Of a stretch of 64,000 nt of DNA, positions 1-64,000 are shown piece after piece; within the stretch, counting starts at the first letter, position 1, and every line of letters begins with the position of its first letter. Location: contig NC_015588.1 in NCBI RefSeq assembly GCF_000215105.1, positions 3,038,001 to 3,102,000 of the forward strand. Direction: 5' to 3'. The stretch is from Isoptericola variabilis 225. Lineage in GTDB: Bacteria > Actinomycetota > Actinomycetes > Actinomycetales > Cellulomonadaceae. The notes beneath the pieces are model-generated. The model was not told the DNA's origin. It made no database searches and saw nothing but the letters and a program-made list of their open reading frames with translations. The position numbers and the translations under genes were made by a program.

Positions 1-3000
1 ACCTGACCCGCGGGGACCTCGACCGTCCGGTCGACGCCCGGGCCGACGACGGCGAACTCGACCGCCACGTTGGACCGCGAGTTGTCGAGCACGAGGTCGA
101 CCTCGCGCGTCGAGGTCCGGTTCCCGCCGGCGCCGGTCGCGACGGACACCTGACCGACGGCGAGGCGCGCCTCGGGCTCGGTGCGCACGCACGACGTCGC
201 GCCGTGCCGTAGCTCGCGCTCCGCCGTGAGCGTCCGGCCCTCGTGCTCCCGGCTCAGCTGCACGACGGCGGTGCCCGGCGAGGTCGTGAGCCCGCCGGTG
301 TCGACGGCGACCCGTGCGGCGCCGCCCGGCGCGACGTCCGCGGTGGCGGTCGCGGAGCCCCGGACGAGCGTCGCCGTCCACGCCGCGTCACCCCGGTTGG
401 TCACGTCGGCGACGACGTGCGCCCGGTCCTCGAGGCACTGGGCCGTGAGCTTCACGTCGACGTCGGAGGCGGGCCAGCCCTCGGTGGCGCAGCTCTCGAA
501 CGCCACCCGGACGGTGCCGACGACGCGGCCGTCGGCCCGCACCTCGAGCGTCTCGGTGCCCCACGGCACGGCGACGGCGAGGACGCCGGTCTCGCCGGCG
601 GGCACGGTCTGGGTCCGCTCGATGCCCAGGACCGTCACGGCGAACGTCGCCGGGAGGGTCGAGCGGCGGTTGTCGAGCGGGATCTCGAACCGGTGGTAGG
701 ACGCGTCGGCCGACGGGTCGAAGCGGCACTCGCCGCTCGGCTCCGCGCGGTCGCCGCCCAGGCGCGGGGCGACCGTCGCCTGCCCGTACGGGGCCGTCTT
801 CGGCGCGGAAGGCGTCACGCCGTGCTCGGGCTGGTCGCCGTCGTGGTCGGTGACCCACCGGTAGAGCGTGAACGTGGCCTCGCCGTCGGGCACGCTGGTG
901 CGGCCGGTGTCGGCGGTGAGCGTCGTCGTCTGGCCGGCGCCGAGACGCACAGGCGCGGCCGAGGCTCCGGCGACGATCATGCCGACCTGCATCGTCTCGT
1001 TCGTGAGGTTGGTGACGGTGCCCTCGACGCCCACGGTCCCGCCGACGTTGACGACCTTCGCCGTCGCCTCGATCTCCCACGCCGGGTCGTAGCAGTCGAC
1101 CGCGCCGTGCCGGCCCGCGGGCACCTCGGTGCTGAACGTCGACCCGGCCACGCTGGCGGTGACGTGCCAGTGCGCGGGGCCGGCCGGGACGCGCAGCCCG
1201 TCGTGGACGTGCGCGCTCACGGATTGGCCGGGTGCGACGACGTGGTCCTGCGTCGACGTGCCTCCCGCGGCGAGCCGCACCGTCACGGGGCTCGACGACG
1301 TGTTGACGTACGTCGCGCGCACGACGGCGTCGGCCGTGTCGACGCCGCCCCGCGCGTCGCACGTCGCCTCGAGCGCGGCGGTCGCCGCGAGCGCCCGCTC
1401 CCACGGCACGCCGACCGTGACGGGGGCCGCGGCGGGCACGACGTGGTCGGAGCCCTCGAGCACGGGCTGGACGGACGCGCTCACGGTCCCGGCGGGCGTC
1501 GTGCCGTCCGCGACGACGCGCAGGCGCCCGGACCGGCTCTCGCCGGCGGCGAGCTCGGGCGCGAGCTCCCCGGGGCGGCACGTCCAGCGCTCGTCCCCGG
1601 CCTCGCACACGAGGTCGCCGTCGGACCCGACGACGGTGAGCCCGGCCGGCACCGCGACGTCGACCGACCAGCCGGTCGCGGCCGTGTCGCCGGTGTTCGT
1701 CACGTCGACGGGGATCCAGCCCTCGCCGGGGTTCTCGAGCACGGCGGGCGCGGCCGACGCGGCGGTGAGCTCCGCGCCGTAGCTGCTGACCGAGGTCGGG
1801 GGCAGGGCGATCGTCTCCGTCTCGAGGCCCTCGGCCCACACGTGCGCCCGGATCGGGTACTCGCCGCCGAGCCGCGCGACGACGGGGAACGCGACCGTGC
1901 GCTCCTCGCCGGGCTCGAGGGTCCCGACGGCGCACAGCACCTCGCGCTCCGCCGTCGCGACCGGGGTGCACGCGAGCATCTCGGCGCTCAGGTCACCTAC
2001 GGGGACCGACGCGCCCTGCGGCGAGGTGACCGCGGCCGGGCGCAGGCCCTGCGGCAGCTCGAGGCGCACGTACGTCTCGCTCGCGACGCGGCCGCCGCCG
2101 TTCACGACCGTGACGCCGAGCGGCATCGGCACCCGCGGGGTGAGCACGACGCCCGGGTCGGCGGCGGCGAGCCGGAGGTCGGGCGGCGCCGAGATGTCGG
2201 CCGGCACCGTCGGGAGCAGGAGGTTGGAGGGCGACCCGGCGTCGTCGGTGCCGTCCGGCTCCTCCGGGACGCCGGTCGACGGCGCGCCCTGCGCGAGCGG
2301 CGCCTCGACGAGCTGCACGCCCGCGGCCGGCGCCTCGTACGGCGCGAGAGAGCTGAGCGCGGTCATGACGCCGACCGCGGCGACCGCCACGGCGCCCGCG
2401 GCGACCGCGACGCTCGCCCCGCCGGCCACGGCCGCACCGGCACCCGAGGCGCCTGCCGCACCCGCGGCCACGCCGGCCGCACCCGCCGCCGAGCCGGCGG
2501 CCGACCCTGCGGCCGACCCCGCCGCGGAGCTCGCGGCGAGCAGCGACTCGAGGCCCGCGACGCCCACGCCGGCCGTCGCCGTACCGGCGCCCGCAGCGCC
2601 CGCGCCGGCGCCCGCCGTCGCCGCCCCGGCGCCAGCACCCGCACCAGCGCCCACGAGCGCGCCCGTCGTCGCGGTGCCGAGCGGCAGCGACCCGAGCACG
2701 GCCAGGCCGGCGACACCGACCACGAGCGGCGCGACGATCGCGCGCATCCCGTGCGCGACGTCGGCCAGCTCGAGCACGAGCGTGCGGCACTCGCCGCAGC
2801 CGGCGAGGTGCTCGTCGACCTTGGCGACCTCGCGGCGCGCCAGGCCGCCGCGCACGTAGGCGCCGAGCAGCGGGTTGACGACGCGGCAGTGGTCGTCGGG
2901 CTCCTGCGTCAGGTGCTCCTGGAGGTAGCCGACGCGCAGGCCCTCGCGCGCCCGGTACGCCAGCGCGGAGACGCCGTTCGGCGTGAGCCCGAGGATGGGC

Positions 3001-3488
3001 GCGATCTCCGCGGGCGAGAGGTTCTCGACCTCCGTGTACCAAAGCACGGCCTGCCACCGCTCGGGCAGCGACCGGTACGCGCGCGCGACGACGGTGCGCT
3101 CGAAGCCGACGACCGCGGGGTCCTCGGGCGACTCGGTCGACCCGAGCGCGGACTCGAACGTGCCGTCGTCGTCGGTGGGGCGCGTGCGTCGGGCGCGCTT
3201 CGCGACGTCGCCCGCGAGCCGCCGCACGACGGTGAAGAGGTAGGCACGGAAGGTGAGATCGGGGCCGCCGCCGTGCTGCAGCACGCGCAGGACCCGGTCG
3301 AACGCCTCGGCGACGATGTCCTCGGCGTCGGCGCCAGTGCGGACGTACTCCCGGGCGAGCCGGCGGGCGGCCGCCGCGTGGCGCGCGTACAGCGTCCCGT
3401 ACGCCTCCAGGTCGCCGCCGCGCACCTCGAGGATCAGCTCGGCATCACTGGGAGCCGAGTCCCCCGAACCTACGTAGACGTCAGTCAC
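1..3488 (-). CDS. ECF-type sigma factor fused to zinc-finger anti-sigma, membrane and CARDB-like domains (partial)
   Basis: The frame is open from a GTG at 3486-3488 through the window edge, so more than 1160 residues are present and the C-terminus is missing. Domains in order: sigma-70 region 2 (about residues 16-85, with DAEDIVAEAF at 54-63), sigma region 4 helix-turn-helix (about 130-190, VENLSPAEIA), and a zinc-finger anti-sigma-like motif DEHLAGCGECR near 224-234. Next come a hydrophobic segment near 249-270, a Gly/Ala-rich stretch with GSAA repeats, and a second hydrophobic segment near 355-383. A long tail of beta-rich repeats follows (phrases such as NTGDTAATGW) that resembles CARDB/DUF11 modules. 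I translated line by line across the joints and saw no stop. The likely role is a self-contained, membrane-tethered transcription factor. Whether the tail is outside the cell is inferred, because two possible membrane segments leave the topology open. Confidence 0.82.
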   Translation of the reverse strand, partial: MTDVYVGSGDSAPSDAELILEVRGGDLEAYGTLYARHAAAARRLAREYVRTGADAEDIVAEAFDRVLRVLQHGGGPDLTFRAYLFTVVRRLAGDVAKRARRTRPTDDDGTFESALGSTESPEDPAVVGFERTVVARAYRSLPERWQAVLWYTEVENLSPAEIAPILGLTPNGVSALAYRAREGLRVGYLQEHLTQEPDDHCRVVNPLLGAYVRGGLARREVAKVDEHLAGCGECRTLVLELADVAHGMRAIVAPLVVGVAGLAVLGSLPLGTATTGALVGAGAGAGAGAATAGAGAGAAGAGTATAGVGVAGLESLLAASSAAGSAAGSAAGSAAGAAGVAAGAAGASGAGAAVAGGASVAVAAGAVAVAAVGVMTALSSLAPYEAPAAGVQLVEAPLAQGAPSTGVPEEPDGTDDAGSPSNLLLPTVPADISAPPDLRLAAADPGVVLTPRVPMPLGVTVVNGGGRVASETYVRLELPQGLRPAAVTSPQGASVPVGDLSAEMLACTPVATAEREVLCAVGTLEPGEERTVAFPVVARLGGEYPIRAHVWAEGLETETIALPPTSVSSYGAELTAASAAPAVLENPGEGWIPVDVTNTGDTAATGWSVDVAVPAGLTVVGSDGDLVCEAGDERWTCRPGELAPELAAGESRSGRLRVVADGTTPAGTVSASVQPVLEGSDHVVPAAAPVTVGVPWERALAATAALEATCDARGGVDTADAVVRATYVNTSSSPVTVRLAAGGTSTQDHVVAPGQSVSAHVHDGLRVPAGPAHWHVTASVAGSTFSTEVPAGRHGAVDCYDPAWEIEATAKVVNVGGTVGVEGTVTNLTNETMQVGMIVAGASAAPVRLGAGQTTTLTADTGRTSVPDGEATFTLYRWVTDHDGDQPEHGVTPSAPKTAPYGQATVAPRLGGDRAEPSGECRFDPSADASYHRFEIPLDNRRSTLPATFAVTVLGIERTQTVPAGETGVLAVAVPWGTETLEVRADGRVVGTVRVAFESCATEGWPASDVDVKLTAQCLEDRAHVVADVTNRGDAAWTATLVRGSATATADVAPGGAARVAVDTGGLTTSPGTAVVQLSREHEGRTLTAERELRHGATSCVRTEPEARLAVGQVSVATGAGGNRTSTREVDLVLDNSRSNVAVEFAVVGPGVDRTVEVPAGQ

Positions 3489-3660
3489 GACACCATGACT
3501 CTCTGCGGCGCGCCCGCCCTGTGCGAGACCGCACGGGACAGCGAAACTCTACGCGAAGATCACCCCTTCCGGCGGGGTGAATTCAGGGGAGATCGAGACC
3601 CGCCTCTCGCACGCAGGGCGGTCTCGCGTCATGATGGTCGTCCATGGAGGTCTCATCAGC

Positions 3661-4428
3661 ATGAGCAACCTGCCGCTCGGCGGCCCGCCCCGGCAGTCCG
3701 ACGTCCGGGAGCTGTGGCGCGCCACGAGCCTGGCGGAGGTCTGGCTGCGCCCCGGGGACTGGTACCACCCGGCGGTCGACGCGCTGGTCGAGGCCGTCGA
3801 GGAGGGGCGTTCGCCCGACGCCGCGGCGCAGCGGCTCGGGACGGTGCGCGGCGCGGCCGGCGTCGGGATCGGCGAGGCGCTCGACGACGTCACGTGCCTC
3901 TACCGCGCGACGGGACGGACCCTCGACGTCGAGGCGATGCGCGCGACGGCGATCGGCTGGGTGCACGGCAGGGAGAGCTTGCCGGAGCTGTCGAGCGTGC
4001 ACGACCCGGCGACGGGGCTGCCCACGGGCCAGTACCTGGCGGAGCGCCTGCGCGAGACGTACGGCGTCGCCGCCCGCAGCGGCACCGACGTCACGACGAC
4101 GCAGTGCCTGCTCGTCGTGGACGTCGCCGTCGACGGCCTCGACGCGTGGCAGCGCATGACGCGCTCGGCCGCCGTGGGCCGGACGCTCGACCAGGTCTTC
4201 GGCGAGGGCCACCCGATGGCGGCCGTGTCGGACGGCGTCTTCGCCGTCCTGTGCGAGCGGGGCGAGGCCATCACGCGCGTCGCGCGATCCGTGCGGCGCG
4301 TCGTCGAGCGCAACGCGGAGATCCTCGGGCTCGCGGAGTCGTTGAGGCGCCCCACCCGGGTGTGGGTGGAGCGCCTCCCCGCGACGCACGAGGGCGCGGT
4401 GCTGCTGCTGCGCCAGCTCGTGCGCTGA
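3661..4428 (+). CDS. Degenerate GGDEF-like hypothetical protein
   Basis: A 255-residue protein read from the ATG at 3661, which has GGAGG about ten bases upstream; earlier in-frame starts lack such a site. The first half is helical and unrecognised. From about residue 112 the pattern looks like a GGDEF domain: DPATGLPTGQYL matches the usual DxLTGLxNRxxL entry, a strand LLVVDVAVDGL matches the LDIDxFK strand, and VSDGVFAVL sits where GGDEFAVL would be. The catalytic glycines and glutamate are lost, so diguanylate cyclase activity is unlikely; a binding or regulatory role is inferred. It diverges from the sigma-factor gene, so the two may share a promoter region (3489-3660). Confidence 0.6.
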   Translation: MSNLPLGGPPRQSDVRELWRATSLAEVWLRPGDWYHPAVDALVEAVEEGRSPDAAAQRLGTVRGAAGVGIGEALDDVTCLYRATGRTLDVEAMRATAIGWVHGRESLPELSSVHDPATGLPTGQYLAERLRETYGVAARSGTDVTTTQCLLVVDVAVDGLDAWQRMTRSAAVGRTLDQVFGEGHPMAAVSDGVFAVLCERGEAITRVARSVRRVVERNAEILGLAESLRRPTRVWVERLPATHEGAVLLLRQLVR

Positions 4429-4483
4429 GAGCGCCGGGGCGCCCCGCCGGGCGCGCGGCGGTGCCCCGTTCAGCGGTGCGCCG

Positions 4484-4792
4484 TCAGCGCGGCGCGAAGG
4501 TCAGGCAGTCGGCGTGCCGGGGGTCGTCCGGGCCGGCGCCGACGCGGATCGACGGCGCCCCGCACTCGAGGTCGTGGTTGTGCATGCACTCGCCGCGCTG
4601 GCAGGCGCCGACGTGCGCGATGACCTTCTCGAGCCCGCCCTTGGTGCTCAGCGGGATGAACGTGGCGCACTCGGCGTCACCGGTGTGCCCGGCGACGGTG
4701 ATCGCGGCCGCGTGACAGCCGTGGTGGTGGTTGTACCCGCAGCTCTCCACCGAGCACTCGGCGACCTCGGGCATGTCCATCAGCGTGCTCAT
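4484..4792 (-). CDS. DUF1540 domain protein, two Cys-rich repeats
   Basis: A 102-residue protein starting at the ATG at 4790-4792, preceded by GGAGAG. It has two copies of the DUF1540 pattern. The first runs from CSVESCGYNHHHGC to DAECATF (about residues 14-44), the second from CQRGECMHNHDLEC to HADCLTF (about 68-98). Each copy has four cysteines plus histidines, suggesting a small metal-binding protein. The family's function is not established. The upstream 180 bases are unusually AT-rich, suggesting a regulated promoter. Confidence 0.8.
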   Translation of the reverse strand: MSTLMDMPEVAECSVESCGYNHHHGCHAAAITVAGHTGDAECATFIPLSTKGGLEKVIAHVGACQRGECMHNHDLECGAPSIRVGAGPDDPRHADCLTFAPR

Positions 4793-4856
4793 GTGACTCT
4801 CCTCGCTGTCGGTCGCCGCGCGGGCGACGCGGTCGGAACGTCTCCGCACCTCGAGG

Positions 4857-4975
4857 ATATGACCGGGAATGCCATTCTGCACAGCAGGGAAATGCATACT
4901 CGCAGCAAGTAAGGAATGCCTTGCCGAAGCGATCTCGATTAACGCAAGAATTGCTTTTCCGAAAGACGGCGCTCG
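4857..4975. promoter_or_regulatory. AT-rich intergenic region with repeated GGAATGCC
   Basis: The region between the DUF1540 gene and hspR drops to roughly half A+T in an otherwise very GC-rich window. GGAATGCC occurs twice, near 4868 and 4915, each inside a short symmetric sequence (GAATGCCATTC and AAGGAATGCCTT). A related GGAAATGC lies between them. This looks like a promoter with repeated operator half-sites for the minus-strand DUF1540 gene. The regulator is unknown. Confidence 0.4.
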
Positions 4976-4988
4976 GGCCCGTCGGCGG

Positions 4989-5435
4989 TCAGCCCCTGCG
5001 CTGGGGACGCCACAGCACGAGCGCGCCGCCGCGCGTCTGCCGCTCGACGCGCAGCTCGCTGCGTCGCACGCGGCGCCCGAGCGGGACCGCGACGACCTCG
5101 CCGCCCGTGCCGGCGGCGAAGACACGACCCTCGGCCTGGTCCCGCTCGGCCTGGATCCGCAGCAGCTCGGCCAGCTGGCGCTCGAGCACCGAGACGTGGT
5201 CCTCGAGGTCGAGGATGCGCTTGATGCCGGCGAGGTTGATGCCCTCGCCCTGGGTGAGCCGCTGCACCTCGAGCAGGCGCGCGACGTCGCGCCGCGAGTA
5301 GCGCCGTCCCCGGCCGGGCGTGCGGCGCGGCACGACGATGCCGAGGCGGTCGTACTGGCGCAGCGTCTGCGGGTGCACGCCCGCCAGCTCGGCGGCCTGC
5401 GACACGGTGAGCACGGGTGCGTCGTCGGTGGTCAT
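4989..5435 (-). CDS. hspR: Heat-shock repressor HspR (MerR family)
   Basis: A 148-residue MerR-type regulator. The winged helix is N-terminal (VSQAAELAGVHPQTLRQYDRLG, then the RRYSRRDV wing at about 44-51), followed by a coiled-coil (EDHVSVLERQLAELLRIQ). HspR represses the dnaK operon by binding HAIR inverted repeats, with DnaK as co-repressor. Here it is the last gene of dnaK-grpE-dnaJ-hspR, 55 bases after dnaJ. Two HAIR-type repeats lie upstream of dnaK at 9121-9141 and 9183-9203, which closes the autoregulatory loop. Confidence 0.95.
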   Translation of the reverse strand: MTTDDAPVLTVSQAAELAGVHPQTLRQYDRLGIVVPRRTPGRGRRYSRRDVARLLEVQRLTQGEGINLAGIKRILDLEDHVSVLERQLAELLRIQAERDQAEGRVFAAGTGGEVVAVPLGRRVRRSELRVERQTRGGALVLWRPQRRG

Positions 5436-5490
5436 TGCTGCCCTCCTCCGCGGTCGTCCTCGTGTCTCCGGGCGCGACCCTACCGGGTCG

Positions 5491-6501
5491 TCACCCCGCG
5501 GCCGCCCTGCGCCGCAGCTCGGCGCGGACGTCCTCGTGGTCGCTCTCGGCCGCGAAGGCCTGGAGCGCCTCCTTGGCCTTGCGGCTCAGGCGCTGCGGCA
5601 CCACGACCTGCACCGTCACGAGCAGGTCGCCCGTCGCCTTCGACGTCCGCACGCCGCGGCCCTTGACGCGCAGCACGCGGCCCGACGGCGTGCCCGCCGG
5701 GACCTTGAGCCGCACGGTCTCGCCGCTCAGCGTCGGGACCTCGATCGTCGCGCCGAGCGCCGCCTCGGCGAACGTCACCGGCACGGTGACCCGCAGGTCG
5801 ACGCCGTCGAGCGAGAACACCGGGTGCTCCTCGACGTGCACCGTGATGAGCAGGTCGCCCGCGGGGCCGCCGGCGACGCCCGGGCGTCCCTTGCCGCGCA
5901 GGCGGATCCGCTGGCCGTCGTTGACGCCGGGCGGGATGCGTGCCGTGATGGTGCGCCCGTCGACCATGAGCTCGACCGTCGCACCCTCGACGGCCGCGCG
6001 GAACGGCAGCGTTATCGACGTCTCGACGTCGGCGCCGCGGGTCGCCGCCGGGCCGCCGAAACCCGTGCGCCGGCCGCCCGCCGCGCCGCCCATGCCGCCG
6101 AACATCGAGCCGAGGATGTCCTCGAAGCCGGCGCCCGCCGTCTGCGAGTACCGCACGCGCGGCCCGCCGGCCGTCGGTGCGCCGCCGCCGAACATCGCGC
6201 CGAAGATGTCCTCGAACCCACCGCCCGCGGCACCGCCCGGGCCCGCGGAGAACCGTGCGCCCCCGCCGGCCATCGCGCGCAGCGCGTCGTACTGCTTGCG
6301 CTGCTCGGGGTCGGAGAGCACGGCGTACGCCTCCCCGATCTCCTTGAACCGCGCCTCCGCCGCCGGGTCGCCCGCGTTCTGGTCGGGGTGGTGCTGGCGG
6401 GCGAGCTTGCGGTACGCCTTCTTGATCGTCGCGTCGTCGGCGTCCTTGGGGACGCCGAGAGCAGCGTAGAAGTCCTTCTCGATCCAGTCCTGGCCGGTCA
6501 C
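5491..6501 (-). CDS. dnaJ: DnaJ-type co-chaperone without zinc finger
   Basis: A 336-residue J-protein. The J domain is at about 9-75 with the HPD motif ([10 protein letters not shown]). A Gly/Phe-rich linker follows, in which a segment [12 protein letters not shown] recurs as [12 protein letters not shown]. Two C-terminal beta-sandwich substrate-binding domains complete it. There is no cysteine anywhere, so the usual four CxxCxGxG repeats are absent and the protein is type II (CbpA/DnaJB-like) in architecture. It stimulates DnaK ATPase and delivers substrates. It is third in the heat-shock operon, separated from grpE by 108 bases holding a long inverted repeat. Confidence 0.93.
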
Positions 6502-6530
6502 GACGCCTCCCTCCTCATCTCTCCTGCCTC

Positions 6531-6599
6531 TGTGGGCATGATTTCTGGCCTGATTCGTCCCTCTAGACGGGACATTCCGGTCCAGAAATCATGCCCACA
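6531..6599. repeat. Long inverted repeat between grpE and dnaJ
   Basis: Arms TGTGGGCATGATTTCTGG (6531-6548) and its exact reverse complement (6582-6599) form an 18-bp perfect stem around a 33-base loop. A second small stem, GTCCC/GGGAC, sits in the loop. There is no T-run, so it is not a standard terminator. It begins 10 bases after the grpE stop and ends 30 bases before the dnaJ start. It could stabilise the upstream transcript, attenuate or space expression, or be a small dispersed palindromic element. Confidence 0.85.
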
Positions 6600-6609
6600 G
6601 CGGTCTGCC

Positions 6610-7211
6610 TCACTCCGGTCCGACGACGCCCACGCGGGCGGCGCGGACCACCTTCCCACCGATCCGGTAGCCGGGCTCGACCACCAGGTTGACCGTGGTG
6701 GCCTTCGCCCCGGCGTCCGTCGAGTGCATGAGCGCCTCGTGCACGGTCGGGTCGAACTCCTCGCCGACCGCACCGAACCGCTCGACGCCGAACTTGGCGA
6801 GCGTCGCGTCGATCTTCTCCGCGATCGCCGCCATCGGACCGCTCAGCTCCGCGTGCTGCTTGGCGCGCTCGATGTCGTCGAGCACGGGCAGCAGCGCGCT
6901 GAGCACGTCCTGCGTGCCCTGGGCGCGCGCCATCTCCTGGTCGCGCAGCGCGCGGTTGCGGTAGTTCGTGAACGCCGCACGCTCGCGCTGGAGCGCGTCC
7001 AGGTGCTCGGCCGCCTCCGCCCGCGCGCGGAGGAGCTCGGCGCTCTCGGCCGCCTCGCCCTCGGGCTCGAAGGCCTCGGACTCGTGGCGCGCCTGCTCCG
7101 CGTCGCGCGGGGTGCCCGACTCCGGGTCGACCTTGCGCTTGTCCGTGAACTGGAAGGGGGCGTCCCCCGAGCCCTCGGCGGGCTCGGGGGTTTCCTGCGT
7201 GTTCTTGTCCG

Positions 7212-7215
<4 letters not shown>
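6610..7215 (-). CDS. grpE: Nucleotide exchange factor GrpE
   Basis: A 201-residue GrpE. The N-terminus is acidic and disordered, a long coiled-coil follows (about 60-125, ending [17 protein letters not shown]), and the compact beta domain has [19 protein letters not shown] and the terminal [16 protein letters not shown] typical of the family. It releases ADP from DnaK. Its ATG overlaps the dnaK stop by four bases (ATGA at 7212-7215), indicating translational coupling. Confidence 0.96.
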
Positions 7216-9095
<1,880 letters not shown>

Positions 9096-9120
9096 GGTCG
9101 TTCCTCCTTTGTGACGTCAG

Positions 9121-9141
9121 GTTGAGTCGTCTTCACTCAAC
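9121..9141 (-). promoter_or_regulatory. HAIR-type HspR operator, promoter-proximal
   Basis: GTTGAGT, seven bases, ACTCAAC: a perfect inverted repeat with the spacing of the HspR-associated inverted repeat (consensus CTTGAGT-N7-ACTCAAG), differing only in the outermost base pair. It lies 25 bases upstream of the dnaK start and overlaps the inferred -10 box. Confidence 0.92.
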
Positions 9142-9167
9142 CTAGGTCGCGGCGGCGGACGAGGCAA
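9139..9167 (-). promoter_or_regulatory. Candidate dnaK promoter
   Basis: On the minus strand, TTGCCT (9162-9167), 17 bases, then TAGGTT (9139-9144) fits a housekeeping promoter. The -10 box overlaps the proximal HAIR element, so HspR binding would block it. Positions are inferred from consensus only. Confidence 0.55.
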
Positions 9168-9182
9168 GCCGCGCGGGCCGAA

Positions 9183-9203
9183 GTTGAGTCCACCTCGCTC
9201 AAC
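9183..9203 (-). promoter_or_regulatory. HAIR-type HspR operator, distal
   Basis: GTTGAGT-N7-GCTCAAC, the same 7-7-7 arrangement as the proximal site with one mismatched pair. It lies 42 bases further upstream of dnaK (centre to centre 62 bases). Confidence 0.85.
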
Positions 9204-9345
9204 CTTCACGACATGCGCGCTATTCCGCCGCCCGTCGCGGACGTCGCGCCGGTGACGACGCGGCGCGGGATGCCGATACGTGTCACGGGCTACGGTGTGA
9301 CGACGGTGCCACGACGCACCACCCGAACGAAAGGACGACGCAACG

Positions 9346-10242
9346 ATGCGTATTCGTACCACCCTCGCCACCGCGGCCGGTGTCGCGGCGCTGGCCCTCG
9401 TGGCGGCGCCCGCCGCCGCCGTCAAGTACGGCGAGCCCGACGCCGGCGAGCACCCCTACGTCGGCCTCATGATCGCCTACACCTGGGCCGACGCGAACGG
9501 CGACGGCGTCCAGACCGACGACGAGCTGCGGGCCGGCTGGCGCTGCTCCGGGACCCAGATCGACGAGGACACGTTCCTCACCGCGGGGCACTGCACCTAC
9601 GGGGCCGACGCCGTCGCGATCTGGTTCGCCGAGGACCTGCGCGACGTGCAGGCCGCGCGCGAGTTCGTCACGTTCGCCGGCGCCATCGACCAGGAGAGCG
9701 AGCACGCGGCCGACGCCTGGAGCTACGAGGCCGTGAGCCACCCGGAGTACGACGACGCGCTCTTCTACCTGCACGACGTCGGGGTCGTCGACGACGTCAC
9801 GCTGGCGCCGGGCGTCACGTTCGAGACCTACGGGCAGCTGCCCGACCAGGGCTACTGGGACACGCAGCTCGCGACCCTCAAGAGCGACCGCGACACCTAC
9901 ACCACTGTCGGCTACGGCCTCCAGTGGTCCATGCCCGACAGCCAGGGCCAGGGCCGCCTGAACCAGGGCGAGTGGATCAGGCTCAAGGCGGGCGGCGAGC
10001 TCATCGGCTACCGCCAGTTCGCCGGCGGCAAGGCCAACGACGCGTACGTCGTCCTGACCAGCAACGCCCACACGGGCGGCACGTGCTCGGGTGACTCCGG
10101 CGGCCCGACGTTCGTCTCGGGCACGAGCACGGTGGTGGCGGTGACGTCGTTCGGCATGAACACGACGTGCGCCGGCACGAGCGGCCTCTACCGCATCGAC
10201 ACCGCGGACGACCTCGCCTGGCTGGGCCAGTTCGTCGACTGA
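9346..10242 (+). CDS. Secreted trypsin-like serine protease (S1) with EF-hand-like loop
   Basis: A 298-residue precursor with a Sec signal peptide (residues 1 to about 25, cut after APAAA). The catalytic triad is visible: His82 in TAGHC, Asp144 in YLHDVGVV, Ser251 in GDSGGP. Paired cysteines (67/83 and others) suggest disulfides. Between the mature N-terminus and the catalytic His, residues 49-60 (DANGDGVQTDDE) have the D-x-N-x-DG...E spacing of a calcium-binding EF-hand loop, which is unusual at this place in S1 proteases. The gene stands alone and diverges from dnaK. The substrate is unknown. Confidence 0.88.
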   Translation: MRIRTTLATAAGVAALALVAAPAAAVKYGEPDAGEHPYVGLMIAYTWADANGDGVQTDDELRAGWRCSGTQIDEDTFLTAGHCTYGADAVAIWFAEDLRDVQAAREFVTFAGAIDQESEHAADAWSYEAVSHPEYDDALFYLHDVGVVDDVTLAPGVTFETYGQLPDQGYWDTQLATLKSDRDTYTTVGYGLQWSMPDSQGQGRLNQGEWIRLKAGGELIGYRQFAGGKANDAYVVLTSNAHTGGTCSGDSGGPTFVSGTSTVVAVTSFGMNTTCAGTSGLYRIDTADDLAWLGQFVD

Positions 10243-10314
10243 CCCTGACGGGCTCGACGGCTACGGCCAGGCGGCGTCGACCACACCTCCCCGGCACACG
10301 CCTGAGGGTGATCG

Positions 10315-10986
10315 TCAGCGCACGCGGGCGACGGCGAACCCGTCCCAGCCCTTCGACCCGACGGTCTGCAGCGCCGTCCCGTCCAGTCGCGGATCGCTGC
10401 CGATCGCCTGCAGGAAGGCGCGCGCGCCCCGCACGTTCGGGTCGTCGTCCGCCGCATCGGCCACACGCCCGCCACGCACCACGTTGTCCCCGACGATCAC
10501 GCTGCCGGATCGCGTGAGCCGCAGCGCGAGCTCGAGGTAGGCGGGCATGTTCGCCTTGTCGGCGTCGATGAAGACGAGGTCGTACGGCTCGACGCCCTCG
10601 TCGGCGAGGCGGCCGACGACCTCGAGCGCCGGCCCGACCTCGACGTCGACCCGGTCGGCGACGCCCGCTCGCTCGAGGTTCTGCCGCGCGACGTCCGCGT
10701 GCCGCGGGTCGAGCTCCACCGTCGTCACCCGCCCCTGCGCACCCACGGCCCGCGCGAGCCAGATGGTGCTGTACCCGGCGAGCGTGCCGAGCTCGAGCAC
10801 CCGCCGAGCGCCTGCGACCTGGGCGAGGAGCGCGAGGAACGCTCCCTGGTTCGGCGCGACCTCGATCTGCGGGAGGCCGTGCTCCTGCTCTGACGCGCGG
10901 GCCGCGCGCAGCGCGTCGTCCTCCTCGACCAGCTCGCCGGTCAGGAACGCGTCCACGTCACGCCACGACTGCTCCGAGATGTCCAT
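10315..10986 (-). CDS. SAM-dependent O-methyltransferase (family 3)
   Basis: A 223-residue class I methyltransferase of the caffeoyl-CoA/catechol O-methyltransferase type. The SAM-binding loop is VLELGTLAGYSTIWLA (about 61-76), the acidic end of strand 2 is VTTVELDPRH, and the metal-binding stretch is DLVFIDADKANMPAYLELAL (about 135-154) with VIVGDNVVRGG after it. The family methylates small phenolic substrates with a divalent metal. No neighbour suggests the substrate. Confidence 0.88.
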   Translation of the reverse strand: MDISEQSWRDVDAFLTGELVEEDDALRAARASEQEHGLPQIEVAPNQGAFLALLAQVAGARRVLELGTLAGYSTIWLARAVGAQGRVTTVELDPRHADVARQNLERAGVADRVDVEVGPALEVVGRLADEGVEPYDLVFIDADKANMPAYLELALRLTRSGSVIVGDNVVRGGRVADAADDDPNVRGARAFLQAIGSDPRLDGTALQTVGSKGWDGFAVARVR

Positions 10987-11042
10987 GGCTCGATCCTGGC
11001 ACCCCGGCTGCCAGTGGGGCGCGGCGTGGTTAGGGTGATGCG

Positions 11043-11627
11043 GTGCTGAAGTCCCTCCGCCGCGTGATCGCCGGCCTCTACTGGCGGCTGAGCCGCTGGA
11101 CGCTGCGCTCGGAGCCCGCCCCGCGCGAGGCGGGCATCCTCGTCGGCGCGCCGCACACCTCCAACTGGGACTTCGTCCTCATGCTCGCGATCGCCTGGCG
11201 TCTCGGGCTCGACGTGCGCTGGCTCGGCAAGCACACGCTGTTCCGCGGGTGGCGTGGTCCGGTCATGCGGGCGCTGGGCGGCATCCCGGTGGACCGCCGG
11301 GACCCGAGCCGCGTCGTCGCCGACGTGCTCGAGCGCGTCCGCCGGGGCGAGGTCTTCCACCTCGTCGTCACGCCCGAGGGCACGCGGTCGGGGTCGGGCT
11401 GGAAGTCGGGGTTCTACCGGATCGCGCGCGAGGCCGACCTGCCCGTGACGCTCGGCTACGTCGACCGGACGACGATGACGACGGGCCTGGGCCCGACGAT
11501 CCGCCTCACCGGCGACGTGCGCGCCGACATGGACCGGATCCGGGCGTTCTACGCCGACAAGGCGGGCGTCAACCCCGAGCTGCGGACCGAGCCGCGCCTG
11601 CGCTCCGAGGACGACGGCACCGTCTGA
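11043..11627 (+). CDS. PlsC-like 1-acyl-glycerol-3-phosphate acyltransferase family protein
   Basis: A 194-residue protein read from a GTG start. It has the acyltransferase signature HTSNWD (HX4D, about residues 38-43), a second block LGGIPVDRR and a third PEGTRSGSGWKSGFY. It belongs with small soluble acyltransferases rather than full-length membrane PlsC. The acyl acceptor cannot be told from the sequence. It is divergent from the methyltransferase and 24 bases ahead of a convergent broken gene. Confidence 0.8.
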   Translation: MLKSLRRVIAGLYWRLSRWTLRSEPAPREAGILVGAPHTSNWDFVLMLAIAWRLGLDVRWLGKHTLFRGWRGPVMRALGGIPVDRRDPSRVVADVLERVRRGEVFHLVVTPEGTRSGSGWKSGFYRIAREADLPVTLGYVDRTTMTTGLGPTIRLTGDVRADMDRIRAFYADKAGVNPELRTEPRLRSEDDGTV

Positions 11628-11651
11628 GCGGCACGCCTCGGCACGGCTTTT

Positions 11652-12235
11652 TCACACGAGACGCCGCGCGACGGCGTACGCGGGGGCGCGCAGCGCGTCC
11701 TCCCAGCCGTAGCTGCCGAGGCGCCGCGGCGCGTTGACGGTCGGGTCGAACCGGACGCCGGGGTCGTCCCCGTCGCGCGGCGCCCCGGCACGGTCGTCGC
11801 CGGGCGCAGGGCGAGGAGCACCGGTCCCCACGGCGCGCGCAGCGGCATGAGGGTCGTCAGCCATCCGCCGGTGAGCCGCCGTCGGGCCGTGAGCACGTAC
11901 CGGGTGAGGCGGCCGCGGCCCGTGGAGGCGAACAGCACGTCCTGCGGCGCGCCGTCGTCGGTCCACCGCACGGCGACGCCGACGACGTCGGGCAGCCCGC
12001 GCGGCATCCCGACGGAGACCGAGAGCCGCACGAGCACCTCGGTCCGCCGGGCCGGCAGCACCGACGCCGCGCGCGGGTCCACGGCCTCGAGCACGCCGTC
12101 GAGCAGGACGCCGCGCGGGTGCAGGGGCCGCCGCCGTCGGGCGAGCGCGACCGCCGCGACGACGCCCGCGAGCGCCGCGCCGGCCCCCCGCGCGGTGTGC
12201 TCCATCAGGCGCGTCACCGTCCTCACGAGGCCCAC
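11652..12235 (-). pseudogene. Frameshifted membrane-associated hypothetical gene ('phosphodiesterase'-annotated family)
   Basis: The 5' part reads in one frame from an ATG at 12235: a hydrophobic N-terminus (GAGAALAGVVAAVALA), a run ending LMPLRAPWGPVLLALRPA, then family-unlike sequence. The expected C-terminal phrases VRFDPTVNAP and YGWEDALRAPAYAVARRLV appear in another frame, ending at 11652. Joining the two near 11760-11790 gives a protein of the right order for this actinobacterial family, but with a gap in the middle. So there is a frameshift, probably with a small deletion, or a sequencing error. The family label is from memory of similar proteins and the biochemical function is unproven. 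Confidence 0.6.
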
Positions 12236-12273
12236 GCTCGCACGGTCATCAGACGCTCGCCCGTCTCCTCCTG

Positions 12274-12306
12274 CTCATGTGAGTGTCATCAGAGCGCTCA
12301 TCTGTT
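12274..12306 (+). promoter_or_regulatory. SorC-type operator upstream of the polyol dehydrogenase
   Basis: CTCATGTGAG, 13 bases, then CTCATCTGTT. The site at 14895-14927 has the same design (CTCAGATGAG, 13 bases, CTCATCTGAG); each half matches at 8 of 10 positions. It lies 40 bases upstream of the dehydrogenase ATG. Confidence 0.7.
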
Positions 12307-12345
12307 AGCCTCGGTGGTCGGACCCTTCGACCGACAGGACGCACC

Positions 12346-13839
12346 ATGGCCACGCTCACCGCCGAGACCCTTGCCACGCTGCCCCAGGTCGCCGCCGCGC
12401 GCGGCACCGACCTGCCCGTCCCCGCCTACGACCGCTCCGCGCTGCGGACCGGCATCGTCCACATCGGGGTCGGGGGCTTCCACCGCGCCCACCAGGCGAT
12501 GTACCTGGACCGGCTCATGAACGAGGGCAAGGCCCTCGACTGGGCGATCTGCGGCGTCGGTGTGCTGCCGGGCGACGCCCGGATGCGCGACGCGCTCACG
12601 TCCCAGGACGGCCTCTACACGCTCGTGCTCAAGCACCCCGACGGCACGCTCGAGGGCCGGGTGATCGGCTCGATCGCCGAGTTCCTCCTCGCGCCCGACG
12701 ACCCCGAGGCGGTCCTCGAGAAGATGGCCTCGCCCGACGTGCGCATCGTCTCCCTGACCGTCACCGAGGGCGGCTACAACATCCACCATGTCACGGGCGA
12801 GTTCGACGCCGCGGACCCGTCCGTCGTCGCCGACCTCGCCGACGGAGCGGTTCCCGCGACGACGTTCGGTCTCGTCACCGAGGCGCTGCGCCGCCGCCGG
12901 GACCGCGGGATCCCGCCGTTCACCGTGCAGAGCTGCGACAACGTGCAGGGCAACGGCGACGTCGCGCGGCAGGTGTTCACCGCGTTCGCGCGACTCAAGG
13001 ACCCCGAGCTCGGGGCGTGGGTCGAGGAGAACGTCGCGTTCCCCAGCTCGATGGTCGACCGGATCACCCCTGTCACCACCGACGACGACCGCCGCCTCGT
13101 GGCGGAGCGCTTCGGGGTCGACGACGCCTGGCCGGTCGTCGCCGAGCCGTTCACGCAGTGGGTGATCGAGGACCGCTTCCCCACGGGCCGCCCGCCCTAC
13201 GAGGAGGTCGGCGCGCAGCTCGTGGACGACGTCGAGCCGTACGAGCTCATGAAGCTGCGGCTGCTCAACGCGAGCCACCAGGCGCTGTGCTACCTCGGCT
13301 ACCTCGCCGGCCACCGGTACGCGCACGAGGTGACGCAGGAGCCGGTCTTCGCGCGGTTCCTCCTCGACTACATGGACCGCGAGGCCACGCCCACGCTCGA
13401 GCCGGTGCCCGGCATCGACCTCGACCTGTACAAGCGCACGCTCGTCGAGCGGTTCTCGAACGCGCACGTGCGCGACACCCTGGCCCGGCTGTGCGCCGAG
13501 TCGTCCGACCGCATCCCCAAGTGGCTGCTGCCCGTGGTGCGGCACAACCTCGCGACCGGTGGCGAGGTCCACCGGGCCGCGACCGTGGTGGCCGCGTGGG
13601 CGCGCTACGCCGAGGGCACCGACGAGCAGGGCGAGCCGATCGCCGTCGTCGACCGGCTCGCGGAGCGCCTGCAGGCGGCCGCGCTGCGCCAGCGCGAGGA
13701 CCGGCTCGCGTTCCTGCGGGACCGCGAGGTCTTCGGCGACCTGGTCGACGAGCCGCGGTTCACCGAGGCGTACCTCGCGGCGCTCGACTCGCTGCACACG
13801 CGGGGCGCCCGCGCGACCGTCGAGGCGCTCGTCAGCTGA
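12346..13839 (+). CDS. Mannitol 2-dehydrogenase / fructuronate reductase family oxidoreductase
   Basis: A 497-residue long-chain polyol dehydrogenase. The start chosen is the ATG at 12346, which gives the family's usual length; an earlier in-frame start would run through the operator. The N-terminal nucleotide-binding region has IVHIGVGGFHRAHQAMYLD (about residues 33-51) and the second domain has the catalytic lysine block YELMKLRLLNASHQALCYLG (about 300-319). It oxidises a hexitol such as mannitol (or reduces a keto-sugar acid) with NAD(P). Its 3' end overlaps the convergent SorC gene by eight bases. Sharing an operator with the ABC operon suggests it acts on the imported substrate. Confidence 0.88.
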   Translation: MATLTAETLATLPQVAAARGTDLPVPAYDRSALRTGIVHIGVGGFHRAHQAMYLDRLMNEGKALDWAICGVGVLPGDARMRDALTSQDGLYTLVLKHPDGTLEGRVIGSIAEFLLAPDDPEAVLEKMASPDVRIVSLTVTEGGYNIHHVTGEFDAADPSVVADLADGAVPATTFGLVTEALRRRRDRGIPPFTVQSCDNVQGNGDVARQVFTAFARLKDPELGAWVEENVAFPSSMVDRITPVTTDDDRRLVAERFGVDDAWPVVAEPFTQWVIEDRFPTGRPPYEEVGAQLVDDVEPYELMKLRLLNASHQALCYLGYLAGHRYAHEVTQEPVFARFLLDYMDREATPTLEPVPGIDLDLYKRTLVERFSNAHVRDTLARLCAESSDRIPKWLLPVVRHNLATGGEVHRAATVVAAWARYAEGTDEQGEPIAVVDRLAERLQAAALRQREDRLAFLRDREVFGDLVDEPRFTEAYLAALDSLHTRGARATVEALVS

Positions 13840-14818
13840 CCGACGGGGCCTCGCCCGCCGACGCGGCGTCGTCGTGCAGGAGACGCTCGAGCGCGAGCGC
13901 GGCCTCCTCGTCCAGGACGAGCGTGCTCGCGAACCCGCCGCGAACCGCCGCCCGGAGCCCGGGGGCCACCTGCGGCCCGTAGCCCACCGCGACGACCTCG
14001 GGCGTGCGGACCAGCTGGTCGATCGTCACGCCCACGACGCGCTCGTCGAGGGCCGTGCGCACGGGCCGGCCCTCGGCGTCGACGAGGCGTCCCGAGCACT
14101 CCGCGACGACGCCGGCGGCCCGGGCCGCCTCGAGCTCCTCGGGTGTCAGGTGCGGGTAGACGGTCGAGCGCCCCTCGGCCCACGCGCCGATCGCCACGAC
14201 GGCGAGGTCGAGCTCGTCGGCCCGGCGCAGCGCCTCGGCGATGCCGGGCTGCCGCCGCATGCCGGAGGCGGTCTCGGCGTCGGAGATGATGAGCGGCGTC
14301 CACAGCGGCAGGGTCCGCACGCCCGGCATCGCGGCGAACCGCTGCACGAGCTCGAGCGAGTTGCCGCTGCCGGCCACCGGCAGGGCCCCGACGAGCTGGA
14401 CCACCTCGCACGGCGGCAGCGGCACCAGGTGCCGCACGGCCGCCTCGACCGTCCGGGACCACGAGACCCCGACGACGAAGCCCGGCCGCACCCGCTCGCC
14501 GACGACGTCCGCGAGCGCCCGCGCGACGTTCTCGCGCGTGGCGACCGTGTCGGAGCCGCTCGCGACGACGACGACCTGGCGGGCGCCGAGGGCCTCGGCC
14601 AGGCCGTCCCACCGGGTGGGGTCGAGGTGGAGCGGGGCCCCGATCTCGATGCGCACGATGCCGAGCTCGCGCGCCTGGTCGAGCATCCGCGCGACCTGGA
14701 AGCGCGAGAGTCCGCGCGCCTTGGCGATGTCGACCTTGGAGCGGCCCTCGAGGTAGTAGTCCCTGCTCACGTCCACGAGCAGCCGGACCAGCTCGGAGTC
14801 GGTGTCCGTGTCCGCCAC
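13832..14818 (-). CDS. SorC/DeoR-family sugar-responsive regulator
   Basis: A 328-residue protein with an N-terminal helix-turn-helix (about 8-55, KVDIAKARGLSRFQVARMLDQA) and a SorC-type sugar-phosphate-binding domain (LVGALPVAGSGNSLELVQRFA; VAIGAWAEG; GVTIDQLVRTPEVVAVGYG). It is divergent from the ABC operon and convergent with the dehydrogenase. The paired operators at 14895-14927 and 12274-12306 are its most likely targets, with a phosphorylated polyol or ketose as inducer (inferred). Confidence 0.88.
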   Translation of the reverse strand: MADTDTDSELVRLLVDVSRDYYLEGRSKVDIAKARGLSRFQVARMLDQARELGIVRIEIGAPLHLDPTRWDGLAEALGARQVVVVASGSDTVATRENVARALADVVGERVRPGFVVGVSWSRTVEAAVRHLVPLPPCEVVQLVGALPVAGSGNSLELVQRFAAMPGVRTLPLWTPLIISDAETASGMRRQPGIAEALRRADELDLAVVAIGAWAEGRSTVYPHLTPEELEAARAAGVVAECSGRLVDAEGRPVRTALDERVVGVTIDQLVRTPEVVAVGYGPQVAPGLRAAVRGGFASTLVLDEEAALALERLLHDDAASAGEAPSVS

Positions 14819-14861
14819 GTCGCCCCCATCTCGCCGGGTGTGACCCGAGCCACGGTCCCTC

Positions 14862-14891
14862 TTGCTCGGGTGAGCCTACTAGGACTATGGT
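14862..14891 (+). promoter_or_regulatory. Candidate promoter of the polyol ABC operon
   Basis: TTGCTC (14862-14867), an 18-base gap, and TATGGT (14886-14891) fit a housekeeping promoter. The SorC-type operator begins four bases later, around the expected transcription start, so bound regulator would block initiation. Confidence 0.5.
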
Positions 14892-14894
14892 CGT

Positions 14895-14927
14895 CTCAGA
14901 TGAGAGTTTCGCAAATGCTCATCTGAG
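14895..14927 (+). promoter_or_regulatory. SorC-type operator of the polyol ABC operon
   Basis: A perfect inverted repeat: CTCAGATGAG (14895-14904) and CTCATCTGAG (14918-14927) separated by 13 bases. The same layout occurs before the dehydrogenase gene at 12274. Confidence 0.82.
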
Positions 14928-14974
14928 CGAGAGTTCACCGAGGATCCCCGCCCGTCACCCACGTGAGGACGACG

Positions 14975-16393
14975 ATGTTCCGACGACCAGCCGCGGCCCC
15001 GCCCCAGGGCCGCCTCCGACACCGACCCGGCGCCGGCCGCCTCACGGCCGCCCTGGCGACGACGGCGATCGCGCTCGGCGGCTGCGCCGGCGCGGGCGCC
15101 GTCAGCTCGAGCGACGGCACGCAGATCGTCGTCGCCATCGTGTCGAACCCGCAGATGCAGGACGCGATCTCGCTGCAGGACGAGTTCCGCCGCGAGCACC
15201 CCGACGTCGACGTGCGGTTCGTGTCCCTGCCGGAGAACGAGGCGCGCGCCAAGATCACGGCCTCGGTCGCCACGGGCGGCGGCGAGTTCGACGTCGTCAT
15301 GATCTCCAACTACGAGACCCCGATGTGGGCCGCCAACGGCTGGATCGAGAACCTCCAGCCGTACATCGAGCGGACCGAGGGCTACGACGACGCCGACTTC
15401 GTGCCGAACGTGCGCGAGGCGCTGTCGTACGACGGCGACATGTACTCGGTGCCGTTCTACGGTGAGTCCTCGTTCCTGGCGTACCGGACGGACCTGTTCG
15501 AGCAGGCCGGTCTCGAGATGCCCGAGCGCCCCACGTGGGACGAGGTCCGCGAGCTCGCGGCCGAGCTCCACGACCCGGCGCAGAACTTCTCCGGCATCTG
15601 CCTGCGCGGGCTGGCCGGGTGGGGCGAGGTCATGGCGCCCCTGACGACCGTCATGAACACGTACGGCGGCGGCTGGTTCGACGAGGACTGGAACGCACGC
15701 CTCGACTCCCCCGAGAACCGCGAGGCCATCGAGACCTACGTCGACACCGTGCAGCGGTACGGGCAGCCCGGCGCCGCGACGTCGGGCTTCGGCGACTGCC
15801 TCACCCGCTTCGCGCAGGGCCAGACGGCCATGTGGTACGACGCGACGTCGATGGTCTCCTCGGTCGAGGACCCGTCGTCGTCCCTCGTGGCGGGCAAGGT
15901 CGGCTACGTGCCCGCGCCCGTCGCCGAGACCGACGCCGCGGGCTGGCTCTACACCTGGTCGCTCGCCATCACGAGCACGTCCCAGAACAAGGACGCCGCC
16001 TGGGACTTCGTGTCCTGGATGACCGACAAGGAGTACATCCGCCTCGTCGGCACCGAGCTCGGCTGGGAGCGCGTGCCGCCGGGCAGCCGGCTGTCGACCT
16101 ACGAGATCCCCGAGTACGCCGCGGTCTCCGAGGCGTACGCCGACGCGACGCTCGCCTCGATGGCCGACGCCACGCAGGAGCGGACCATGGCCGCACCCGT
16201 GCCGTTCCCCGGGATCCAGTTCGTCGGCATCCCCGAGTTCCAGGACCTGGGCACCCGGGTGGGCCAGCAGATGTCCGCCGCCATCGCGGGCCAGGTGTCC
16301 GTCGACCGGGCGATCGAGCAGTCGCAGCGCTACGCCGAGACGGTCGCCGAGTCCTACCGGGCCGCCGCGCAGGACGAAGGAGACGACCGATGA
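14975..16393 (+). CDS. Polyol/sugar ABC transporter substrate-binding lipoprotein
   Basis: A 472-residue family 1 solute-binding protein. The ATG at 14975 is chosen because GAGGA lies just before it; a GTG at 14963 is the alternative. A signal peptide ends in the lipobox LGGC near residue 38. The mature part has the usual extracellular sugar-binding pattern (RREHPDVDVRFV, VATGGGEFDVVMISNYETPMWAANGW). It is closest in style to sorbitol/mannitol-binding proteins (SmoE type). It delivers substrate to the two permeases that follow, with a four-base overlap to the first. Confidence 0.9.
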   Translation: MFRRPAAAPPQGRLRHRPGAGRLTAALATTAIALGGCAGAGAVSSSDGTQIVVAIVSNPQMQDAISLQDEFRREHPDVDVRFVSLPENEARAKITASVATGGGEFDVVMISNYETPMWAANGWIENLQPYIERTEGYDDADFVPNVREALSYDGDMYSVPFYGESSFLAYRTDLFEQAGLEMPERPTWDEVRELAAELHDPAQNFSGICLRGLAGWGEVMAPLTTVMNTYGGGWFDEDWNARLDSPENREAIETYVDTVQRYGQPGAATSGFGDCLTRFAQGQTAMWYDATSMVSSVEDPSSSLVAGKVGYVPAPVAETDAAGWLYTWSLAITSTSQNKDAAWDFVSWMTDKEYIRLVGTELGWERVPPGSRLSTYEIPEYAAVSEAYADATLASMADATQERTMAAPVPFPGIQFVGIPEFQDLGTRVGQQMSAAIAGQVSVDRAIEQSQRYAETVAESYRAAAQDEGDDR

Positions 16394-17331
16394 CCGCCGT
16401 GACCGCAGCGCCGCCGCGCACCCCGCAGCCGCGACCCGCCGTCCGCACCACCGCGACCGAGCGCGGCGAGGGGTGGCGCCGCCGCGGGCCGCTGCTGCCC
16501 GCGCTCCTCTTCACGATCGCCGTCACCCAGATCCCGTTCCTCGTGACGATCTGGTACTCGCTGCGCTCGTACAACCTGCTGCGGCCCGACGCCGACCGGT
16601 TCGTCGGCCTGTCGAACTACGCGGACATCGTGCTCGACTCGACGTTCCGCCAGACGGCGTGGAACTCGGTCGTCATCACGCTCGGCTGCGTGCTCGTCGC
16701 CATGGCGCTCGGCATCGTGCTCGCGCTGCTGCTCGACCGGCCGTTCCGCGGCCGCGGCGTCGCCCGCACGCTGCTCATCACGCCGTTCCTCGTCATGCCG
16801 GCCGCGAGCTCGGTGCTGTGGTCCATGGCGATGCTCAACCCCACCTACGGGCTGCTCAACTGGACCATCGGCCTGCTCGGTGTCGAGCCGGTCGACTGGA
16901 CGTCGCAGTACCCGGTCGTGGCGATCCTCATGGCGCTCGTGTGGCAGTGGACGCCGTTCATGATGCTGCTCGTGCTCGCCGGGCTGCAGGCGCAGCCGAA
17001 GGACGTGCTCGAGGCCGCCGCGATGGACGGCGCGGGCGCCTGGCGCACCTTCGCGTCGATCACGCTGCCGCAGCTGCGGCGCTACATCGAGCTCGGCGTC
17101 CTGCTCGGGATCATCTACGTGGTCAACACCTTCGACCAGATCTACCTCATGACGGCCGGCGGACCCGGCACGGAGAGCGCCAACCTGCCCTTCTACATCT
17201 ACCAGCGCGCCTTCCTGGGGTTCGACGTCGGGCAGGCGGCCGCGATGGGCGTCGTCGTCGTCATCGCCACGATCGTCGTCGCCTCGCTCGCGCTGCGCCT
17301 CATCTTCCGCAGCTTCGACGTCAAGGAGTGA
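16390..17331 (+). CDS. Polyol/sugar ABC transporter permease 1
   Basis: A 313-residue inner-membrane permease (MalF/SmoF type) with six predicted helices and the ATPase-contact EAA loop (LEAAAMDGAGAWRTFASITLP, about residues 212-232). The ATG overlaps the stop of the binding-protein gene (ATGA at 16390-16393). The C-terminal FRSFDVKE is followed two bases later by the next permease. Confidence 0.92.
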   Translation: MTAVTAAPPRTPQPRPAVRTTATERGEGWRRRGPLLPALLFTIAVTQIPFLVTIWYSLRSYNLLRPDADRFVGLSNYADIVLDSTFRQTAWNSVVITLGCVLVAMALGIVLALLLDRPFRGRGVARTLLITPFLVMPAASSVLWSMAMLNPTYGLLNWTIGLLGVEPVDWTSQYPVVAILMALVWQWTPFMMLLVLAGLQAQPKDVLEAAAMDGAGAWRTFASITLPQLRRYIELGVLLGIIYVVNTFDQIYLMTAGGPGTESANLPFYIYQRAFLGFDVGQAAAMGVVVVIATIVVASLALRLIFRSFDVKE

Positions 17332-17333
17332 CG

Positions 17334-18176
17334 ATGTCCGCGACCGCACCGACCTACACCCGCCGGCGCAGCGCCGTCGGGCCCCTGCTGACGACGCTCA
17401 CGTGGGTTCTCGCGCTCGGGTTCTTCTTCCCCGTCGCCTGGATGGCGATGACGGCGTTCAAGCAGGAGAGCGAGGCGTCGTCGAACCCGCCCACGTGGTT
17501 CTTCACGCCGACGCTCGACCAGTTCCGCGCGGTGCTCGACGCCGGCTCGGGCACGTACGTGGCCAACTCGGCGATCGCCGCGGGCGTGTCGACCCTGCTC
17601 GTGCTCGCGCTCGGCGTCCCGGCCGCGTACGCGCTGTCGATCCGGCCCGTGCGCAAGGTCAACGACGTACTGTTCTTCTTCATCTCGACGAAGATGCTCC
17701 CCGTCGTGGCCGTCATCGTGCCGATCTACGTCATTGCCGGGCGCCTGCACGTGCTCGACAACGTCTGGACCCTGGTCGTCCTCTACACGGCGATGAACCT
17801 GCCCATCGCGGTGTGGATGATGCGCTCGTTCTTCCAGGAGGTGCCGGGCGAGGTGCTCGAGGCCGCGCAGGTCGACGGCGCCGGGCTCGGCCGGACCATG
17901 CGGTCGGTGCTGCTGCCGATGGTCGCGCCGGGCGTCGCGGCGACCGCGCTCATCTGCGTCATCTTCGCGTGGAACGAGTTCTTCTTCGCCCTCAACCTCA
18001 CCGCGACGCGCGCCGCCACCGTCCCGGTGTTCATCGTGTCGACCATGACCAGCGAGGGCCTGTTCCTCGCCCGGCTCTCCGCGGCGGCGATCCTCGCGTC
18101 GCTGCCCGTCATCCTCGCCGGTTGGATCGCGCAGAAGCAGCTCGTGCGCGGGCTGTCGATGGGCGCGATCAAGTAG
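17334..18176 (+). CDS. Polyol/sugar ABC transporter permease 2
   Basis: A 280-residue MalG/SmoG-type permease. It has an N-terminal helix, a periplasmic stretch starting TAFKQESEASSNPPTW, and the EAA loop EVLEAAQVDGAGLGRTMRSV (about 178-197). Three bases overlap or separate the coupled genes in this operon. No ATP-binding subunit follows, so a shared MsiK-type ATPase encoded elsewhere probably energises the importer, as is common in actinobacteria. Confidence 0.92.
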   Translation: MSATAPTYTRRRSAVGPLLTTLTWVLALGFFFPVAWMAMTAFKQESEASSNPPTWFFTPTLDQFRAVLDAGSGTYVANSAIAAGVSTLLVLALGVPAAYALSIRPVRKVNDVLFFFISTKMLPVVAVIVPIYVIAGRLHVLDNVWTLVVLYTAMNLPIAVWMMRSFFQEVPGEVLEAAQVDGAGLGRTMRSVLLPMVAPGVAATALICVIFAWNEFFFALNLTATRAATVPVFIVSTMTSEGLFLARLSAAAILASLPVILAGWIAQKQLVRGLSMGAIK

Positions 18177-18234
18177 CCGCCATCGAGCAGAGGTGGCGTC
18201 GGCGGCGCGGGCGCGGGGTCCTAGGCTGCAGGGC

Positions 18235-18786
18235 GTGGCCGACGATCCCGTGCTCGCGACGCTGCCCGACGACGTCACGCTCCGCCTCCTGGCGCGCGAC
18301 GACGGAGCCGCGCTCGCCGCGGCGTACGCGCGCAACCGCGAGCACCTCGAGCCGTGGGAGCCCGCGCGGCCGGCCGCGTTCTACGAGGCCGACTACCAGG
18401 CCCAGCGCATCCCGGTGCAGCTGCTCGAGCACCTCAACGGGCGGTCGGTCCCGCTCGTGCTGGAGCGCGACGGCGAGATCGTCGGCCGCGTGAACCTCAG
18501 CGACATCGTGCGCGGCGCGTTCTGCAACGCCCACCTCGGCTACTGGGTCGACGCGCGGCTCGCCGGCCGCGGCATCATGAGCGCCGCGGTCGAGGCCGCC
18601 GTGACGCACGCCCGCGACGACCTCGGCCTGCACCGTGTGCAGGCCGCGACGCTGCTGCACAACGCCGCGTCGCAGCGCGTGCTCGAGCGGGCCGGGTTCG
18701 AGCGCATCGGCGTGGCGCCGAAGTACCTGCAGATCGCCGGGCGGTGGCAGGACCACGTGCTCTTCCAGCGGATCCTGCACGACTGA
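18235..18786 (+). CDS. GNAT acetyltransferase, RimJ/RimL type
   Basis: A 183-residue protein from the GTG at 18235; an upstream GTG at 18193 is possible but adds Ala/Arg-rich residues with no family match. The acetyl-CoA site is LAGRGIMSAAVEAAV (about 104-118), followed by LHRVQAATLLHNAASQRVLE, the RimJ signature. It probably acetylates a protein N-terminus or a small amine. No partner gene is evident. Confidence 0.87.
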   Translation: MADDPVLATLPDDVTLRLLARDDGAALAAAYARNREHLEPWEPARPAAFYEADYQAQRIPVQLLEHLNGRSVPLVLERDGEIVGRVNLSDIVRGAFCNAHLGYWVDARLAGRGIMSAAVEAAVTHARDDLGLHRVQAATLLHNAASQRVLERAGFERIGVAPKYLQIAGRWQDHVLFQRILHD

Positions 18787-18843
18787 CGGCAGCGGCGTGA
18801 CGGAGAGTCACCAGGTCGATCGGGCACGTGCCACGCCCGACGG

Positions 18844-20922
18844 CTACAGCTTGTCGCCGTTCTGGGCCGATTCCGGTGACAAGGCGTAGCCGTCGGCCGG
18901 CGGGGTCGGCTCGGCCGACGTGGCCGGCCCGGCCGCTGGGGCGGGCGGCGTCACGCGCACCGCACGCCGACGACGACCGACGCGCACCACGCCGAGCACG
19001 GCACCGGCCAGCAGCAGCACCACCAGGACGACGGCGCCGAGCCCGGCCCACAGCGCCCATCCGGCACGCTGGGAGGCCGTGTCCGCGAGCGCCGCGGCGC
19101 GTTCGAGCTCGCCGTCCGCGAGGGCCTCCCGCGCGTCGGCGGCGGAGCGGTCGACGCGGAGCAGCACCGCGCCCAGCGCGGAGAGGGCGTCGCGGTCGCC
19201 CGAGGTCGCGCGTGCCGCCTCCCCCACCGCACCGATCACCTCGACGGCGCGCGGCAGCAGCGTCTGCAGCGCGCCGTACTCCTCGTCGGCCTCCGCGGTC
19301 TCGTACGCCGCGCGGACGGGCTCAGGCACGGGCAGGCCCGCCGCCTCGGCCGCCTCCTGGACCCGGGCGGCCTCGGCCGGCGCCGTCCCGAGCTCCTGGC
19401 CGACGATCGTCGCCGCGGAGTCGAACTCCCAGTCGGTCATCGCGCGGCGCAGGCCGAGCGGCGGCTGCCACGCGCCGTCGGCGCCGTCGAGGGCGGCGTA
19501 GGTCTGGCGGGCCTCCGCGCGCCGGTCGAGCTGGTCGCGCGCGGCGTCGTCGACCACCCACGTGCGGTAGACGTCGGTGCCGTCCGTGACGCCCGCGCGC
19601 TCCTCGGCGAGATCGAGGAACCGGCGCCAGTCGGTGCGCCCCCGGTTCGCCGTCGTGGATCCCGGCTCCTCGTACGCGCTCTCGCCCGCGTACGCGGCCG
19701 CGACGACCGCGGTGAACGCCTCGTCGTCGAGGTCGCCCAGCAGCTCCCGCACCGCGGTGTACGACGCCGCGTACGCGTAGTCCTCGACCTCGGGCACGCG
19801 CGCGCCGTCGAACTCCTCCCACTCGAGCAGCGGCAGGGCGCCCGGGGCGTCGCGCTCGGGCGTGCCGCGCGGCTCGCCGGAGCCGCCGGTGGCCGCGACG
19901 ACGCGGTGGGCCACGACCTCGGTGAGCCCCTCGTAGAGCCAGCGCCCGGCGAGCCGGTCGGGGTTGAGCCAGGCGTGGGTCAGCTCGTGGAAGAGCACGA
20001 CGTCGTCGAGATCCTCGGCGATGACGATCTCGTCGGCGCCGTGGTCGAACCAGGCGTACCCGAGGACCTGTGGCGAGACGTCCTCGCGGATCGTCTCGAG
20101 CCCTCCGGGCCACGGGTGCCCGACGACGTCCTCGAGCACCGGCAGGCCCGTCGTCACGCGCTCGCCGACGAACCGGAGCCACTCCGTGTCGCCGGGGAAG
20201 CTCTGCAGCGTGAGCATCACGTCGCCGACCTCGACCTGCTGCTCGTCGGCGGCGCCGGCGTCGCGGGCCGAGACGACGGCCCAGATGCCGCCGTCCTCGG
20301 TGCTCTCGTCCGCGGTGTAGGTCACGGTGTCGCCGTCGCGCGCCGGCGTGAACACGTCGGACGTCGCGTCGAACGACATGGCCGCGGGCAGCACGACCTC
20401 GACCGTCACCTCGCCCGGGTCGCCGACGCCCTGGGCGGCGAACGTCAGGTAGCCCGGGCCGACGCGGGTGTAGTCCTCGGAGCGGATCGGCGCGCCCGGG
20501 ATCGTGTAGGTCCACTCGATCGTGCGGGTCTGCCCCGAGCGGAGCGGTGAGAACGACGCCGTCGCCACGGCGGTGCTCGGATCCTCGGTGGGCGCGAGCC
20601 GCACCGGCAGGGTCGCGCCGCCGCTCACCGCGCGCACGTCCTTGGCACCGGCCGGCACGGGGATGCCGTAGCTGTCGTAGTACGAGTAGTACGTGCCCTC
20701 GGCCGTGTGCCGGTCGACCGTGACGTTGCGGATCGTGACGGTCACCGAGGCCTCGACGACCGTGTCGGCGGTGTCGAGCACGAACCGGCTGTGCGACGCC
20801 TCGGCCAGCCCCTCGTCCGCCGTCGCGACCGGCCCCGCGACGAGCGTCGCGCCGAGCACACCGGCCCCGAGCAGCCCGGCGACCGCCCTGCGCACCGCAC
20901 GCCGTCCTCGTCGCCCGACCAT
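18844..20922 (-). CDS. Secreted, C-terminally anchored gluzincin-type metallopeptidase
   Basis: A 692-residue protein starting at the ATG at 20920-20922. A twin-arginine-like/Sec signal is at the N-terminus (MVGRRGRRAVRRAVAGLL), followed by a beta-rich region (about 35-230). A zinc-protease core follows: HELTH at about residue 312, then the downstream glutamate in WLYEGLTEVVAH. The C-terminus has a membrane helix (ALWAGLGAVVLVVLLLAGAV, about 645-665) and a short basic tail, so the enzyme is tethered with its catalytic domain outside. The long upstream in-frame extension has no initiation signal. Substrates are unknown. Confidence 0.82.
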   Translation of the reverse strand: MVGRRGRRAVRRAVAGLLGAGVLGATLVAGPVATADEGLAEASHSRFVLDTADTVVEASVTVTIRNVTVDRHTAEGTYYSYYDSYGIPVPAGAKDVRAVSGGATLPVRLAPTEDPSTAVATASFSPLRSGQTRTIEWTYTIPGAPIRSEDYTRVGPGYLTFAAQGVGDPGEVTVEVVLPAAMSFDATSDVFTPARDGDTVTYTADESTEDGGIWAVVSARDAGAADEQQVEVGDVMLTLQSFPGDTEWLRFVGERVTTGLPVLEDVVGHPWPGGLETIREDVSPQVLGYAWFDHGADEIVIAEDLDDVVLFHELTHAWLNPDRLAGRWLYEGLTEVVAHRVVAATGGSGEPRGTPERDAPGALPLLEWEEFDGARVPEVEDYAYAASYTAVRELLGDLDDEAFTAVVAAAYAGESAYEEPGSTTANRGRTDWRRFLDLAEERAGVTDGTDVYRTWVVDDAARDQLDRRAEARQTYAALDGADGAWQPPLGLRRAMTDWEFDSAATIVGQELGTAPAEAARVQEAAEAAGLPVPEPVRAAYETAEADEEYGALQTLLPRAVEVIGAVGEAARATSGDRDALSALGAVLLRVDRSAADAREALADGELERAAALADTASQRAGWALWAGLGAVVLVVLLLAGAVLGVVRVGRRRRAVRVTPPAPAAGPATSAEPTPPADGYALSPESAQNGDKL

Positions 20923-21039
20923 GCCCGTCTTCCCCCGCCCGTCCCGCGCCGGCACCCGCACCGCCGCGACCTGCGAAAACCCTACCCACTGCGGCGAGCA
21001 CCGTTGACACCCTTGCCGACCTGCGGCAAGACTCGATCC

Positions 21040-21078
21040 ATGCACGTGGTGCGGCTCCTCCTTACCAGGCCGCGCTGA
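21040..21078 (+). CDS. Leucine leader peptide of leuS (12 residues)
   Basis: An ATG at 21040 encodes [12 protein letters not shown] and stops at TGA 21076-21078. Three consecutive leucine codons (CTC CTC CTT, 21055-21063) sit just before the sequence that forms the following stem. A strong terminator hairpin lies 31 bases after the stop and leuS starts 92 bases after it. This is the layout of ribosome-mediated attenuation sensing charged tRNA-Leu. There is no clear Shine-Dalgarno before the ATG. Confidence 0.72.
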
Positions 21079-21134
21079 CTCGGTTCCCTCGGGCACGCTC
21101 AGCGCGGCAACCCCTCCTGCGCGAGGGGTTTTTT
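21070..21134 (+). promoter_or_regulatory. leuS attenuator with intrinsic terminator
   Basis: CCGCGCTGA (21070-21078, overlapping the leader stop) is exactly complementary to TCAGCGCGG (21099-21107). It is followed by AACCCCTC, a six-base loop, GAGGGGTT and TTTT (21109-21134), a classic intrinsic terminator. A ribosome stalled on the Leu codons would cover the first strand and change the folding. I did not find a clear competing antiterminator strand, so the switching details are inferred. Confidence 0.72.
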
Positions 21135-21169
21135 CGTGCCCGACGACGAGCCGAGCCCCCGGAGGAACC

Positions 21170-23638
21170 ATGTCCACCACGACGCCGCGCACCCCGACGC
21201 CCGCCCCGGCGCGAACCCGCGCCGCCCACCACGAGCTCGAGGCGAGGTGGCAGCGGGTCTGGGCCGAGCGCGGCACGTTCCGCGCCCGCGACGACGGCGC
21301 CCGCCGGCGCCGCTACCTGCTGACGATGTTCCCGTACCCCTCGGGCGACCTGCACATGGGGCACGCGGAGGTCTTCGCGCTCGAGGACGTCGTCGCGCGC
21401 TACTGGCGGCTGCGCGGGTACGACGTCATGAACCCGGTCGGCTGGGACTCGTTCGGGCTGCCCGCGGAGAACGCGGCGATCCGCCGCGGCGAGAACCCGG
21501 CCGTCTACACCGAGGCCAACATCGCGACGCAGGCCGCGACCATGCGCCGGTACGGCGTCTCGTTCGACTGGTCGCGACGACTGGAGACGCACCGGCCCGA
21601 GTACTACCGCTGGACGCAGTGGCTCTTCCTGCGGCTGCTGGAGAACGACCTGGCGTACCGCGCGACCGCGCCGGTCAACTGGTGCCCGCAGGACCGCACG
21701 GTCCTGGCGAACGAGCAGGTCGTCGGGGGCCGCTGCGAGCGGTGCGGCACCGCGGTGGTCCGGCGCGAGCTCACGCAGTGGTTCGTGCGCATCACCGCGT
21801 ACGCGGACCGGTTGCTGGACGACACGCGGCTGCTCGACGGCGCCTGGCCGGCCCGGATCCTGGCCATGCAGCGGAACTGGATCGGCCGCAGCGCCGGCGC
21901 GCGCGTCCGGTTCGACGTCGTGGGCGGCGGCTCCGCGCGCAGCGTCGAGGCGTTCACGACGCGCCCCGACACGCTGCCGGGCGCCCCGTTCCTCGCCGTC
22001 GCCCCCGAGAGCCCGGTCGCGGCCGAGCTGTGCTCCCCGGACCGCGCCGAGGCCCTGGCCGCGTGCCGGCAGGCCGCGCTCGACGCGGGCGAGATCGCAC
22101 GCACGACGGCGGACCGCGCGCCCGTCGGCACGTTCCTGGGCGCGTGGGTCGTCCACCCGACGTCGGGCGAGCGCCTGCCCGTGTGGGCGGCCGACCACGT
22201 GCTGCCCGGGTACGGCACGGGCGTCGTCATGGGTGTCCCCGCGCACGACGAGCGGGACGCGCGTTTCGCCGCGGCGCACGGCCTGCCGACCGGGTCGGGC
22301 GAGACGTGGGCGTCGGTGGACGACGCCGTCGCGCGGCTCGAGCGTTCCGGCCGCGGCGAGCGGGCGACGTCGTACCGGCTGCGCGACTGGCTGGTCTCCC
22401 GCCAGCGGTACTGGGGCGCGCCCGTCCCGGTGGTGCACTGCCCGGCCTGCGGGGTCGTGCCCGTGCCCGACGACGAGCTGCCGGTGCGCCTGCCCGAGCT
22501 GGCGGGCGAGGACCTGCTGCCGCGCGGCCGGTCGCCGCTGGCGTCGCCCGCGGCGGACGCGTGGCGCCGGGTCGCGTGCCCGCGGTGCGGCGGTGACGCC
22601 GAGCGCGACCCCGACACGCTCGACACGTTCGTGGACTCGTCCTGGTACTTCCTGCGCTACTGCTCGCCGGGCGCCGACGACGTGCCGTTCCGCCGCGAGG
22701 ACGCCCGCCCCTGGATGCCCGCCGCCCGGTACGTCGGCGGCGGGGAGCACGCGGTGCTGCACCTGCTCTACGCCCGGTTCGTGACCAAGGTGCTGCACGA
22801 CCTGGGGTGGGTCGACGTCGTCGAGCCGTTCGCGTCGCTCCTGGCCCAGGGGCAGGTCGTCAACCGCGGCCGCGCGATGAGCAAGTCGCTGGGCAACGGC
22901 GTCGACCTGGGCGAGCAGCTCGACCGGTACGGCGTCGACGCGGTGCGCCTCGCCATGGTGTTCGCCGGGCCGCCGGAGGACGACGTCGACTGGGCCGACG
23001 TCGCGCCCGCGTCGCTGCAGCGCTTCCTGGCACGCGCCCTGCGGCTGGCCGACGACGTCGCGGCGGCCGGGGGCGCCGCACCGGCCGCGGCCGACGTCGC
23101 GCCGGGCGACGCCGCACCCGGCACGCGCGCGCACGCGCTGCGCCGCACGACGCACCGCACGGTGCACGACGCCGAGGACCTCCTCGAGCGGGACCGGTTC
23201 AACGTGGTCGTGGCCCGCGTCATGGAGCTGGTCACCGCCGCGCGCACCGCGATCGACGCCGGCCCGGGGCCGGGCGAGGAGGCCGCCGCGCACGCGGCCG
23301 CGGTGCGCGAGGCGGTCGAGACCGTCGCCGTGCTGCTCGGCCTGGTCGCGCCGTACACCGCCGAGGAGATGTGGGAGCGCCTGGGCCACCCGCCGTCGGT
23401 CGCCGAGGCGGCCTGGCCCGCCGTCGACCCGGAGCTGCTGGACGAGGAGACGGTCGAGGCGGTCGTGCAGGTCGACGGCCGCGTGCGCGACCGTGTCACG
23501 GTGCCGGCCGACGTCGACGCCGACGCGCTGCGGGCCGCGGCGCTCGCGACGCCGGGCGTCGCCCGCGCGACGGCAGGCCGCGACGTCGTGCGCGTCGTCG
23601 TGCGCCTGCCGCGCATCGTCAACGTGGTGACGCGGTGA
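21170..23638 (+). CDS. leuS: Leucyl-tRNA synthetase, compact form
   Basis: An 822-residue class I synthetase with GGAGGAACC before the ATG. The HIGH motif is HMGH (62-65), the editing (CP1) domain includes [15 protein letters not shown] and [16 protein letters not shown], and the KMSKS loop is AMSKSLGN (about 568-575). The [16 protein letters not shown] block and a C-terminal anticodon-binding region follow. It charges tRNA-Leu. The length matches Bacillus-type LeuRS, whereas the main actinobacterial enzymes I know of are about 950-970 residues. This may therefore be a second, acquired or specialised copy. Expression is probably set by the upstream attenuator. Confidence 0.93.
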
Positions 23639-23749
23639 CCGCCGCGAGCGGCGGCCCGCGCACGATCACCCCAGGTCCGGGCGCGTCCTGACGTGCGAGC
23701 CGGCTCCGCGTGCGGTAGACCCGGGAGTACGAACCATGGAGGGGGCCTC

Positions 23750-24010
23750 ATGGGTACGGACGCAGGGTCGATGACGATCGCGCTGCTCACGGCGTGCTCC
23801 GAACCGGGGCTCGGCATCCGCTCGCGCGTGGTCCAGGAGATGCTCGACGAGGCGAGCGCGGACCCGCAGGCGGCACGTCAGGTGCTCACGACGCTGCTCA
23901 CGGCGTCGGTCCTGTCGCTCGAGGCCTACACCCGCGCCACGCACCGCAGCCCGCAGGAGGTCCTGCAGACGCTCGGCGCGAGCTGGTCGCAGCGCACGCT
24001 CGAGGTGTGA
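23750..24010 (+). CDS. Small hypothetical protein, helical
   Basis: An 86-residue protein from the ATG at 23750, preceded by GGAGGGGG. It is mostly amphipathic helix (VVQEMLDEASADPQAARQVLTTLLTAS) with one cysteine and no signal or membrane segment. I do not recognise the family. It stands between leuS and a peptidase gene, both on the same strand. Confidence 0.65.
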   Translation: MGTDAGSMTIALLTACSEPGLGIRSRVVQEMLDEASADPQAARQVLTTLLTASVLSLEAYTRATHRSPQEVLQTLGASWSQRTLEV

Positions 24011-24073
24011 CACCGTCCCGTAACACCCGTCCCCTACAGTGACGCGCACCACAGTCGCTGGACGAGGAGGGGC

Positions 24074-25603
24074 GTGCGCAGGACGGAACGCAGGAGGACG
24101 ACGGCGGTGCTCACCGCGGTCGTGACGGTCGGGGTCGCGCTCGGCGCGTCGACGGGCGCGGTCGCGGCGCCGGACCGGCCGGGCGAGGCACGCCACGTGG
24201 TCGGTTCGGACGGCGCGGGCGACGCGTACTTCCCCTACTCGGGCAACGGCGGGTACGACGTCGAGCACTACGACCTCGACCTCACGTACACGCCGCCCTC
24301 CCCGGCGCCCGCACCGCTCGCGGGGACGCTCGAGGCGACGGCGACCCTCACGCTGACGGCGACGCAGGACCTCGAGGCGTTCCACCTCGACCTGCGCGGG
24401 CTCGAGGCGTCGGCCGTGAGCGTCGACGGCCGGCCCGCGGCCGCCGTCGCACCGCCCGCCGAGGGCGAGAGCGTCGAGGGTGCGGCGTTCTGGCAGGTGT
24501 CCGACGACGTGCAGCGGCGCTGGGAGCTCGTGGTCCAGCCGCGCCCCAAGCTGAAGGCCGGCACGACGGTCGACGTGGTCGTCGAGTACGGCGGGACGAC
24601 GGGCCGGCCGACCGACGTCGAGGGCTCGCTCTACGGCTGGGTCACGACGCGCGACGGCGCGATGGTCGCGAGCGAGCCCGACGGCGCGATGACGTGGTTC
24701 CCCTCGAGCGACCACCCGACCGACAAGGCGACGTTCACGTTCGGCATCACCGTGCCCGAGGGCACGGTCGCGGTCGCCAACGGCCTCCCCGCGGGCGAAC
24801 CGACCACCGTCGACGGCTGGACGACGTGGTCCTGGGACGCGCCCGACCCGATGGCGACGTACCTCGCGACGGCGTCCGTGGGGAACTTCGAGGTCCGCCC
24901 GGTGACGACCAGCTCGAGCGGCGTGCCGATCCACGACTACGTCGACCGCGACCTCACGGCGTCGGCGTTGAGCATCACGAACGCGAGCCTGGCCCGCCAG
25001 CCCGAGATGATCGACGTCTTCGAGTCGCTGTTCGGCCCGTACCCGTTCGTCGCCTACGGCTCGATCGTCGACGACGACACGCTCGGCTACGCGCTCGAGA
25101 CGCAGACGCGGCCCGTCTACTCGCGGCAGGCGAGCGAGGGCACGGTCGCGCACGAGCTGGCGCACCAGTGGTTCGGCAACCACGTGAGCCCAGCCCGCTG
25201 GCAGGACATCTGGCTCAACGAGGGCTGGGCCACGTACGCGACGTGGCTGTGGAACGAGCACCGCGGCATCCGCACCGCCCAGCAGGCGTACGACACCTGG
25301 TACGCGGCGGGCCGCGCCCCCACGTACTGGGCGCTGCCGATCGGCGACCCGGGGCCCCTGAACCTGTTCGCCGGCCAGGTGTACGACCGCGGTGCCGCGA
25401 CGCTGCACGCCCTGCGGCTCGAGGTCGGCGACGAGGCGTTCTTCGCCGGTGCGCGCCTGTGGGTCGAGCGCTTCGGCGGGTCCGCGGCCACGACGCAGGA
25501 CTTCCAGGCGCTGTACGAGGAGGTGTCGGGCCTCGACCTCGACGCCTTCTTCGACACGTGGCTGTACGCGCCGGCCAAGCCGCCGGCCACCTGGTCGAGC
25601 TGA
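24074..25603 (+). CDS. Secreted M1-family metallopeptidase
   Basis: A 509-residue protein from a GTG with GAGGAGGGG before it. A signal peptide ends near residue 33 (GAVAAP), then an N-terminal beta domain (VEHYDLDLTYTPP at the start). The zinc site HELAHQWFGNHV is near residue 360, with the third ligand in WLNEGWATYATWLW 18 residues on. M1 enzymes are aminopeptidases. The usual GAMEN exopeptidase motif is not obvious; YALETQTRP occupies the comparable place, as in other bacterial short M1 proteins. The long C-terminal ERAP-type domain is absent. Confidence 0.9.
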   Translation: MRRTERRRTTAVLTAVVTVGVALGASTGAVAAPDRPGEARHVVGSDGAGDAYFPYSGNGGYDVEHYDLDLTYTPPSPAPAPLAGTLEATATLTLTATQDLEAFHLDLRGLEASAVSVDGRPAAAVAPPAEGESVEGAAFWQVSDDVQRRWELVVQPRPKLKAGTTVDVVVEYGGTTGRPTDVEGSLYGWVTTRDGAMVASEPDGAMTWFPSSDHPTDKATFTFGITVPEGTVAVANGLPAGEPTTVDGWTTWSWDAPDPMATYLATASVGNFEVRPVTTSSSGVPIHDYVDRDLTASALSITNASLARQPEMIDVFESLFGPYPFVAYGSIVDDDTLGYALETQTRPVYSRQASEGTVAHELAHQWFGNHVSPARWQDIWLNEGWATYATWLWNEHRGIRTAQQAYDTWYAAGRAPTYWALPIGDPGPLNLFAGQVYDRGAATLHALRLEVGDEAFFAGARLWVERFGGSAATTQDFQALYEEVSGLDLDAFFDTWLYAPAKPPATWSS

Positions 25604-25638
25604 GCGGTCCGGCGCGGCGGATCCGTCCGGACGCGCGC

Positions 25639-25670
25639 GTGGCGGGTGCCCGACGTCGGGCACCCGCCAC
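25639..25670. terminator. Bidirectional terminator-like palindrome
   Basis: A 32-base perfect palindrome (arm GTGGCGGGTGCCCGAC) between the convergent M1 peptidase and universal stress protein genes. There is no T-run on either side, so it is either a GC-only terminator or a transcript-end stabiliser. Confidence 0.65.
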
Positions 25671-25697
25671 GTGCTGCACCGAGCGCGGGGGGCGGGC

Positions 25698-26591
25698 TCA
25701 GTGCTGCTCGTGCGCCACGATCACCGGGCAGGGTGCGTGGCGGACGAGACGGTCGGGGACGGACCCGAGGATCCGGCCGGCGAGCGGGGTGTGCCTCCGG
25801 CCGCCGACCACGAGCACGGTGCGGGGGTCGGCGGCCCGCAGCAGGACGTCGGCCGCGGGGCCCGGGCGGACCTCGAGCGACCAGCGCACGCGCGGGAACT
25901 TCTCGGACCACCGCTCGGCCTCCTCCCGCAGGCCGGTGGTCACGTCGTCGCGGTAGCGCTGCACCCACGCGAGCTCGTCGGCGGTCAGCCCTGCGACCCG
26001 CTCCTGCTCGAGCGCGTGGACCACGACGAGCGGGGCGCCGGAGCGCTCGGCCTCCTCGAAGGCGAGGCCCAGGACGTGCCCGGCACGGTCGTCGCGGCCC
26101 ACGCCGGCGACGACCCGCCACACCGGCTCGGCCTCGACGTCGCCGGGCACCACGGCGACGGCGCCGGCGGCCATCGCGGAGACCGCCGAGGACACCGAGC
26201 CGAGGACGACCCGGTCGAAGGTGCTGAGCCCGCGGCGGCCGACGACCACGAGGTCGCTCGTGCACGAGCGCTGGACCAGGGCGGCCGCGGCCGAGGAGCG
26301 CACGACGTCGCCGTCGACGTCCTCGGGGTCGGGGACCGACCCGGGCCACCGCGTACGGGTGGCCGCCAGGCGGCGCAGCGCGCCGCCCACGACGTCCTCG
26401 GCCTGGGCCCGCAGGTCGTCGGGACCGACGCCGTAGCCGACCGAGCCCGGGGTCACGGGCACCACGTACGCGCCGAGCACCGTGAGGCGGGCGTCGTGCC
26501 GCACCGCCTCCGTGGCGGCCCAGTCCAAGGCGCGGTAGCCCGCGTCGGAGCCGTCGACGCCCACGACCACTCCCCTGCGCCACACGTTCAC
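25698..26591 (-). CDS. Universal stress protein, tandem Usp domains
   Basis: A 297-residue protein from the GTG at 26589-26591 with GGAGGT before it. There are two Usp domains (about 6-140 and 150-295). The first has the ATP-binding loop VVGRRGLSTFDRVVLGSVSS (G-2x-G-9x-GS) and the second a similar LGSVPDRLVRHA. Tandem Usp proteins of this kind are part of the DosR dormancy regulon in mycobacteria (Rv3134c lies beside devR there). It is divergent from devS, with a DosR-type box in the shared promoter region. Confidence 0.9.
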   Translation of the reverse strand: MNVWRRGVVVGVDGSDAGYRALDWAATEAVRHDARLTVLGAYVVPVTPGSVGYGVGPDDLRAQAEDVVGGALRRLAATRTRWPGSVPDPEDVDGDVVRSSAAAALVQRSCTSDLVVVGRRGLSTFDRVVLGSVSSAVSAMAAGAVAVVPGDVEAEPVWRVVAGVGRDDRAGHVLGLAFEEAERSGAPLVVVHALEQERVAGLTADELAWVQRYRDDVTTGLREEAERWSEKFPRVRWSLEVRPGPAADVLLRAADPRTVLVVGGRRHTPLAGRILGSVPDRLVRHAPCPVIVAHEQH

Positions 26592-26683
26592 GGCGACCTC
26601 CCTCCGGCGGACGCGGGTGCGTCCTGACCCCACCAGTGGGCCACGCGGGGGCGGGGTGCCGGCAGTGCCGCGCGCCCCGTGGT

Positions 26684-26703
26684 CTCGGGACCAAGGTCCC
26701 GAG
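26684..26703. promoter_or_regulatory. DevR/DosR box between usp and devS
   Basis: A perfect 20-bp palindrome, CTCGGGACC-AA-GGTCCCGAG. It agrees with the mycobacterial DosR consensus TTSGGGACTWWAGTCCCSAA at 16 of 20 positions, including both GGGAC/GTCCC cores. It sits 33 bases upstream of the devS start and 92 bases from the usp start, so it can serve both divergent genes. DevR is encoded in the same cluster. Confidence 0.85.
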
Positions 26704-26736
26704 CCGGTCACCACGGACTCCGGCTAGCGTGGGGGC

Positions 26737-28368
26737 GTGCCCACCGAGGACGACGTCGACGTCCTGCTCGGCGCCGTCCTCTCCGTCGGGCGCGGCCTCG
26801 AGCTCCAGACCACGCTGCAGCGCCTCGTCCGCGCCGCGGCGGACCTCGTCGACGCACGCTACGCGGCGCTCGGCGTCCTCGGCGACGACGGCCTGATCGC
26901 CCAGTTCATCACCGTCGGGCTGACCGACGACGAGATCCGCGCCATCGGCCCGTATCCGCGCGGCAAGGGCATCCTCGGCGAGCTGATCCGGCACCCCGAG
27001 CCGCTGCGGCTCGGCGACATCGCCGCGCACCCGCGGTCGGTCGGTTTCCCGGCCAACCACCCGCCCATGACGTCGTTCCTCGGGGTCCCGCTGCGCGTGC
27101 ACGGCAACCCGTTCGGGAACCTCTACCTCACCGACAAGCGCGGCGGCGGCGAGTTCACGGCCTCCGACCAACGGCTCGTCGAGGGCCTCGCGTCGGCCGC
27201 GGCCGTCGCGGTCGAGAACGCGCGGCTCTACGACGAGGCGCGCCTGCGCGAACGGTGGGCGCACGGCAACGACGAGATCTCGCGCCGCGTCCTGGCCGGG
27301 GACGCGCCGGAGGACGTGCTCGAGGCGGTCGCCGAGCAGGCGATGGAGGTCGCCGGCGCGGACCTCGCCGCGCTCGCGACGCCCGACGACGACACGCCGC
27401 TGCGCCTGCGCGTGCGGGCCGCCGCCGGCGTCGGCGCCGAGCGGCTGCTCGGCCGGACCGTCCCGATGGCCGGCTCGTTCTCGGCCGAGACGTACCTGTC
27501 CGGGCAGCCCATCGTGAGCGCCGACGCGTCGGTCGACGACCGCGCGACGCTCGCCTTCTTCCCGCCCGGCACCGTGGGGCCGCTGGCCGCGCTGCCCCTC
27601 GGCGGGCCGGGCCGCACGGCGGGCGTGCTGACCGTGGGCCGCCGGCGCGGCACGGCACCGTTCCGCAGCGTCGTCGTCGAGGCGCTCACCGCGTTCGCGG
27701 GCCAGGCCGCCGTCGCGCTCGAGCTGGCCGAGCGCCGTCGGGACGCGGAGCGCCTCGCCGTGCTGCGCGACCGCGACCGGATCGCGCGGGACCTGCACGA
27801 CCTGGCGATCCAGCGCCTCTACGCCACGGGCCTGAGCCTGCAGGGCGTCGGGCGGCGCCTGCAGGACCGGCCCGACGCCGGGACCGACGCCGAGCGCGTC
27901 GCGGGCGCGGTCGACGACGTCGACGAGACGATCAGCCTCATCCGCACCACGATCCGCGGGCTCAAGCACGTCCCCGGCGACTCGCGGCGCGTGGGTCTGC
28001 GCTCCCGCCTCATCGCGGAGGTCGAGGCCGCGTCGCGCACGCTCGGGTTCCCGCCGGCGCTGCGGCTCGAGGGGCCGATCGACACGCTCGTGCCGCCGGC
28101 CACCGCGGACCACCTCGTCGCGGTCCTGCGCGAGACGCTGTCCAACGCGGCCCGGCACGCGCACGCGTCGCGCGTCGGCGTCACGCTCACCGTGCGCGAC
28201 GACGTCGTCATGACGGTGTCCGACGACGGCACGGGCGTCCCGGACGGCGCTCCCCGCAGCGGCCTGTCCAACCTCGAGCGCCGGGCCGTGGAGCTCGGCG
28301 GGACGCTCGAGGTCGAGAACCGGTCTCCCGGTACCACCGTGCGCTGGCGCGTGCCGCTCGAGCCGTGA
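26737..28368 (+). CDS. devS: Two-GAF sensor histidine kinase, DevS/DosS type
   Basis: A 543-residue soluble kinase. GAF 1 (about 20-165) has the DevS-like block GFPANHPPMTSFLGVPLRVH, which includes a candidate heme-ligand histidine. GAF 2 (about 185-335) follows. A HisKA_3 dimerisation helix has the phospho-acceptor His354 in RDRIARDLHDLAIQRLYA, and an HATPase domain has NAARHAHAS and DDGTGVP. The family senses O2, NO or CO through heme and phosphorylates DevR. It is convergent with devR and divergent from usp. Confidence 0.9.
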   Translation: MPTEDDVDVLLGAVLSVGRGLELQTTLQRLVRAAADLVDARYAALGVLGDDGLIAQFITVGLTDDEIRAIGPYPRGKGILGELIRHPEPLRLGDIAAHPRSVGFPANHPPMTSFLGVPLRVHGNPFGNLYLTDKRGGGEFTASDQRLVEGLASAAAVAVENARLYDEARLRERWAHGNDEISRRVLAGDAPEDVLEAVAEQAMEVAGADLAALATPDDDTPLRLRVRAAAGVGAERLLGRTVPMAGSFSAETYLSGQPIVSADASVDDRATLAFFPPGTVGPLAALPLGGPGRTAGVLTVGRRRGTAPFRSVVVEALTAFAGQAAVALELAERRRDAERLAVLRDRDRIARDLHDLAIQRLYATGLSLQGVGRRLQDRPDAGTDAERVAGAVDDVDETISLIRTTIRGLKHVPGDSRRVGLRSRLIAEVEAASRTLGFPPALRLEGPIDTLVPPATADHLVAVLRETLSNAARHAHASRVGVTLTVRDDVVMTVSDDGTGVPDGAPRSGLSNLERRAVELGGTLEVENRSPGTTVRWRVPLEP

Positions 28369-28377
28369 GCGCCGTCG

Positions 28378-29028
28378 TCAGCGCTGCTGCTGCTCGAGCC
28401 GCGTCGCGAGCACGGCGGCCTGCACCCGGCGCTCGAGGCCGAGCTTGGCGAGCAGGCTCGACACGTAGTTCTTGACCGTCTTCTCGGCGAGGAACAGCTC
28501 GGCGCCGATCTGGCGGTTGGTCATGCCCTGCCCGATGAGCGCGAGGATCCGCTGCTCCTGGGCGGTCAGCCCGGCGAGCGGGTCGTCCTCCGGGCGCTCC
28601 TGCGCGCGCATGCGCTCCATCACGCGGCCCGCGGCGCGCGGGTCGAGCGTCGAGCCCCCGGCCGCGACCGTGCGGATCGCGGCGACCAGGTCCGTGCCGC
28701 GCACCTGCTTGAGCACGTAGCCGGCGGCGCCGGCGAGGATCGCGTCGAACAGGGCCTCGTCGTCGTCGAAGGACGTGAGCATGAGGCACGCGACGTCGAG
28801 CCGGGACCGCAGCTCACGGCACACGGAGACGCCGTCGCCGTCGGGCAGCCGCACGTCGAGGACGACGACGTCGGGACGCAGCGCCGGCACGCGCGTCAGG
28901 GCCTCGGCGCACGTGCCCGCCTCGCCGACGACCTCGAGGCCGGGCTCGGTCTCGAGGAGGTCGGCGACGCCGCGGCGGACCACCTCGTGGTCGTCCACGA
29001 GGAAGATCCGCACGGTCGTGGTGGTCAC
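28378..29028 (-). CDS. devR: NarL-type response regulator DevR/DosR
   Basis: A 216-residue regulator from the GTG at 29026-29028 (another GTG at 29035-29037 would add three residues). The receiver domain has [11 protein letters not shown], the phospho-acceptor Asp58 in [13 protein letters not shown] and the conserved Lys in YVLKQVRG. The LuxR-type helix-turn-helix includes [22 protein letters not shown] and [19 protein letters not shown], nearly the same recognition helix as mycobacterial DevR. That fits the DosR box at 26684. Immediately upstream of its start lies a 20-bp-phased repeat array (29061-29111). Confidence 0.92.
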
Positions 29029-29060
29029 GGCGTCCACGCTACGCCTCACCGCCACCCCCG

Positions 29061-29111
29061 CGAGGTAGCGCACGATCCGCCGAGGTAGCGCTCCACACGC
29101 CGAGGTAGCGC
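29061..29111 (+). repeat. 20-bp-phased repeat array A (3 copies)
   Basis: CGAGGTAGCGC occurs at 29061, 29081 and 29101, exactly 20 bases apart. The extended core is CGCCGAGGTAGCGC, followed by six variable bases. The array fills the gap between the 3' end of the S4-protein gene (stop at 29124) and the devR start. The same motif forms arrays at 29506-29595 and 55394-55464. Confidence 0.9.
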
Positions 29112-29123
29112 AGGGGCGGGCCG

Positions 29124-29486
29124 CTACCCGCGCCGCAGACCGCGCAGCCGGTCGATCTCGCGCCGCTCGCGCTTGGTCGGCCGCCCGGCGCCGCGCTCGC
29201 GGAGCCCGACGACGGCACGCTCCTCCCGGGTCGGCACCGGCGGGCTCTGGTCCTCGTAGGCCTCGACCGCGAGCGGCGCCCCGACCCGCTTGGGCAGGAG
29301 CTCCTTGACGACGACGATGCGGTCGCGCAGCGGGTCGCGCCACGTCACGCGGTCGCCGACCTTGACCGGCGTCGACGGCTTGGCCACGACTCCGTTGACG
29401 CGGACCCGCCCGGCACGCAGCAGCGACGCCGAGGCCGACCGGCTCTTGAAGAGCCGCACCGCCCACAGCCAGACGTCCACCCGCAT
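29124..29486 (-). CDS. S4-domain RNA-binding protein (Hsp15/RqcP-like)
   Basis: A 120-residue protein from the ATG at 29484-29486. The S4 fold fills residues 1-70 ([21 protein letters not shown], then [21 protein letters not shown]), with a basic C-terminal tail ([19 protein letters not shown]). Hsp15/RqcP-type proteins bind 50S subunits carrying stalled peptidyl-tRNA, and a ribosome-rescue role is likely. It is flanked on both sides by the phased repeat arrays. Confidence 0.88.
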
Positions 29487-29505
29487 GTCCACCACCCTCT
29501 CACGC

Positions 29506-29595
29506 CGAGGCAGAGCGAAACCCGGCGAGGGAGAACGCTCTCGCGCTCTCCCTCGCCGGGTGTTCTTCTCCCTCGCCCGGTGCGGTTCTACCTCG
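29506..29595. repeat. 20-bp-phased repeat array B (5 copies, two orientations)
   Basis: On the plus strand CGAGGCAGAGC is at 29506 and CGAGGGAGAAC at 29526. On the minus strand CGAGGGAGAGC is at 29545-29555, CGAGGGAGAAG at 29565-29575 and CGAGGTAGAAC at 29585-29595. Spacing is 20 bases within each orientation, with an inversion in the middle that makes a large hairpin around 29521-29560. The last copy contains the TAG stop codon of the GH3 gene. Confidence 0.88.
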
Positions 29596-32089
29596 CCGGG
29601 GGGAGCTCGACCTCGGCGGTCACGACGCGGGGGTCCGCGGGGGTGACCTCGTGCACGGGCCCGGTGATCGCGACCGTGGTGCGCGGCGTCGCGGTTCCCG
29701 GGAGCTCGCGCTTGGTGACCGCCTTCGCGTTGGTGATCGCCCCGCCGGTCATGTGCTGCATGTCCTCCGGGCCCTCGTCGGCCGCGGCCGCGGCGTGGGA
29801 CCCGACCCACACCTCGACGTCGCCCGGCTCGACGATCCGCACCATGCGCCGGTCGCTGAACGCGAACCGCGCGCTCGGCACGGCGAACCGCACGACGGCG
29901 GACTGCCCCGGCTCGAGCGCGACGCGCTCGTACGCGAGGAGCTGCACCACCGGCCGCGTGACCGAGCCGACGACGTCGCGCCCGTAGAGCTGCACGACGT
30001 CGGACCCGGCGACGTCGCCGGTGTTGGTGACCCGGACCGACGCGGTGAACGTGCCGCCCGCCTCGACGGCCGGGTCGACCTGGAGCTCCGAGTACGAGAA
30101 CGACGTGTACGACAGCCCGAAGCCGAAGGGCCGCAGCGGTGTCGAGTCGGTCGACGTGACGTCGGACGGACCGCCGAGCACCGGGTGCAGGTAGGAGTAC
30201 GGCTGGGCGCCGGCGGAGCGCGGCAGCGACACGGGCAGGCGGCCGGACGGGTTCACCGCACCCGCGACGACGTGGGCGATCGCGGTGCCGCCCTCCTCGC
30301 CGGGGAAGAACGCCTGCAGGACGGCCGCGGGACGGCGGTCGCCGTCGAGCGCCCAGTCGATCGCGTACGGCCGGCCCGAGAGCACGACCATGACGACGGG
30401 CGTCCCGGTCGCGAGGACCTCCTCGACCAGCCGGCGCTGCACGCCGGGCAGCTCGAGCGACTCCGAGTCGTTGCCCTCGCCCACGGTGCCGCGCCCGAAG
30501 AGGCCCGCGTGGTCCCCGACGACGACGACGGCCACGTCGGCAGTGCGCGCGGCCGCGACCGCCTCGGCGATCCCGGACGTGTCCTCGCCCTCGACGTCGC
30601 AGCCGCGCGCGTGCACGAGCTCGGGCCGCGGCAGCCCGGCCGCCGCGAACGCACCGCCGAACGCCTCGAAGACCGTGGGGATCTCGAACCCGAGCGGCTG
30701 CTCGGGGTGGTGCGCGAGCACGTGGTTGGCGAACGAGTAGCAGCCCATGAGGGCGTCGCCGCGGTGCGCGTTCGGCCCGACGACCGCGACGCGCGACGGC
30801 GCCGCGCGCCACGAGCGCAGGGGCAGCAGCCCGTCGTTGCTCAGGAGCACGACGGACTCCTCGGCCAGGCAGCGCGCGACCTCGCGGTGGCGCGGCGTGT
30901 CGAGGTCGACGACGGCGGGCGGCTCGTCCGCGAACGCGTCGTCGTCGAGCAGCCCGAGCTCCTCCTTCTGCGCGAGCGCGCGCAGCACGGCGCGGTCGAC
31001 GAACGCCTCGTCGACGAGGCCGGAGCGGACCGCCTCGGCGAGCGGCTCGAGGTAGGCGTCGCCGGCCGGGAGCTCGACGTCGATGCCCGCCGCGAGCGCC
31101 TGGGCTGCCGCCTCGCCGCGGGACGCCGCGACCTGGTGCATGACCTCGAGGAACGCGACGGCGAAGTAGTCGGCGACGACCACGCCGTCGAACCCCCACT
31201 CGTCGCGGAGCACGCCCGTGAGGTAGGTGGGGTCGGAGGCCATCGGCACGCCGTCGACCTCGGTGTAGGCGTTCATGACCGAGCGGGCGCCGCCGTCGCG
31301 CACCGCCATCTCGAACGGCGGCAGGAAGACGTCGGCGATCTCGCGCGGCCCCGCGGACACGGGCGCGTGGTTGCGCCCGGCGCGCGAGCCCGAGTACCCG
31401 GCGAAGTGCTTGAGCGTGGCGTGCACGCCGGCGTCCTGCAGGCCGCGCACGTACGCCGTGGCGACGGTCCCGACGACGTACGGGTCCTCCGCGATGCACT
31501 CGTCGACGCGGCCCCAGCGCGGGTCGCGCACGACGTCGAGCACCGGGGCGAGGCCCTGGTGGACGCCGAGCGTGCGCATGGACTCGCCGATGAGGCGGCC
31601 CATCTCCTCGACGAGCGCGGGGTCGAACGACGCACCCCACGCGAGCGGCGTGGGGAACGTCGCGGCCTTCCACGCGGCGAGGCCCGTGAGGCACTCCTCG
31701 TGCACGAGCGCGGGGATGCCGAGACGTGTCTCGGCCTTGAGCCGGCGCTGCTCGGACCACAGCCAGGCGGCGCGCTCGGCCGGGTCGACCGGGCGCGTGC
31801 CGTAGACGCGCGTGTAGTGACCGATGCCGTGCCGCGTGACGTCGGCGAGCGTCGTCGAGCCGCCCGAGGCCATCTCGCCCTGCATGGGCGCGACCACCTC
31901 GCCGCCCTGGTCGGGCCAGAACCCGACGATCTGCGCGAGCTTCTCCTCGAGCGTCATCCGCGCGTGCAGCGCGGCGACCCGGTCGGAGACGACCGGCCAC
32001 GCGGGCAGCGTCGCCGGCTGCGCCGTCGGCACCGTCGCGGACGCGTCGGTGGCCTCGGCGGCCTCGGCGGCTTCGGTCATGGGGTCCAT
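29588..32089 (-). CDS. Glycoside hydrolase family 3 (beta-glucosidase/beta-xylosidase)
   Basis: An 833-residue enzyme from the ATG at 32087-32089 with AGGAAGG before it. The TIM-barrel domain includes GVHQGLAPVLDVVRDPRWGRVDE and LKHFAGYSGSRAGRNHAPVS, and the nucleophile aspartate is in WGFDGVVVADYF (about residue 306). The alpha/beta sandwich domain follows, then a fibronectin-III-like domain from about 690 (PFGFGLSYTSFSY). There is no signal peptide, so it is cytoplasmic and cleaves oligosaccharides imported by the adjoining ABC system. It is last in the LacI-controlled operon. Its stop codon lies in a phased repeat. Confidence 0.92.
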   Translation of the reverse strand: MDPMTEAAEAAEATDASATVPTAQPATLPAWPVVSDRVAALHARMTLEEKLAQIVGFWPDQGGEVVAPMQGEMASGGSTTLADVTRHGIGHYTRVYGTRPVDPAERAAWLWSEQRRLKAETRLGIPALVHEECLTGLAAWKAATFPTPLAWGASFDPALVEEMGRLIGESMRTLGVHQGLAPVLDVVRDPRWGRVDECIAEDPYVVGTVATAYVRGLQDAGVHATLKHFAGYSGSRAGRNHAPVSAGPREIADVFLPPFEMAVRDGGARSVMNAYTEVDGVPMASDPTYLTGVLRDEWGFDGVVVADYFAVAFLEVMHQVAASRGEAAAQALAAGIDVELPAGDAYLEPLAEAVRSGLVDEAFVDRAVLRALAQKEELGLLDDDAFADEPPAVVDLDTPRHREVARCLAEESVVLLSNDGLLPLRSWRAAPSRVAVVGPNAHRGDALMGCYSFANHVLAHHPEQPLGFEIPTVFEAFGGAFAAAGLPRPELVHARGCDVEGEDTSGIAEAVAAARTADVAVVVVGDHAGLFGRGTVGEGNDSESLELPGVQRRLVEEVLATGTPVVMVVLSGRPYAIDWALDGDRRPAAVLQAFFPGEEGGTAIAHVVAGAVNPSGRLPVSLPRSAGAQPYSYLHPVLGGPSDVTSTDSTPLRPFGFGLSYTSFSYSELQVDPAVEAGGTFTASVRVTNTGDVAGSDVVQLYGRDVVGSVTRPVVQLLAYERVALEPGQSAVVRFAVPSARFAFSDRRMVRIVEPGDVEVWVGSHAAAAADEGPEDMQHMTGGAITNAKAVTKRELPGTATPRTTVAITGPVHEVTPADPRVVTAEVELPPAR

Positions 32090-32109
32090 CCGTCCTTCCT
32101 TGTGCGCGG

Positions 32110-33000
32110 TCATCCCTTGACCGCGCCCTGCAGTCCGTTGACGATGCGCTTCTGCATCGCCAGGAAGAACACCAGCGCGGGGATCATGGCCAGCGTGGTG
32201 AAGGCGAAGACGCCGGCCGTGTCGGCCGAGTGCTCGGACGAGAAGTCGGCGACGCCGAGCGGCAGCGTCTTGTTCTCGGCCTGGAGGAGCAGCAGCGGGA
32301 GCAGGTAGGCGTTCCACGAGCCGACGAACGCCAGCACCCCCACGGTGACCATGCCCGGCCCCGACAGCGGGATGAGGATCCGCCAGAAGAAGCCGATGCG
32401 GGACGCGCCGTCGAGCATTGCCGCCTCCTCGAGCTCCTTGGGCAGGGCCATGAGGAACGGGCGCAGGATGACGACGGTCATGGGCAGCGCGAACGCCGCC
32501 TGCGGCAGGGCCACGCCGAGCCACGTGTTGCCCATGCCCAGGTTCTGGGTGATGAGGATGAACAGCGGCACGATGGCGACCGCCGCCGGGAACAGGAGCC
32601 CGACGACGAACACCATGAACAGACCCTCGCGGAACCGGAACTCGTAACGGGCCAGCGGGTAGGCGGCCATGATGCCGAAGACCACCACGACCGCGGTCGT
32701 GATGACCGCGATGCCGACCGAGTTCCAGGTGTACTGCCAGAAGGCCGGGTTGGTCAGGACGCCGGCGTAGTTGGTGAGGACCCACGGGTCCGGCATGCCC
32801 GCGGGCTCCGCGGCGAGCTGCGCGTTGGTGCGGAAGCCGCCGAGGACCCCGTAGACCACGGGCCCGAGGGTGAGCGCGACCACGACGAGCGCGATCGCGT
32901 ACACGAGCGGGTTGCCGCCCGAGAACGCGTTGCCGCGGCGGGGTCGGTCGGTGGCGGGCTCCGGCGCCGTGCCGGGCGGAGCGGTCGTGACGGCGGTCAT
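32110..33000 (-). CDS. Oligosaccharide ABC transporter permease 2
   Basis: A 296-residue MalG-type permease with six helices and the EAA loop ELEEAAMLDGASRIGFFWRI (about 193-212). It overlaps the stop of permease 1 by four bases (32997-33000) and is followed 20 bases later by the GH3 gene, indicating one operon. Confidence 0.92.
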   Translation of the reverse strand: MTAVTTAPPGTAPEPATDRPRRGNAFSGGNPLVYAIALVVVALTLGPVVYGVLGGFRTNAQLAAEPAGMPDPWVLTNYAGVLTNPAFWQYTWNSVGIAVITTAVVVVFGIMAAYPLARYEFRFREGLFMVFVVGLLFPAAVAIVPLFILITQNLGMGNTWLGVALPQAAFALPMTVVILRPFLMALPKELEEAAMLDGASRIGFFWRILIPLSGPGMVTVGVLAFVGSWNAYLLPLLLLQAENKTLPLGVADFSSEHSADTAGVFAFTTLAMIPALVFFLAMQKRIVNGLQGAVKG

Positions 33001-34055
33001 CGAGTCGCCTCCTTCGGGGACGTCCGGGCCTTCGCGCGGCGCCCGTCGTCGGGCTGCGTGTCGCGGCGCAGGATGAAGTGCTGGTAGGCGAGGGCCATCA
33101 CGAGGGCGACGACGAAGAGGATCACCGAGGCCGCGCCGGCGATGCCGAAGTTCTGCCGCCGGGTGCCCTCGTCGATCAGGTAGGTCGCCATGGTGCTCGT
33201 CGCGTTGGCGGGGCCGCCGCGGGTGAGGATCCACACCATGTCGAAGAGCTGGAGGGACCCGATCATCGAGAGGAACGCCCAGGTGCGGATCGTCGGGCCG
33301 AGCAGCGGGACCGTGATGCGGCGCTGGACCTGCCACCAGGTGGCGCCGTCGATCTGCGCGGCCTCGTAGAGCTCCTCGGGCACGCCCTGGAGGCCGGCGA
33401 GCAGGAGGATCACCGCGAGGCCCAGGTACTTCCAGGTGAGCACCACGATGACGGTCCACAGCGCGATGTCCGGGTCGCCGAGCCAGCCCTGCGCCGGGCC
33501 CTGGAGCCCGACGGCGCCGAGGATCGAGTCGATGACGCCGTACTGGGGCTGCAGGAGCTGGAACCACACGACGCCCGCGATGACCTCCGCGAGCACGTAC
33601 GGCACGAAGATGATCGTGCGCAGGAGGCCCTGGCCCCACATCTTGCGGTTGAGCAGGAGGGCGAGCGCCAGGCCGATCGGCAGCTGGATGACGATCGACA
33701 TCACCACGACGATCAGGTTGTGGACGAGCGCGTCCGTGAAGACCTTGTCGGTCAGCACGAGCACGTAGTTCTGCAGGCCCACGAAGTCGACCAGGGGCCC
33801 GAAGCCCTTCCAGCGGTAGACCGAGAGCTGGACCGCCGTGAGGATCGGCCAGATCACGAACAGGACGAAGAGGGCCAGCGCGGGCGTCACGAAGAAGGCG
33901 ATCTCGAGGCGCTTGCGCAGCTGCGAGTTTCCCCCACGGCGTCCGCCCCGTGCTGGCACCGCCGGCCGCGCCCCCTGGGCGCGGCCGGCGGTGTCCGGCC
34001 GAGGGCGGGACGTCGCAGGCGAGGCGGCCACGGAGGTGGTCACGTCGTCTGCCAC
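32997..34055 (-). CDS. Oligosaccharide ABC transporter permease 1
   Basis: A 352-residue MalF-type permease with a Pro/Arg-rich cytoplasmic N-terminus, six helices and the EAA loop ELYEAAQIDGATWWQVQRRI (about 233-252). It follows the binding-protein gene with a four-base gap. No ATPase gene is present in the operon. Confidence 0.92.
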   Translation of the reverse strand: MADDVTTSVAASPATSRPRPDTAGRAQGARPAVPARGGRRGGNSQLRKRLEIAFFVTPALALFVLFVIWPILTAVQLSVYRWKGFGPLVDFVGLQNYVLVLTDKVFTDALVHNLIVVVMSIVIQLPIGLALALLLNRKMWGQGLLRTIIFVPYVLAEVIAGVVWFQLLQPQYGVIDSILGAVGLQGPAQGWLGDPDIALWTVIVVLTWKYLGLAVILLLAGLQGVPEELYEAAQIDGATWWQVQRRITVPLLGPTIRTWAFLSMIGSLQLFDMVWILTRGGPANATSTMATYLIDEGTRRQNFGIAGAASVILFVVALVMALAYQHFILRRDTQPDDGRRAKARTSPKEATR

Positions 34056-34059
34056 GTCG

Positions 34060-35388
34060 TCAGCCCCTCGCGGCCGCGGACTCGATCGCCTCGACGATCT
34101 CCTGCGGGCCGGCCTGGCCGGCGAACATCAGCGCGATCGCGTCGTTCATCGACTGGCCGACGGACTGGCCGAGGCGCGTGTCGAGGTAGAGCTGGGTGTT
34201 GCCGCCGCTGTCGCGCACCGGGATGAGCTGGGCGAGCGTCTCGTTCGCCAGCGAGCCGGTCGCGGCCGGGTTGGTCGGCAGACCCATGTCGAGCTCGGCG
34301 AAGCCGGTCTGGACCTCGTCGGACAGCAGGTGCTCCGCGAAGTCGACCGCGGCGTCGGGCGCGCCGGCCGAGACGGACCACGCGTCACCGCCACCCATCT
34401 GGTCCTGCGGGTCGCCCTGCTGGCCCGGGAAGGTCGGGTACGCGAACCAGCCGAGGAAGTCCGGCACCTGGCCGTCCTCGCGCAGGCCGCCCACGACACC
34501 GGGCTCCCAGTGGCCGGCGAGCTCCATGGCGACCTTCTCGGTCGCGAGGAGGCCGGACGCCGACGTCGGGCCGGTCTGGGCCGGGGTCGCCAGGAAGCCG
34601 GGGTTGAACGGCTCCTTGGCGAGCAGCTCCTGCAGGTCCTCACCGGCCTTGGTGAAGCACGGGTCGGAGTAGTCCTTCTCGGCGATCGCCGTCTCGACGG
34701 TGTCGAACGGGCACTCGCGGACGACGTTGTAGTACCAGTAGTGCGCGGCCGGCCACTTGTCGCCGGCGCCCACGGAGGCGGGGGTGATGCCCGCGGCCTT
34801 GAGCTGGTCGATCCAGCCGTAGAACTCCTCGATCGTCGGGTTCTGCGACACGTCGGTGATGCCGGCCTGCTCGAAGAGGTTCTTGTTGTACCAGAAGCCC
34901 ACCAGGCCCATGGAGAACGGCAGGGCGTACACCTTGTCGTCCACCGAGTACTGGCCGGTGAAGGCGGAGATCTTCTCGATCGTGTCGGACGCGTCCTCGG
35001 TGAGGTCGCGGACCAGGCCGGCCTCGACCTCGGCCTTGAGCTCGCCGCCGCCACGGCTCATGTACACGTCCGGGATCTGGGCGTCGTCGCCGGACTGGAA
35101 GGCGGCCTGCAGCTTGGTGAGCATGTCCTCGTGCTGCATGGCCTGGACGTCGACGGTCACGCCCGGGTTGGCCTCCTCGAAGTCGGCGGCCACCTGGTCG
35201 TAGTACTCCTTGCCCTCGCCCTGGTTCGAGTTGTGCCACCAGGTGATGGTGACGTCGCCACCCTCGGCGGTCTCGCCACCGCCGCCGTCGCCCTGGCCAG
35301 CGGTGCCCTGCCCTGCGCAGGCCGCGGCGAGCAGGGAGACGGTCGCGCCGATCGCGACAGCGGTCGCGCCTCGCATAGTCCTCGTCAT
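34060..35388 (-). CDS. Oligosaccharide ABC transporter substrate-binding lipoprotein
   Basis: A 442-residue family 1 binding protein from the ATG at 35386-35388. The lipobox is LAAAC (Cys at about 24), then a Gly-rich linker and VTITWWHNSNQGEGKEYY. Several tryptophans (WYYNVVRE, GHWEPGVV) suit stacking of sugar rings. Ligand identity is inferred from the GH3 partner: a beta-linked oligosaccharide such as cellobiose or xylobiose. Confidence 0.92.
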   Translation of the reverse strand: MTRTMRGATAVAIGATVSLLAAACAGQGTAGQGDGGGGETAEGGDVTITWWHNSNQGEGKEYYDQVAADFEEANPGVTVDVQAMQHEDMLTKLQAAFQSGDDAQIPDVYMSRGGGELKAEVEAGLVRDLTEDASDTIEKISAFTGQYSVDDKVYALPFSMGLVGFWYNKNLFEQAGITDVSQNPTIEEFYGWIDQLKAAGITPASVGAGDKWPAAHYWYYNVVRECPFDTVETAIAEKDYSDPCFTKAGEDLQELLAKEPFNPGFLATPAQTGPTSASGLLATEKVAMELAGHWEPGVVGGLREDGQVPDFLGWFAYPTFPGQQGDPQDQMGGGDAWSVSAGAPDAAVDFAEHLLSDEVQTGFAELDMGLPTNPAATGSLANETLAQLIPVRDSGGNTQLYLDTRLGQSVGQSMNDAIALMFAGQAGPQEIVEAIESAAARG

Positions 35389-35493
35389 CGTGGATCCCTC
35401 GGTCGTCGTCGACAGGTCTGGCAGGCCGGGCCACGAGCGCGGCGTCACGTCTGCCATGGACGAGAGTGACAGTGCGCACACCGGTTCGTCAAA

Positions 35494-35507
35494 CGTTGTC
35501 GATAACG
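35494..35507. promoter_or_regulatory. LacI-family operator between the binding-protein and regulator genes
   Basis: CGTTGTCGATAACG is a near-perfect 14-bp palindrome with the central CG typical of LacI-family operators; one pair mismatches. A related half, ATTTCGATACG, follows. It lies 71 bases upstream of the LacI-type gene and 106 bases upstream of the divergent binding-protein gene, just beside a TTGACG (-35-like) on the minus strand. Confidence 0.68.
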
Positions 35508-35577
35508 ATTTCGATACGCGGACGCCTCGACCCGGGCGGAGTCGTCCTCAGGGCCCTCTAGCGCATACTGTCGACCC

Positions 35578-36624
35578 GTGAGCACCGCCGCCCAGCCCCG
35601 AAGAGCGGGCACCGCCCCGGGTCGCGTGACGATCTCCGACGTCGCGCGCGTCGCCGGGGTGTCCGTGGCCACCGTGTCGAAGGTCGTCAACAACCGGTAC
35701 GGGGTCTCGCCGTCGACGGCGGAGCGCGTCCTCGCCGTCGTCGCCGAGCTGGGCTACGAGTCGTCCCTGGTCGCGCGCAGCCTGCGCCGCCAGAGCACCA
35801 ACGTCATCGGCGTGCTCGTCGCCGAGTTCGAGCCGTACTCGACCGAGCTGCTCAAGGGCATCTCGGCCGCCGTGGACGGCACGGGGTACGAGCTGCTCGC
35901 CTACTCCGGCGGGTCCGACGGCGGCGCCAAGGCCGGCTGGGAGCGCCGCTCGCTGTCGCGGCTCGCCGGCACGCTCATCGACGCCGCGATCGTCGTCACG
36001 CCCACCATGGTGATGTCCGAGCCGGTCGACATCCCCGTCGTCGCGGTCGACCCGCACACGGGTCCCGAGGGCACGCACACCGTCGACTCCGACAACACGA
36101 CGGGCGCGCGCGACGCCGTGCAGCACCTGCTCGACCTGGGGCACCGCCGCATCGCCCACCTCGGGGGCCGCACGGACCTCGAGTCGGCCCGGTTGCGCGA
36201 GCTGGGCTACCGCCAGGCGCTCGAGGCCGCCGGCATCGCGGTCGACCCGCACCTGGTGCGGATCGGCGGCTACCGCCCGGAGACGGCGGACACCCCCGCG
36301 CGCGAGCTGCTCGACCCGGCGACCGGGGTGCGGCCCACCGCCGTCTTCGCGGCCAACGACCAGTCGGCGATCCACGTCATCGAGGTCGCCCAGGAGCTGG
36401 GCCTGCGCGTTCCCGAGGACCTGTCCGTCGTCGGCTTCGACAACGTTCCGGAGTCCGCGACGAGCACGCCGCCGCTCACGACCGTCGCCCAGCCGCTGCA
36501 CCGCATGGGCGCCGAGGCCCTGCGCATGGTGCTCGACCTGCTCGAGGGCGCCCCGCGCGAGCAGCACCTGCGCCTGCCCACGTCGCTCGTCGTGCGCGCG
36601 AGCACCGCCCCTCCCCCGGACTGA
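35578..36624 (+). CDS. LacI-family transcriptional regulator
   Basis: A 348-residue protein from a GTG. The helix-turn-helix is VTISDVARVAGVSVATVSKVVNNRYGVS (about residues 17-44), followed by the hinge ARSLRRQSTNVIGVL and a periplasmic-binding-type effector domain (FAANDQSAIHVIEVA, LSVVGFDNVPES). It is divergent from the ABC/GH3 operon and probably represses it until an oligosaccharide is bound. Confidence 0.93.
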   Translation: MSTAAQPRRAGTAPGRVTISDVARVAGVSVATVSKVVNNRYGVSPSTAERVLAVVAELGYESSLVARSLRRQSTNVIGVLVAEFEPYSTELLKGISAAVDGTGYELLAYSGGSDGGAKAGWERRSLSRLAGTLIDAAIVVTPTMVMSEPVDIPVVAVDPHTGPEGTHTVDSDNTTGARDAVQHLLDLGHRRIAHLGGRTDLESARLRELGYRQALEAAGIAVDPHLVRIGGYRPETADTPARELLDPATGVRPTAVFAANDQSAIHVIEVAQELGLRVPEDLSVVGFDNVPESATSTPPLTTVAQPLHRMGAEALRMVLDLLEGAPREQHLRLPTSLVVRASTAPPPD

Positions 36625-36643
36625 CCCTCCCCGAGGGATCGGA

Positions 36644-37153
36644 TCACTCGACGACGAAGGTCGCCGCGTCCCTGAACGCCACGGCCGGCGCGTCGACGTC
36701 GCAGAACCCGGCGTACGCGCCGGCGTAGTCGTCGTGCGGACGCGCCGGGTCGGCGGCGAGCGCCCCGTCGCCGTCGTCGAACACTCCCACCGCGGTGAAC
36801 GCGTCGCCGTCGGTCCCGCTCGTCCGCAGCACCGTGCCGCCCGGCAGCCTCAGCGTGTAGTCACCCGGGCTGTCGGACGAGTCGACCGCCTCGGTGCCGT
36901 CCGGCCAGAACGCGAGGTGCTCGACGCCGTCGACCACCGCCACGAGGCAGCCGTTCGGCAGCGCACCGAGGCGGGCGGACACCTCGACCGGCTCGCCCGC
37001 GAACCTCGCCGCGAGCGCGCGCGGCTCGAGCGCGCGCACCTGGGGCGTGCCGAAGCCGCCCTCCGCCTCGCCCGTCACGGCGCCGCACGCGCCGAGCACG
37101 CCGGCGACCAGGAGCACCACCAGGCCGAGGGCCGCCGCGCCGCGCCGTCGCAT
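36644..37153 (-). CDS. Hypothetical lipoprotein
   Basis: A 169-residue protein with a lipoprotein signal (VLLVAGVLGAC, Cys at about 23). The mature part is acidic and rich in Gly and Asp, with two further cysteines (NGCLVAV and AGFCDVD). I do not recognise the family. It lies 20 bases before a response-regulator gene's 3' end, both minus strand, and convergent with the LacI-type gene. Confidence 0.7.
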   Translation of the reverse strand: MRRRGAAALGLVVLLVAGVLGACGAVTGEAEGGFGTPQVRALEPRALAARFAGEPVEVSARLGALPNGCLVAVVDGVEHLAFWPDGTEAVDSSDSPGDYTLRLPGGTVLRTSGTDGDAFTAVGVFDDGDGALAADPARPHDDYAGAYAGFCDVDAPAVAFRDAATFVVE

Positions 37154-37173
37154 GGGCGCACCGTAGCGCCGGG

Positions 37174-37836
37174 TCAGGGCAGGCGGTAGCCCGACCCGCG
37201 CACGGTCTGGATGCGGTCGGCGCCCAGCTTCTTGCGCAGGTAGCGCACGTAGACGTCGACGACGTTCGAGCCCGGGTCGAAGTCGTAGCCCCAGACGCGC
37301 GAGAGCAGCTGCTCGCGCGAGAGCACCTGGCCCGCGTGCCGCAGGAACACCTCGGCGAGCGCGAACTCGCGCGCCGACAGGTCGACGTCGCGCCCGTCCA
37401 CCGAGACGCGCCGCGCGGTGACGTCCATGCGCAGCCCGCCGCGCTCGAGCACCGCGTCGTCCGCCGCGCGCGACGCCGGGTCGCGCAGCCGCAGGCGGAT
37501 CCGCGCGAGCAGCTCCTCGAAGCCGAACGGCTTGGACATGTAGTCGTCGGCCCCGCCCTGCAGCCCGGCCACCCGGTCGGAGATCGAGTCGCGCGCGGTC
37601 AGGATGATCACCGGCATCGTCGATCCGACGTCGCGCAGCCGCGCCAGGACCTGGAACCCGTCCAGGTCCGGCAGCCCGATGTCGAGCACCATGAGGTCGA
37701 ACTCGTCGCTGATCGCGTGCTGCAGCGCCGTGCGTCCGTCGGCGACCACCGTCGGCACGAACCCGTGCGCCCGCAGGCCCTTCTGCACGAACTGCGCGAT
37801 GCGCGCCTCGTCCTCCGCCACGAGGATGCGGTTCAT
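37174..37836 (-). CDS. OmpR/PhoB-family response regulator
   Basis: A 220-residue regulator. The receiver domain has acidic residues at VAEDEARIA, phospho-acceptor Asp52 in VLDIGLPDLDG and Lys in DYMSKPFGFEEL. The winged-helix domain has SAREFALAEVFLRHAGQVLSR and VDVYVRYLRKKLG and ends GSGYRLP. Its ATG overlaps the kinase stop (ATGA at 37833-37836), so the two are translationally coupled. Confidence 0.94.
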   Translation of the reverse strand: MNRILVAEDEARIAQFVQKGLRAHGFVPTVVADGRTALQHAISDEFDLMVLDIGLPDLDGFQVLARLRDVGSTMPVIILTARDSISDRVAGLQGGADDYMSKPFGFEELLARIRLRLRDPASRAADDAVLERGGLRMDVTARRVSVDGRDVDLSAREFALAEVFLRHAGQVLSREQLLSRVWGYDFDPGSNVVDVYVRYLRKKLGADRIQTVRGSGYRLP

Positions 37837-39320
37837 CGTTCCTCCTGCCCGTCGTCGGTCGCCCCGTCGTGCCCGACGGCGGTGCCGCCGTCCCCGTCCG
37901 CGGGCCACTCGAGCGTCACGCGCAGCCCGCGGTCCGCGCCGTCGGTCGCGGTGACGTCGCCGCCGTGCCCCTGCGCGATCGCCCGCACGATCGCCAGGCC
38001 CAGCCCCGACCCGGGCCTGCCCGCCGCGCCGTCCGCGCGCGCGAACCGCTCGAAGATGCGGGCCCGGTCCTCGGGTGGGACGCCGGGACCCTCGTCGCGC
38101 ACCCAGACCCGCGCGACGCCGTCGGACACCTCGCTGCCGACCGCGACCACGGTGCCCGGCGCGGAGAACTTCACCGCGTTGTCCGCGAGCTGCAGGCCCG
38201 CCTGCGTCAGCCGCTGCACGTCGCCGAGCACCACGGCGTCGGCGCGCGCGTCGAGGCGCCACCGGCGGTCGCCCAGCGCGCTCGCCTTGTCGAGCAGCTC
38301 GTCCGTCAGCCGCCCCAGGTCGACGGGCGCGGGCGCGAGGAAGTCGGGGCGCTCGGCCTTCGCGAGCAGCACGAGGTCCTCGACGATGCGGCTCATGCGC
38401 GCGGTCTCGTCGAGCAGCAGGTCGCGGGTCTCGACGACGTCGCGCGGGTCGTCGGGGTCGATGAGCTCGAGGTGCCCGCGCAGCACCGTGAGCGGGGTGC
38501 GCAACTCGTGGCCGGCGTCGTCGAGGAACTGACGCTGGCCCTCGATCGCGCCCGCGAGCCGGTCGAGCATGGTGTTGAAGGTCCGGGCGAGCGCCGCGAC
38601 GTCGTCGTCGCCGCGGACGGGCGCCCGGCGGTGCAGGTCGGTCTCGCCGACCTGGCGTGCGGTGGCCGCGAGGAGCTCGAGCGGCCGCAGCACCCGGCCC
38701 ATGACGAGCCACGCCACGATGCCGACGAGCACGAGCACGACGGCGGCGACGAGAGTGAACGTACGCATCGTCTCGCGCTGCGCCTCGAGCGCCTCGCCGA
38801 GGTCGGCGGCGACGACGTACGCGCCCGTCTGCCCCGGGTCTCCCTCGACGCGCACGGGCACCACGACGACGTGCACGCGCCCCTCCCCGGTGTCGAGCCA
38901 GTCGTCGACGACCTCGCGCGCGTCCCCCGGCACGCCGGCGACGAACTGCCGCAGGGCGGCGTCGTCCGCGAGGGTGCGCGCCGACGCCGGCGAGTACAGG
39001 CGCGGCTCGCCGGCGAGGAACGTCACGAGCATCTCGTGGTCGCTCGGGACGTTGCGCTCGATCGCGACGCGCAGCAGCTGCTCGACGCCGGTGAAGGGCT
39101 CGCCCGTGTCGGGGTCGATCCCGAGATCGGCCAGTCGCCGGAACTCCTCCACCTCCTGGGCGAGGTCGCGGTCGACCTGCTCGACGACGACGCGCCGCTG
39201 GATCGCGTGCGTGAGCAGCCCGGTCGCCAGAAGGCCGAGGGTCGTCATCGCGAGGACGGAGACCACGACCTTGGTCCGCACGGACCACCGCGTCAGAGGA
39301 CCGGGGCGTCGCTCGCTCAC
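37833..39320 (-). CDS. Membrane sensor histidine kinase
   Basis: A 495-residue kinase from the GTG at 39318-39320. It has a membrane helix at about 18-38, an extracytoplasmic sensor loop (about 40-180), a second helix (TLVAAVVLVLVGIVAWLVMG), a HAMP domain, the phospho-acceptor His in DDAGHELRTPLTVL (about residue 270), and an HATPase domain with DNAVKFSAPG, DEGPGVP and GSGLGLAIV. It overlaps both the downstream regulator and the upstream phosphotransferase-fold gene by four bases. Confidence 0.93.
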   Translation of the reverse strand: MSERRPGPLTRWSVRTKVVVSVLAMTTLGLLATGLLTHAIQRRVVVEQVDRDLAQEVEEFRRLADLGIDPDTGEPFTGVEQLLRVAIERNVPSDHEMLVTFLAGEPRLYSPASARTLADDAALRQFVAGVPGDAREVVDDWLDTGEGRVHVVVVPVRVEGDPGQTGAYVVAADLGEALEAQRETMRTFTLVAAVVLVLVGIVAWLVMGRVLRPLELLAATARQVGETDLHRRAPVRGDDDVAALARTFNTMLDRLAGAIEGQRQFLDDAGHELRTPLTVLRGHLELIDPDDPRDVVETRDLLLDETARMSRIVEDLVLLAKAERPDFLAPAPVDLGRLTDELLDKASALGDRRWRLDARADAVVLGDVQRLTQAGLQLADNAVKFSAPGTVVAVGSEVSDGVARVWVRDEGPGVPPEDRARIFERFARADGAAGRPGSGLGLAIVRAIAQGHGGDVTATDGADRGLRVTLEWPADGDGGTAVGHDGATDDGQEER

Positions 39321-40513
39321 CGGGCCGGGTCCCCGTCGAGCCACTGCTCGACGGCGTCGAGCCGGCGCGTCGTCGCGGCCTCCCACCCCTGCTCCTGGAC
39401 CCGGTGGGGGCCGGTCGCCAGCGAGAGCAGCACGCCTGCCGTGCGGGCGCGCAGCTCCCCCGGGTCGACGGCGGTCGCGAACGTGCGCGCGTACTCGAGC
39501 GCGAGCAGGTGGAGGCGCGCCGAGTCCCAGCCGCGCAGGAGGGCGAGCGTCTCGAGGTGCGCGACGAGGCAGGCGAGGTCGTCCGCGCGCCGGCCCGGGC
39601 CGGCGGTGTCGACGTCGAGGAGCCCGGTGACGCGGCCCTCGTGCAGCAGGATCTGCGACTCGTAGAGGTCGCCGTGGGTCGGCTCGTCGCCGCGGATGCC
39701 GGCGATGCGGTGCTCGACGCCGTCCGCGAGCCGCGCCGCGCGGTCGGCCTCGGCCGGCAGCGCCGCGCCGATCACCGACGCGTAGTGCGTGGCGTGCTCG
39801 CTCCACGCGGTGCGGCGCGGCAGCTCGGTGACGCCGGCCGGAAGCCGGTCGAGCAGCGCGAGGATCTCCTGGGCCGTCGGGACGGGGTCGCCCCGCTGCA
39901 GCGCGACCCGCATCGAGTCGCCGGTGAGCGGCGCGAGCACGAGCAGCCCCTGGTCCGACCAGCCGAGCGGGCGCGGGACGGGCAGCCCGGCGTCGGCGAG
40001 CAGCGCGTGGCGCGCGTGCAGCTCGGCCACGCGCGAGGGGCGCACCACCTTGAGGAACACGCGCGCGCCGGGTGTCGACGCCTCGATCACCGCGCGACGC
40101 GTCGGGCGGTAGGCGCGCACGTCGAGCCGGACCGGGCCGCGCGACGCCTCGGACGCACCGAGGTCGGCGAGCAGCTCGGAGACGCTCTCCGGGTCGTACG
40201 CCAGGCGCAGGGCCGGCAGCTCCGGGTCCGACGGGAACATCCACACCGCGGCTGTGCGCTCGCCGTCGGCCATCTCGAGCACGCCCGGGGCGCGGGCGTC
40301 GCCCGGCCGGCCCACGCTCGCGCCGAGCGTGAGCCGCCGGACGCCGTCGGCCCAGCGGACGTCCGCCCGGTACGCGACCGTCGTCGAACGCCCCGGCCGA
40401 TGGTCGACCTGCTTGACCGACCAGTCGACCAGCTCGCCGCCCGCGGTCGTCACGGCCGCCGCGAGCAGCTCGCCCGCGTCGTCGCCGGTGAGCAGCGTCA
40501 GGTCGGAGGTCAC
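39317..40513 (-). CDS. Aminoglycoside-phosphotransferase-fold (maltokinase-like) protein
   Basis: A 398-residue protein from the GTG at 40511-40513, with GAGGG only two bases before it. The catalytic region is THGDLYESQIL with the metal-binding LLDVDTAGPG (about 300-325), as in APH and maltokinase-type kinases. The usual catalytic-loop asparagine (HGDxxxxN) is replaced by Gln, so activity is uncertain. It overlaps the histidine kinase start by four bases (GTGA). Coupling to a two-component system suggests a signalling or sugar-phosphorylation role, but the substrate is unknown. Confidence 0.75.
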   Translation of the reverse strand: MTSDLTLLTGDDAGELLAAAVTTAGGELVDWSVKQVDHRPGRSTTVAYRADVRWADGVRRLTLGASVGRPGDARAPGVLEMADGERTAAVWMFPSDPELPALRLAYDPESVSELLADLGASEASRGPVRLDVRAYRPTRRAVIEASTPGARVFLKVVRPSRVAELHARHALLADAGLPVPRPLGWSDQGLLVLAPLTGDSMRVALQRGDPVPTAQEILALLDRLPAGVTELPRRTAWSEHATHYASVIGAALPAEADRAARLADGVEHRIAGIRGDEPTHGDLYESQILLHEGRVTGLLDVDTAGPGRRADDLACLVAHLETLALLRGWDSARLHLLALEYARTFATAVDPGELRARTAGVLLSLATGPHRVQEQGWEAATTRRLDAVEQWLDGDPAR

Positions 40514-40607
40514 GCCCTCATTCTGACGAACGACGGCGGTGGGCGCCCCTCGCGGAGCGCTCACCGCCGTCGCACCGGCCGGAACAGTCACGGCGTCACC
40601 GCCGTCG

Positions 40608-40973
40608 TCACGGACTGTCCGCCGACGCGCCGCTGGCGACAGAGGAGCCGCTGTCGTCGAGCACGGGGGCCGGTGCGGGCGCCGGGCTGTCGGCCGAGGC
40701 GACGCTCTGGACCCGGACCTGTGCGGGGGCCGGGCTGTCGTTCGCCGACTCGTTCGGCGAGTCCGCCGACTCCGGGCTGTCGTCGACGGTCGGCGTCGGA
40801 GCCGGCGTCGGGCTCGACGTGCTGTCGGAGGCGTCGGCGACGAGCGTGACGGCGGTCGCCGCCTCGGGCGCCGGGGCGCGGTCGTTGAGGCTGATGGCGG
40901 CGGCCCCGGCGGCGCCCGCGCCCAGGAGCGCGGCCGTCCCTCCGACGATCCACCGCTTGCGTACGGGTCGCAT
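40608..40973 (-). CDS. Ser/Asp/Pro-rich membrane or secreted protein, paralog 1
   Basis: A 121-residue protein from the ATG at 40971-40973 with AAGGAGG before it. The N-terminus RKRWIVGGTAALLGAGAAGAAAISLNDRAPA is a signal or anchor. The rest is low-complexity Ser/Asp/Pro/Ala (SPESADSPNESA, VASADSPAPAPAP). The next upstream gene (41011-41400) shares the same layout and phrases, so they are tandem paralogs. It lies 94 bases upstream of the phosphotransferase-like gene. No known family. Confidence 0.72.
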   Translation of the reverse strand: MRPVRKRWIVGGTAALLGAGAAGAAAISLNDRAPAPEAATAVTLVADASDSTSSPTPAPTPTVDDSPESADSPNESANDSPAPAQVRVQSVASADSPAPAPAPVLDDSGSSVASGASADSP

Positions 40974-41010
40974 GTCGTCCTCCTTGGTCGGGCGGGTGGT
41001 GCGGGTGTGC

Positions 41011-41400
41011 TCAGTCGGCGCTGTCGGCCGAGGTGCCCGAGTCCGCGCTGGCGGCGCTGTCCGGGCTCGTGGGGCTGTCGGTGACCTCGAACGCACGCTG
41101 CTGCGCCGGCGCGGGCGAGTCCGCGGACTCGGCCGAGTCGACGGTGTCGACGGTGTCGGCCGAGTCGACGGTGTCGACGGCAGACTCGTTCGGGGAGTCG
41201 GCCGACTCGGGGCTGGTGTCGGCGACGGCGGTGCCGTTCGGCACGTCGCCGGCCGGCGACTGGCTGAGCGTCACCGCGGCGGCGGTCCGATCCGCCGGTG
41301 CGCGGTCGTTGAGGGCCACCGCGGAGGCGCTGACGGCACCGACCCCGAGGGCGGCTGCGGTTCCCACGACGATCCAGCGGTTGGTGACGGACGGCTTCAT
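41011..41400 (-). CDS. Ser/Asp/Pro-rich membrane or secreted protein, paralog 2
   Basis: A 129-residue protein. The N-terminal anchor TNRWIVVGTAAALGVGAVSASAVALNDRAPA aligns residue for residue with paralog 1 (RWIVxGTAA, LNDRAPA). The tail repeats Val/Asp/Ser (DTVDSADTVDTVDSAESADS) and shares SPESADSPNES. The DNA of the tail is repetitive, so copy number may vary between strains. It is first in the run of minus-strand genes leading to the two-component system, with three palindromes just upstream (41423-41510). Confidence 0.72.
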   Translation of the reverse strand: MKPSVTNRWIVVGTAAALGVGAVSASAVALNDRAPADRTAAAVTLSQSPAGDVPNGTAVADTSPESADSPNESAVDTVDSADTVDTVDSAESADSPAPAQQRAFEVTDSPTSPDSAASADSGTSADSAD

Positions 41401-41422
41401 GACTTCTCCCTGATCGGTCGAA

Positions 41423-41510
41423 CCGGTGGTTGTCCACCGGCCTGGTGATCACCAGCCTCCAGGGCGGACATGAGACGCCGAGGTGAACCGGATGAGAGCC
41501 CTCTCATCCG
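41423..41510. promoter_or_regulatory. Cluster of three palindromes in a divergent promoter region
   Basis: In order: CCGGTGG-ttgt-CCACCGG (41423-41440), CTGGTGATCACCAG (41442-41455) and CGGATGAGAG-cc-CTCTCATCCG (41489-41510), all perfect. They lie between the Ser/Asp-rich protein gene (minus) and a small plus-strand gene. They are candidate binding sites for the nearby two-component regulator or another factor. Confidence 0.65.
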
Positions 41511-41542
41511 CGTCCGGCCCGCCGTTTTGGCAGGATCGGCCC

Positions 41543-41830
41543 GTGCCCTCCTACCGCGTGAGCCTCGCCGTCGGGACGCTGCGCCCCGGCGTCGACCCGG
41601 CCGCCGTCCTGCCCGCCGCGGCCGACGCCGCACGCGAGCTCGCCACGGTCGAGACGTCCGACGTCGGGGTGGTGCGCGGGCAGGCCCGCATCACCGTGCG
41701 CTTCACCACGGACTCCGACGACGCCGCCCACGCGGTCGCCGACGCCGTGCGGGCACGGACCACGCGGCTCGCCGCGACGTCCGACGGCACGCTCACGCGG
41801 CGGTGGGGAGCGCGCTGGTACCCGGCGTGA
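41543..41830 (+). CDS. Small hypothetical protein
   Basis: A 95-residue protein from the GTG at 41543. Alternating strands and helices (YRVSLAVGTLRPG, ARITVRFTTDSDDAAHAVADAV) suggest a ferredoxin-like alpha/beta fold. There is no cysteine, signal or membrane segment. I do not recognise a family. Confidence 0.55.
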   Translation: MPSYRVSLAVGTLRPGVDPAAVLPAAADAARELATVETSDVGVVRGQARITVRFTTDSDDAAHAVADAVRARTTRLAATSDGTLTRRWGARWYPA

Positions 41831-41839
41831 GCTCGCCCG

Positions 41840-42046
41840 TCAGCGGAGCCGGCGGCCGACGACGATGCCGACGGCCACGCCGACCAGCAGCACGCCGACG
41901 GCTCCGACGGCGAGCGCCGTGAGCAGCAGCGGGTGCGGGCTCGGGACGAACGTCGTCTCGGACAGCGGCGCGTAGGCGAACCACCCGAAGGACGCTCGCC
42001 GTAGCGCCCGTCGAGAGACGCACGCGCGGCCGCAGGCGGAGGTCAC
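41840..42046 (-). CDS. Small membrane protein
   Basis: A 68-residue protein from the GTG at 42044-42046. After an Arg-rich N-terminus comes FGWFAYAPLSETTFVPS, a phrase common in small actinobacterial membrane proteins. One transmembrane helix follows (LLLTALAVGAVGVLLVGVAVGIVV) with an Arg tail. The initiation signal is weak, and the start or a 5' truncation is uncertain. It is divergent from pgi. Confidence 0.5.
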   Translation of the reverse strand: MTSACGRACVSRRALRRASFGWFAYAPLSETTFVPSPHPLLLTALAVGAVGVLLVGVAVGIVVGRRLR

Positions 42047-42108
42047 TACCGTAGGGACCGCCGTCGTACGCCCGCCGGCGCACCCGTCCGCACGAAGGAA
42101 GAGCAGGC

Positions 42109-43818
42109 ATGACCACTCCGCCCGTCGACGCGACCACGACCCCGGCCTGGGGCGAGCTCCACACGCACTACCAGGAGTTCCGCGGGGACCTGCGCGGCTG
42201 GTTCGCCGCCGACCCGGGCCGGGCCGAGCGGCTGAGCCACACCGCGGGCGACCTGTTCGTGGACCTGTCCAAGAACCTCGTCACGGACGAGACGCTCGAG
42301 CTGCTGGTCCGCCTCGCGCACGAGGTGAACCTTCCCGAGCGCATCGAGGCCATGTTCACGGGCGAGCACATCAACGTCACCGAGGACCGCGCCGTCCTGC
42401 ACACGGCGCTGCGCCGCGCGCCGGGCACCGAGCCGCGGCTCGTCGTCGACGGCCAGGACGTCGACGCCGACGTCGCGCGCGAGCTGGAGAAGATGTCGGC
42501 ATTTGCCGAGCAGGTGCGCTCGGGCGAGTGGACCGGCGTCACGGCCAAGCCGGTGCGCACGGTCGTCAACATCGGGATCGGGGGGTCGGACCTCGGCCCC
42601 GTCATGGTCTACGAGGCGCTCAAGCCCTACCTCAAGGAGGGCCTCGAGGTCCGCTTCGTCTCCAATATCGACCCGACCGACGTCGCGCAGAAGACGGCCG
42701 ACCTCGACCCCGAGACCACGCTCTTCATCGTCGCGTCGAAGACGTTCGGCACCCTCGAGACGCTGACCAACGCGCGGCTCGCGCGGGCCTGGCTGTGGGA
42801 GCGGCTCATCGCCGCGGGCGCGATCGACGACGACGACGACGCGAAGCAGGCGGCCGTGCGGGCGCACTTCGTCGCGGTGTCCACGGCGCTCGACAAGGTC
42901 GAGGCGTTCGGGATCGACCCGGCCAACGCGTTCGGGTTCTGGGACTGGGTCGGCGGGCGCTACTCGGTCGACTCGACGATCGGCACCTCGCTCGCGATCG
43001 CGTTCGGGCCCGACGCGTTCCGCGAGCTGCTCGCCGGCTTCCGCACGATCGACGAGCACTTCCGCACCCAGCCGTTCGAGTCCAACGTGCCCGTCCTCAT
43101 GGGCCTGCTCAACGTCTGGTACACGAACTTCCTCGGCGCCCACACCCACGCCGTGCTGCCCTACGCGCAGCAGCTCAGCCGGTTCCCGGCCTACCTGCAG
43201 CAGCTGACGATGGAGTCCAACGGCAAGTCGGTCCGCTGGGACGGCTCGCCCGTGACGACGCAGACCGGCGAGGTGTTCTGGGGCGAGCCCGGCACCAACG
43301 GCCAGCACGCGTTCTACCAGCTCATCCACCAGGGCACGCGGCTCATCCCGGCCGACTTCATCGCCGTCGCGACGCCGGCCTACCCGCTGACCGACGTCGA
43401 GGGCGACGGCAAGGCGGTCCAGCCGGGCGCCGACGTGCACGAGCTGTTCCTCGCCAACTTCTTCGCCCAGACGAAGGCGCTGGCGTTCGGCAAGACGGCG
43501 GACGAGGTCCGCGCCGAGGGCACGCCCGAGGAGATCGTGCCCGCGCGCGTGTTCTCGGGGAACCGGCCGACGACGTCGATCATGGCGCCCGCCCTCACGC
43601 CGTCGGTCGTGGGTCAGCTCGTCGCGCTGTACGAGCACATCACGTTCGTGCAGGGCGTCGTGTGGGGCATCGACTCGTTCGACCAGTGGGGCGTCGAGCT
43701 GGGCAAGAAGCTCGCGCTCGAGATCGCGCCCGCGGTGTCGGGCGACGACGCCGCGCTCGAGGCGCAGGACTCCTCGACCGCCGCGCTCATCCGCTACTAC
43801 CGCACGCATCGCGGGTAG
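42109..43818 (+). CDS. pgi: Glucose-6-phosphate isomerase
   Basis: A 569-residue enzyme interconverting glucose-6-phosphate and fructose-6-phosphate. Family blocks are present: [20 protein letters not shown] (about 147-166), [33 protein letters not shown], the [12 protein letters not shown] stretch, and the C-terminal [11 protein letters not shown]. The length is that of long bacterial Pgi. It stands alone with AAGGAAGAG ahead of the ATG. Confidence 0.97.
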
Positions 43819-43960
43819 TTCTCGCGGGCCGGTGGTCGGCGCGTAGAGGAGGCGCACGACGCCGGTCGGGTAGGCCGGGTAGACCGCCGTCGGGCCGGGA
43901 ACTCGTCGCCGGTGTGGACACCGGCGGGCCGGTGAGCGCGCCGATCCCTAGGATCGGGCC

Positions 43961-45088
43961 ATGGCGTCACTGGACCCGAAGGCGATTCTGGCCGGACGCA
44001 CGCTCGGCCGCCCGTCGGTGGGGGCGATCCTCACGATCGCGGTCTCGTCGCTGGCGCTCCTGGTGGTGCTCGGCTACATGGCGCTCGACGACGGCCCCTC
44101 GTTCGCGGGAGCGTTCGTCCTGGCGATGCTCCCCCTGCCGCTGCTCCTCGCCGGCGTGCTCGCGCTCGACCGCCTCGAGCCCGAGCCTCCGGACGCGCTG
44201 CTCCTGGCGTTCCTGTGGGGCGCGGGCATCTCGGTGCTGCTTGCGATGGTGCTCAACACCGCCGGCCTGCTGCTCGTGTGGGCGCCGCTGCTCGGCGACG
44301 ACCAGGGCTTCTACCTCACCGCGACGGTCGTGGCGCCCGTCGTCGAGGAGACGCTCAAGGGTCTCGTGCTGTTCGGCTTCCTGTGGTTCCGGCGTCATGA
44401 GCTCAACGGCCCGACGGACGGCATCATCTACGGCTCGATGGTCGGGCTCGGCTTCGCCACGGTCGAGAACATCAGCTACTACATGGCCGCCAGCCCGGAG
44501 GCGGTCGCCGGCACGTTCGTGCTGCGCGGCATCATCACGCCGCTCGTGCACCCGCTGTGCACGTCGCTCACCGGCATCGGGGTCGCCGCGGCGGCCATGC
44601 GGGAGCGGGGCGGAAGCCGGCTCGGGCCCGCGCACGCCGGCCTCGTCGGGGCCATCGCGCTGCACGCCGTGTGGAACGGGATGACGATCTTCGGGCTGGC
44701 GGGGGTCGCGATCGCCTACGCGATCGGGTTCGTGGTGCTGCTGGTGCTGCTCGCCGTCGTGCACGCGGACCGACGCCGCATCGTCGGCCTCATCGGTAGG
44801 TACCTGCAGCAGTACGCGGGCACAGGCGTCGTCACCGAGGCGGACCTGCGCATGCTCTCGAGCCTCGCCGGCCGCCGCCAGGCGCGCCGCTGGGCGGGCG
44901 AGACCCTCGGCCGCGGACCCCAGCGCGCGATGCGCGACTACCAGCAGGCCGCCACCGAGCTCGCGATGCTCCACCGCCGCTACGAGCGGGGGCTCGTCGA
45001 GCAGACCGACTTCGAGCGCCGGCGCCAGGACCTCGTGCTGCTCATGCACGTGGCGCGGCAGGTGTTCCTCCGGCGCCGCCCCGCCTGA
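43961..45088 (+). CDS. PrsW-family intramembrane metalloprotease
   Basis: A 375-residue integral membrane protein with about eight helices. It carries the PrsW glutamate motif APVVEETLKGLVLF (about 123-136), a second acidic site NGPTDGIIYGSMVGLGFATVEN, and conserved histidines (LVHPLCTSL, ALHAVWNGM). The soluble C-terminal tail is Arg-rich. PrsW proteases cleave anti-sigma factors in other bacteria; the target here is unknown. A long hairpin begins four bases after the stop. Confidence 0.88.
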   Translation: MASLDPKAILAGRTLGRPSVGAILTIAVSSLALLVVLGYMALDDGPSFAGAFVLAMLPLPLLLAGVLALDRLEPEPPDALLLAFLWGAGISVLLAMVLNTAGLLLVWAPLLGDDQGFYLTATVVAPVVEETLKGLVLFGFLWFRRHELNGPTDGIIYGSMVGLGFATVENISYYMAASPEAVAGTFVLRGIITPLVHPLCTSLTGIGVAAAAMRERGGSRLGPAHAGLVGAIALHAVWNGMTIFGLAGVAIAYAIGFVVLLVLLAVVHADRRRIVGLIGRYLQQYAGTGVVTEADLRMLSSLAGRRQARRWAGETLGRGPQRAMRDYQQAATELAMLHRRYERGLVEQTDFERRRQDLVLLMHVARQVFLRRRPA

Positions 45089-45091
45089 CCA

Positions 45092-45135
45092 GTGTCAGAA
45101 GGCTGGTGGGTTCTGGCCCACCAGGTTTCTGACAC
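45092..45135. repeat. Long hairpin after the PrsW gene
   Basis: GTGTCAGAA-gg-CTGGTGGG, a six-base loop, CCCACCAG-gt-TTCTGACAC: 17 paired bases with one two-base internal bulge on each side. It starts four bases after the stop and has no T-run. It is built like the element after grpE (6531-6599), though the arms differ. It may act as a terminator or transcript-end stabiliser, or be a small palindromic repeat. Confidence 0.82.
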
Positions 45136-45157
45136 GAGGCGCTCAAGACCGGCACGG

Positions 45158-45440
45158 GTGCTCCCGCCCCGGGGCAGCTCGGTCGCGCGTACGACGTTCG
45201 CCGTCCGCTCGAGCCACGCGCGCGGCGGACGGACGACGTCGCCGGCGAAGATCGAGAACCCGGAGGGTGTCTCGACCCGGCGGCCGAGCTGCGCGGGCGG
45301 GATGGCGGCATTGGCGCGATACATGCGTATCGACGACGCGATCGTCTCCGTGAGCCAGTAGAGCGTGACGTTCGTGAGGATCTCGTCCTTGGTGAAGCGC
45401 CGCTCGACGTCGCCGTCGCAGTCGCTCCACGACCACCCGG
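45158..45440 (-). pseudogene. Remnant of an epoxide hydrolase (C-terminal part)
   Basis: On the minus strand from about 45440, the translation includes WSDCDGDVERRFTKDEIL, TLYWLTETIASSIRMYR and WLERTANVVRATELPRGG. These are C-terminal blocks of the epoxide hydrolase family (alpha/beta hydrolase with an EHN domain). The N-terminal two thirds, with the nucleophile, are missing. The expected catalytic HFAAxEEP after PRGG is replaced by unrelated sequence leading into the hairpin at 45092-45135. No start codon or ribosome site is present. Confidence 0.72.
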
Positions 45441-45513
45441 CGTCAAGGTGTACGGCTCGGGAGTGCTCGCCACGCCACGCACTGTACTCACCGGCTGCGT
45501 GGAGCTGACACCG

Positions 45514-46308
45514 TCAGCGCCCCGAAGGCTCGTCGACGAGCTCGTCGACCGAGTCGGGCGCGAGCCCGAGGAACTCGGCCACCCGGTCGGACGCGGGCGC
45601 GCGCAGCAGCACGTCGGGCGCGTCGACCTGCAGGAGCCTCCCACGGTCCATCACGGCCACGCGGTCGGCGACGGTGAACGCCTCGTCGTGGTCGTGCGTG
45701 ACGAAGACGGCGGTGGTGCCGGTCGCCTGCAGGGTGTCGCGGACGTCGACGGCGAGCCGCTCGCGCAGGCGCCGGTCGAGCGCGGACAGCGGCTCGTCGA
45801 GCAGCAGGAGCCGCGGCCGCGGGGCCAGGGACCGCGCCAGGGCCACGCGCTGCTTCTCCCCGCCGGACAGCGTCGCGACCGAACGCCGCTCGTACCCGGC
45901 GAGCCCGACGGCATCGAGCAGCTCGCGCACCCGCTCGCGCCGCTCGCCGGCCGGCACGCCCAGCGTCTCGAGCCCGTACGCGACGTTGCGCCCGACGTCG
46001 CGGTGCGGGAAGAGCTGGCCGTCCTGGAACAGCAGGCCGAACCGCCGCCGGTGCACGGGCACACCCGCGAGGTCCTCGCCGTCGAACAGCACGGCACCGC
46101 CGGCGAGCGGCTCCAGCCCCGCCACCGCGCGCAGCAGCGACGACTTGCCGCAGCCGCTCGGCCCGAGCAGCGCGACGATCTCGCCGGACGCGACGTCGAG
46201 CGACACGTGGTCGACCGCCACGGTCCCGGGCCGACGCCGGGACGCCCCGTAGCGCACGACGACGTCGCGCACCTCGAGCCCGCGGCCCGTCGGTCCACCA
46301 GCGGTCAT
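45514..46308 (-). CDS. Thiamine ABC transporter ATP-binding protein
   Basis: A 264-residue ABC ATPase: Walker A LLGPSGCGKSSLLRA (about 50-64), Q-loop FQDGQLFPHRDV, signature LSGGEKQRVALARSLA, Walker B LLLLDEPLSALD and switch VFVTHDHDEA. It corresponds to ThiQ (PotA-like). The ATG shares its A with the TGA of the permease gene (TGATG, 46306-46310), giving tight coupling. It is last in a TPP-riboswitch-controlled operon. Confidence 0.9.
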   Translation of the reverse strand: MTAGGPTGRGLEVRDVVVRYGASRRRPGTVAVDHVSLDVASGEIVALLGPSGCGKSSLLRAVAGLEPLAGGAVLFDGEDLAGVPVHRRRFGLLFQDGQLFPHRDVGRNVAYGLETLGVPAGERRERVRELLDAVGLAGYERRSVATLSGGEKQRVALARSLAPRPRLLLLDEPLSALDRRLRERLAVDVRDTLQATGTTAVFVTHDHDEAFTVADRVAVMDRGRLLQVDAPDVLLRAPASDRVAEFLGLAPDSVDELVDEPSGR

Positions 46309-48041
46309 CAGAACTCCCCTCCCGGCCGGTCGCCGCGCAGGCGCTCCGCCACCATCATGACCGTCGCCGTCAGCGCCGCGAGCACGACGGACGCCGCGAG
46401 CGCCATGCCGTAGTTCTCCGCCCCGGGCCGGCCGATGAGCCGGAAGATCACCACGGGCAGGGTCGCGGCGTCGGGCCGCGCGAGGAACGACGTCGCGCCG
46501 AACTCCCCGAGCGACACGGCGAACGCGAACCCGACCGCGAGCCCGAGCGAGCGCAGCCCGATGGGCCCGTCCACGGTCCGCAGCACACGGCCCGGCGCGG
46601 CGCCGAGCACGGCGGCCGCCTCGCGCAGCCGCGGGTCGATCGCGCGCAGCACGGGCAGGACGGTGCGCACGACGAGCGGGACCGCCACCACCGCCTGCGC
46701 GATCGGCACGAGCAGCCCCGAGGTGCGCAGGTCGACGTCGAACCCGAGCGGGCGGTCGAGCGTGATGAGGAACCCGAACCCGACGGTCACCGCGGACACG
46801 CCGAGCGGCAGCATGAACAGCCCGTCGAGCACGCCGACGGCCCGGCGCCCGCCCGCCGAGTGCGGCCGCCGCGACACGACGAGCGCCACGAGCCCGCCCA
46901 CAACGACGGCGAGCACGGTCGCCAGGGCCGCGGTCCGCACCGAGTTGGCGGTCGCCTCCCACACGGTCACGGTGAGCGCGTTGCGCCCGCCCGTCGTCCC
47001 GAGCGCGACGTAGTTCTGCAGCGACCACGCGCCGTCGGGCCCGCGGAACGAGCGCGCGACGAGCCCGGCCATGGGCAGCACGAGCAGCCCGAGCACCACG
47101 AGCAGCGTCACGAGCGCGGGCACGGCGTCGGACGCGGTCGTCAGGCGCAGGCGGTGCGACGACGCGCGCTCGCTCGTCAGGTGCAGCGCCCGCTCGCGCC
47201 GGGTCCGGGCCCGCGCGCTCGCCAGCAGCGCGACCGTCACGACGACGAGCTGCAGCACCGAGAGCACGGCGGCCGCGCGCAGGTCGAGGAACTGGGTGGT
47301 GCGGATCCAGATCTCGGTCTCGATCGTGCCGTAGCGCATCCCGCCGAGGACGAGCACGACGCCGAACGCCGTCGCGCAGAAGAGGAACACCACGGCCGCG
47401 GCCGACGCGATCGCCGGCCCGAGCGCGGGCAGCGTGACCGTGCGGAACGCACGCCACGGCGTCGCGCCGAGCGCGCGGGCGGCCTGCTCGGGGCGCGGGT
47501 CGAGCCGCTCCCACAGCCCGCCCACGGTCCGCACCACGACCGCGTAGTTGAAGAACACGAGCGCGAGCACGACGGCGGCGAACGTCTCCTCGAGGCCCGC
47601 CCAGCCCAGTAGGCCGCCGGGCACGAACAGCGCCCGGAACGCGACGCCGACCACGACGGTCGGCAGCACGAACGGCACGGTCACGAGCCCGCGCACGAGC
47701 GTGCGCCCCGGGAACCGGCACCGGTACAGCACGTACGCGCCCGGCAGGCCGAGCAGCACCGCGAGCGCCGTGCCCACGGTCGCCTGCGCGAGCGTCTGCC
47801 CGATCACGCGCCACGTGCGCGGCTGCGACAGCACCTCGGTGAAGCCGGACAGGTCGAGCACGCGCCCGCCCGCGCCGTCGTCGGCGAAGAACCCCTGCAG
47901 CACCAGGGAGACCACCGGCCAGGCGAAGAACACGCCGAGGAAGGCCAGCGGCACCCCGGCCGCCAGCCCCCACCCGACGGTGCGCCCGAGCGCCCCGCCC
48001 CACGCGGGACGCGGCGCCCGGGCGGCGGCGACCGAGGTCAC
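46308..48041 (-). CDS. Thiamine ABC transporter permease, fused double-domain (ThiP-like)
   Basis: A 577-residue permease from the GTG at 48039-48041, with about twelve helices arranged as two halves. Each half has an EAA-type loop (PEQAARALGATPWRAFRTVTLP and LREAAAVLGAAPGRVLRTV). This fusion is typical of ThiP/FbpB-type importers. It overlaps the binding-protein stop by four bases (GTGA). Confidence 0.9.
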   Translation of the reverse strand: MTSVAAARAPRPAWGGALGRTVGWGLAAGVPLAFLGVFFAWPVVSLVLQGFFADDGAGGRVLDLSGFTEVLSQPRTWRVIGQTLAQATVGTALAVLLGLPGAYVLYRCRFPGRTLVRGLVTVPFVLPTVVVGVAFRALFVPGGLLGWAGLEETFAAVVLALVFFNYAVVVRTVGGLWERLDPRPEQAARALGATPWRAFRTVTLPALGPAIASAAAVVFLFCATAFGVVLVLGGMRYGTIETEIWIRTTQFLDLRAAAVLSVLQLVVVTVALLASARARTRRERALHLTSERASSHRLRLTTASDAVPALVTLLVVLGLLVLPMAGLVARSFRGPDGAWSLQNYVALGTTGGRNALTVTVWEATANSVRTAALATVLAVVVGGLVALVVSRRPHSAGGRRAVGVLDGLFMLPLGVSAVTVGFGFLITLDRPLGFDVDLRTSGLLVPIAQAVVAVPLVVRTVLPVLRAIDPRLREAAAVLGAAPGRVLRTVDGPIGLRSLGLAVGFAFAVSLGEFGATSFLARPDAATLPVVIFRLIGRPGAENYGMALAASVVLAALTATVMMVAERLRGDRPGGEF

Positions 48042-49141
48042 CCGATGACCGTCGCCGTCCACTGCTCGATCCACTCGTCGCGGTGCTCGGCCACGTCGGC
48101 CGGCGGCACCTCGAACGGGGCGTCGGACAGCGGCGCGAACTGCTGCCACTCGGCCGGCAGCTCGACGGTCTCGTCGGCCGGGTACATGTACATCTGGCCG
48201 GGGATGTCGGCCTGGAACTCGGGCGACGCCAGGAAGTCGACGAGCGCCCGCGCGCCCTCCGGGTTGTCGGTGCCCGCGAGGACGCCCGCGTACTCGACCT
48301 GACGGAAGCACGTCTCGAGCAGCGCCGCGGTCGTGGACTGCGTGCCGTCCTCGGTCACCGTGAACGCGGGCGACGTCGAGTACGACAGCGCGATCGGCCG
48401 CTGGCCGCCCTCGCCCGCACCCGAGAAGTCGACGTAGTACGCGTCCGACCAGCTGTCGACGACCTTGACGCCGTTGTCGCGCAGCTTCTCCCAGTACCCC
48501 TGCCATCCGTCCTCGCCGAAGGCCCCGACCGTCGCGAGCAGGAACGCCAGGCCCGGCGACGACGTCGCGGGGTTGGTCACGACCGTCAGGTCGGCGTACT
48601 CCGGCTTCGTGACGTCCTCGAGCGTGCGCGGCTCGGCGACGCCGTTCTCCTCGAACCACGCCGTGTCGATGTTGAGGCACACGTCGCCGACGTCGATCGG
48701 CGTCAGGGCGCCCTCGACGTCGTACTGCCCCGTCGCGTAGCGCGCGGCCGACGGGTCGAGGTCCTCCGGCTGGTACGGCTCGAGCACGCCCTCGGCGATC
48801 GCGCGCGACGCGAACGTGTTGTCGATCCCGTACACCACGTCGCCGAGCGGCGAGTCCTTCGTCAGCACGAGCTGGTTGACGAGCGTGCCGGCGTCGCCCG
48901 GCGCCACCTGCTCGACCGTGTAGCCGGTCGCCTCCTCGAACGACTCCAGCACGCCCTCGGAGACGGCGAACGAGTCGTGCGTGACGAGCGTGACGGTGCC
49001 GCCCGACGTCCCGCCCGGCGACGCGGCGTCGCCGGGGCCTGCCGGCTCGCCGCCCCCGCAGGCGGCGAGCGTCGTCGCGACGAGCCCGACGGCGGCGCTC
49101 GCGGCGGCCGCGCGGATCGTGCGGCGGGTGCTCGTGGTCAT
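48038..49141 (-). CDS. Thiamine ABC transporter substrate-binding lipoprotein
   Basis: A 367-residue ThiB/TbpA-like protein. The lipobox is TLAAC (Cys at about 28), followed by a Gly/Pro linker and VTLVTHDSFAVSEGVLESFEEATGYTVE. Family phrases include YGIDNTFASRAIAEGVLEPY and VGDVCLNIDTAWFEENG. It binds thiamine or a phosphate ester outside the membrane. Assignment is supported by the TPP riboswitch upstream. Confidence 0.92.
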   Translation of the reverse strand: MTTSTRRTIRAAAASAAVGLVATTLAACGGGEPAGPGDAASPGGTSGGTVTLVTHDSFAVSEGVLESFEEATGYTVEQVAPGDAGTLVNQLVLTKDSPLGDVVYGIDNTFASRAIAEGVLEPYQPEDLDPSAARYATGQYDVEGALTPIDVGDVCLNIDTAWFEENGVAEPRTLEDVTKPEYADLTVVTNPATSSPGLAFLLATVGAFGEDGWQGYWEKLRDNGVKVVDSWSDAYYVDFSGAGEGGQRPIALSYSTSPAFTVTEDGTQSTTAALLETCFRQVEYAGVLAGTDNPEGARALVDFLASPEFQADIPGQMYMYPADETVELPAEWQQFAPLSDAPFEVPPADVAEHRDEWIEQWTATVIG

Positions 49142-49236
49142 GGGTCCTCCTCAACGGTCGAGAAGGGGGCCCGGCGTGCGGTGCGCCCGGTGCACGACGG
49201 CGCCCGGGCGGCGCGCACGCAGGGATCGAGAAGCCC

Positions 49237-49319
49237 GACTTCCTCCACCGGTGCTAACCGGATCAGGTTCGAGGGTCTGCGGTGTCCCGCACTCTCAGCG
49301 CCCGTGGCGCTCCCCTGTC
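49237..49319 (-). promoter_or_regulatory. TPP (THI-box) riboswitch
   Basis: Read on the minus strand: ACAGGGGAGCG at the 5' end, the pyrimidine-sensing CTGAGAGTGCGG, then AACCTGATCCGGTTAGCACCG and GGAGGAAG. These are the conserved TPP aptamer segments. It lies about 100 bases upstream of the thiamine-binding-protein gene. Binding of thiamine pyrophosphate would switch off the import operon. Confidence 0.95.
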
Positions 49320-49393
49320 GTATCAGCACGAGCCTACACACCCGCACGGGGATACGGTGTTGGTCGTCCGGAGCACAGCACCAGGGAGGTCTC

Positions 49394-49654
49394 GTGGTTG
49401 ACAAGGAGCAGGCGCTCGCGGAGAAGGTCGGCACGGTCGTCGTCGCGGCGGCGGCGGCGTGGGCCGTGCAGAAGGGGATCGTGAAGATCTGGGAGAAGAC
49501 CACCGGCCGCCCGGCCCCGCTCGACCTCGACGACGACAGCGTGGGCATCACCGAGGCCGTGCTGTTCGCCGCGGTGACCGGCGCCCTGGCCGTCTTCGCG
49601 CGCCGGTACGCGCGCCGCGGGGCGCGCAGCGCCCTCGTGCGCTTCACGCACTGA
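49394..49654 (+). CDS. DUF4235 small membrane protein
   Basis: An 86-residue protein from the GTG at 49394 with GGGAGG before it. There are two hydrophobic segments (VGTVVVAAAAAWAVQKGIV and EAVLFAAVTGALAVFARRYA) around KIWEKTTGRPAPLDLDDDS, which is the DUF4235 pattern. Function is unknown. It is divergent from the thiamine operon. Confidence 0.78.
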   Translation: MVDKEQALAEKVGTVVVAAAAAWAVQKGIVKIWEKTTGRPAPLDLDDDSVGITEAVLFAAVTGALAVFARRYARRGARSALVRFTH

Positions 49655-49659
49655 CGACG

Positions 49660-49713
49660 CGAGAGGGGCGTCCGCGCCGGTCCTCGCGGGACCGGTCCGG
49701 ACGGCCCCTCTCG
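49660..49713. terminator. Bidirectional terminator-like hairpin
   Basis: CGAGAGGGGC and GCCCCTCTCG arms (49660-49669, 49704-49713), with an inner CCGGTCC/GGACCGG stem, between the convergent DUF4235 and PAS-ANTAR genes. It is GC-rich with no T-run. Confidence 0.7.
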
Positions 49714-49733
49714 TGCGCTCGCCGTCCGCCGCG

Positions 49734-50510
49734 TCAGCGCGAGCGGCGACGCGCGAGCTGCGCCTCGTGGCCGCGCGGGCGCTCCACGGGGCGGACCGCC
49801 GCCAGCGCTGCGTCGAGGGCCTCGGCCGGGCTGCCGGCGTCGCCGCCGTGCTTGCCGAGGTGCTTCATGACCTGCGCCCCCGCGACGTGCGCGGGGATGC
49901 CGACGGCCGACGCGGCCTCGGCGAGGACGTGCAGCGCCGCGACGTCGTCGACGCCGCGGATCGCCATGATCGCGCCCTTGGCCTGCTCCAGCGCGGCCTC
50001 GGTGACGAAGGCCCGCGCGACGGCGCTCGACGCCTCGCGGTCCAGGGCCTCGCGCAGCACCGGGCTCACGTCCATGACGTAGCCCGCGACCTGCGCGACC
50101 TTGCCGTCGGGTCCCCGGCGGCCGTGGCCGGTGACGACGACGGTGCGCGCCCGGCCCTGCTTGTCGACGATGCGGTGCGAGCACGCGAACGGACGCCCGG
50201 CCCGCAGGGCCGCCGTCGCGGTGCGCGTGAGCCGCCCGCGGTCGTCGGGGTGCTTGCGCGAGCGCATGAGCTCGACGCTCGGGTCGATCTCGCCAGGGCG
50301 CCGCCCGTGCATCACGTAGATCTCGTCGGACCACCACCAGCGCCCGGTGGGCAGGTCCACGCGGTACTGCCCGACCAGCAGCGAGCTCCCGGCGGCGAGC
50401 GCCTGGGTCAGGTCGGCGATGTCGATCGGCGCCTCGGTCTGGACGTCGTCGACGGACACGGTGTCGGCACCTGCACGCAGGTCCGACGTCGGAAGGGTGG
50501 TGACAGCCAT
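49734..50510 (-). CDS. PAS-ANTAR RNA-binding regulator
   Basis: A 258-residue protein from the ATG at 50508-50510 with GGGAGGAAG before it. A PAS domain (about 45-155, WWWSDEIYVMHGRRPGEIDPS) is followed by an ANTAR domain (about 160-225, AALEQAKGAIMAIRGVDDVAALHVL). ANTAR proteins bind paired hexanucleotide stem-loops and prevent transcription termination. The sensed signal is unknown. It is a single gene, with no histidine kinase beside it. Confidence 0.87.
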   Translation of the reverse strand: MAVTTLPTSDLRAGADTVSVDDVQTEAPIDIADLTQALAAGSSLLVGQYRVDLPTGRWWWSDEIYVMHGRRPGEIDPSVELMRSRKHPDDRGRLTRTATAALRAGRPFACSHRIVDKQGRARTVVVTGHGRRGPDGKVAQVAGYVMDVSPVLREALDREASSAVARAFVTEAALEQAKGAIMAIRGVDDVAALHVLAEAASAVGIPAHVAGAQVMKHLGKHGGDAGSPAEALDAALAAVRPVERPRGHEAQLARRRSR

Positions 50511-50691
50511 GCTTCCTCCCAGATCACAGACTTCTGGGGCCGCTTCATGACTCCCGGTGCCCTTCACGCTACCCATGCGGGTGAAAAGCGCCACTCGAAC
50601 CGCGACGCTGCGAGGACCACCGCACCGTGCCAGCGTGGACGACGGCGGGCCCGACCTGCGGACCCGCACCCCGAACGCCAGGGAGGAACCG

Positions 50692-50871
50692 ATGACGGAG
50701 CAGCCGGAGGGGACGAGCCCCTACGACCCGGACGAGGACCCGGACGCGCAGCCGGACTCGCTCAACCCGCGCACGGGCGACCGGGCCCGCTCGACCGAGC
50801 CGACCGAGGGCGACCAGGACGCCGACCCGGACAGCATGAACCCGCGGCAGACCACCGACGACGAGCCCTGA
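50692..50871 (+). CDS. Small acidic protein with internal duplication
   Basis: A 59-residue protein from the ATG at 50692 with GGGAGGAACC before it. It is almost wholly Asp/Glu/Pro/Thr and likely disordered. Two similar segments, DEDPDAQPDSLNPRTGDR and DQDADPDSMNPRQTTDD, make it a tandem duplication of about 20 residues. The family is not recognised. Confidence 0.62.
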   Translation: MTEQPEGTSPYDPDEDPDAQPDSLNPRTGDRARSTEPTEGDQDADPDSMNPRQTTDDEP

Positions 50872-50898
50872 GCCGCCTCGCGCCGGCCTCGCGCACGG

Positions 50899-50926
50899 AC
50901 GCCCTCGCCACCTGCGGCGGGGGCGT
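50899..50926 (+). terminator. Terminator-like hairpin after the acidic protein gene
   Basis: ACGCCCTCGCC, six bases, GGCGGGGGCGT, with one mismatch in the stem, then TTCGG. It lies 27 bases after the stop. A direct repeat CTTGCGAG follows at about 50931 and 50955, perhaps part of the promoter of the carbamoyltransferase gene. Confidence 0.5.
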
Positions 50927-51037
50927 TCGGCTTGCGAGCGGGAGAACCACTTCTCTTGCGAGTGCCCGAGAAGAGCCGCACGGTGCGAAGACCGGAAGCC
51001 GCCCGGTCAGCCCCGTACCCGTGGAGATCCTCGCCCC

Positions 51038-52744
51038 ATGCGTGTCCTCGGAGTCAACGCCCTGTTCCACGACCCGTCGGCGGCGCTCGTGGTCGACGGC
51101 CGCATCGTCGCCGCCGCCGAGGAGGAGCGCTTCTCGCGCCGCAAGCACGGCAAGCGTCCCGTCCCGTTCGCCGCCTGGGAGCTGCCCGAGCAGGCGATGC
51201 GGTGGTGCCTCGAGGCGGGCGGGCTCGAGCCCGGCGACCTCGACGCCGTCGCGTACTCGTTCGACCCCGCGCTGGCCAAGCCGGCCGAGGAGATGGGGCT
51301 GCCCGACCCGTGGGACTGGCTGCGCCGGCAGTACGCCGAGCGCGCCCCGCAGTTCCTCGCCGCGGCGCTGCCCGGGCTGGCCCCCGCGACCGTCCGGTTC
51401 GTGCCGCACGAGGTGGCGCACGCGGCGTCGGCGGCGCTCGCCTCGCCGTTCCCCCGGTGCAGCGTCCTGTCGCTCGACGGCCGCGGCGAGCGCTCGTCGC
51501 ACCTGGCCGGCCGGTACACGGACGGGCGGCTCGAGGTGCTCGCGAGCCAGGAGCTGCCGCACTCGCTCGGGCTGGTCTACGAGTCGCTCACCGAGCACCT
51601 CGGGTTCCTGCGCTCGAGCGACGAGTACAAGGTCATGGCGCTCGCGTCGTACGGCGAGCCGCGGTTCCTCGACGAGCTGCGCGAGGTCCTGCGCACGACA
51701 GGAGACGGCGGCTTCGTCGCCGAGGCGCCGGACTGGACCCGGTGGGCCCCGGCCGCCGGCCCGGGCACGCTCCTCGATCCCGCGATGCAGCCCGACGACG
51801 CGCACGGCGGCCTGCCGCCCGCGCACGCCGACCTCGCCGCGTCCGTCCAGGCGCGGCTCGAGGAGATGCTCGTCGAGCTCGCCACCTGGCTGCACGGGCA
51901 GACCGGTGACGACGCGCTGACGCTCGCGGGCGGCACCGCGCTCAACTGCGTCGCGAACTCGCGCATCTGGCGCGAGTCGCCCTTCGAGCACGTGTGGGTC
52001 CAGCCCGCCGCGGGCGACGCCGGCACCGCGCTCGGCGCGGCACTCCAGCTCACGGCCGAGGCGGGCGTCGAGGTCGAGCCCATGGGCTCGGCCGCGCTCG
52101 GGCGGTCGTGGTCCGACGACGAGCTCGCCGACTGGCTGCGCCGCGCGCGCGTCCCCTTCACGACCCCGCGCGACCTGCCGGCCGAGGTCGCCGACGTGCT
52201 CGCGGCCGACGGCGTCGTCGCGTGGTTCGACGGGCGCAGCGAGTTCGGCCCGCGCGCGCTGGGCCAGCGCTCGCTGCTCGCCCACCCGGGCCACCGGCAC
52301 AACCTGCGCCGGCTCAACGACGTCAAGGGGCGCGAGCAGTTCCGGCCCGTCGCCCCGATGGTGCTGCTCCAGGACGCCCCCGAGATCTTCTCCGGCGGGC
52401 CTGTCCCCAGCCCGTACATGCTGTTCGTTCACGACGTCGCGCCCTCCTGGCGCGACCGCATCCCGGCCGCGGTGCACGTCGACGGCACGGCCCGCATCCA
52501 GACCGTCGACACCGACCAGCCGCGCCTGCACGCGACGATCGCGGCGTTCCGCGAGCGCACGGGCCTGCCCGTGGTCATCAACACGAGCCTCAACACCGCG
52601 GGCCGGCCCATGGTCGACGACCCGCGCGACGCGCTCGAGCTCTTCGGGTCCGCGCCGGTCGACCTGCTCGTGCTCGGGCCGCACCTGGTGCGCCGCACGG
52701 CGTTCTTCGAGTCCGGGGACGCACCGGCGGAGGGCACGGCGTGA
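51038..52744 (+). CDS. Carbamoyltransferase (NodU/CmcH/TobZ family)
   Basis: A 568-residue enzyme. The N-terminal Kae1-like domain has VLGVNALFHDPSAALVVDGR, the histidine pair HEVAHAASA, and SSDEYKVMALASYG. The C-terminal YrdC-like carbamoyltransferase part has SEFGPRALGQRSLLA, REQFRPVAPMV and VVINTSLNTAGRPMVDD. It uses carbamoyl phosphate and ATP to carbamoylate a hydroxyl, often on a sugar or natural product. It is coupled (GTGA overlap) to a glycosyltransferase gene that is broken, so a glycan-decorating pathway may have been lost or reduced here. Confidence 0.9.
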   Translation: MRVLGVNALFHDPSAALVVDGRIVAAAEEERFSRRKHGKRPVPFAAWELPEQAMRWCLEAGGLEPGDLDAVAYSFDPALAKPAEEMGLPDPWDWLRRQYAERAPQFLAAALPGLAPATVRFVPHEVAHAASAALASPFPRCSVLSLDGRGERSSHLAGRYTDGRLEVLASQELPHSLGLVYESLTEHLGFLRSSDEYKVMALASYGEPRFLDELREVLRTTGDGGFVAEAPDWTRWAPAAGPGTLLDPAMQPDDAHGGLPPAHADLAASVQARLEEMLVELATWLHGQTGDDALTLAGGTALNCVANSRIWRESPFEHVWVQPAAGDAGTALGAALQLTAEAGVEVEPMGSAALGRSWSDDELADWLRRARVPFTTPRDLPAEVADVLAADGVVAWFDGRSEFGPRALGQRSLLAHPGHRHNLRRLNDVKGREQFRPVAPMVLLQDAPEIFSGGPVPSPYMLFVHDVAPSWRDRIPAAVHVDGTARIQTVDTDQPRLHATIAAFRERTGLPVVINTSLNTAGRPMVDDPRDALELFGSAPVDLLVLGPHLVRRTAFFESGDAPAEGTA

Positions 52745-53645
52745 GCACGTCGTGGTCCGTCGTCGTGCCGACCGTCGGCCGGCCGCAGCTGGACGCCATG
52801 CTCGCGTCGCTCGCCGAGACGCTGCGCGCGTGCCCCGAGGTGACGCCGCCCGCCGAGGTGGTGGTCGCCGACGACCGGCCGCTCGAGGACGCGCGCCGCA
52901 CGCCCTGCCCGTCACGTGGGACGGCCCGTGCCCGCTGCGGGTCGTGCGCACCGGCGGGCGCGGCCCGGCCGCCGCGCGCAACGCCGGCTGGCGCTCGACG
53001 TCGCCCGACGTCGTGTGGGTCGCGTTCCTCGACGACGACGTCGTCCTGCCCGCCGCGTGGGCCGGCGGGCTCGCCAAGGACCTCGCGAACGCGGCGCCCG
53101 ACGTCGCCGGCGTCCAGGGCCGCATCGTCGTCCCGCTGCCGGCCGACCGCCGTCCGACCGACTGGGAGCGCAGCACCGCGGGGCTCGAGCACGCCGCGTG
53201 GGCGACCGCGGACATGGCGTACCGGCGGTCGGTACTAAAGCGGGTGTCCGGCTTTGACGAGCGGTTCCCGCGCGCCTACCGCGAGGACGCCGACCTCGCG
53301 CTGCGCGTGCGCGCGGTGGGCGGGCACCTCGTGCGCGGCGAGCGCACCATCACCCACCCGGTGCGCCCCGCCGACGACGCCGTGAGCCTACGCGTGCAGC
53401 GCGGCAACCGCGACGACGCGCTCCTGCGGGCGCTGTACGGGCCGCGGTGGCGCGAGCGCCCGGTAGGCGGGGTCGCGATCGCGGGACGCCGGGTCACGGC
53501 GGTCGGGATCGCGTCCGGGAGGGGTCGTGGTCATGGTCGTCACTCCTTCGGACGGGCGGACTTCCACGATCCGAGACCGCGTGCCCGCTCGCACGTGGGA
53601 CGACGCGGCGACGGCTGGGCGCGCGAGCGGGCCGCGACCCGGTGA
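52741..53645 (+). pseudogene. Family 2 glycosyltransferase, frameshifted and apparently 3'-truncated
   Basis: It starts at the GTG overlapping the carbamoyltransferase stop: SWSVVVPTVGRPQLDAML and VVVADDRPLED, in one frame. From about 52890-52910 the family continues in the next frame: [37 protein letters not shown] (the DxD metal site) and FDERFPRAYREDADLALRVRA. After RWRERP (about 53460) the reading frame runs on to 53645 with sequence unlike the family. One base is missing or two are extra at the first break. This is a pseudogene, or a sequencing error at the break plus a natural truncation. Confidence 0.75.
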
Positions 53646-53656
53646 CCCTGTGGACC

Positions 53657-54346
53657 ATGAGCGGTCGCCATCCCGACGAACGCGTGCGGCGTGCCGTGAG
53701 CCTGCAGCGGTGGGAGCGCATCGCGTTCGTCCACTGGCGCTACCGGCCCGAGGTCCTGCGCCCGGTGGTGCCGCCCGGCCTGGACCTGCAGCTCGTGGAC
53801 GGTTCCGCCTGGGTCGCCATGACGCCCTTCGTCATGGCGCGGATGCGCGCGCCCGGCCTGCCCCCGGTGCCCGGGTGGTCCACGTTCCCCGAGGTCAACC
53901 TGCGCACCTACGTCTCCGACGGCCGGCGCGACGGCGTGCTGTTCCTCCGCGTGCTGTGCGCCCGGCGGCTGGTCGTGGGGGCGTTCCGGGCGGGGCTCGG
54001 CCTGCCGTACGTGCACGCCTCGGGGTCGGTGGCCTCCGACCGCACGGAGGCGACGTACGAGGTCGGCGAGACGCGCGCCCACGTCGTCGTCGGGCCCGCG
54101 GAGCTGCCCGACCCGGTGGTCGACTCCCTGACCGGACGCTGGAACGCGTTCACGCGGCACCTCGGCCGGCTCTGGCGGGTGCCGGTCGAGCACCCGCCCT
54201 GGATGCTGCACCGGGCGCGGCTCGACCGGCTGCACACCGACCTGCTGGCCGACGTCGGGCTCCCCGCCCCGGACGACCTGCCGCTCGTGCACTGGTCGCC
54301 CGGGGTCGACGTGCGCCTGGGTGCGCCCCGTCTCGTGCCGGACTGA
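53657..54346 (+). CDS. DUF2071 (YqjF-like) protein
   Basis: A 229-residue protein from the ATG at 53657 (a GTG at 53642 is an alternative). It has the DUF2071 pattern: QRWERIAFVHWRYRPEVLRPVVPPGLDL at the start, WVAMTPFVMARMR, FPEVNLRTYV and GVLFLRVLCARRLV. The fold resembles acetoacetate decarboxylase. No biochemical function is established. Confidence 0.85.
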   Translation: MSGRHPDERVRRAVSLQRWERIAFVHWRYRPEVLRPVVPPGLDLQLVDGSAWVAMTPFVMARMRAPGLPPVPGWSTFPEVNLRTYVSDGRRDGVLFLRVLCARRLVVGAFRAGLGLPYVHASGSVASDRTEATYEVGETRAHVVVGPAELPDPVVDSLTGRWNAFTRHLGRLWRVPVEHPPWMLHRARLDRLHTDLLADVGLPAPDDLPLVHWSPGVDVRLGAPRLVPD

Positions 54347-54361
54347 TCCGGCAGCCGGGGC

Positions 54362-55273
54362 TCAGGCGGCGCCCGCGGGCGCGGGCTCCTCGACGGGCCG
54401 CTCCCCGGCCTGGAGGCGCCGGTGGGCACGCACCGAGTGCACGACGGCGGCCGCCCAGGCCGCGAACACGACCAGGTACACCGCGGTGCGGGCGGGCCCC
54501 TCGACCGTGAGCAGGTCGGTCGAGATCAGGGTGCGCACGTTGGTCAGGACGATGAGGCCGCCCACGGCAGAGCCGAGGACGCGCGGCGGCACGTGGCGCA
54601 CGAGCCACGCCGCGATCGGCGCGGCCACGAGCCCGCCGGCGAGCAGGGCGAGCGCCCACGGCCCGTTGATCCCGGCCGTGCCGAGACCGAGAAGGAAGCC
54701 GGCGCTCGCGGCGACCGCGACGAAGAACTCGCTCGTGTCGATCGAGCCGACGACCTTGCGCGGCTCGAGACGCCCGCTCGCGAGGATGGCGGGGGTGCCC
54801 ACCGGGCCCCACCCGCCGCCGCCCGTGGCGTCCATGAACCCCGCCACCAGGCCCAGCGGCGTGAGGAACCGCCTGCGCAGCGGCTTGCCGAGCTGGTCGG
54901 TGCGCAGGCCCTGGAACGTGAAGCGCAGCAGGACGTACAGGCCGAGCCCGAGCAGGAGCAGCGCCATGACGGGCTTGGCCAGCTCGGTCGACAGCCACGA
55001 CAGGAACGTGGCTCCCGCGAAGGCCCCGATCGCGCCCGGGACGCCGATGCGGGCGACGACCTTCCAGTCGACGTTGCCGAACCGCCAGTGCGACGCGCCC
55101 GAGGCGAGCGTCGTGCCGATCTCGGCGAGGTGCACCGTGGCCGAGGCCATCGCCGGATTGGTGCCGATCGCGAGCAGGAGCGTCGTCGACGTGACGCCGT
55201 AGGCCATGCCGAGACTGCCGTCGACGAGCTGGGCACCGAGGCCCACGAGAGCGAGGAGCACGAGGGTCTGCAC
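54362..55273 (-). CDS. TauE/SafE-family sulfite/organosulfur exporter
   Basis: A 303-residue membrane protein with about eight helices in two halves. The family repeat appears as LVDGSLGMAYGVTSTTLLLAIG and FMDATGGGGWGPVGTPAIL. It likely exports sulfite or a related anion. It is downstream of an Rrf2 regulator gene on the same strand, with an inverted repeat (55329-55349) about 56 bases before its start. Confidence 0.9.
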   Translation of the reverse strand: MQTLVLLALVGLGAQLVDGSLGMAYGVTSTTLLLAIGTNPAMASATVHLAEIGTTLASGASHWRFGNVDWKVVARIGVPGAIGAFAGATFLSWLSTELAKPVMALLLLGLGLYVLLRFTFQGLRTDQLGKPLRRRFLTPLGLVAGFMDATGGGGWGPVGTPAILASGRLEPRKVVGSIDTSEFFVAVAASAGFLLGLGTAGINGPWALALLAGGLVAAPIAAWLVRHVPPRVLGSAVGGLIVLTNVRTLISTDLLTVEGPARTAVYLVVFAAWAAAVVHSVRAHRRLQAGERPVEEPAPAGAA

Positions 55274-55328
55274 TGGCGTTCCTTTGCGAGATCCGTCCGG
55301 CGCGGGCCGCCGGAGCGATGCCCAAGTT

Positions 55329-55349
55329 ATCCGACCGATTCAGTCGGAT
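55329..55349 (-). promoter_or_regulatory. Candidate Rrf2 operator upstream of the TauE gene
   Basis: ATCCGAC-CGATTCA-GTCGGAT is a perfect inverted repeat with a seven-base spacer, followed by a further GATTCAATCGG that continues the CGATTCA/CGGATTCA direct pattern. It is AT-richer than its surroundings. It probably binds the adjacent Rrf2 protein, as CymR-type regulators control sulfur transport genes. Confidence 0.65.
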
Positions 55350-55393
55350 TCAATCGGCTTCTCACGATGTGGTCCCACGAAGTGGACTCCCGC

Positions 55394-55464
55394 CGAGGTA
55401 GCGCCTTCTCCGCCGAGGTAGCGCGTCCCGCGCCGAAGTAGCGCGTCCCGTGACGAGGCAGAAC
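55394..55464 (+). repeat. 20-bp-phased repeat array C (4 copies)
   Basis: CGAGGTAGCGC at 55394 and 55414, CGAAGTAGCGC at 55434 and CGAGGCAGAAC at 55454, all exactly 20 bases apart. The first three share the 14-base core CGCCGARGTAGCGC. The array ends six bases from the stop codon of the Rrf2 gene (minus strand), as the other arrays sit at gene 3' ends. Confidence 0.9.
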
Positions 55465-55469
55465 GCCGC

Positions 55470-55928
55470 TCAGGGGTTGTACCAGGCGCCTTCGTCCTCG
55501 GTGAGCCGGCGCACGACGTCGGGCACGGCCCCGGCCGCCAGGTCCGCGAGCGTCACGTGCTCGAGCACCGCGCGGACGTTGGCGCGCAGGGCGACCCAGA
55601 CGTGCAGCAGCGACGACGCCGCTCCTCCGTACTCGAGATCGGCGGGCCGCTCGTCCCGCACGTACACGAGCGGCCCGTCGACGGCGCGCACGACGTCGGC
55701 CACCGTGACCTCCGACGCCGGGCGCGCCAGCACGTAGCCGCCCCGCGCGCCGCGCCTGCTGCTGACGATGCCCTCGCGCCGCAGGTCGCTCAGGATGACC
55801 TCGAGGAAGCGGTGGGGCACGCCCTGGGCGCGCGCGAGCGCCTCGGCGGGAACGGGGACGCCGTCTCCCGCGGCGGCGAGCTCGGCGGCGGCGCGGACGG
55901 CGTAGTCCGCCTTCGCGGAGATCCTCAC
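55470..55928 (-). CDS. Rrf2-family regulator, cysteine-free (CymR-like)
   Basis: A 152-residue regulator from the GTG at 55926-55928. The winged helix has ISAKADYAVRAAAELA and HRFLEVILSDLRREGIVSSRRGARGGYVLARP (about residues 3-72). There is no cysteine, so it cannot hold the Fe-S cluster of IscR, NsrR or RsrR and is more like CymR, which responds to cysteine metabolism. Its start overlaps the AGE epimerase stop by four bases. The sulfur exporter gene follows, so sulfur control is inferred. Confidence 0.87.
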   Translation of the reverse strand: MRISAKADYAVRAAAELAAAGDGVPVPAEALARAQGVPHRFLEVILSDLRREGIVSSRRGARGGYVLARPASEVTVADVVRAVDGPLVYVRDERPADLEYGGAASSLLHVWVALRANVRAVLEHVTLADLAAGAVPDVVRRLTEDEGAWYNP

Positions 55929-57163
55929 GGCGTCGCCGAGCCGGTCGGCGCGAGGATGGGGCCGGCCAGCCGCGCGGCCTCGCCGAACGACCCCGCCAGC
56001 GGGAGGTCGGGGAGGATCACGGCCTGGGCGGCGTGGTAGACGTCGGGCTTGCCGACCCAGGTCCGTCCGGACGGCCGGTTCTCGGTGTCGAGCTCGTGGT
56101 GCCACGATCCCCGCTCGTGGTCCACCAGGTTGAGGTCGATCCACCGCCACCACGACGCGGCGGCATCCGCGAAGCGCTCCTGCCCGGTGACCCGGTGGAG
56201 GACGTCGGCCGCAGCCACGGCCTCGGCCGCGACCCAGTGGAAGCGACGGCGCTCGACAGGGCGCCCCTCCCAGTCGGTCGTGTAGACGAACCCGTCCCCG
56301 TCCCAGCCGTCCGTCGCCGCCCGGTCGAACAGCGCGGTCGCCGCGGCGGTGCGCTCGCCCGCGGTGTCGCCGGCGACGTCGAGCTGCAGCAGCAGGCGCG
56401 CCCACTCGAGCCCGTGCCCGGGCGTCGCCCCGTACGGCTTGAACGGGTCGTTCGGCCGGTCCGCGTTGAGCTCGCGCTGGACGTTCCACGACGCGTCGTA
56501 GTGCTCGGGGATCCGCCACCCGTTCGCCTCGGCCCAGCCGACGACCCGGTCCGCGATCGACGCGGCCCGCGACAGCCACTCGCGCTCGCCCGTGGCGTCG
56601 AACGCGGCGAGCAGCGCCTCGACGGCGTGCATGTTGGCGTTCACGCCCCGGTAGGGGTCGACGACGGTCCAGTCGGCCGAGCGCTCGTCGAGGTGCAGCC
56701 GGTGCTCGGCCTCCCAGAACCGCTCGTCGAGAGTCCGCAGCGCGTCGTCGAGGAGCGCGGGTGCGCCAGGTCGCCCGGCGACGGTTGCGGTCGCTCCCGC
56801 GAGGACGACGAACGCGTGCGCGTACGCCTGCTTCGTGGCGACGACGTCGGCGCCGCCCGGACCGCGCGACGCGACCCAGCCGCCGTGCTCACGGTCGGCG
56901 AGGTACCCGAGGAGCCCCTCGAGCGCGCGGTCGGCCGCCTGGTCAGCCTCCGGCACGCCCAGAAGGTGCGCGAGCGCGAACACGTGCGCCATGCGGCAGG
57001 TGATCCACGACTCGACCGGGCGGTCCGTCACGGGCCGGCCCTCGTCGTCGAGCCAGGACGCACCGCCCTCCGCTCGGAGCGAGGCGCGGCCGAAGTCGAC
57101 GAGCGACAGGAACTGGCGCCGACGCCATCCCGAGCCGGCGGGCGCGATCGCGTCATGAGTCAC
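55925..57163 (-). CDS. AGE-family (N-acylglucosamine 2-epimerase-type) sugar isomerase
   Basis: A 412-residue (alpha/alpha)6-barrel enzyme. Family residues are visible: VESWITCRMAHVFALAHLLG, DPYRGVNANMHAVEALLAA, PGHGLEWARLLL and WHHELDTENRPSG with catalytic histidines. Members epimerise or isomerise free sugars (mannose/glucose, mannose/fructose, N-acylglucosamine, or sulfoquinovose in YihS). Because it is coupled to an Rrf2 regulator and a TauE exporter, a sulfosugar isomerase is an attractive but unproven reading. Confidence 0.85.
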   Translation of the reverse strand: MTHDAIAPAGSGWRRRQFLSLVDFGRASLRAEGGASWLDDEGRPVTDRPVESWITCRMAHVFALAHLLGVPEADQAADRALEGLLGYLADREHGGWVASRGPGGADVVATKQAYAHAFVVLAGATATVAGRPGAPALLDDALRTLDERFWEAEHRLHLDERSADWTVVDPYRGVNANMHAVEALLAAFDATGEREWLSRAASIADRVVGWAEANGWRIPEHYDASWNVQRELNADRPNDPFKPYGATPGHGLEWARLLLQLDVAGDTAGERTAAATALFDRAATDGWDGDGFVYTTDWEGRPVERRRFHWVAAEAVAAADVLHRVTGQERFADAAASWWRWIDLNLVDHERGSWHHELDTENRPSGRTWVGKPDVYHAAQAVILPDLPLAGSFGEAARLAGPILAPTGSATP

Positions 57164-57230
57164 GCACGCAGCCTAGCGGCCCGGCTAGATCGAGCCACCG
57201 ACATCGCCCGTGGCCTAGAACCCCGGAAAG

Positions 57231-57265
57231 CACGAAAGGCCCACCATGAAGGTGGGCCTTTCGTG
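57231..57265 (-). terminator. rRNA operon terminator
   Basis: CACGAAAGGCCCACC, a five-base loop, and its exact complement: a 15-bp perfect stem, eight bases downstream of the 5S gene. On the minus strand the 3' arm ends in CCTTTCGTG. It can stop transcription both ways. Confidence 0.85.
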
Positions 57266-57272
57266 TGAAGGG

Positions 57273-57390
57273 TGTCCGGCGGCGTCCTACTCTCCCACCC
57301 CCTGGCGGGGGCAGTACCATCGGCGCTGAAGGGCTGAGCTTCCGGGTTCGGAATGGGACCGGGCGTTTCCCCTTCGCTATGACCGCCGTA
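57273..57390 (-). rRNA. rrf: 5S ribosomal RNA
   Basis: On the minus strand it begins about GTTACGGCGGTCATAGCG, includes the conserved CCCATTCCGAACCCGGAAG, and ends GGGAGAGTAGGACGCCGCC. Ends are approximate to a few bases. Confidence 0.95.
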
Positions 57391-57511
57391 ACTGTATGGA
57401 GCTGTTCGGGGTGCCCCCGGTGCCGCCGCACCTGGTGGTGTGGTGGTGGGGGTGGTGCCCGTTGCTCGGGAACCGCACAGTGGACGCGTGCATTGAAGGA
57501 GTGGGTGTTGA

Positions 57512-62659
<5,148 letters not shown>

Positions 62660-63124
62660 GAGAAAACAAACACCCACGCACCACAAAGGCACGACCGGGC
62701 GCTTGATCGATACTGGCCAGACCAAACTATCACTAGCTCAGTCCATCCAAAGGAATCCCACCAGACCACCACACCCAAAAGGCGCGGCAACCCGGACAGG
62801 GTTCAAAAATACTTGGCATTGACTATCAAGCACACTGTTGAGTTCTCAAACAACCGACGCACACCATCCAGGCCGAAACCCCCAAGGCTCCGACCCCGTC
62901 CGGGGCAACCCCTCAAACTTACCCGATCGGTTCCTGCTTCGCAAACCGGCCGAATCTCGCGATTCTGACGATCTGGACCTCGGAACCTCTCCGGCCCATC
63001 CTTTCGGGGCGCACGAAACGCCTCGAACCTGAGGGAGATGGTTCCAGCCCCGGCGCGGCCACCGGTACCCAGCCTCTCGGCTGTCTCCTCGGTGTCCGTC
63101 GGCCCGTCGGGCTGACGTCAGAGA
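62660..63124 (-). other. rRNA operon leader
   Basis: A 465-base gene-free stretch that is locally much richer in A+T than the window (about 62660-62860). It holds the TTGAGAACT antitermination motif (62841-62849) followed by CAACAGTGTGC, and the second promoter at 62916-62944. I see no coding sequence; short open frames here lack initiation signals. Confidence 0.8.
62916..62944 (-). promoter_or_regulatory. rRNA promoter P2 (candidate)
   Basis: On the minus strand TTGCGA (62939-62944), 17 bases, TAAGTT (62916-62921), about 255 bases upstream of the 16S 5' end. Confidence 0.55.
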
Positions 63125-63153
63125 ACATTACTCAGACGCCTGGGCCACGTCAA
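63125..63153 (-). promoter_or_regulatory. rRNA promoter P1 (candidate)
   Basis: On the minus strand TTGACG (63148-63153), 17 bases, TAATGT (63125-63130): a close match to the housekeeping consensus with ideal spacing, about 465 bases upstream of 16S. Confidence 0.72.
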
Positions 63154-63377
63154 CGCGGTGGAGCGTGGCGCACGACACGTCGTCGCGACCCGCGTCCCGG
63201 CGTCGCGCCAGGCACGGTTCACCGCCGTGACACCAGGTGCCAACGGGGCCACGCGGCACGGTATTCCCGCCGCCCCGGCCGGCGCCGGGCGCCGCCCCAC
63301 CTTGGACACGAGCGCTCGCTCGTCGAAGTCGAGGCCCGAGCCCCGGAGAGGACATGGCCCGAGCCCGGGAACGCCGG
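63154..63377. other. Intergenic stretch upstream of the rRNA promoters
   Basis: About 220 GC-rich bases between rRNA promoter P1 and the symporter terminator. I see no gene and no clear motif; upstream activating sequence for rRNA transcription is possible. Confidence 0.4.
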
Positions 63378-63406
63378 AGGCCCGCCCCCTGGTCGGGAGC
63401 GGGCCT
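63378..63406 (-). terminator. Terminator after the symporter gene
   Basis: AGGCCCGC and GCGGGCCT arms around a 13-base loop, 20 bases past the symporter stop on the minus strand. Confidence 0.6.
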
Positions 63407-63425
63407 TGGGTGTGCGCGCGGGTCG

Positions 63426-64000
63426 TCAGGCGACGGTCGGGGTGGGGTCCTCGGTCTGACCCCGGGTGAACCGGCGCGCGTCGTCGAACTCCTCGCCGAT
63501 GTCGTCGGCCGGCCGCGGGCTCGCGAGGCTCACCAGGATCGCGACGAGGCCACCGAGCACGAAACCCGGCACGATCTCGTACAGCGTGTCGCTGAGGGCG
63601 GACTGCCCCCACGCGAACGCGACGACCGCACCGGTCACCATGCCGGCGAGCGCACCCCACCGCGTCAGGCGACGCCAGTAGAGGCTCAGCAGCACGATCG
63701 GGCCGAAGGCCGCGCCGAAGCCGGCCCACGCGAAGCCGACCAGGTCGAGGATCGTCGAGCTGCGGTCGAGGGCGATGAGCCCCGCGACGATCGCGACGAG
63801 GAGCACCGCGGCGCGCCCCAGCATCACCTGGACGCGCGCCGACATCTCCCTGCCGGTCATCTTGACGAGGTCCTCGACGAGCGCGGAGGACGAGACGACG
63901 AGCTGCGACGAGATCGTCGACATGATCGCGGCGAGCACCGCGGCGAGCACGAGACCCGCGACGAACGGGTGGAACAGCACCTGCGAGAGCACGAGGAAGA
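63426..64000 (-). CDS. putP: Sodium/proline symporter, SSS family (partial)
   Basis: The C-terminal 190 or so residues of a sodium-solute symporter; the start lies beyond the window. PutP-like phrases are FHPFVAGLVLAAVLAAIMSTI, SSQLVVSSSALVEDLVK and LDLVGFAWAGFGAAFGPIVL, with several membrane helices and an acidic tail (ADDIGEEFDDARRF). It probably imports proline or a related solute with Na+. Confidence 0.88.
   Translation of the reverse strand, partial: FLVLSQVLFHPFVAGLVLAAVLAAIMSTISSQLVVSSSALVEDLVKMTGREMSARVQVMLGRAAVLLVAIVAGLIALDRSSTILDLVGFAWAGFGAAFGPIVLLSLYWRRLTRWGALAGMVTGAVVAFAWGQSALSDTLYEIVPGFVLGGLVAILVSLASPRPADDIGEEFDDARRFTRGQTEDPTPTVA

Follow-up and report, generated by a model that had tools for sequence, protein, structure and literature searches.

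The genome of the soil bacterium Isoptericola variabilis 225, a single contig of 3,307,740 bases, contains a family of short intergenic arrays in which a unit made up of an 11-bp core and nine free bases is repeated head to tail. Tentatively, and with somewhat less than even confidence, we regard these arrays as dispersed recognition sites for a putative sequence-specific DNA-binding factor, with a placement like that of REP elements.

The window analyzed here, that is, the whole stretch of 64 kb from position 3,038,001 to 3,102,000 of the contig (72.8% G+C), holds three arrays, which together with the neighboring genes are as follows.

28378..29037, minus strand: LuxR-type response regulator gene, downstream of array A (scanned as 28378-29028)
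29061..29111, plus strand: array A, a single arm of three units CGAGGTAGCGC at 29061, 29081 and 29101
29121..29131, minus strand: degenerate unit GCGGGTAGCGG, in which the S4 gene ends (stop codon TAG) and which may be the opposite arm of array A
29124..29486, minus strand: gene of an S4-domain RNA-binding protein of 120 aa (PF01479, E 4e-14)
29506..29536, plus strand: plus arm of array B, units CGAGGCAGAGC and CGAGGGAGAAC
29520..29561: central hairpin of array B, a perfect stem of 15 bp
29545..29615, minus strand: minus arm of array B, units CGAGGGAGAGC, CGAGGGAGAAG, CGAGGTAGAAC and a weaker CGAGGTCGAGC
29588..32089, minus strand: glycoside hydrolase family 3 (GH3) gene, ending inside array B
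55394..55464, plus strand: array C, four units (CGAGGTAGCGC twice, CGAAGTAGCGC and CGAGGCAGAAC)
55470..55928, minus strand: Rrf2-family regulator gene, its stop codon 6 bp from array C

Array A was found exactly as the preliminary description of this DNA had placed it; it is antisense to the minus-strand genes on either side. For array B, the description of CGAGGNAG at 29506 and 29526 on the plus strand and at 29545-29555, 29565-29575 and 29585-29595 on the minus strand, in exact 20-base steps, needs two amendments: the unit at 29565-29575 departs from CGAGGNAGARC at its final base, and the weaker fourth minus unit (29605-29615), which falls within the end of the GH3 gene, had been overlooked. 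The GH3 gene ends at the TAG of the unit CGAGGTAGAAC. Array C, absent from the earlier description, is antisense to the adjoining Rrf2 regulator gene. At gathering thresholds, Rfam matches in the window were confined to the 5S, 23S and 16S rRNA genes (57274-62658, minus strand) and a TPP riboswitch (49223-49326), with none at the arrays.

In the whole genome, exact doublets of CGAGGNAGNNC at the 20-base step occur at 283 places (149 forward and 134 reverse), and the control pattern, read backwards, occurs at none on either strand. We further sampled 24% of the genome as 40 stretches, each of 20 kb; together with the window they make 864 kb. Among 168 same-strand neighbors within 60 bases in this sample, 151 were exactly 20 bases apart, nine were at 21 and three at 19. 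A scan of exact 9-mer repeats in its non-coding sequence over lags of 12-70 gave 1165 repeats at lag 20, 784 at 40 and 382 at 60, against 63 at 19 and 32 at 39, with lower counts at all remaining lags. Solitary exact 11-mers, with no unit within 70 bases, were nearly absent (five in 864 kb, all antisense inside genes), and the spacing is therefore not random. The idea that the step equals two helical turns was not supported: at 10.5 bp per turn, 20 bp stops about 34 degrees before two turns are complete, so that a strict one-face phasing would be lost over long arrays.

Position by position, the core reads C G A (G/C/A) G T A G C G C. On the 5' side of the core, three bases are partly conserved (C at a frequency of 0.73, then G or C) and the remainder of the unit is weakly biased, so that the "about 14 conserved bases" given earlier proved a generous count of 11 strongly conserved ones, position 4 of which is degenerate. 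What had been said of a constant core and spacing with variable parts between is in line with our counts. Of the 196 units inside arrays, 182 match the core at every base if position 4 is ignored; the other 14 show a single mismatch, and no unit shows more. In the 151 neighbors at 20 bp, core positions differ 0-8 times each, position 4 excepted (39), as opposed to 53-77 times for each spacer position. As the detection of units tolerated at most one mismatch, it was biased against decayed arrays, and for that reason the registers inside and beside arrays were also examined, a single decayed unit being bridged. Of 90 registers just outside arrays, none had fewer than two mismatches, four had two and two had three; the four represent a small excess over the 0.3% with two mismatches at random. 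Cores were kept while spacers drifted far.

Neighboring spacers are identical in 32 of the 151 pairs, probably a mark of recent tandem duplication. Between distant loci, near-identical spacers (at most one mismatch) number 69, above a mean of 19.3 and a maximum of 41 in shuffled columns, and exactly identical ones number four, within the null range around the 1.2 expected. A spacer that is identical in both facing arms of a locus was seen in 1 of 16 loci.

The sharing of spacers between distant loci is what one would expect of REP-like selfish repeats, which would spread through some process of mobilization or slippage and, having no host function, be tolerated at the 3' ends of genes. A purely selfish repeat is a serious rival, to which we assign a rather low probability. 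It would also suit the placement of the arrays at gene 3' ends and seldom in divergent gaps, their gain and loss between species, the copy number, which within one genus runs from 0 to 280 doublets, and the presence of two core types in one genome, as in window arrays A and B. On the other hand, plain copying fails to explain perfect cores beside far-diverged spacers, with no unit inside arrays here having two or more mismatches. Moreover, a search for the Y1 tyrosine transposase (RAYT) with PF01797, at E up to 0.001, gave no match in the 18 genomes of the genus, against matches in 5 of 14 known genomes used as a control. By raw count, which also bears on a possible phage origin, the doublet was seen in only six viral contigs, once in each.

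For the placement of arrays, genes were called with our own codon model instead of a published caller, and stops are firmer than starts. Arrays with CGC-type cores were present in 14 of 130 convergent gaps of the sample, in 10 of 482 tandem gaps and in 1 of 131 divergent gaps; with a generic core, the array-bearing gaps of the sample were 11 convergent, 11 tandem and one divergent. Past a stop codon, the first array in the sample lies on the strand of the gene in 34 cases and on the opposite strand in four, the minority to which window arrays A and C belong. Facing cores within 31 bases point inward in 22 pairs and outward in one, loops of 7 being common, and wherever doublets occur on both strands of a locus between 0 and 2.69 Mb the plus array lies to the left (20 of 20). 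That interval is the part of the genome covered by a locus map drawn from the first 100 of the 149 forward and the first 100 of the 134 reverse doublet places, and it holds at least 51 array loci. Loci are sparse near the terminus, with eight in 1.24-2.48 Mb compared with 37 in 0-1.24 Mb, a four- to fivefold scarcity. We take the contig to begin on the origin side, as suggested by pknB and pabA at 19 kb. A terminus-poor distribution recalls that of nucleoid-occlusion sites.

Among the array neighbors whose proteins were scanned are a PASTA kinase and a class-I glutamine amidotransferase (presumably pknB and pabA), tsaD, GCS2, L25, a release factor, an inositol-phosphate synthase, a sugar kinase and an amidase; none of 20 such proteins was a transposase. 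The S4 gene, around which the preliminary description had been built, is therefore no special neighbor, many housekeeping genes being flanked by arrays as well. By eye, 8 of 17 genomes of the genus (L071, L072, L074, L075, L076, L078, L079 and L086) have arrays with two or more units in the gap upstream of the S4 gene, in each case with the core of the species itself. That description had named random spacing and absence from close relatives and gene ends as findings that would speak against its element; the arrays proved to occur throughout the genome and also in relatives, and they are associated with gene ends.

In 12 of the 34 genes with a same-strand array, the TAG of the first unit serves as the stop codon. 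With the generic core, the stop codon is TAG in 11 of 27 genes with a downstream sense array, compared with 89 of 751 genes overall (Fisher p 9e-5). These figures would agree with a stop-codon trap: as the unit contains TAG and 20 is not a multiple of three, three or more units would stop all frames and catch read-through ribosomes. The overlap itself is tautological, because it needs a stop within the unit. Furthermore, the second core dialect of the genus, CGAGTCAG, carries a stop (TGA) on the other strand only; all four of its stop overlaps lie on the TGA strand, and yet the first arrays past stop codons are sense in nine cases and antisense in 10. A stop-codon function as a general rule is ruled out by this dialect, and we hold the trap to be highly improbable.

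The orientation switch in array B does make a hairpin, as had been proposed: the transcribed strand folds at -89.5 kcal/mol, with a z of -7.5. Array A folds no better than shuffled sequence (z +0.69). The centers of arrays often consist of a hairpin of the two inner cores, and elsewhere an unrelated GC-rich hairpin lies between the arms. Facing arrays might thus act at the RNA level, forming or extending bidirectional terminators or hairpins that protect mRNA 3' ends, an explanation that we consider fairly unlikely as the main one. In its favor are the fold of array B, the inward bias of facing pairs and the perfect stems of at least 9 found in 12 of 23 array gaps of the sample. Stems of at least 9 are also found in 18 of 54 convergent gaps without arrays, however, and mean stems are about equal (9.43 in array-free convergent gaps and 9.83 in array gaps), so that the hairpin does not require arrays. 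A terminator, in turn, could do without an exact 20-bp step and without nine units, array A is unstructured, and no U-tract was apparent by eye behind the hairpins displayed. The CGAGTCAG dialect, with three inward and three outward facing pairs, follows no orientation rule.

Spacer pairing bears on the same question. In this genome, the complementarity of facing-arm spacers in three registers (n = 16, 13 and 6) was 0.43 against a background of 0.39, 0.34 against 0.40 and 0.31 against 0.41, and selection for a long hairpin is rejected here, as facing spacers pair at background level. Together with the rarity of identical spacers in facing arms, this indicates that the individual unit is kept in this genome and not a long stem. 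At position 4, a match is nominally more frequent across facing arms (14 of 30) than across arms of different loci (298 of 870), a small raw excess in a set of 30 pairs that includes single near-match pairs possibly due to chance; other comparisons gave 9 of 16 vs. 95 of 256 and 6 of 13 vs. 99 of 211. This excess may leave room for pairing. Support for an RNA-level role also came from the two-unit arms of genus g6, whose spacers are complementary at 0.76 within loci and 0.64 between loci (0 of 20000 permutations), in 17 pairs with a 7-nt gap hand-picked among the matches listed, the loci of which may recur across related species. A slightly different set of 17 pairs, with one longer gap and one 7-nt pair absent, gave 0.77 vs. 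0.62.

The same sites were compared across species by eye. In the pabA-pknB gap, arrays are present in 5 of 18 genomes and decayed in a sixth, and three different cores are involved. In the same gap of I. luteus (L215), the hairpin is preceded by tandem copies of a short unit that agrees with the foot of a terminator-like stem, which perhaps shows how such arrays start. The gap beside L25 has full arrays in I. variabilis 225 only. There, I. halalbus has decayed units round the same terminator-like hairpin, and in G149 and G150 the hairpin stands nearly alone. Its persistence in close relatives with few or no units also counts in favor of a role at the RNA level. In G141 and G140 the L25 gap contains single units that read GT and TC at bases 5-6, the context being conserved otherwise, and a weaker copy in G146 has CC at these bases. 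The tsaD-GCS2 gap bears an array in 1 of 16 genomes, that of I. variabilis 225, and is an empty site in I. halalbus, whose TsaD is 97% identical; decayed units are found at two gaps of that species. These comparisons indicate that arrays persist at some sites through changes of dialect and are gained or lost at others.

Doublets of CGAGGTAGNNC were found in 31 of 221 genomes of the family, belonging to 4 of 25 genera: 10 of 18 genomes in the genus of I. variabilis, taken apparently as drawn by GTDB with Krasilnikoviella flava inside, 16 of 17 in g6, 4 of 7 in g15 and the single genome of g16 (1 of 1). An order-wide draw of 396 genomes gave five with a match, all in the family, and none among the 361 outside it. 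Within the genus, 10 of 18 genomes have CGAGGTAG doublets, three others have CGAGTCAG doublets (201, 167 and 42 per genome) and none has both, so the two dialects are mutually exclusive in all 13 genomes that carry either. Common to the dialects are the fixed skeleton CGAGnnAG and the 20-bp step. Bases 9-11 vary by species, being CGC in I. variabilis 225, TTC in K. flava, GAC in G147 and mostly AGC, AAC or TAC in g6. I. sp. 4D.3 carries a second family, CGAGATAGAGA, at steps of 21-22 bases (L207, 258-428), beside 20-base arrays of CGAGGTAGTTC. Five of the 18 genomes have doublets of neither pattern; one of these, I. sp. AK164, has one 20-bp array with the core AGGTAGGCA, which differs at base 11. 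No clear family of this kind was seen in the 40-100 kb sampled from each of KCTC 19046, BMS4, I. cucumis and I. luteus.

A tree built from four short proteins places G147 next to AK164 and apart from G136 and G142, which suggests that the CGAGTCAG dialect arose twice or was reversed. In this dialect, arrays occupy 14 of 98 convergent, 4 of 332 tandem and 3 of 95 divergent gaps, in a sample of 30 stretches (600 kb) of which 11 were sited on known array positions, so that these densities are not random ones. In 100 kb of K. flava, a CGAGGTAG genome, we counted three sense and two antisense first arrays and one inward pair, too few for an orientation rule. As the CGAGTCAG dialect follows no such rule, neither the hairpin nor the stop codon is the common denominator of the family. 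Common to all are the kept core, the step and the gene-end site.

Several known systems resemble the arrays in part. The nearest named kind is the GTAG-REP (BIME, REPIN), which likewise is present in hundreds of short copies between genes, for the most part downstream of a gene in convergent or co-directional gaps, has a GTAG or GGAG tetramer within the core, forms inverted pairs and falls into species-specific families. REP clusters may also be repeated in tandem (PMC3733652). Placement and GTAG agree with our arrays, whereas the palindrome and RAYT do not. The arrays are intergenic, lie at gene 3' ends and avoid divergent gaps, as REP elements do, but they differ in the unit, which in GTAG-REPs is a stem-loop with a stem of 5-13 bp and an unpaired GTAG at one end and here does not form such a palindrome. 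The 109 distinct spacers of this genome allow two pairs in 47 cases, three in 27, four in 28 and five in seven. Two outer pairs occur seven times compared with 6.5 in shuffles, and the first outer pair alone occurs 35 times compared with 27.1 (P 0.017), a slight excess. Membership of the RAYT/REP system was therefore rejected, the structure of the unit failing and Y1_Tnp not being found in the 18 genomes.

DNA uptake sequences (DUS) of the Neisseriaceae are alike in having one short word per genome and species dialects round a fixed core, and inverted pairs of them are frequent near gene ends. One word per genome is also what we found across dialects, with the exception of I. sp. 4D.3 and its two core types. 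Such a likeness might mean that the core is a watermark read by a DNA-uptake receptor and that transformation spreads the dialect of the species. The exclusive dialects on the CGAGnnAG skeleton do resemble those of DUS, which are the nearest parallel for a species-wide change of spelling (PMC3630211). DUS are scattered words, however, whereas here the copies are in tandem and solitary words are almost absent (5 vs. 196 units in arrays), and the DUS dialect paper does not use the word tandem (PMC3630211). We find a watermark of this sort very unlikely.

In iterons and centromere-like arrays, repeats of about 20 bp stand head to tail and are read by a single DNA-binding protein; these systems are present at one or few loci, at an origin or a partition site. 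The arrays described here differ in the number of loci and in their gene-end position. BOX elements of streptococci are modular and intergenic, with a variable number of inner units; the arrays displayed have no flanks like boxA or boxC, the unit is much shorter and the phase is exact. A CRISPR-type array was rejected in view of the number of loci in 2.69 Mb, the identical neighboring spacers and the ordinary neighbors among the scanned proteins. Literature searches on Isoptericola and actinobacterial repeats, terminators, REP, DUS and the nucleoid gave no description of such arrays among the matches listed, and no title about such a repeat was among the matches listed for the 10-mer GAGGTAGCGC. 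We file the arrays as dispersed gene-end repeats, outside both the GTAG-REP and the DUS families.

The core, step and gene-end site shared by all dialects point to recognition of the DNA unit by unit. We infer from them a factor, its binding and a role as boundary. According to this preferred reading, Isoptericola and its near relatives would possess a family of 20-bp-phased DNA recognition sites, with units set head to tail at 20-bp steps behind stop codons, mostly in convergent gaps. A putative factor would read the core, one copy aligned per 20 bp, and this recognition would preserve core and step while the spacers drift. Tandem duplication would let arrays grow and shrink, and the dialect of each species would be matched to its own factor. 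The row of bound proteins at gene ends could then separate converging transcription as a boundary or roadblock. In this genome, arrays also seem to flank, or themselves form, a terminator-like hairpin, and a terminator role may exist here alongside DNA recognition. A wider version, which we consider possible but doubtful, would make the arrays a chromosome-wide, iteron-like code at gene ends, depleted near ter, in which the specificity of the putative protein shifts together with its sites and which insulates converging genes or organizes the nucleoid.

Some observations weigh against recognition by a factor. A factor that changed its specificity would leave hundreds of sites to be altered one by one, whereas repeated re-seeding would account for the dialects without host function. 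Moreover, the five genomes of the genus without doublets of either pattern make the system look dispensable, and arrays turn over between species, as at the tsaD gap. The 21-22-base steps of the second family in I. sp. 4D.3, the shortfall from two helical turns, the few half-decayed units beside arrays and in I. halalbus, and the small excess of matches at position 4 also count against it. Near-perfect cores, free spacers and an exact step at hundreds of sites imply recognition by something cellular, and the exclusive dialects within one genus make the co-evolution of factor and sites testable by comparison. If a protein reader exists, the arrays would represent an undescribed element of chromosome organization or transcription boundaries in actinobacteria; if not, they would represent a new way for repeats to retain a core in the absence of a known transposase. 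Among related actinobacteria, tandem arrays of another kind, built of 17-base units, were observed in a Cryobacterium MAG (L163, 43-188) and in Promicromonospora soli (L113, 7422-7540).
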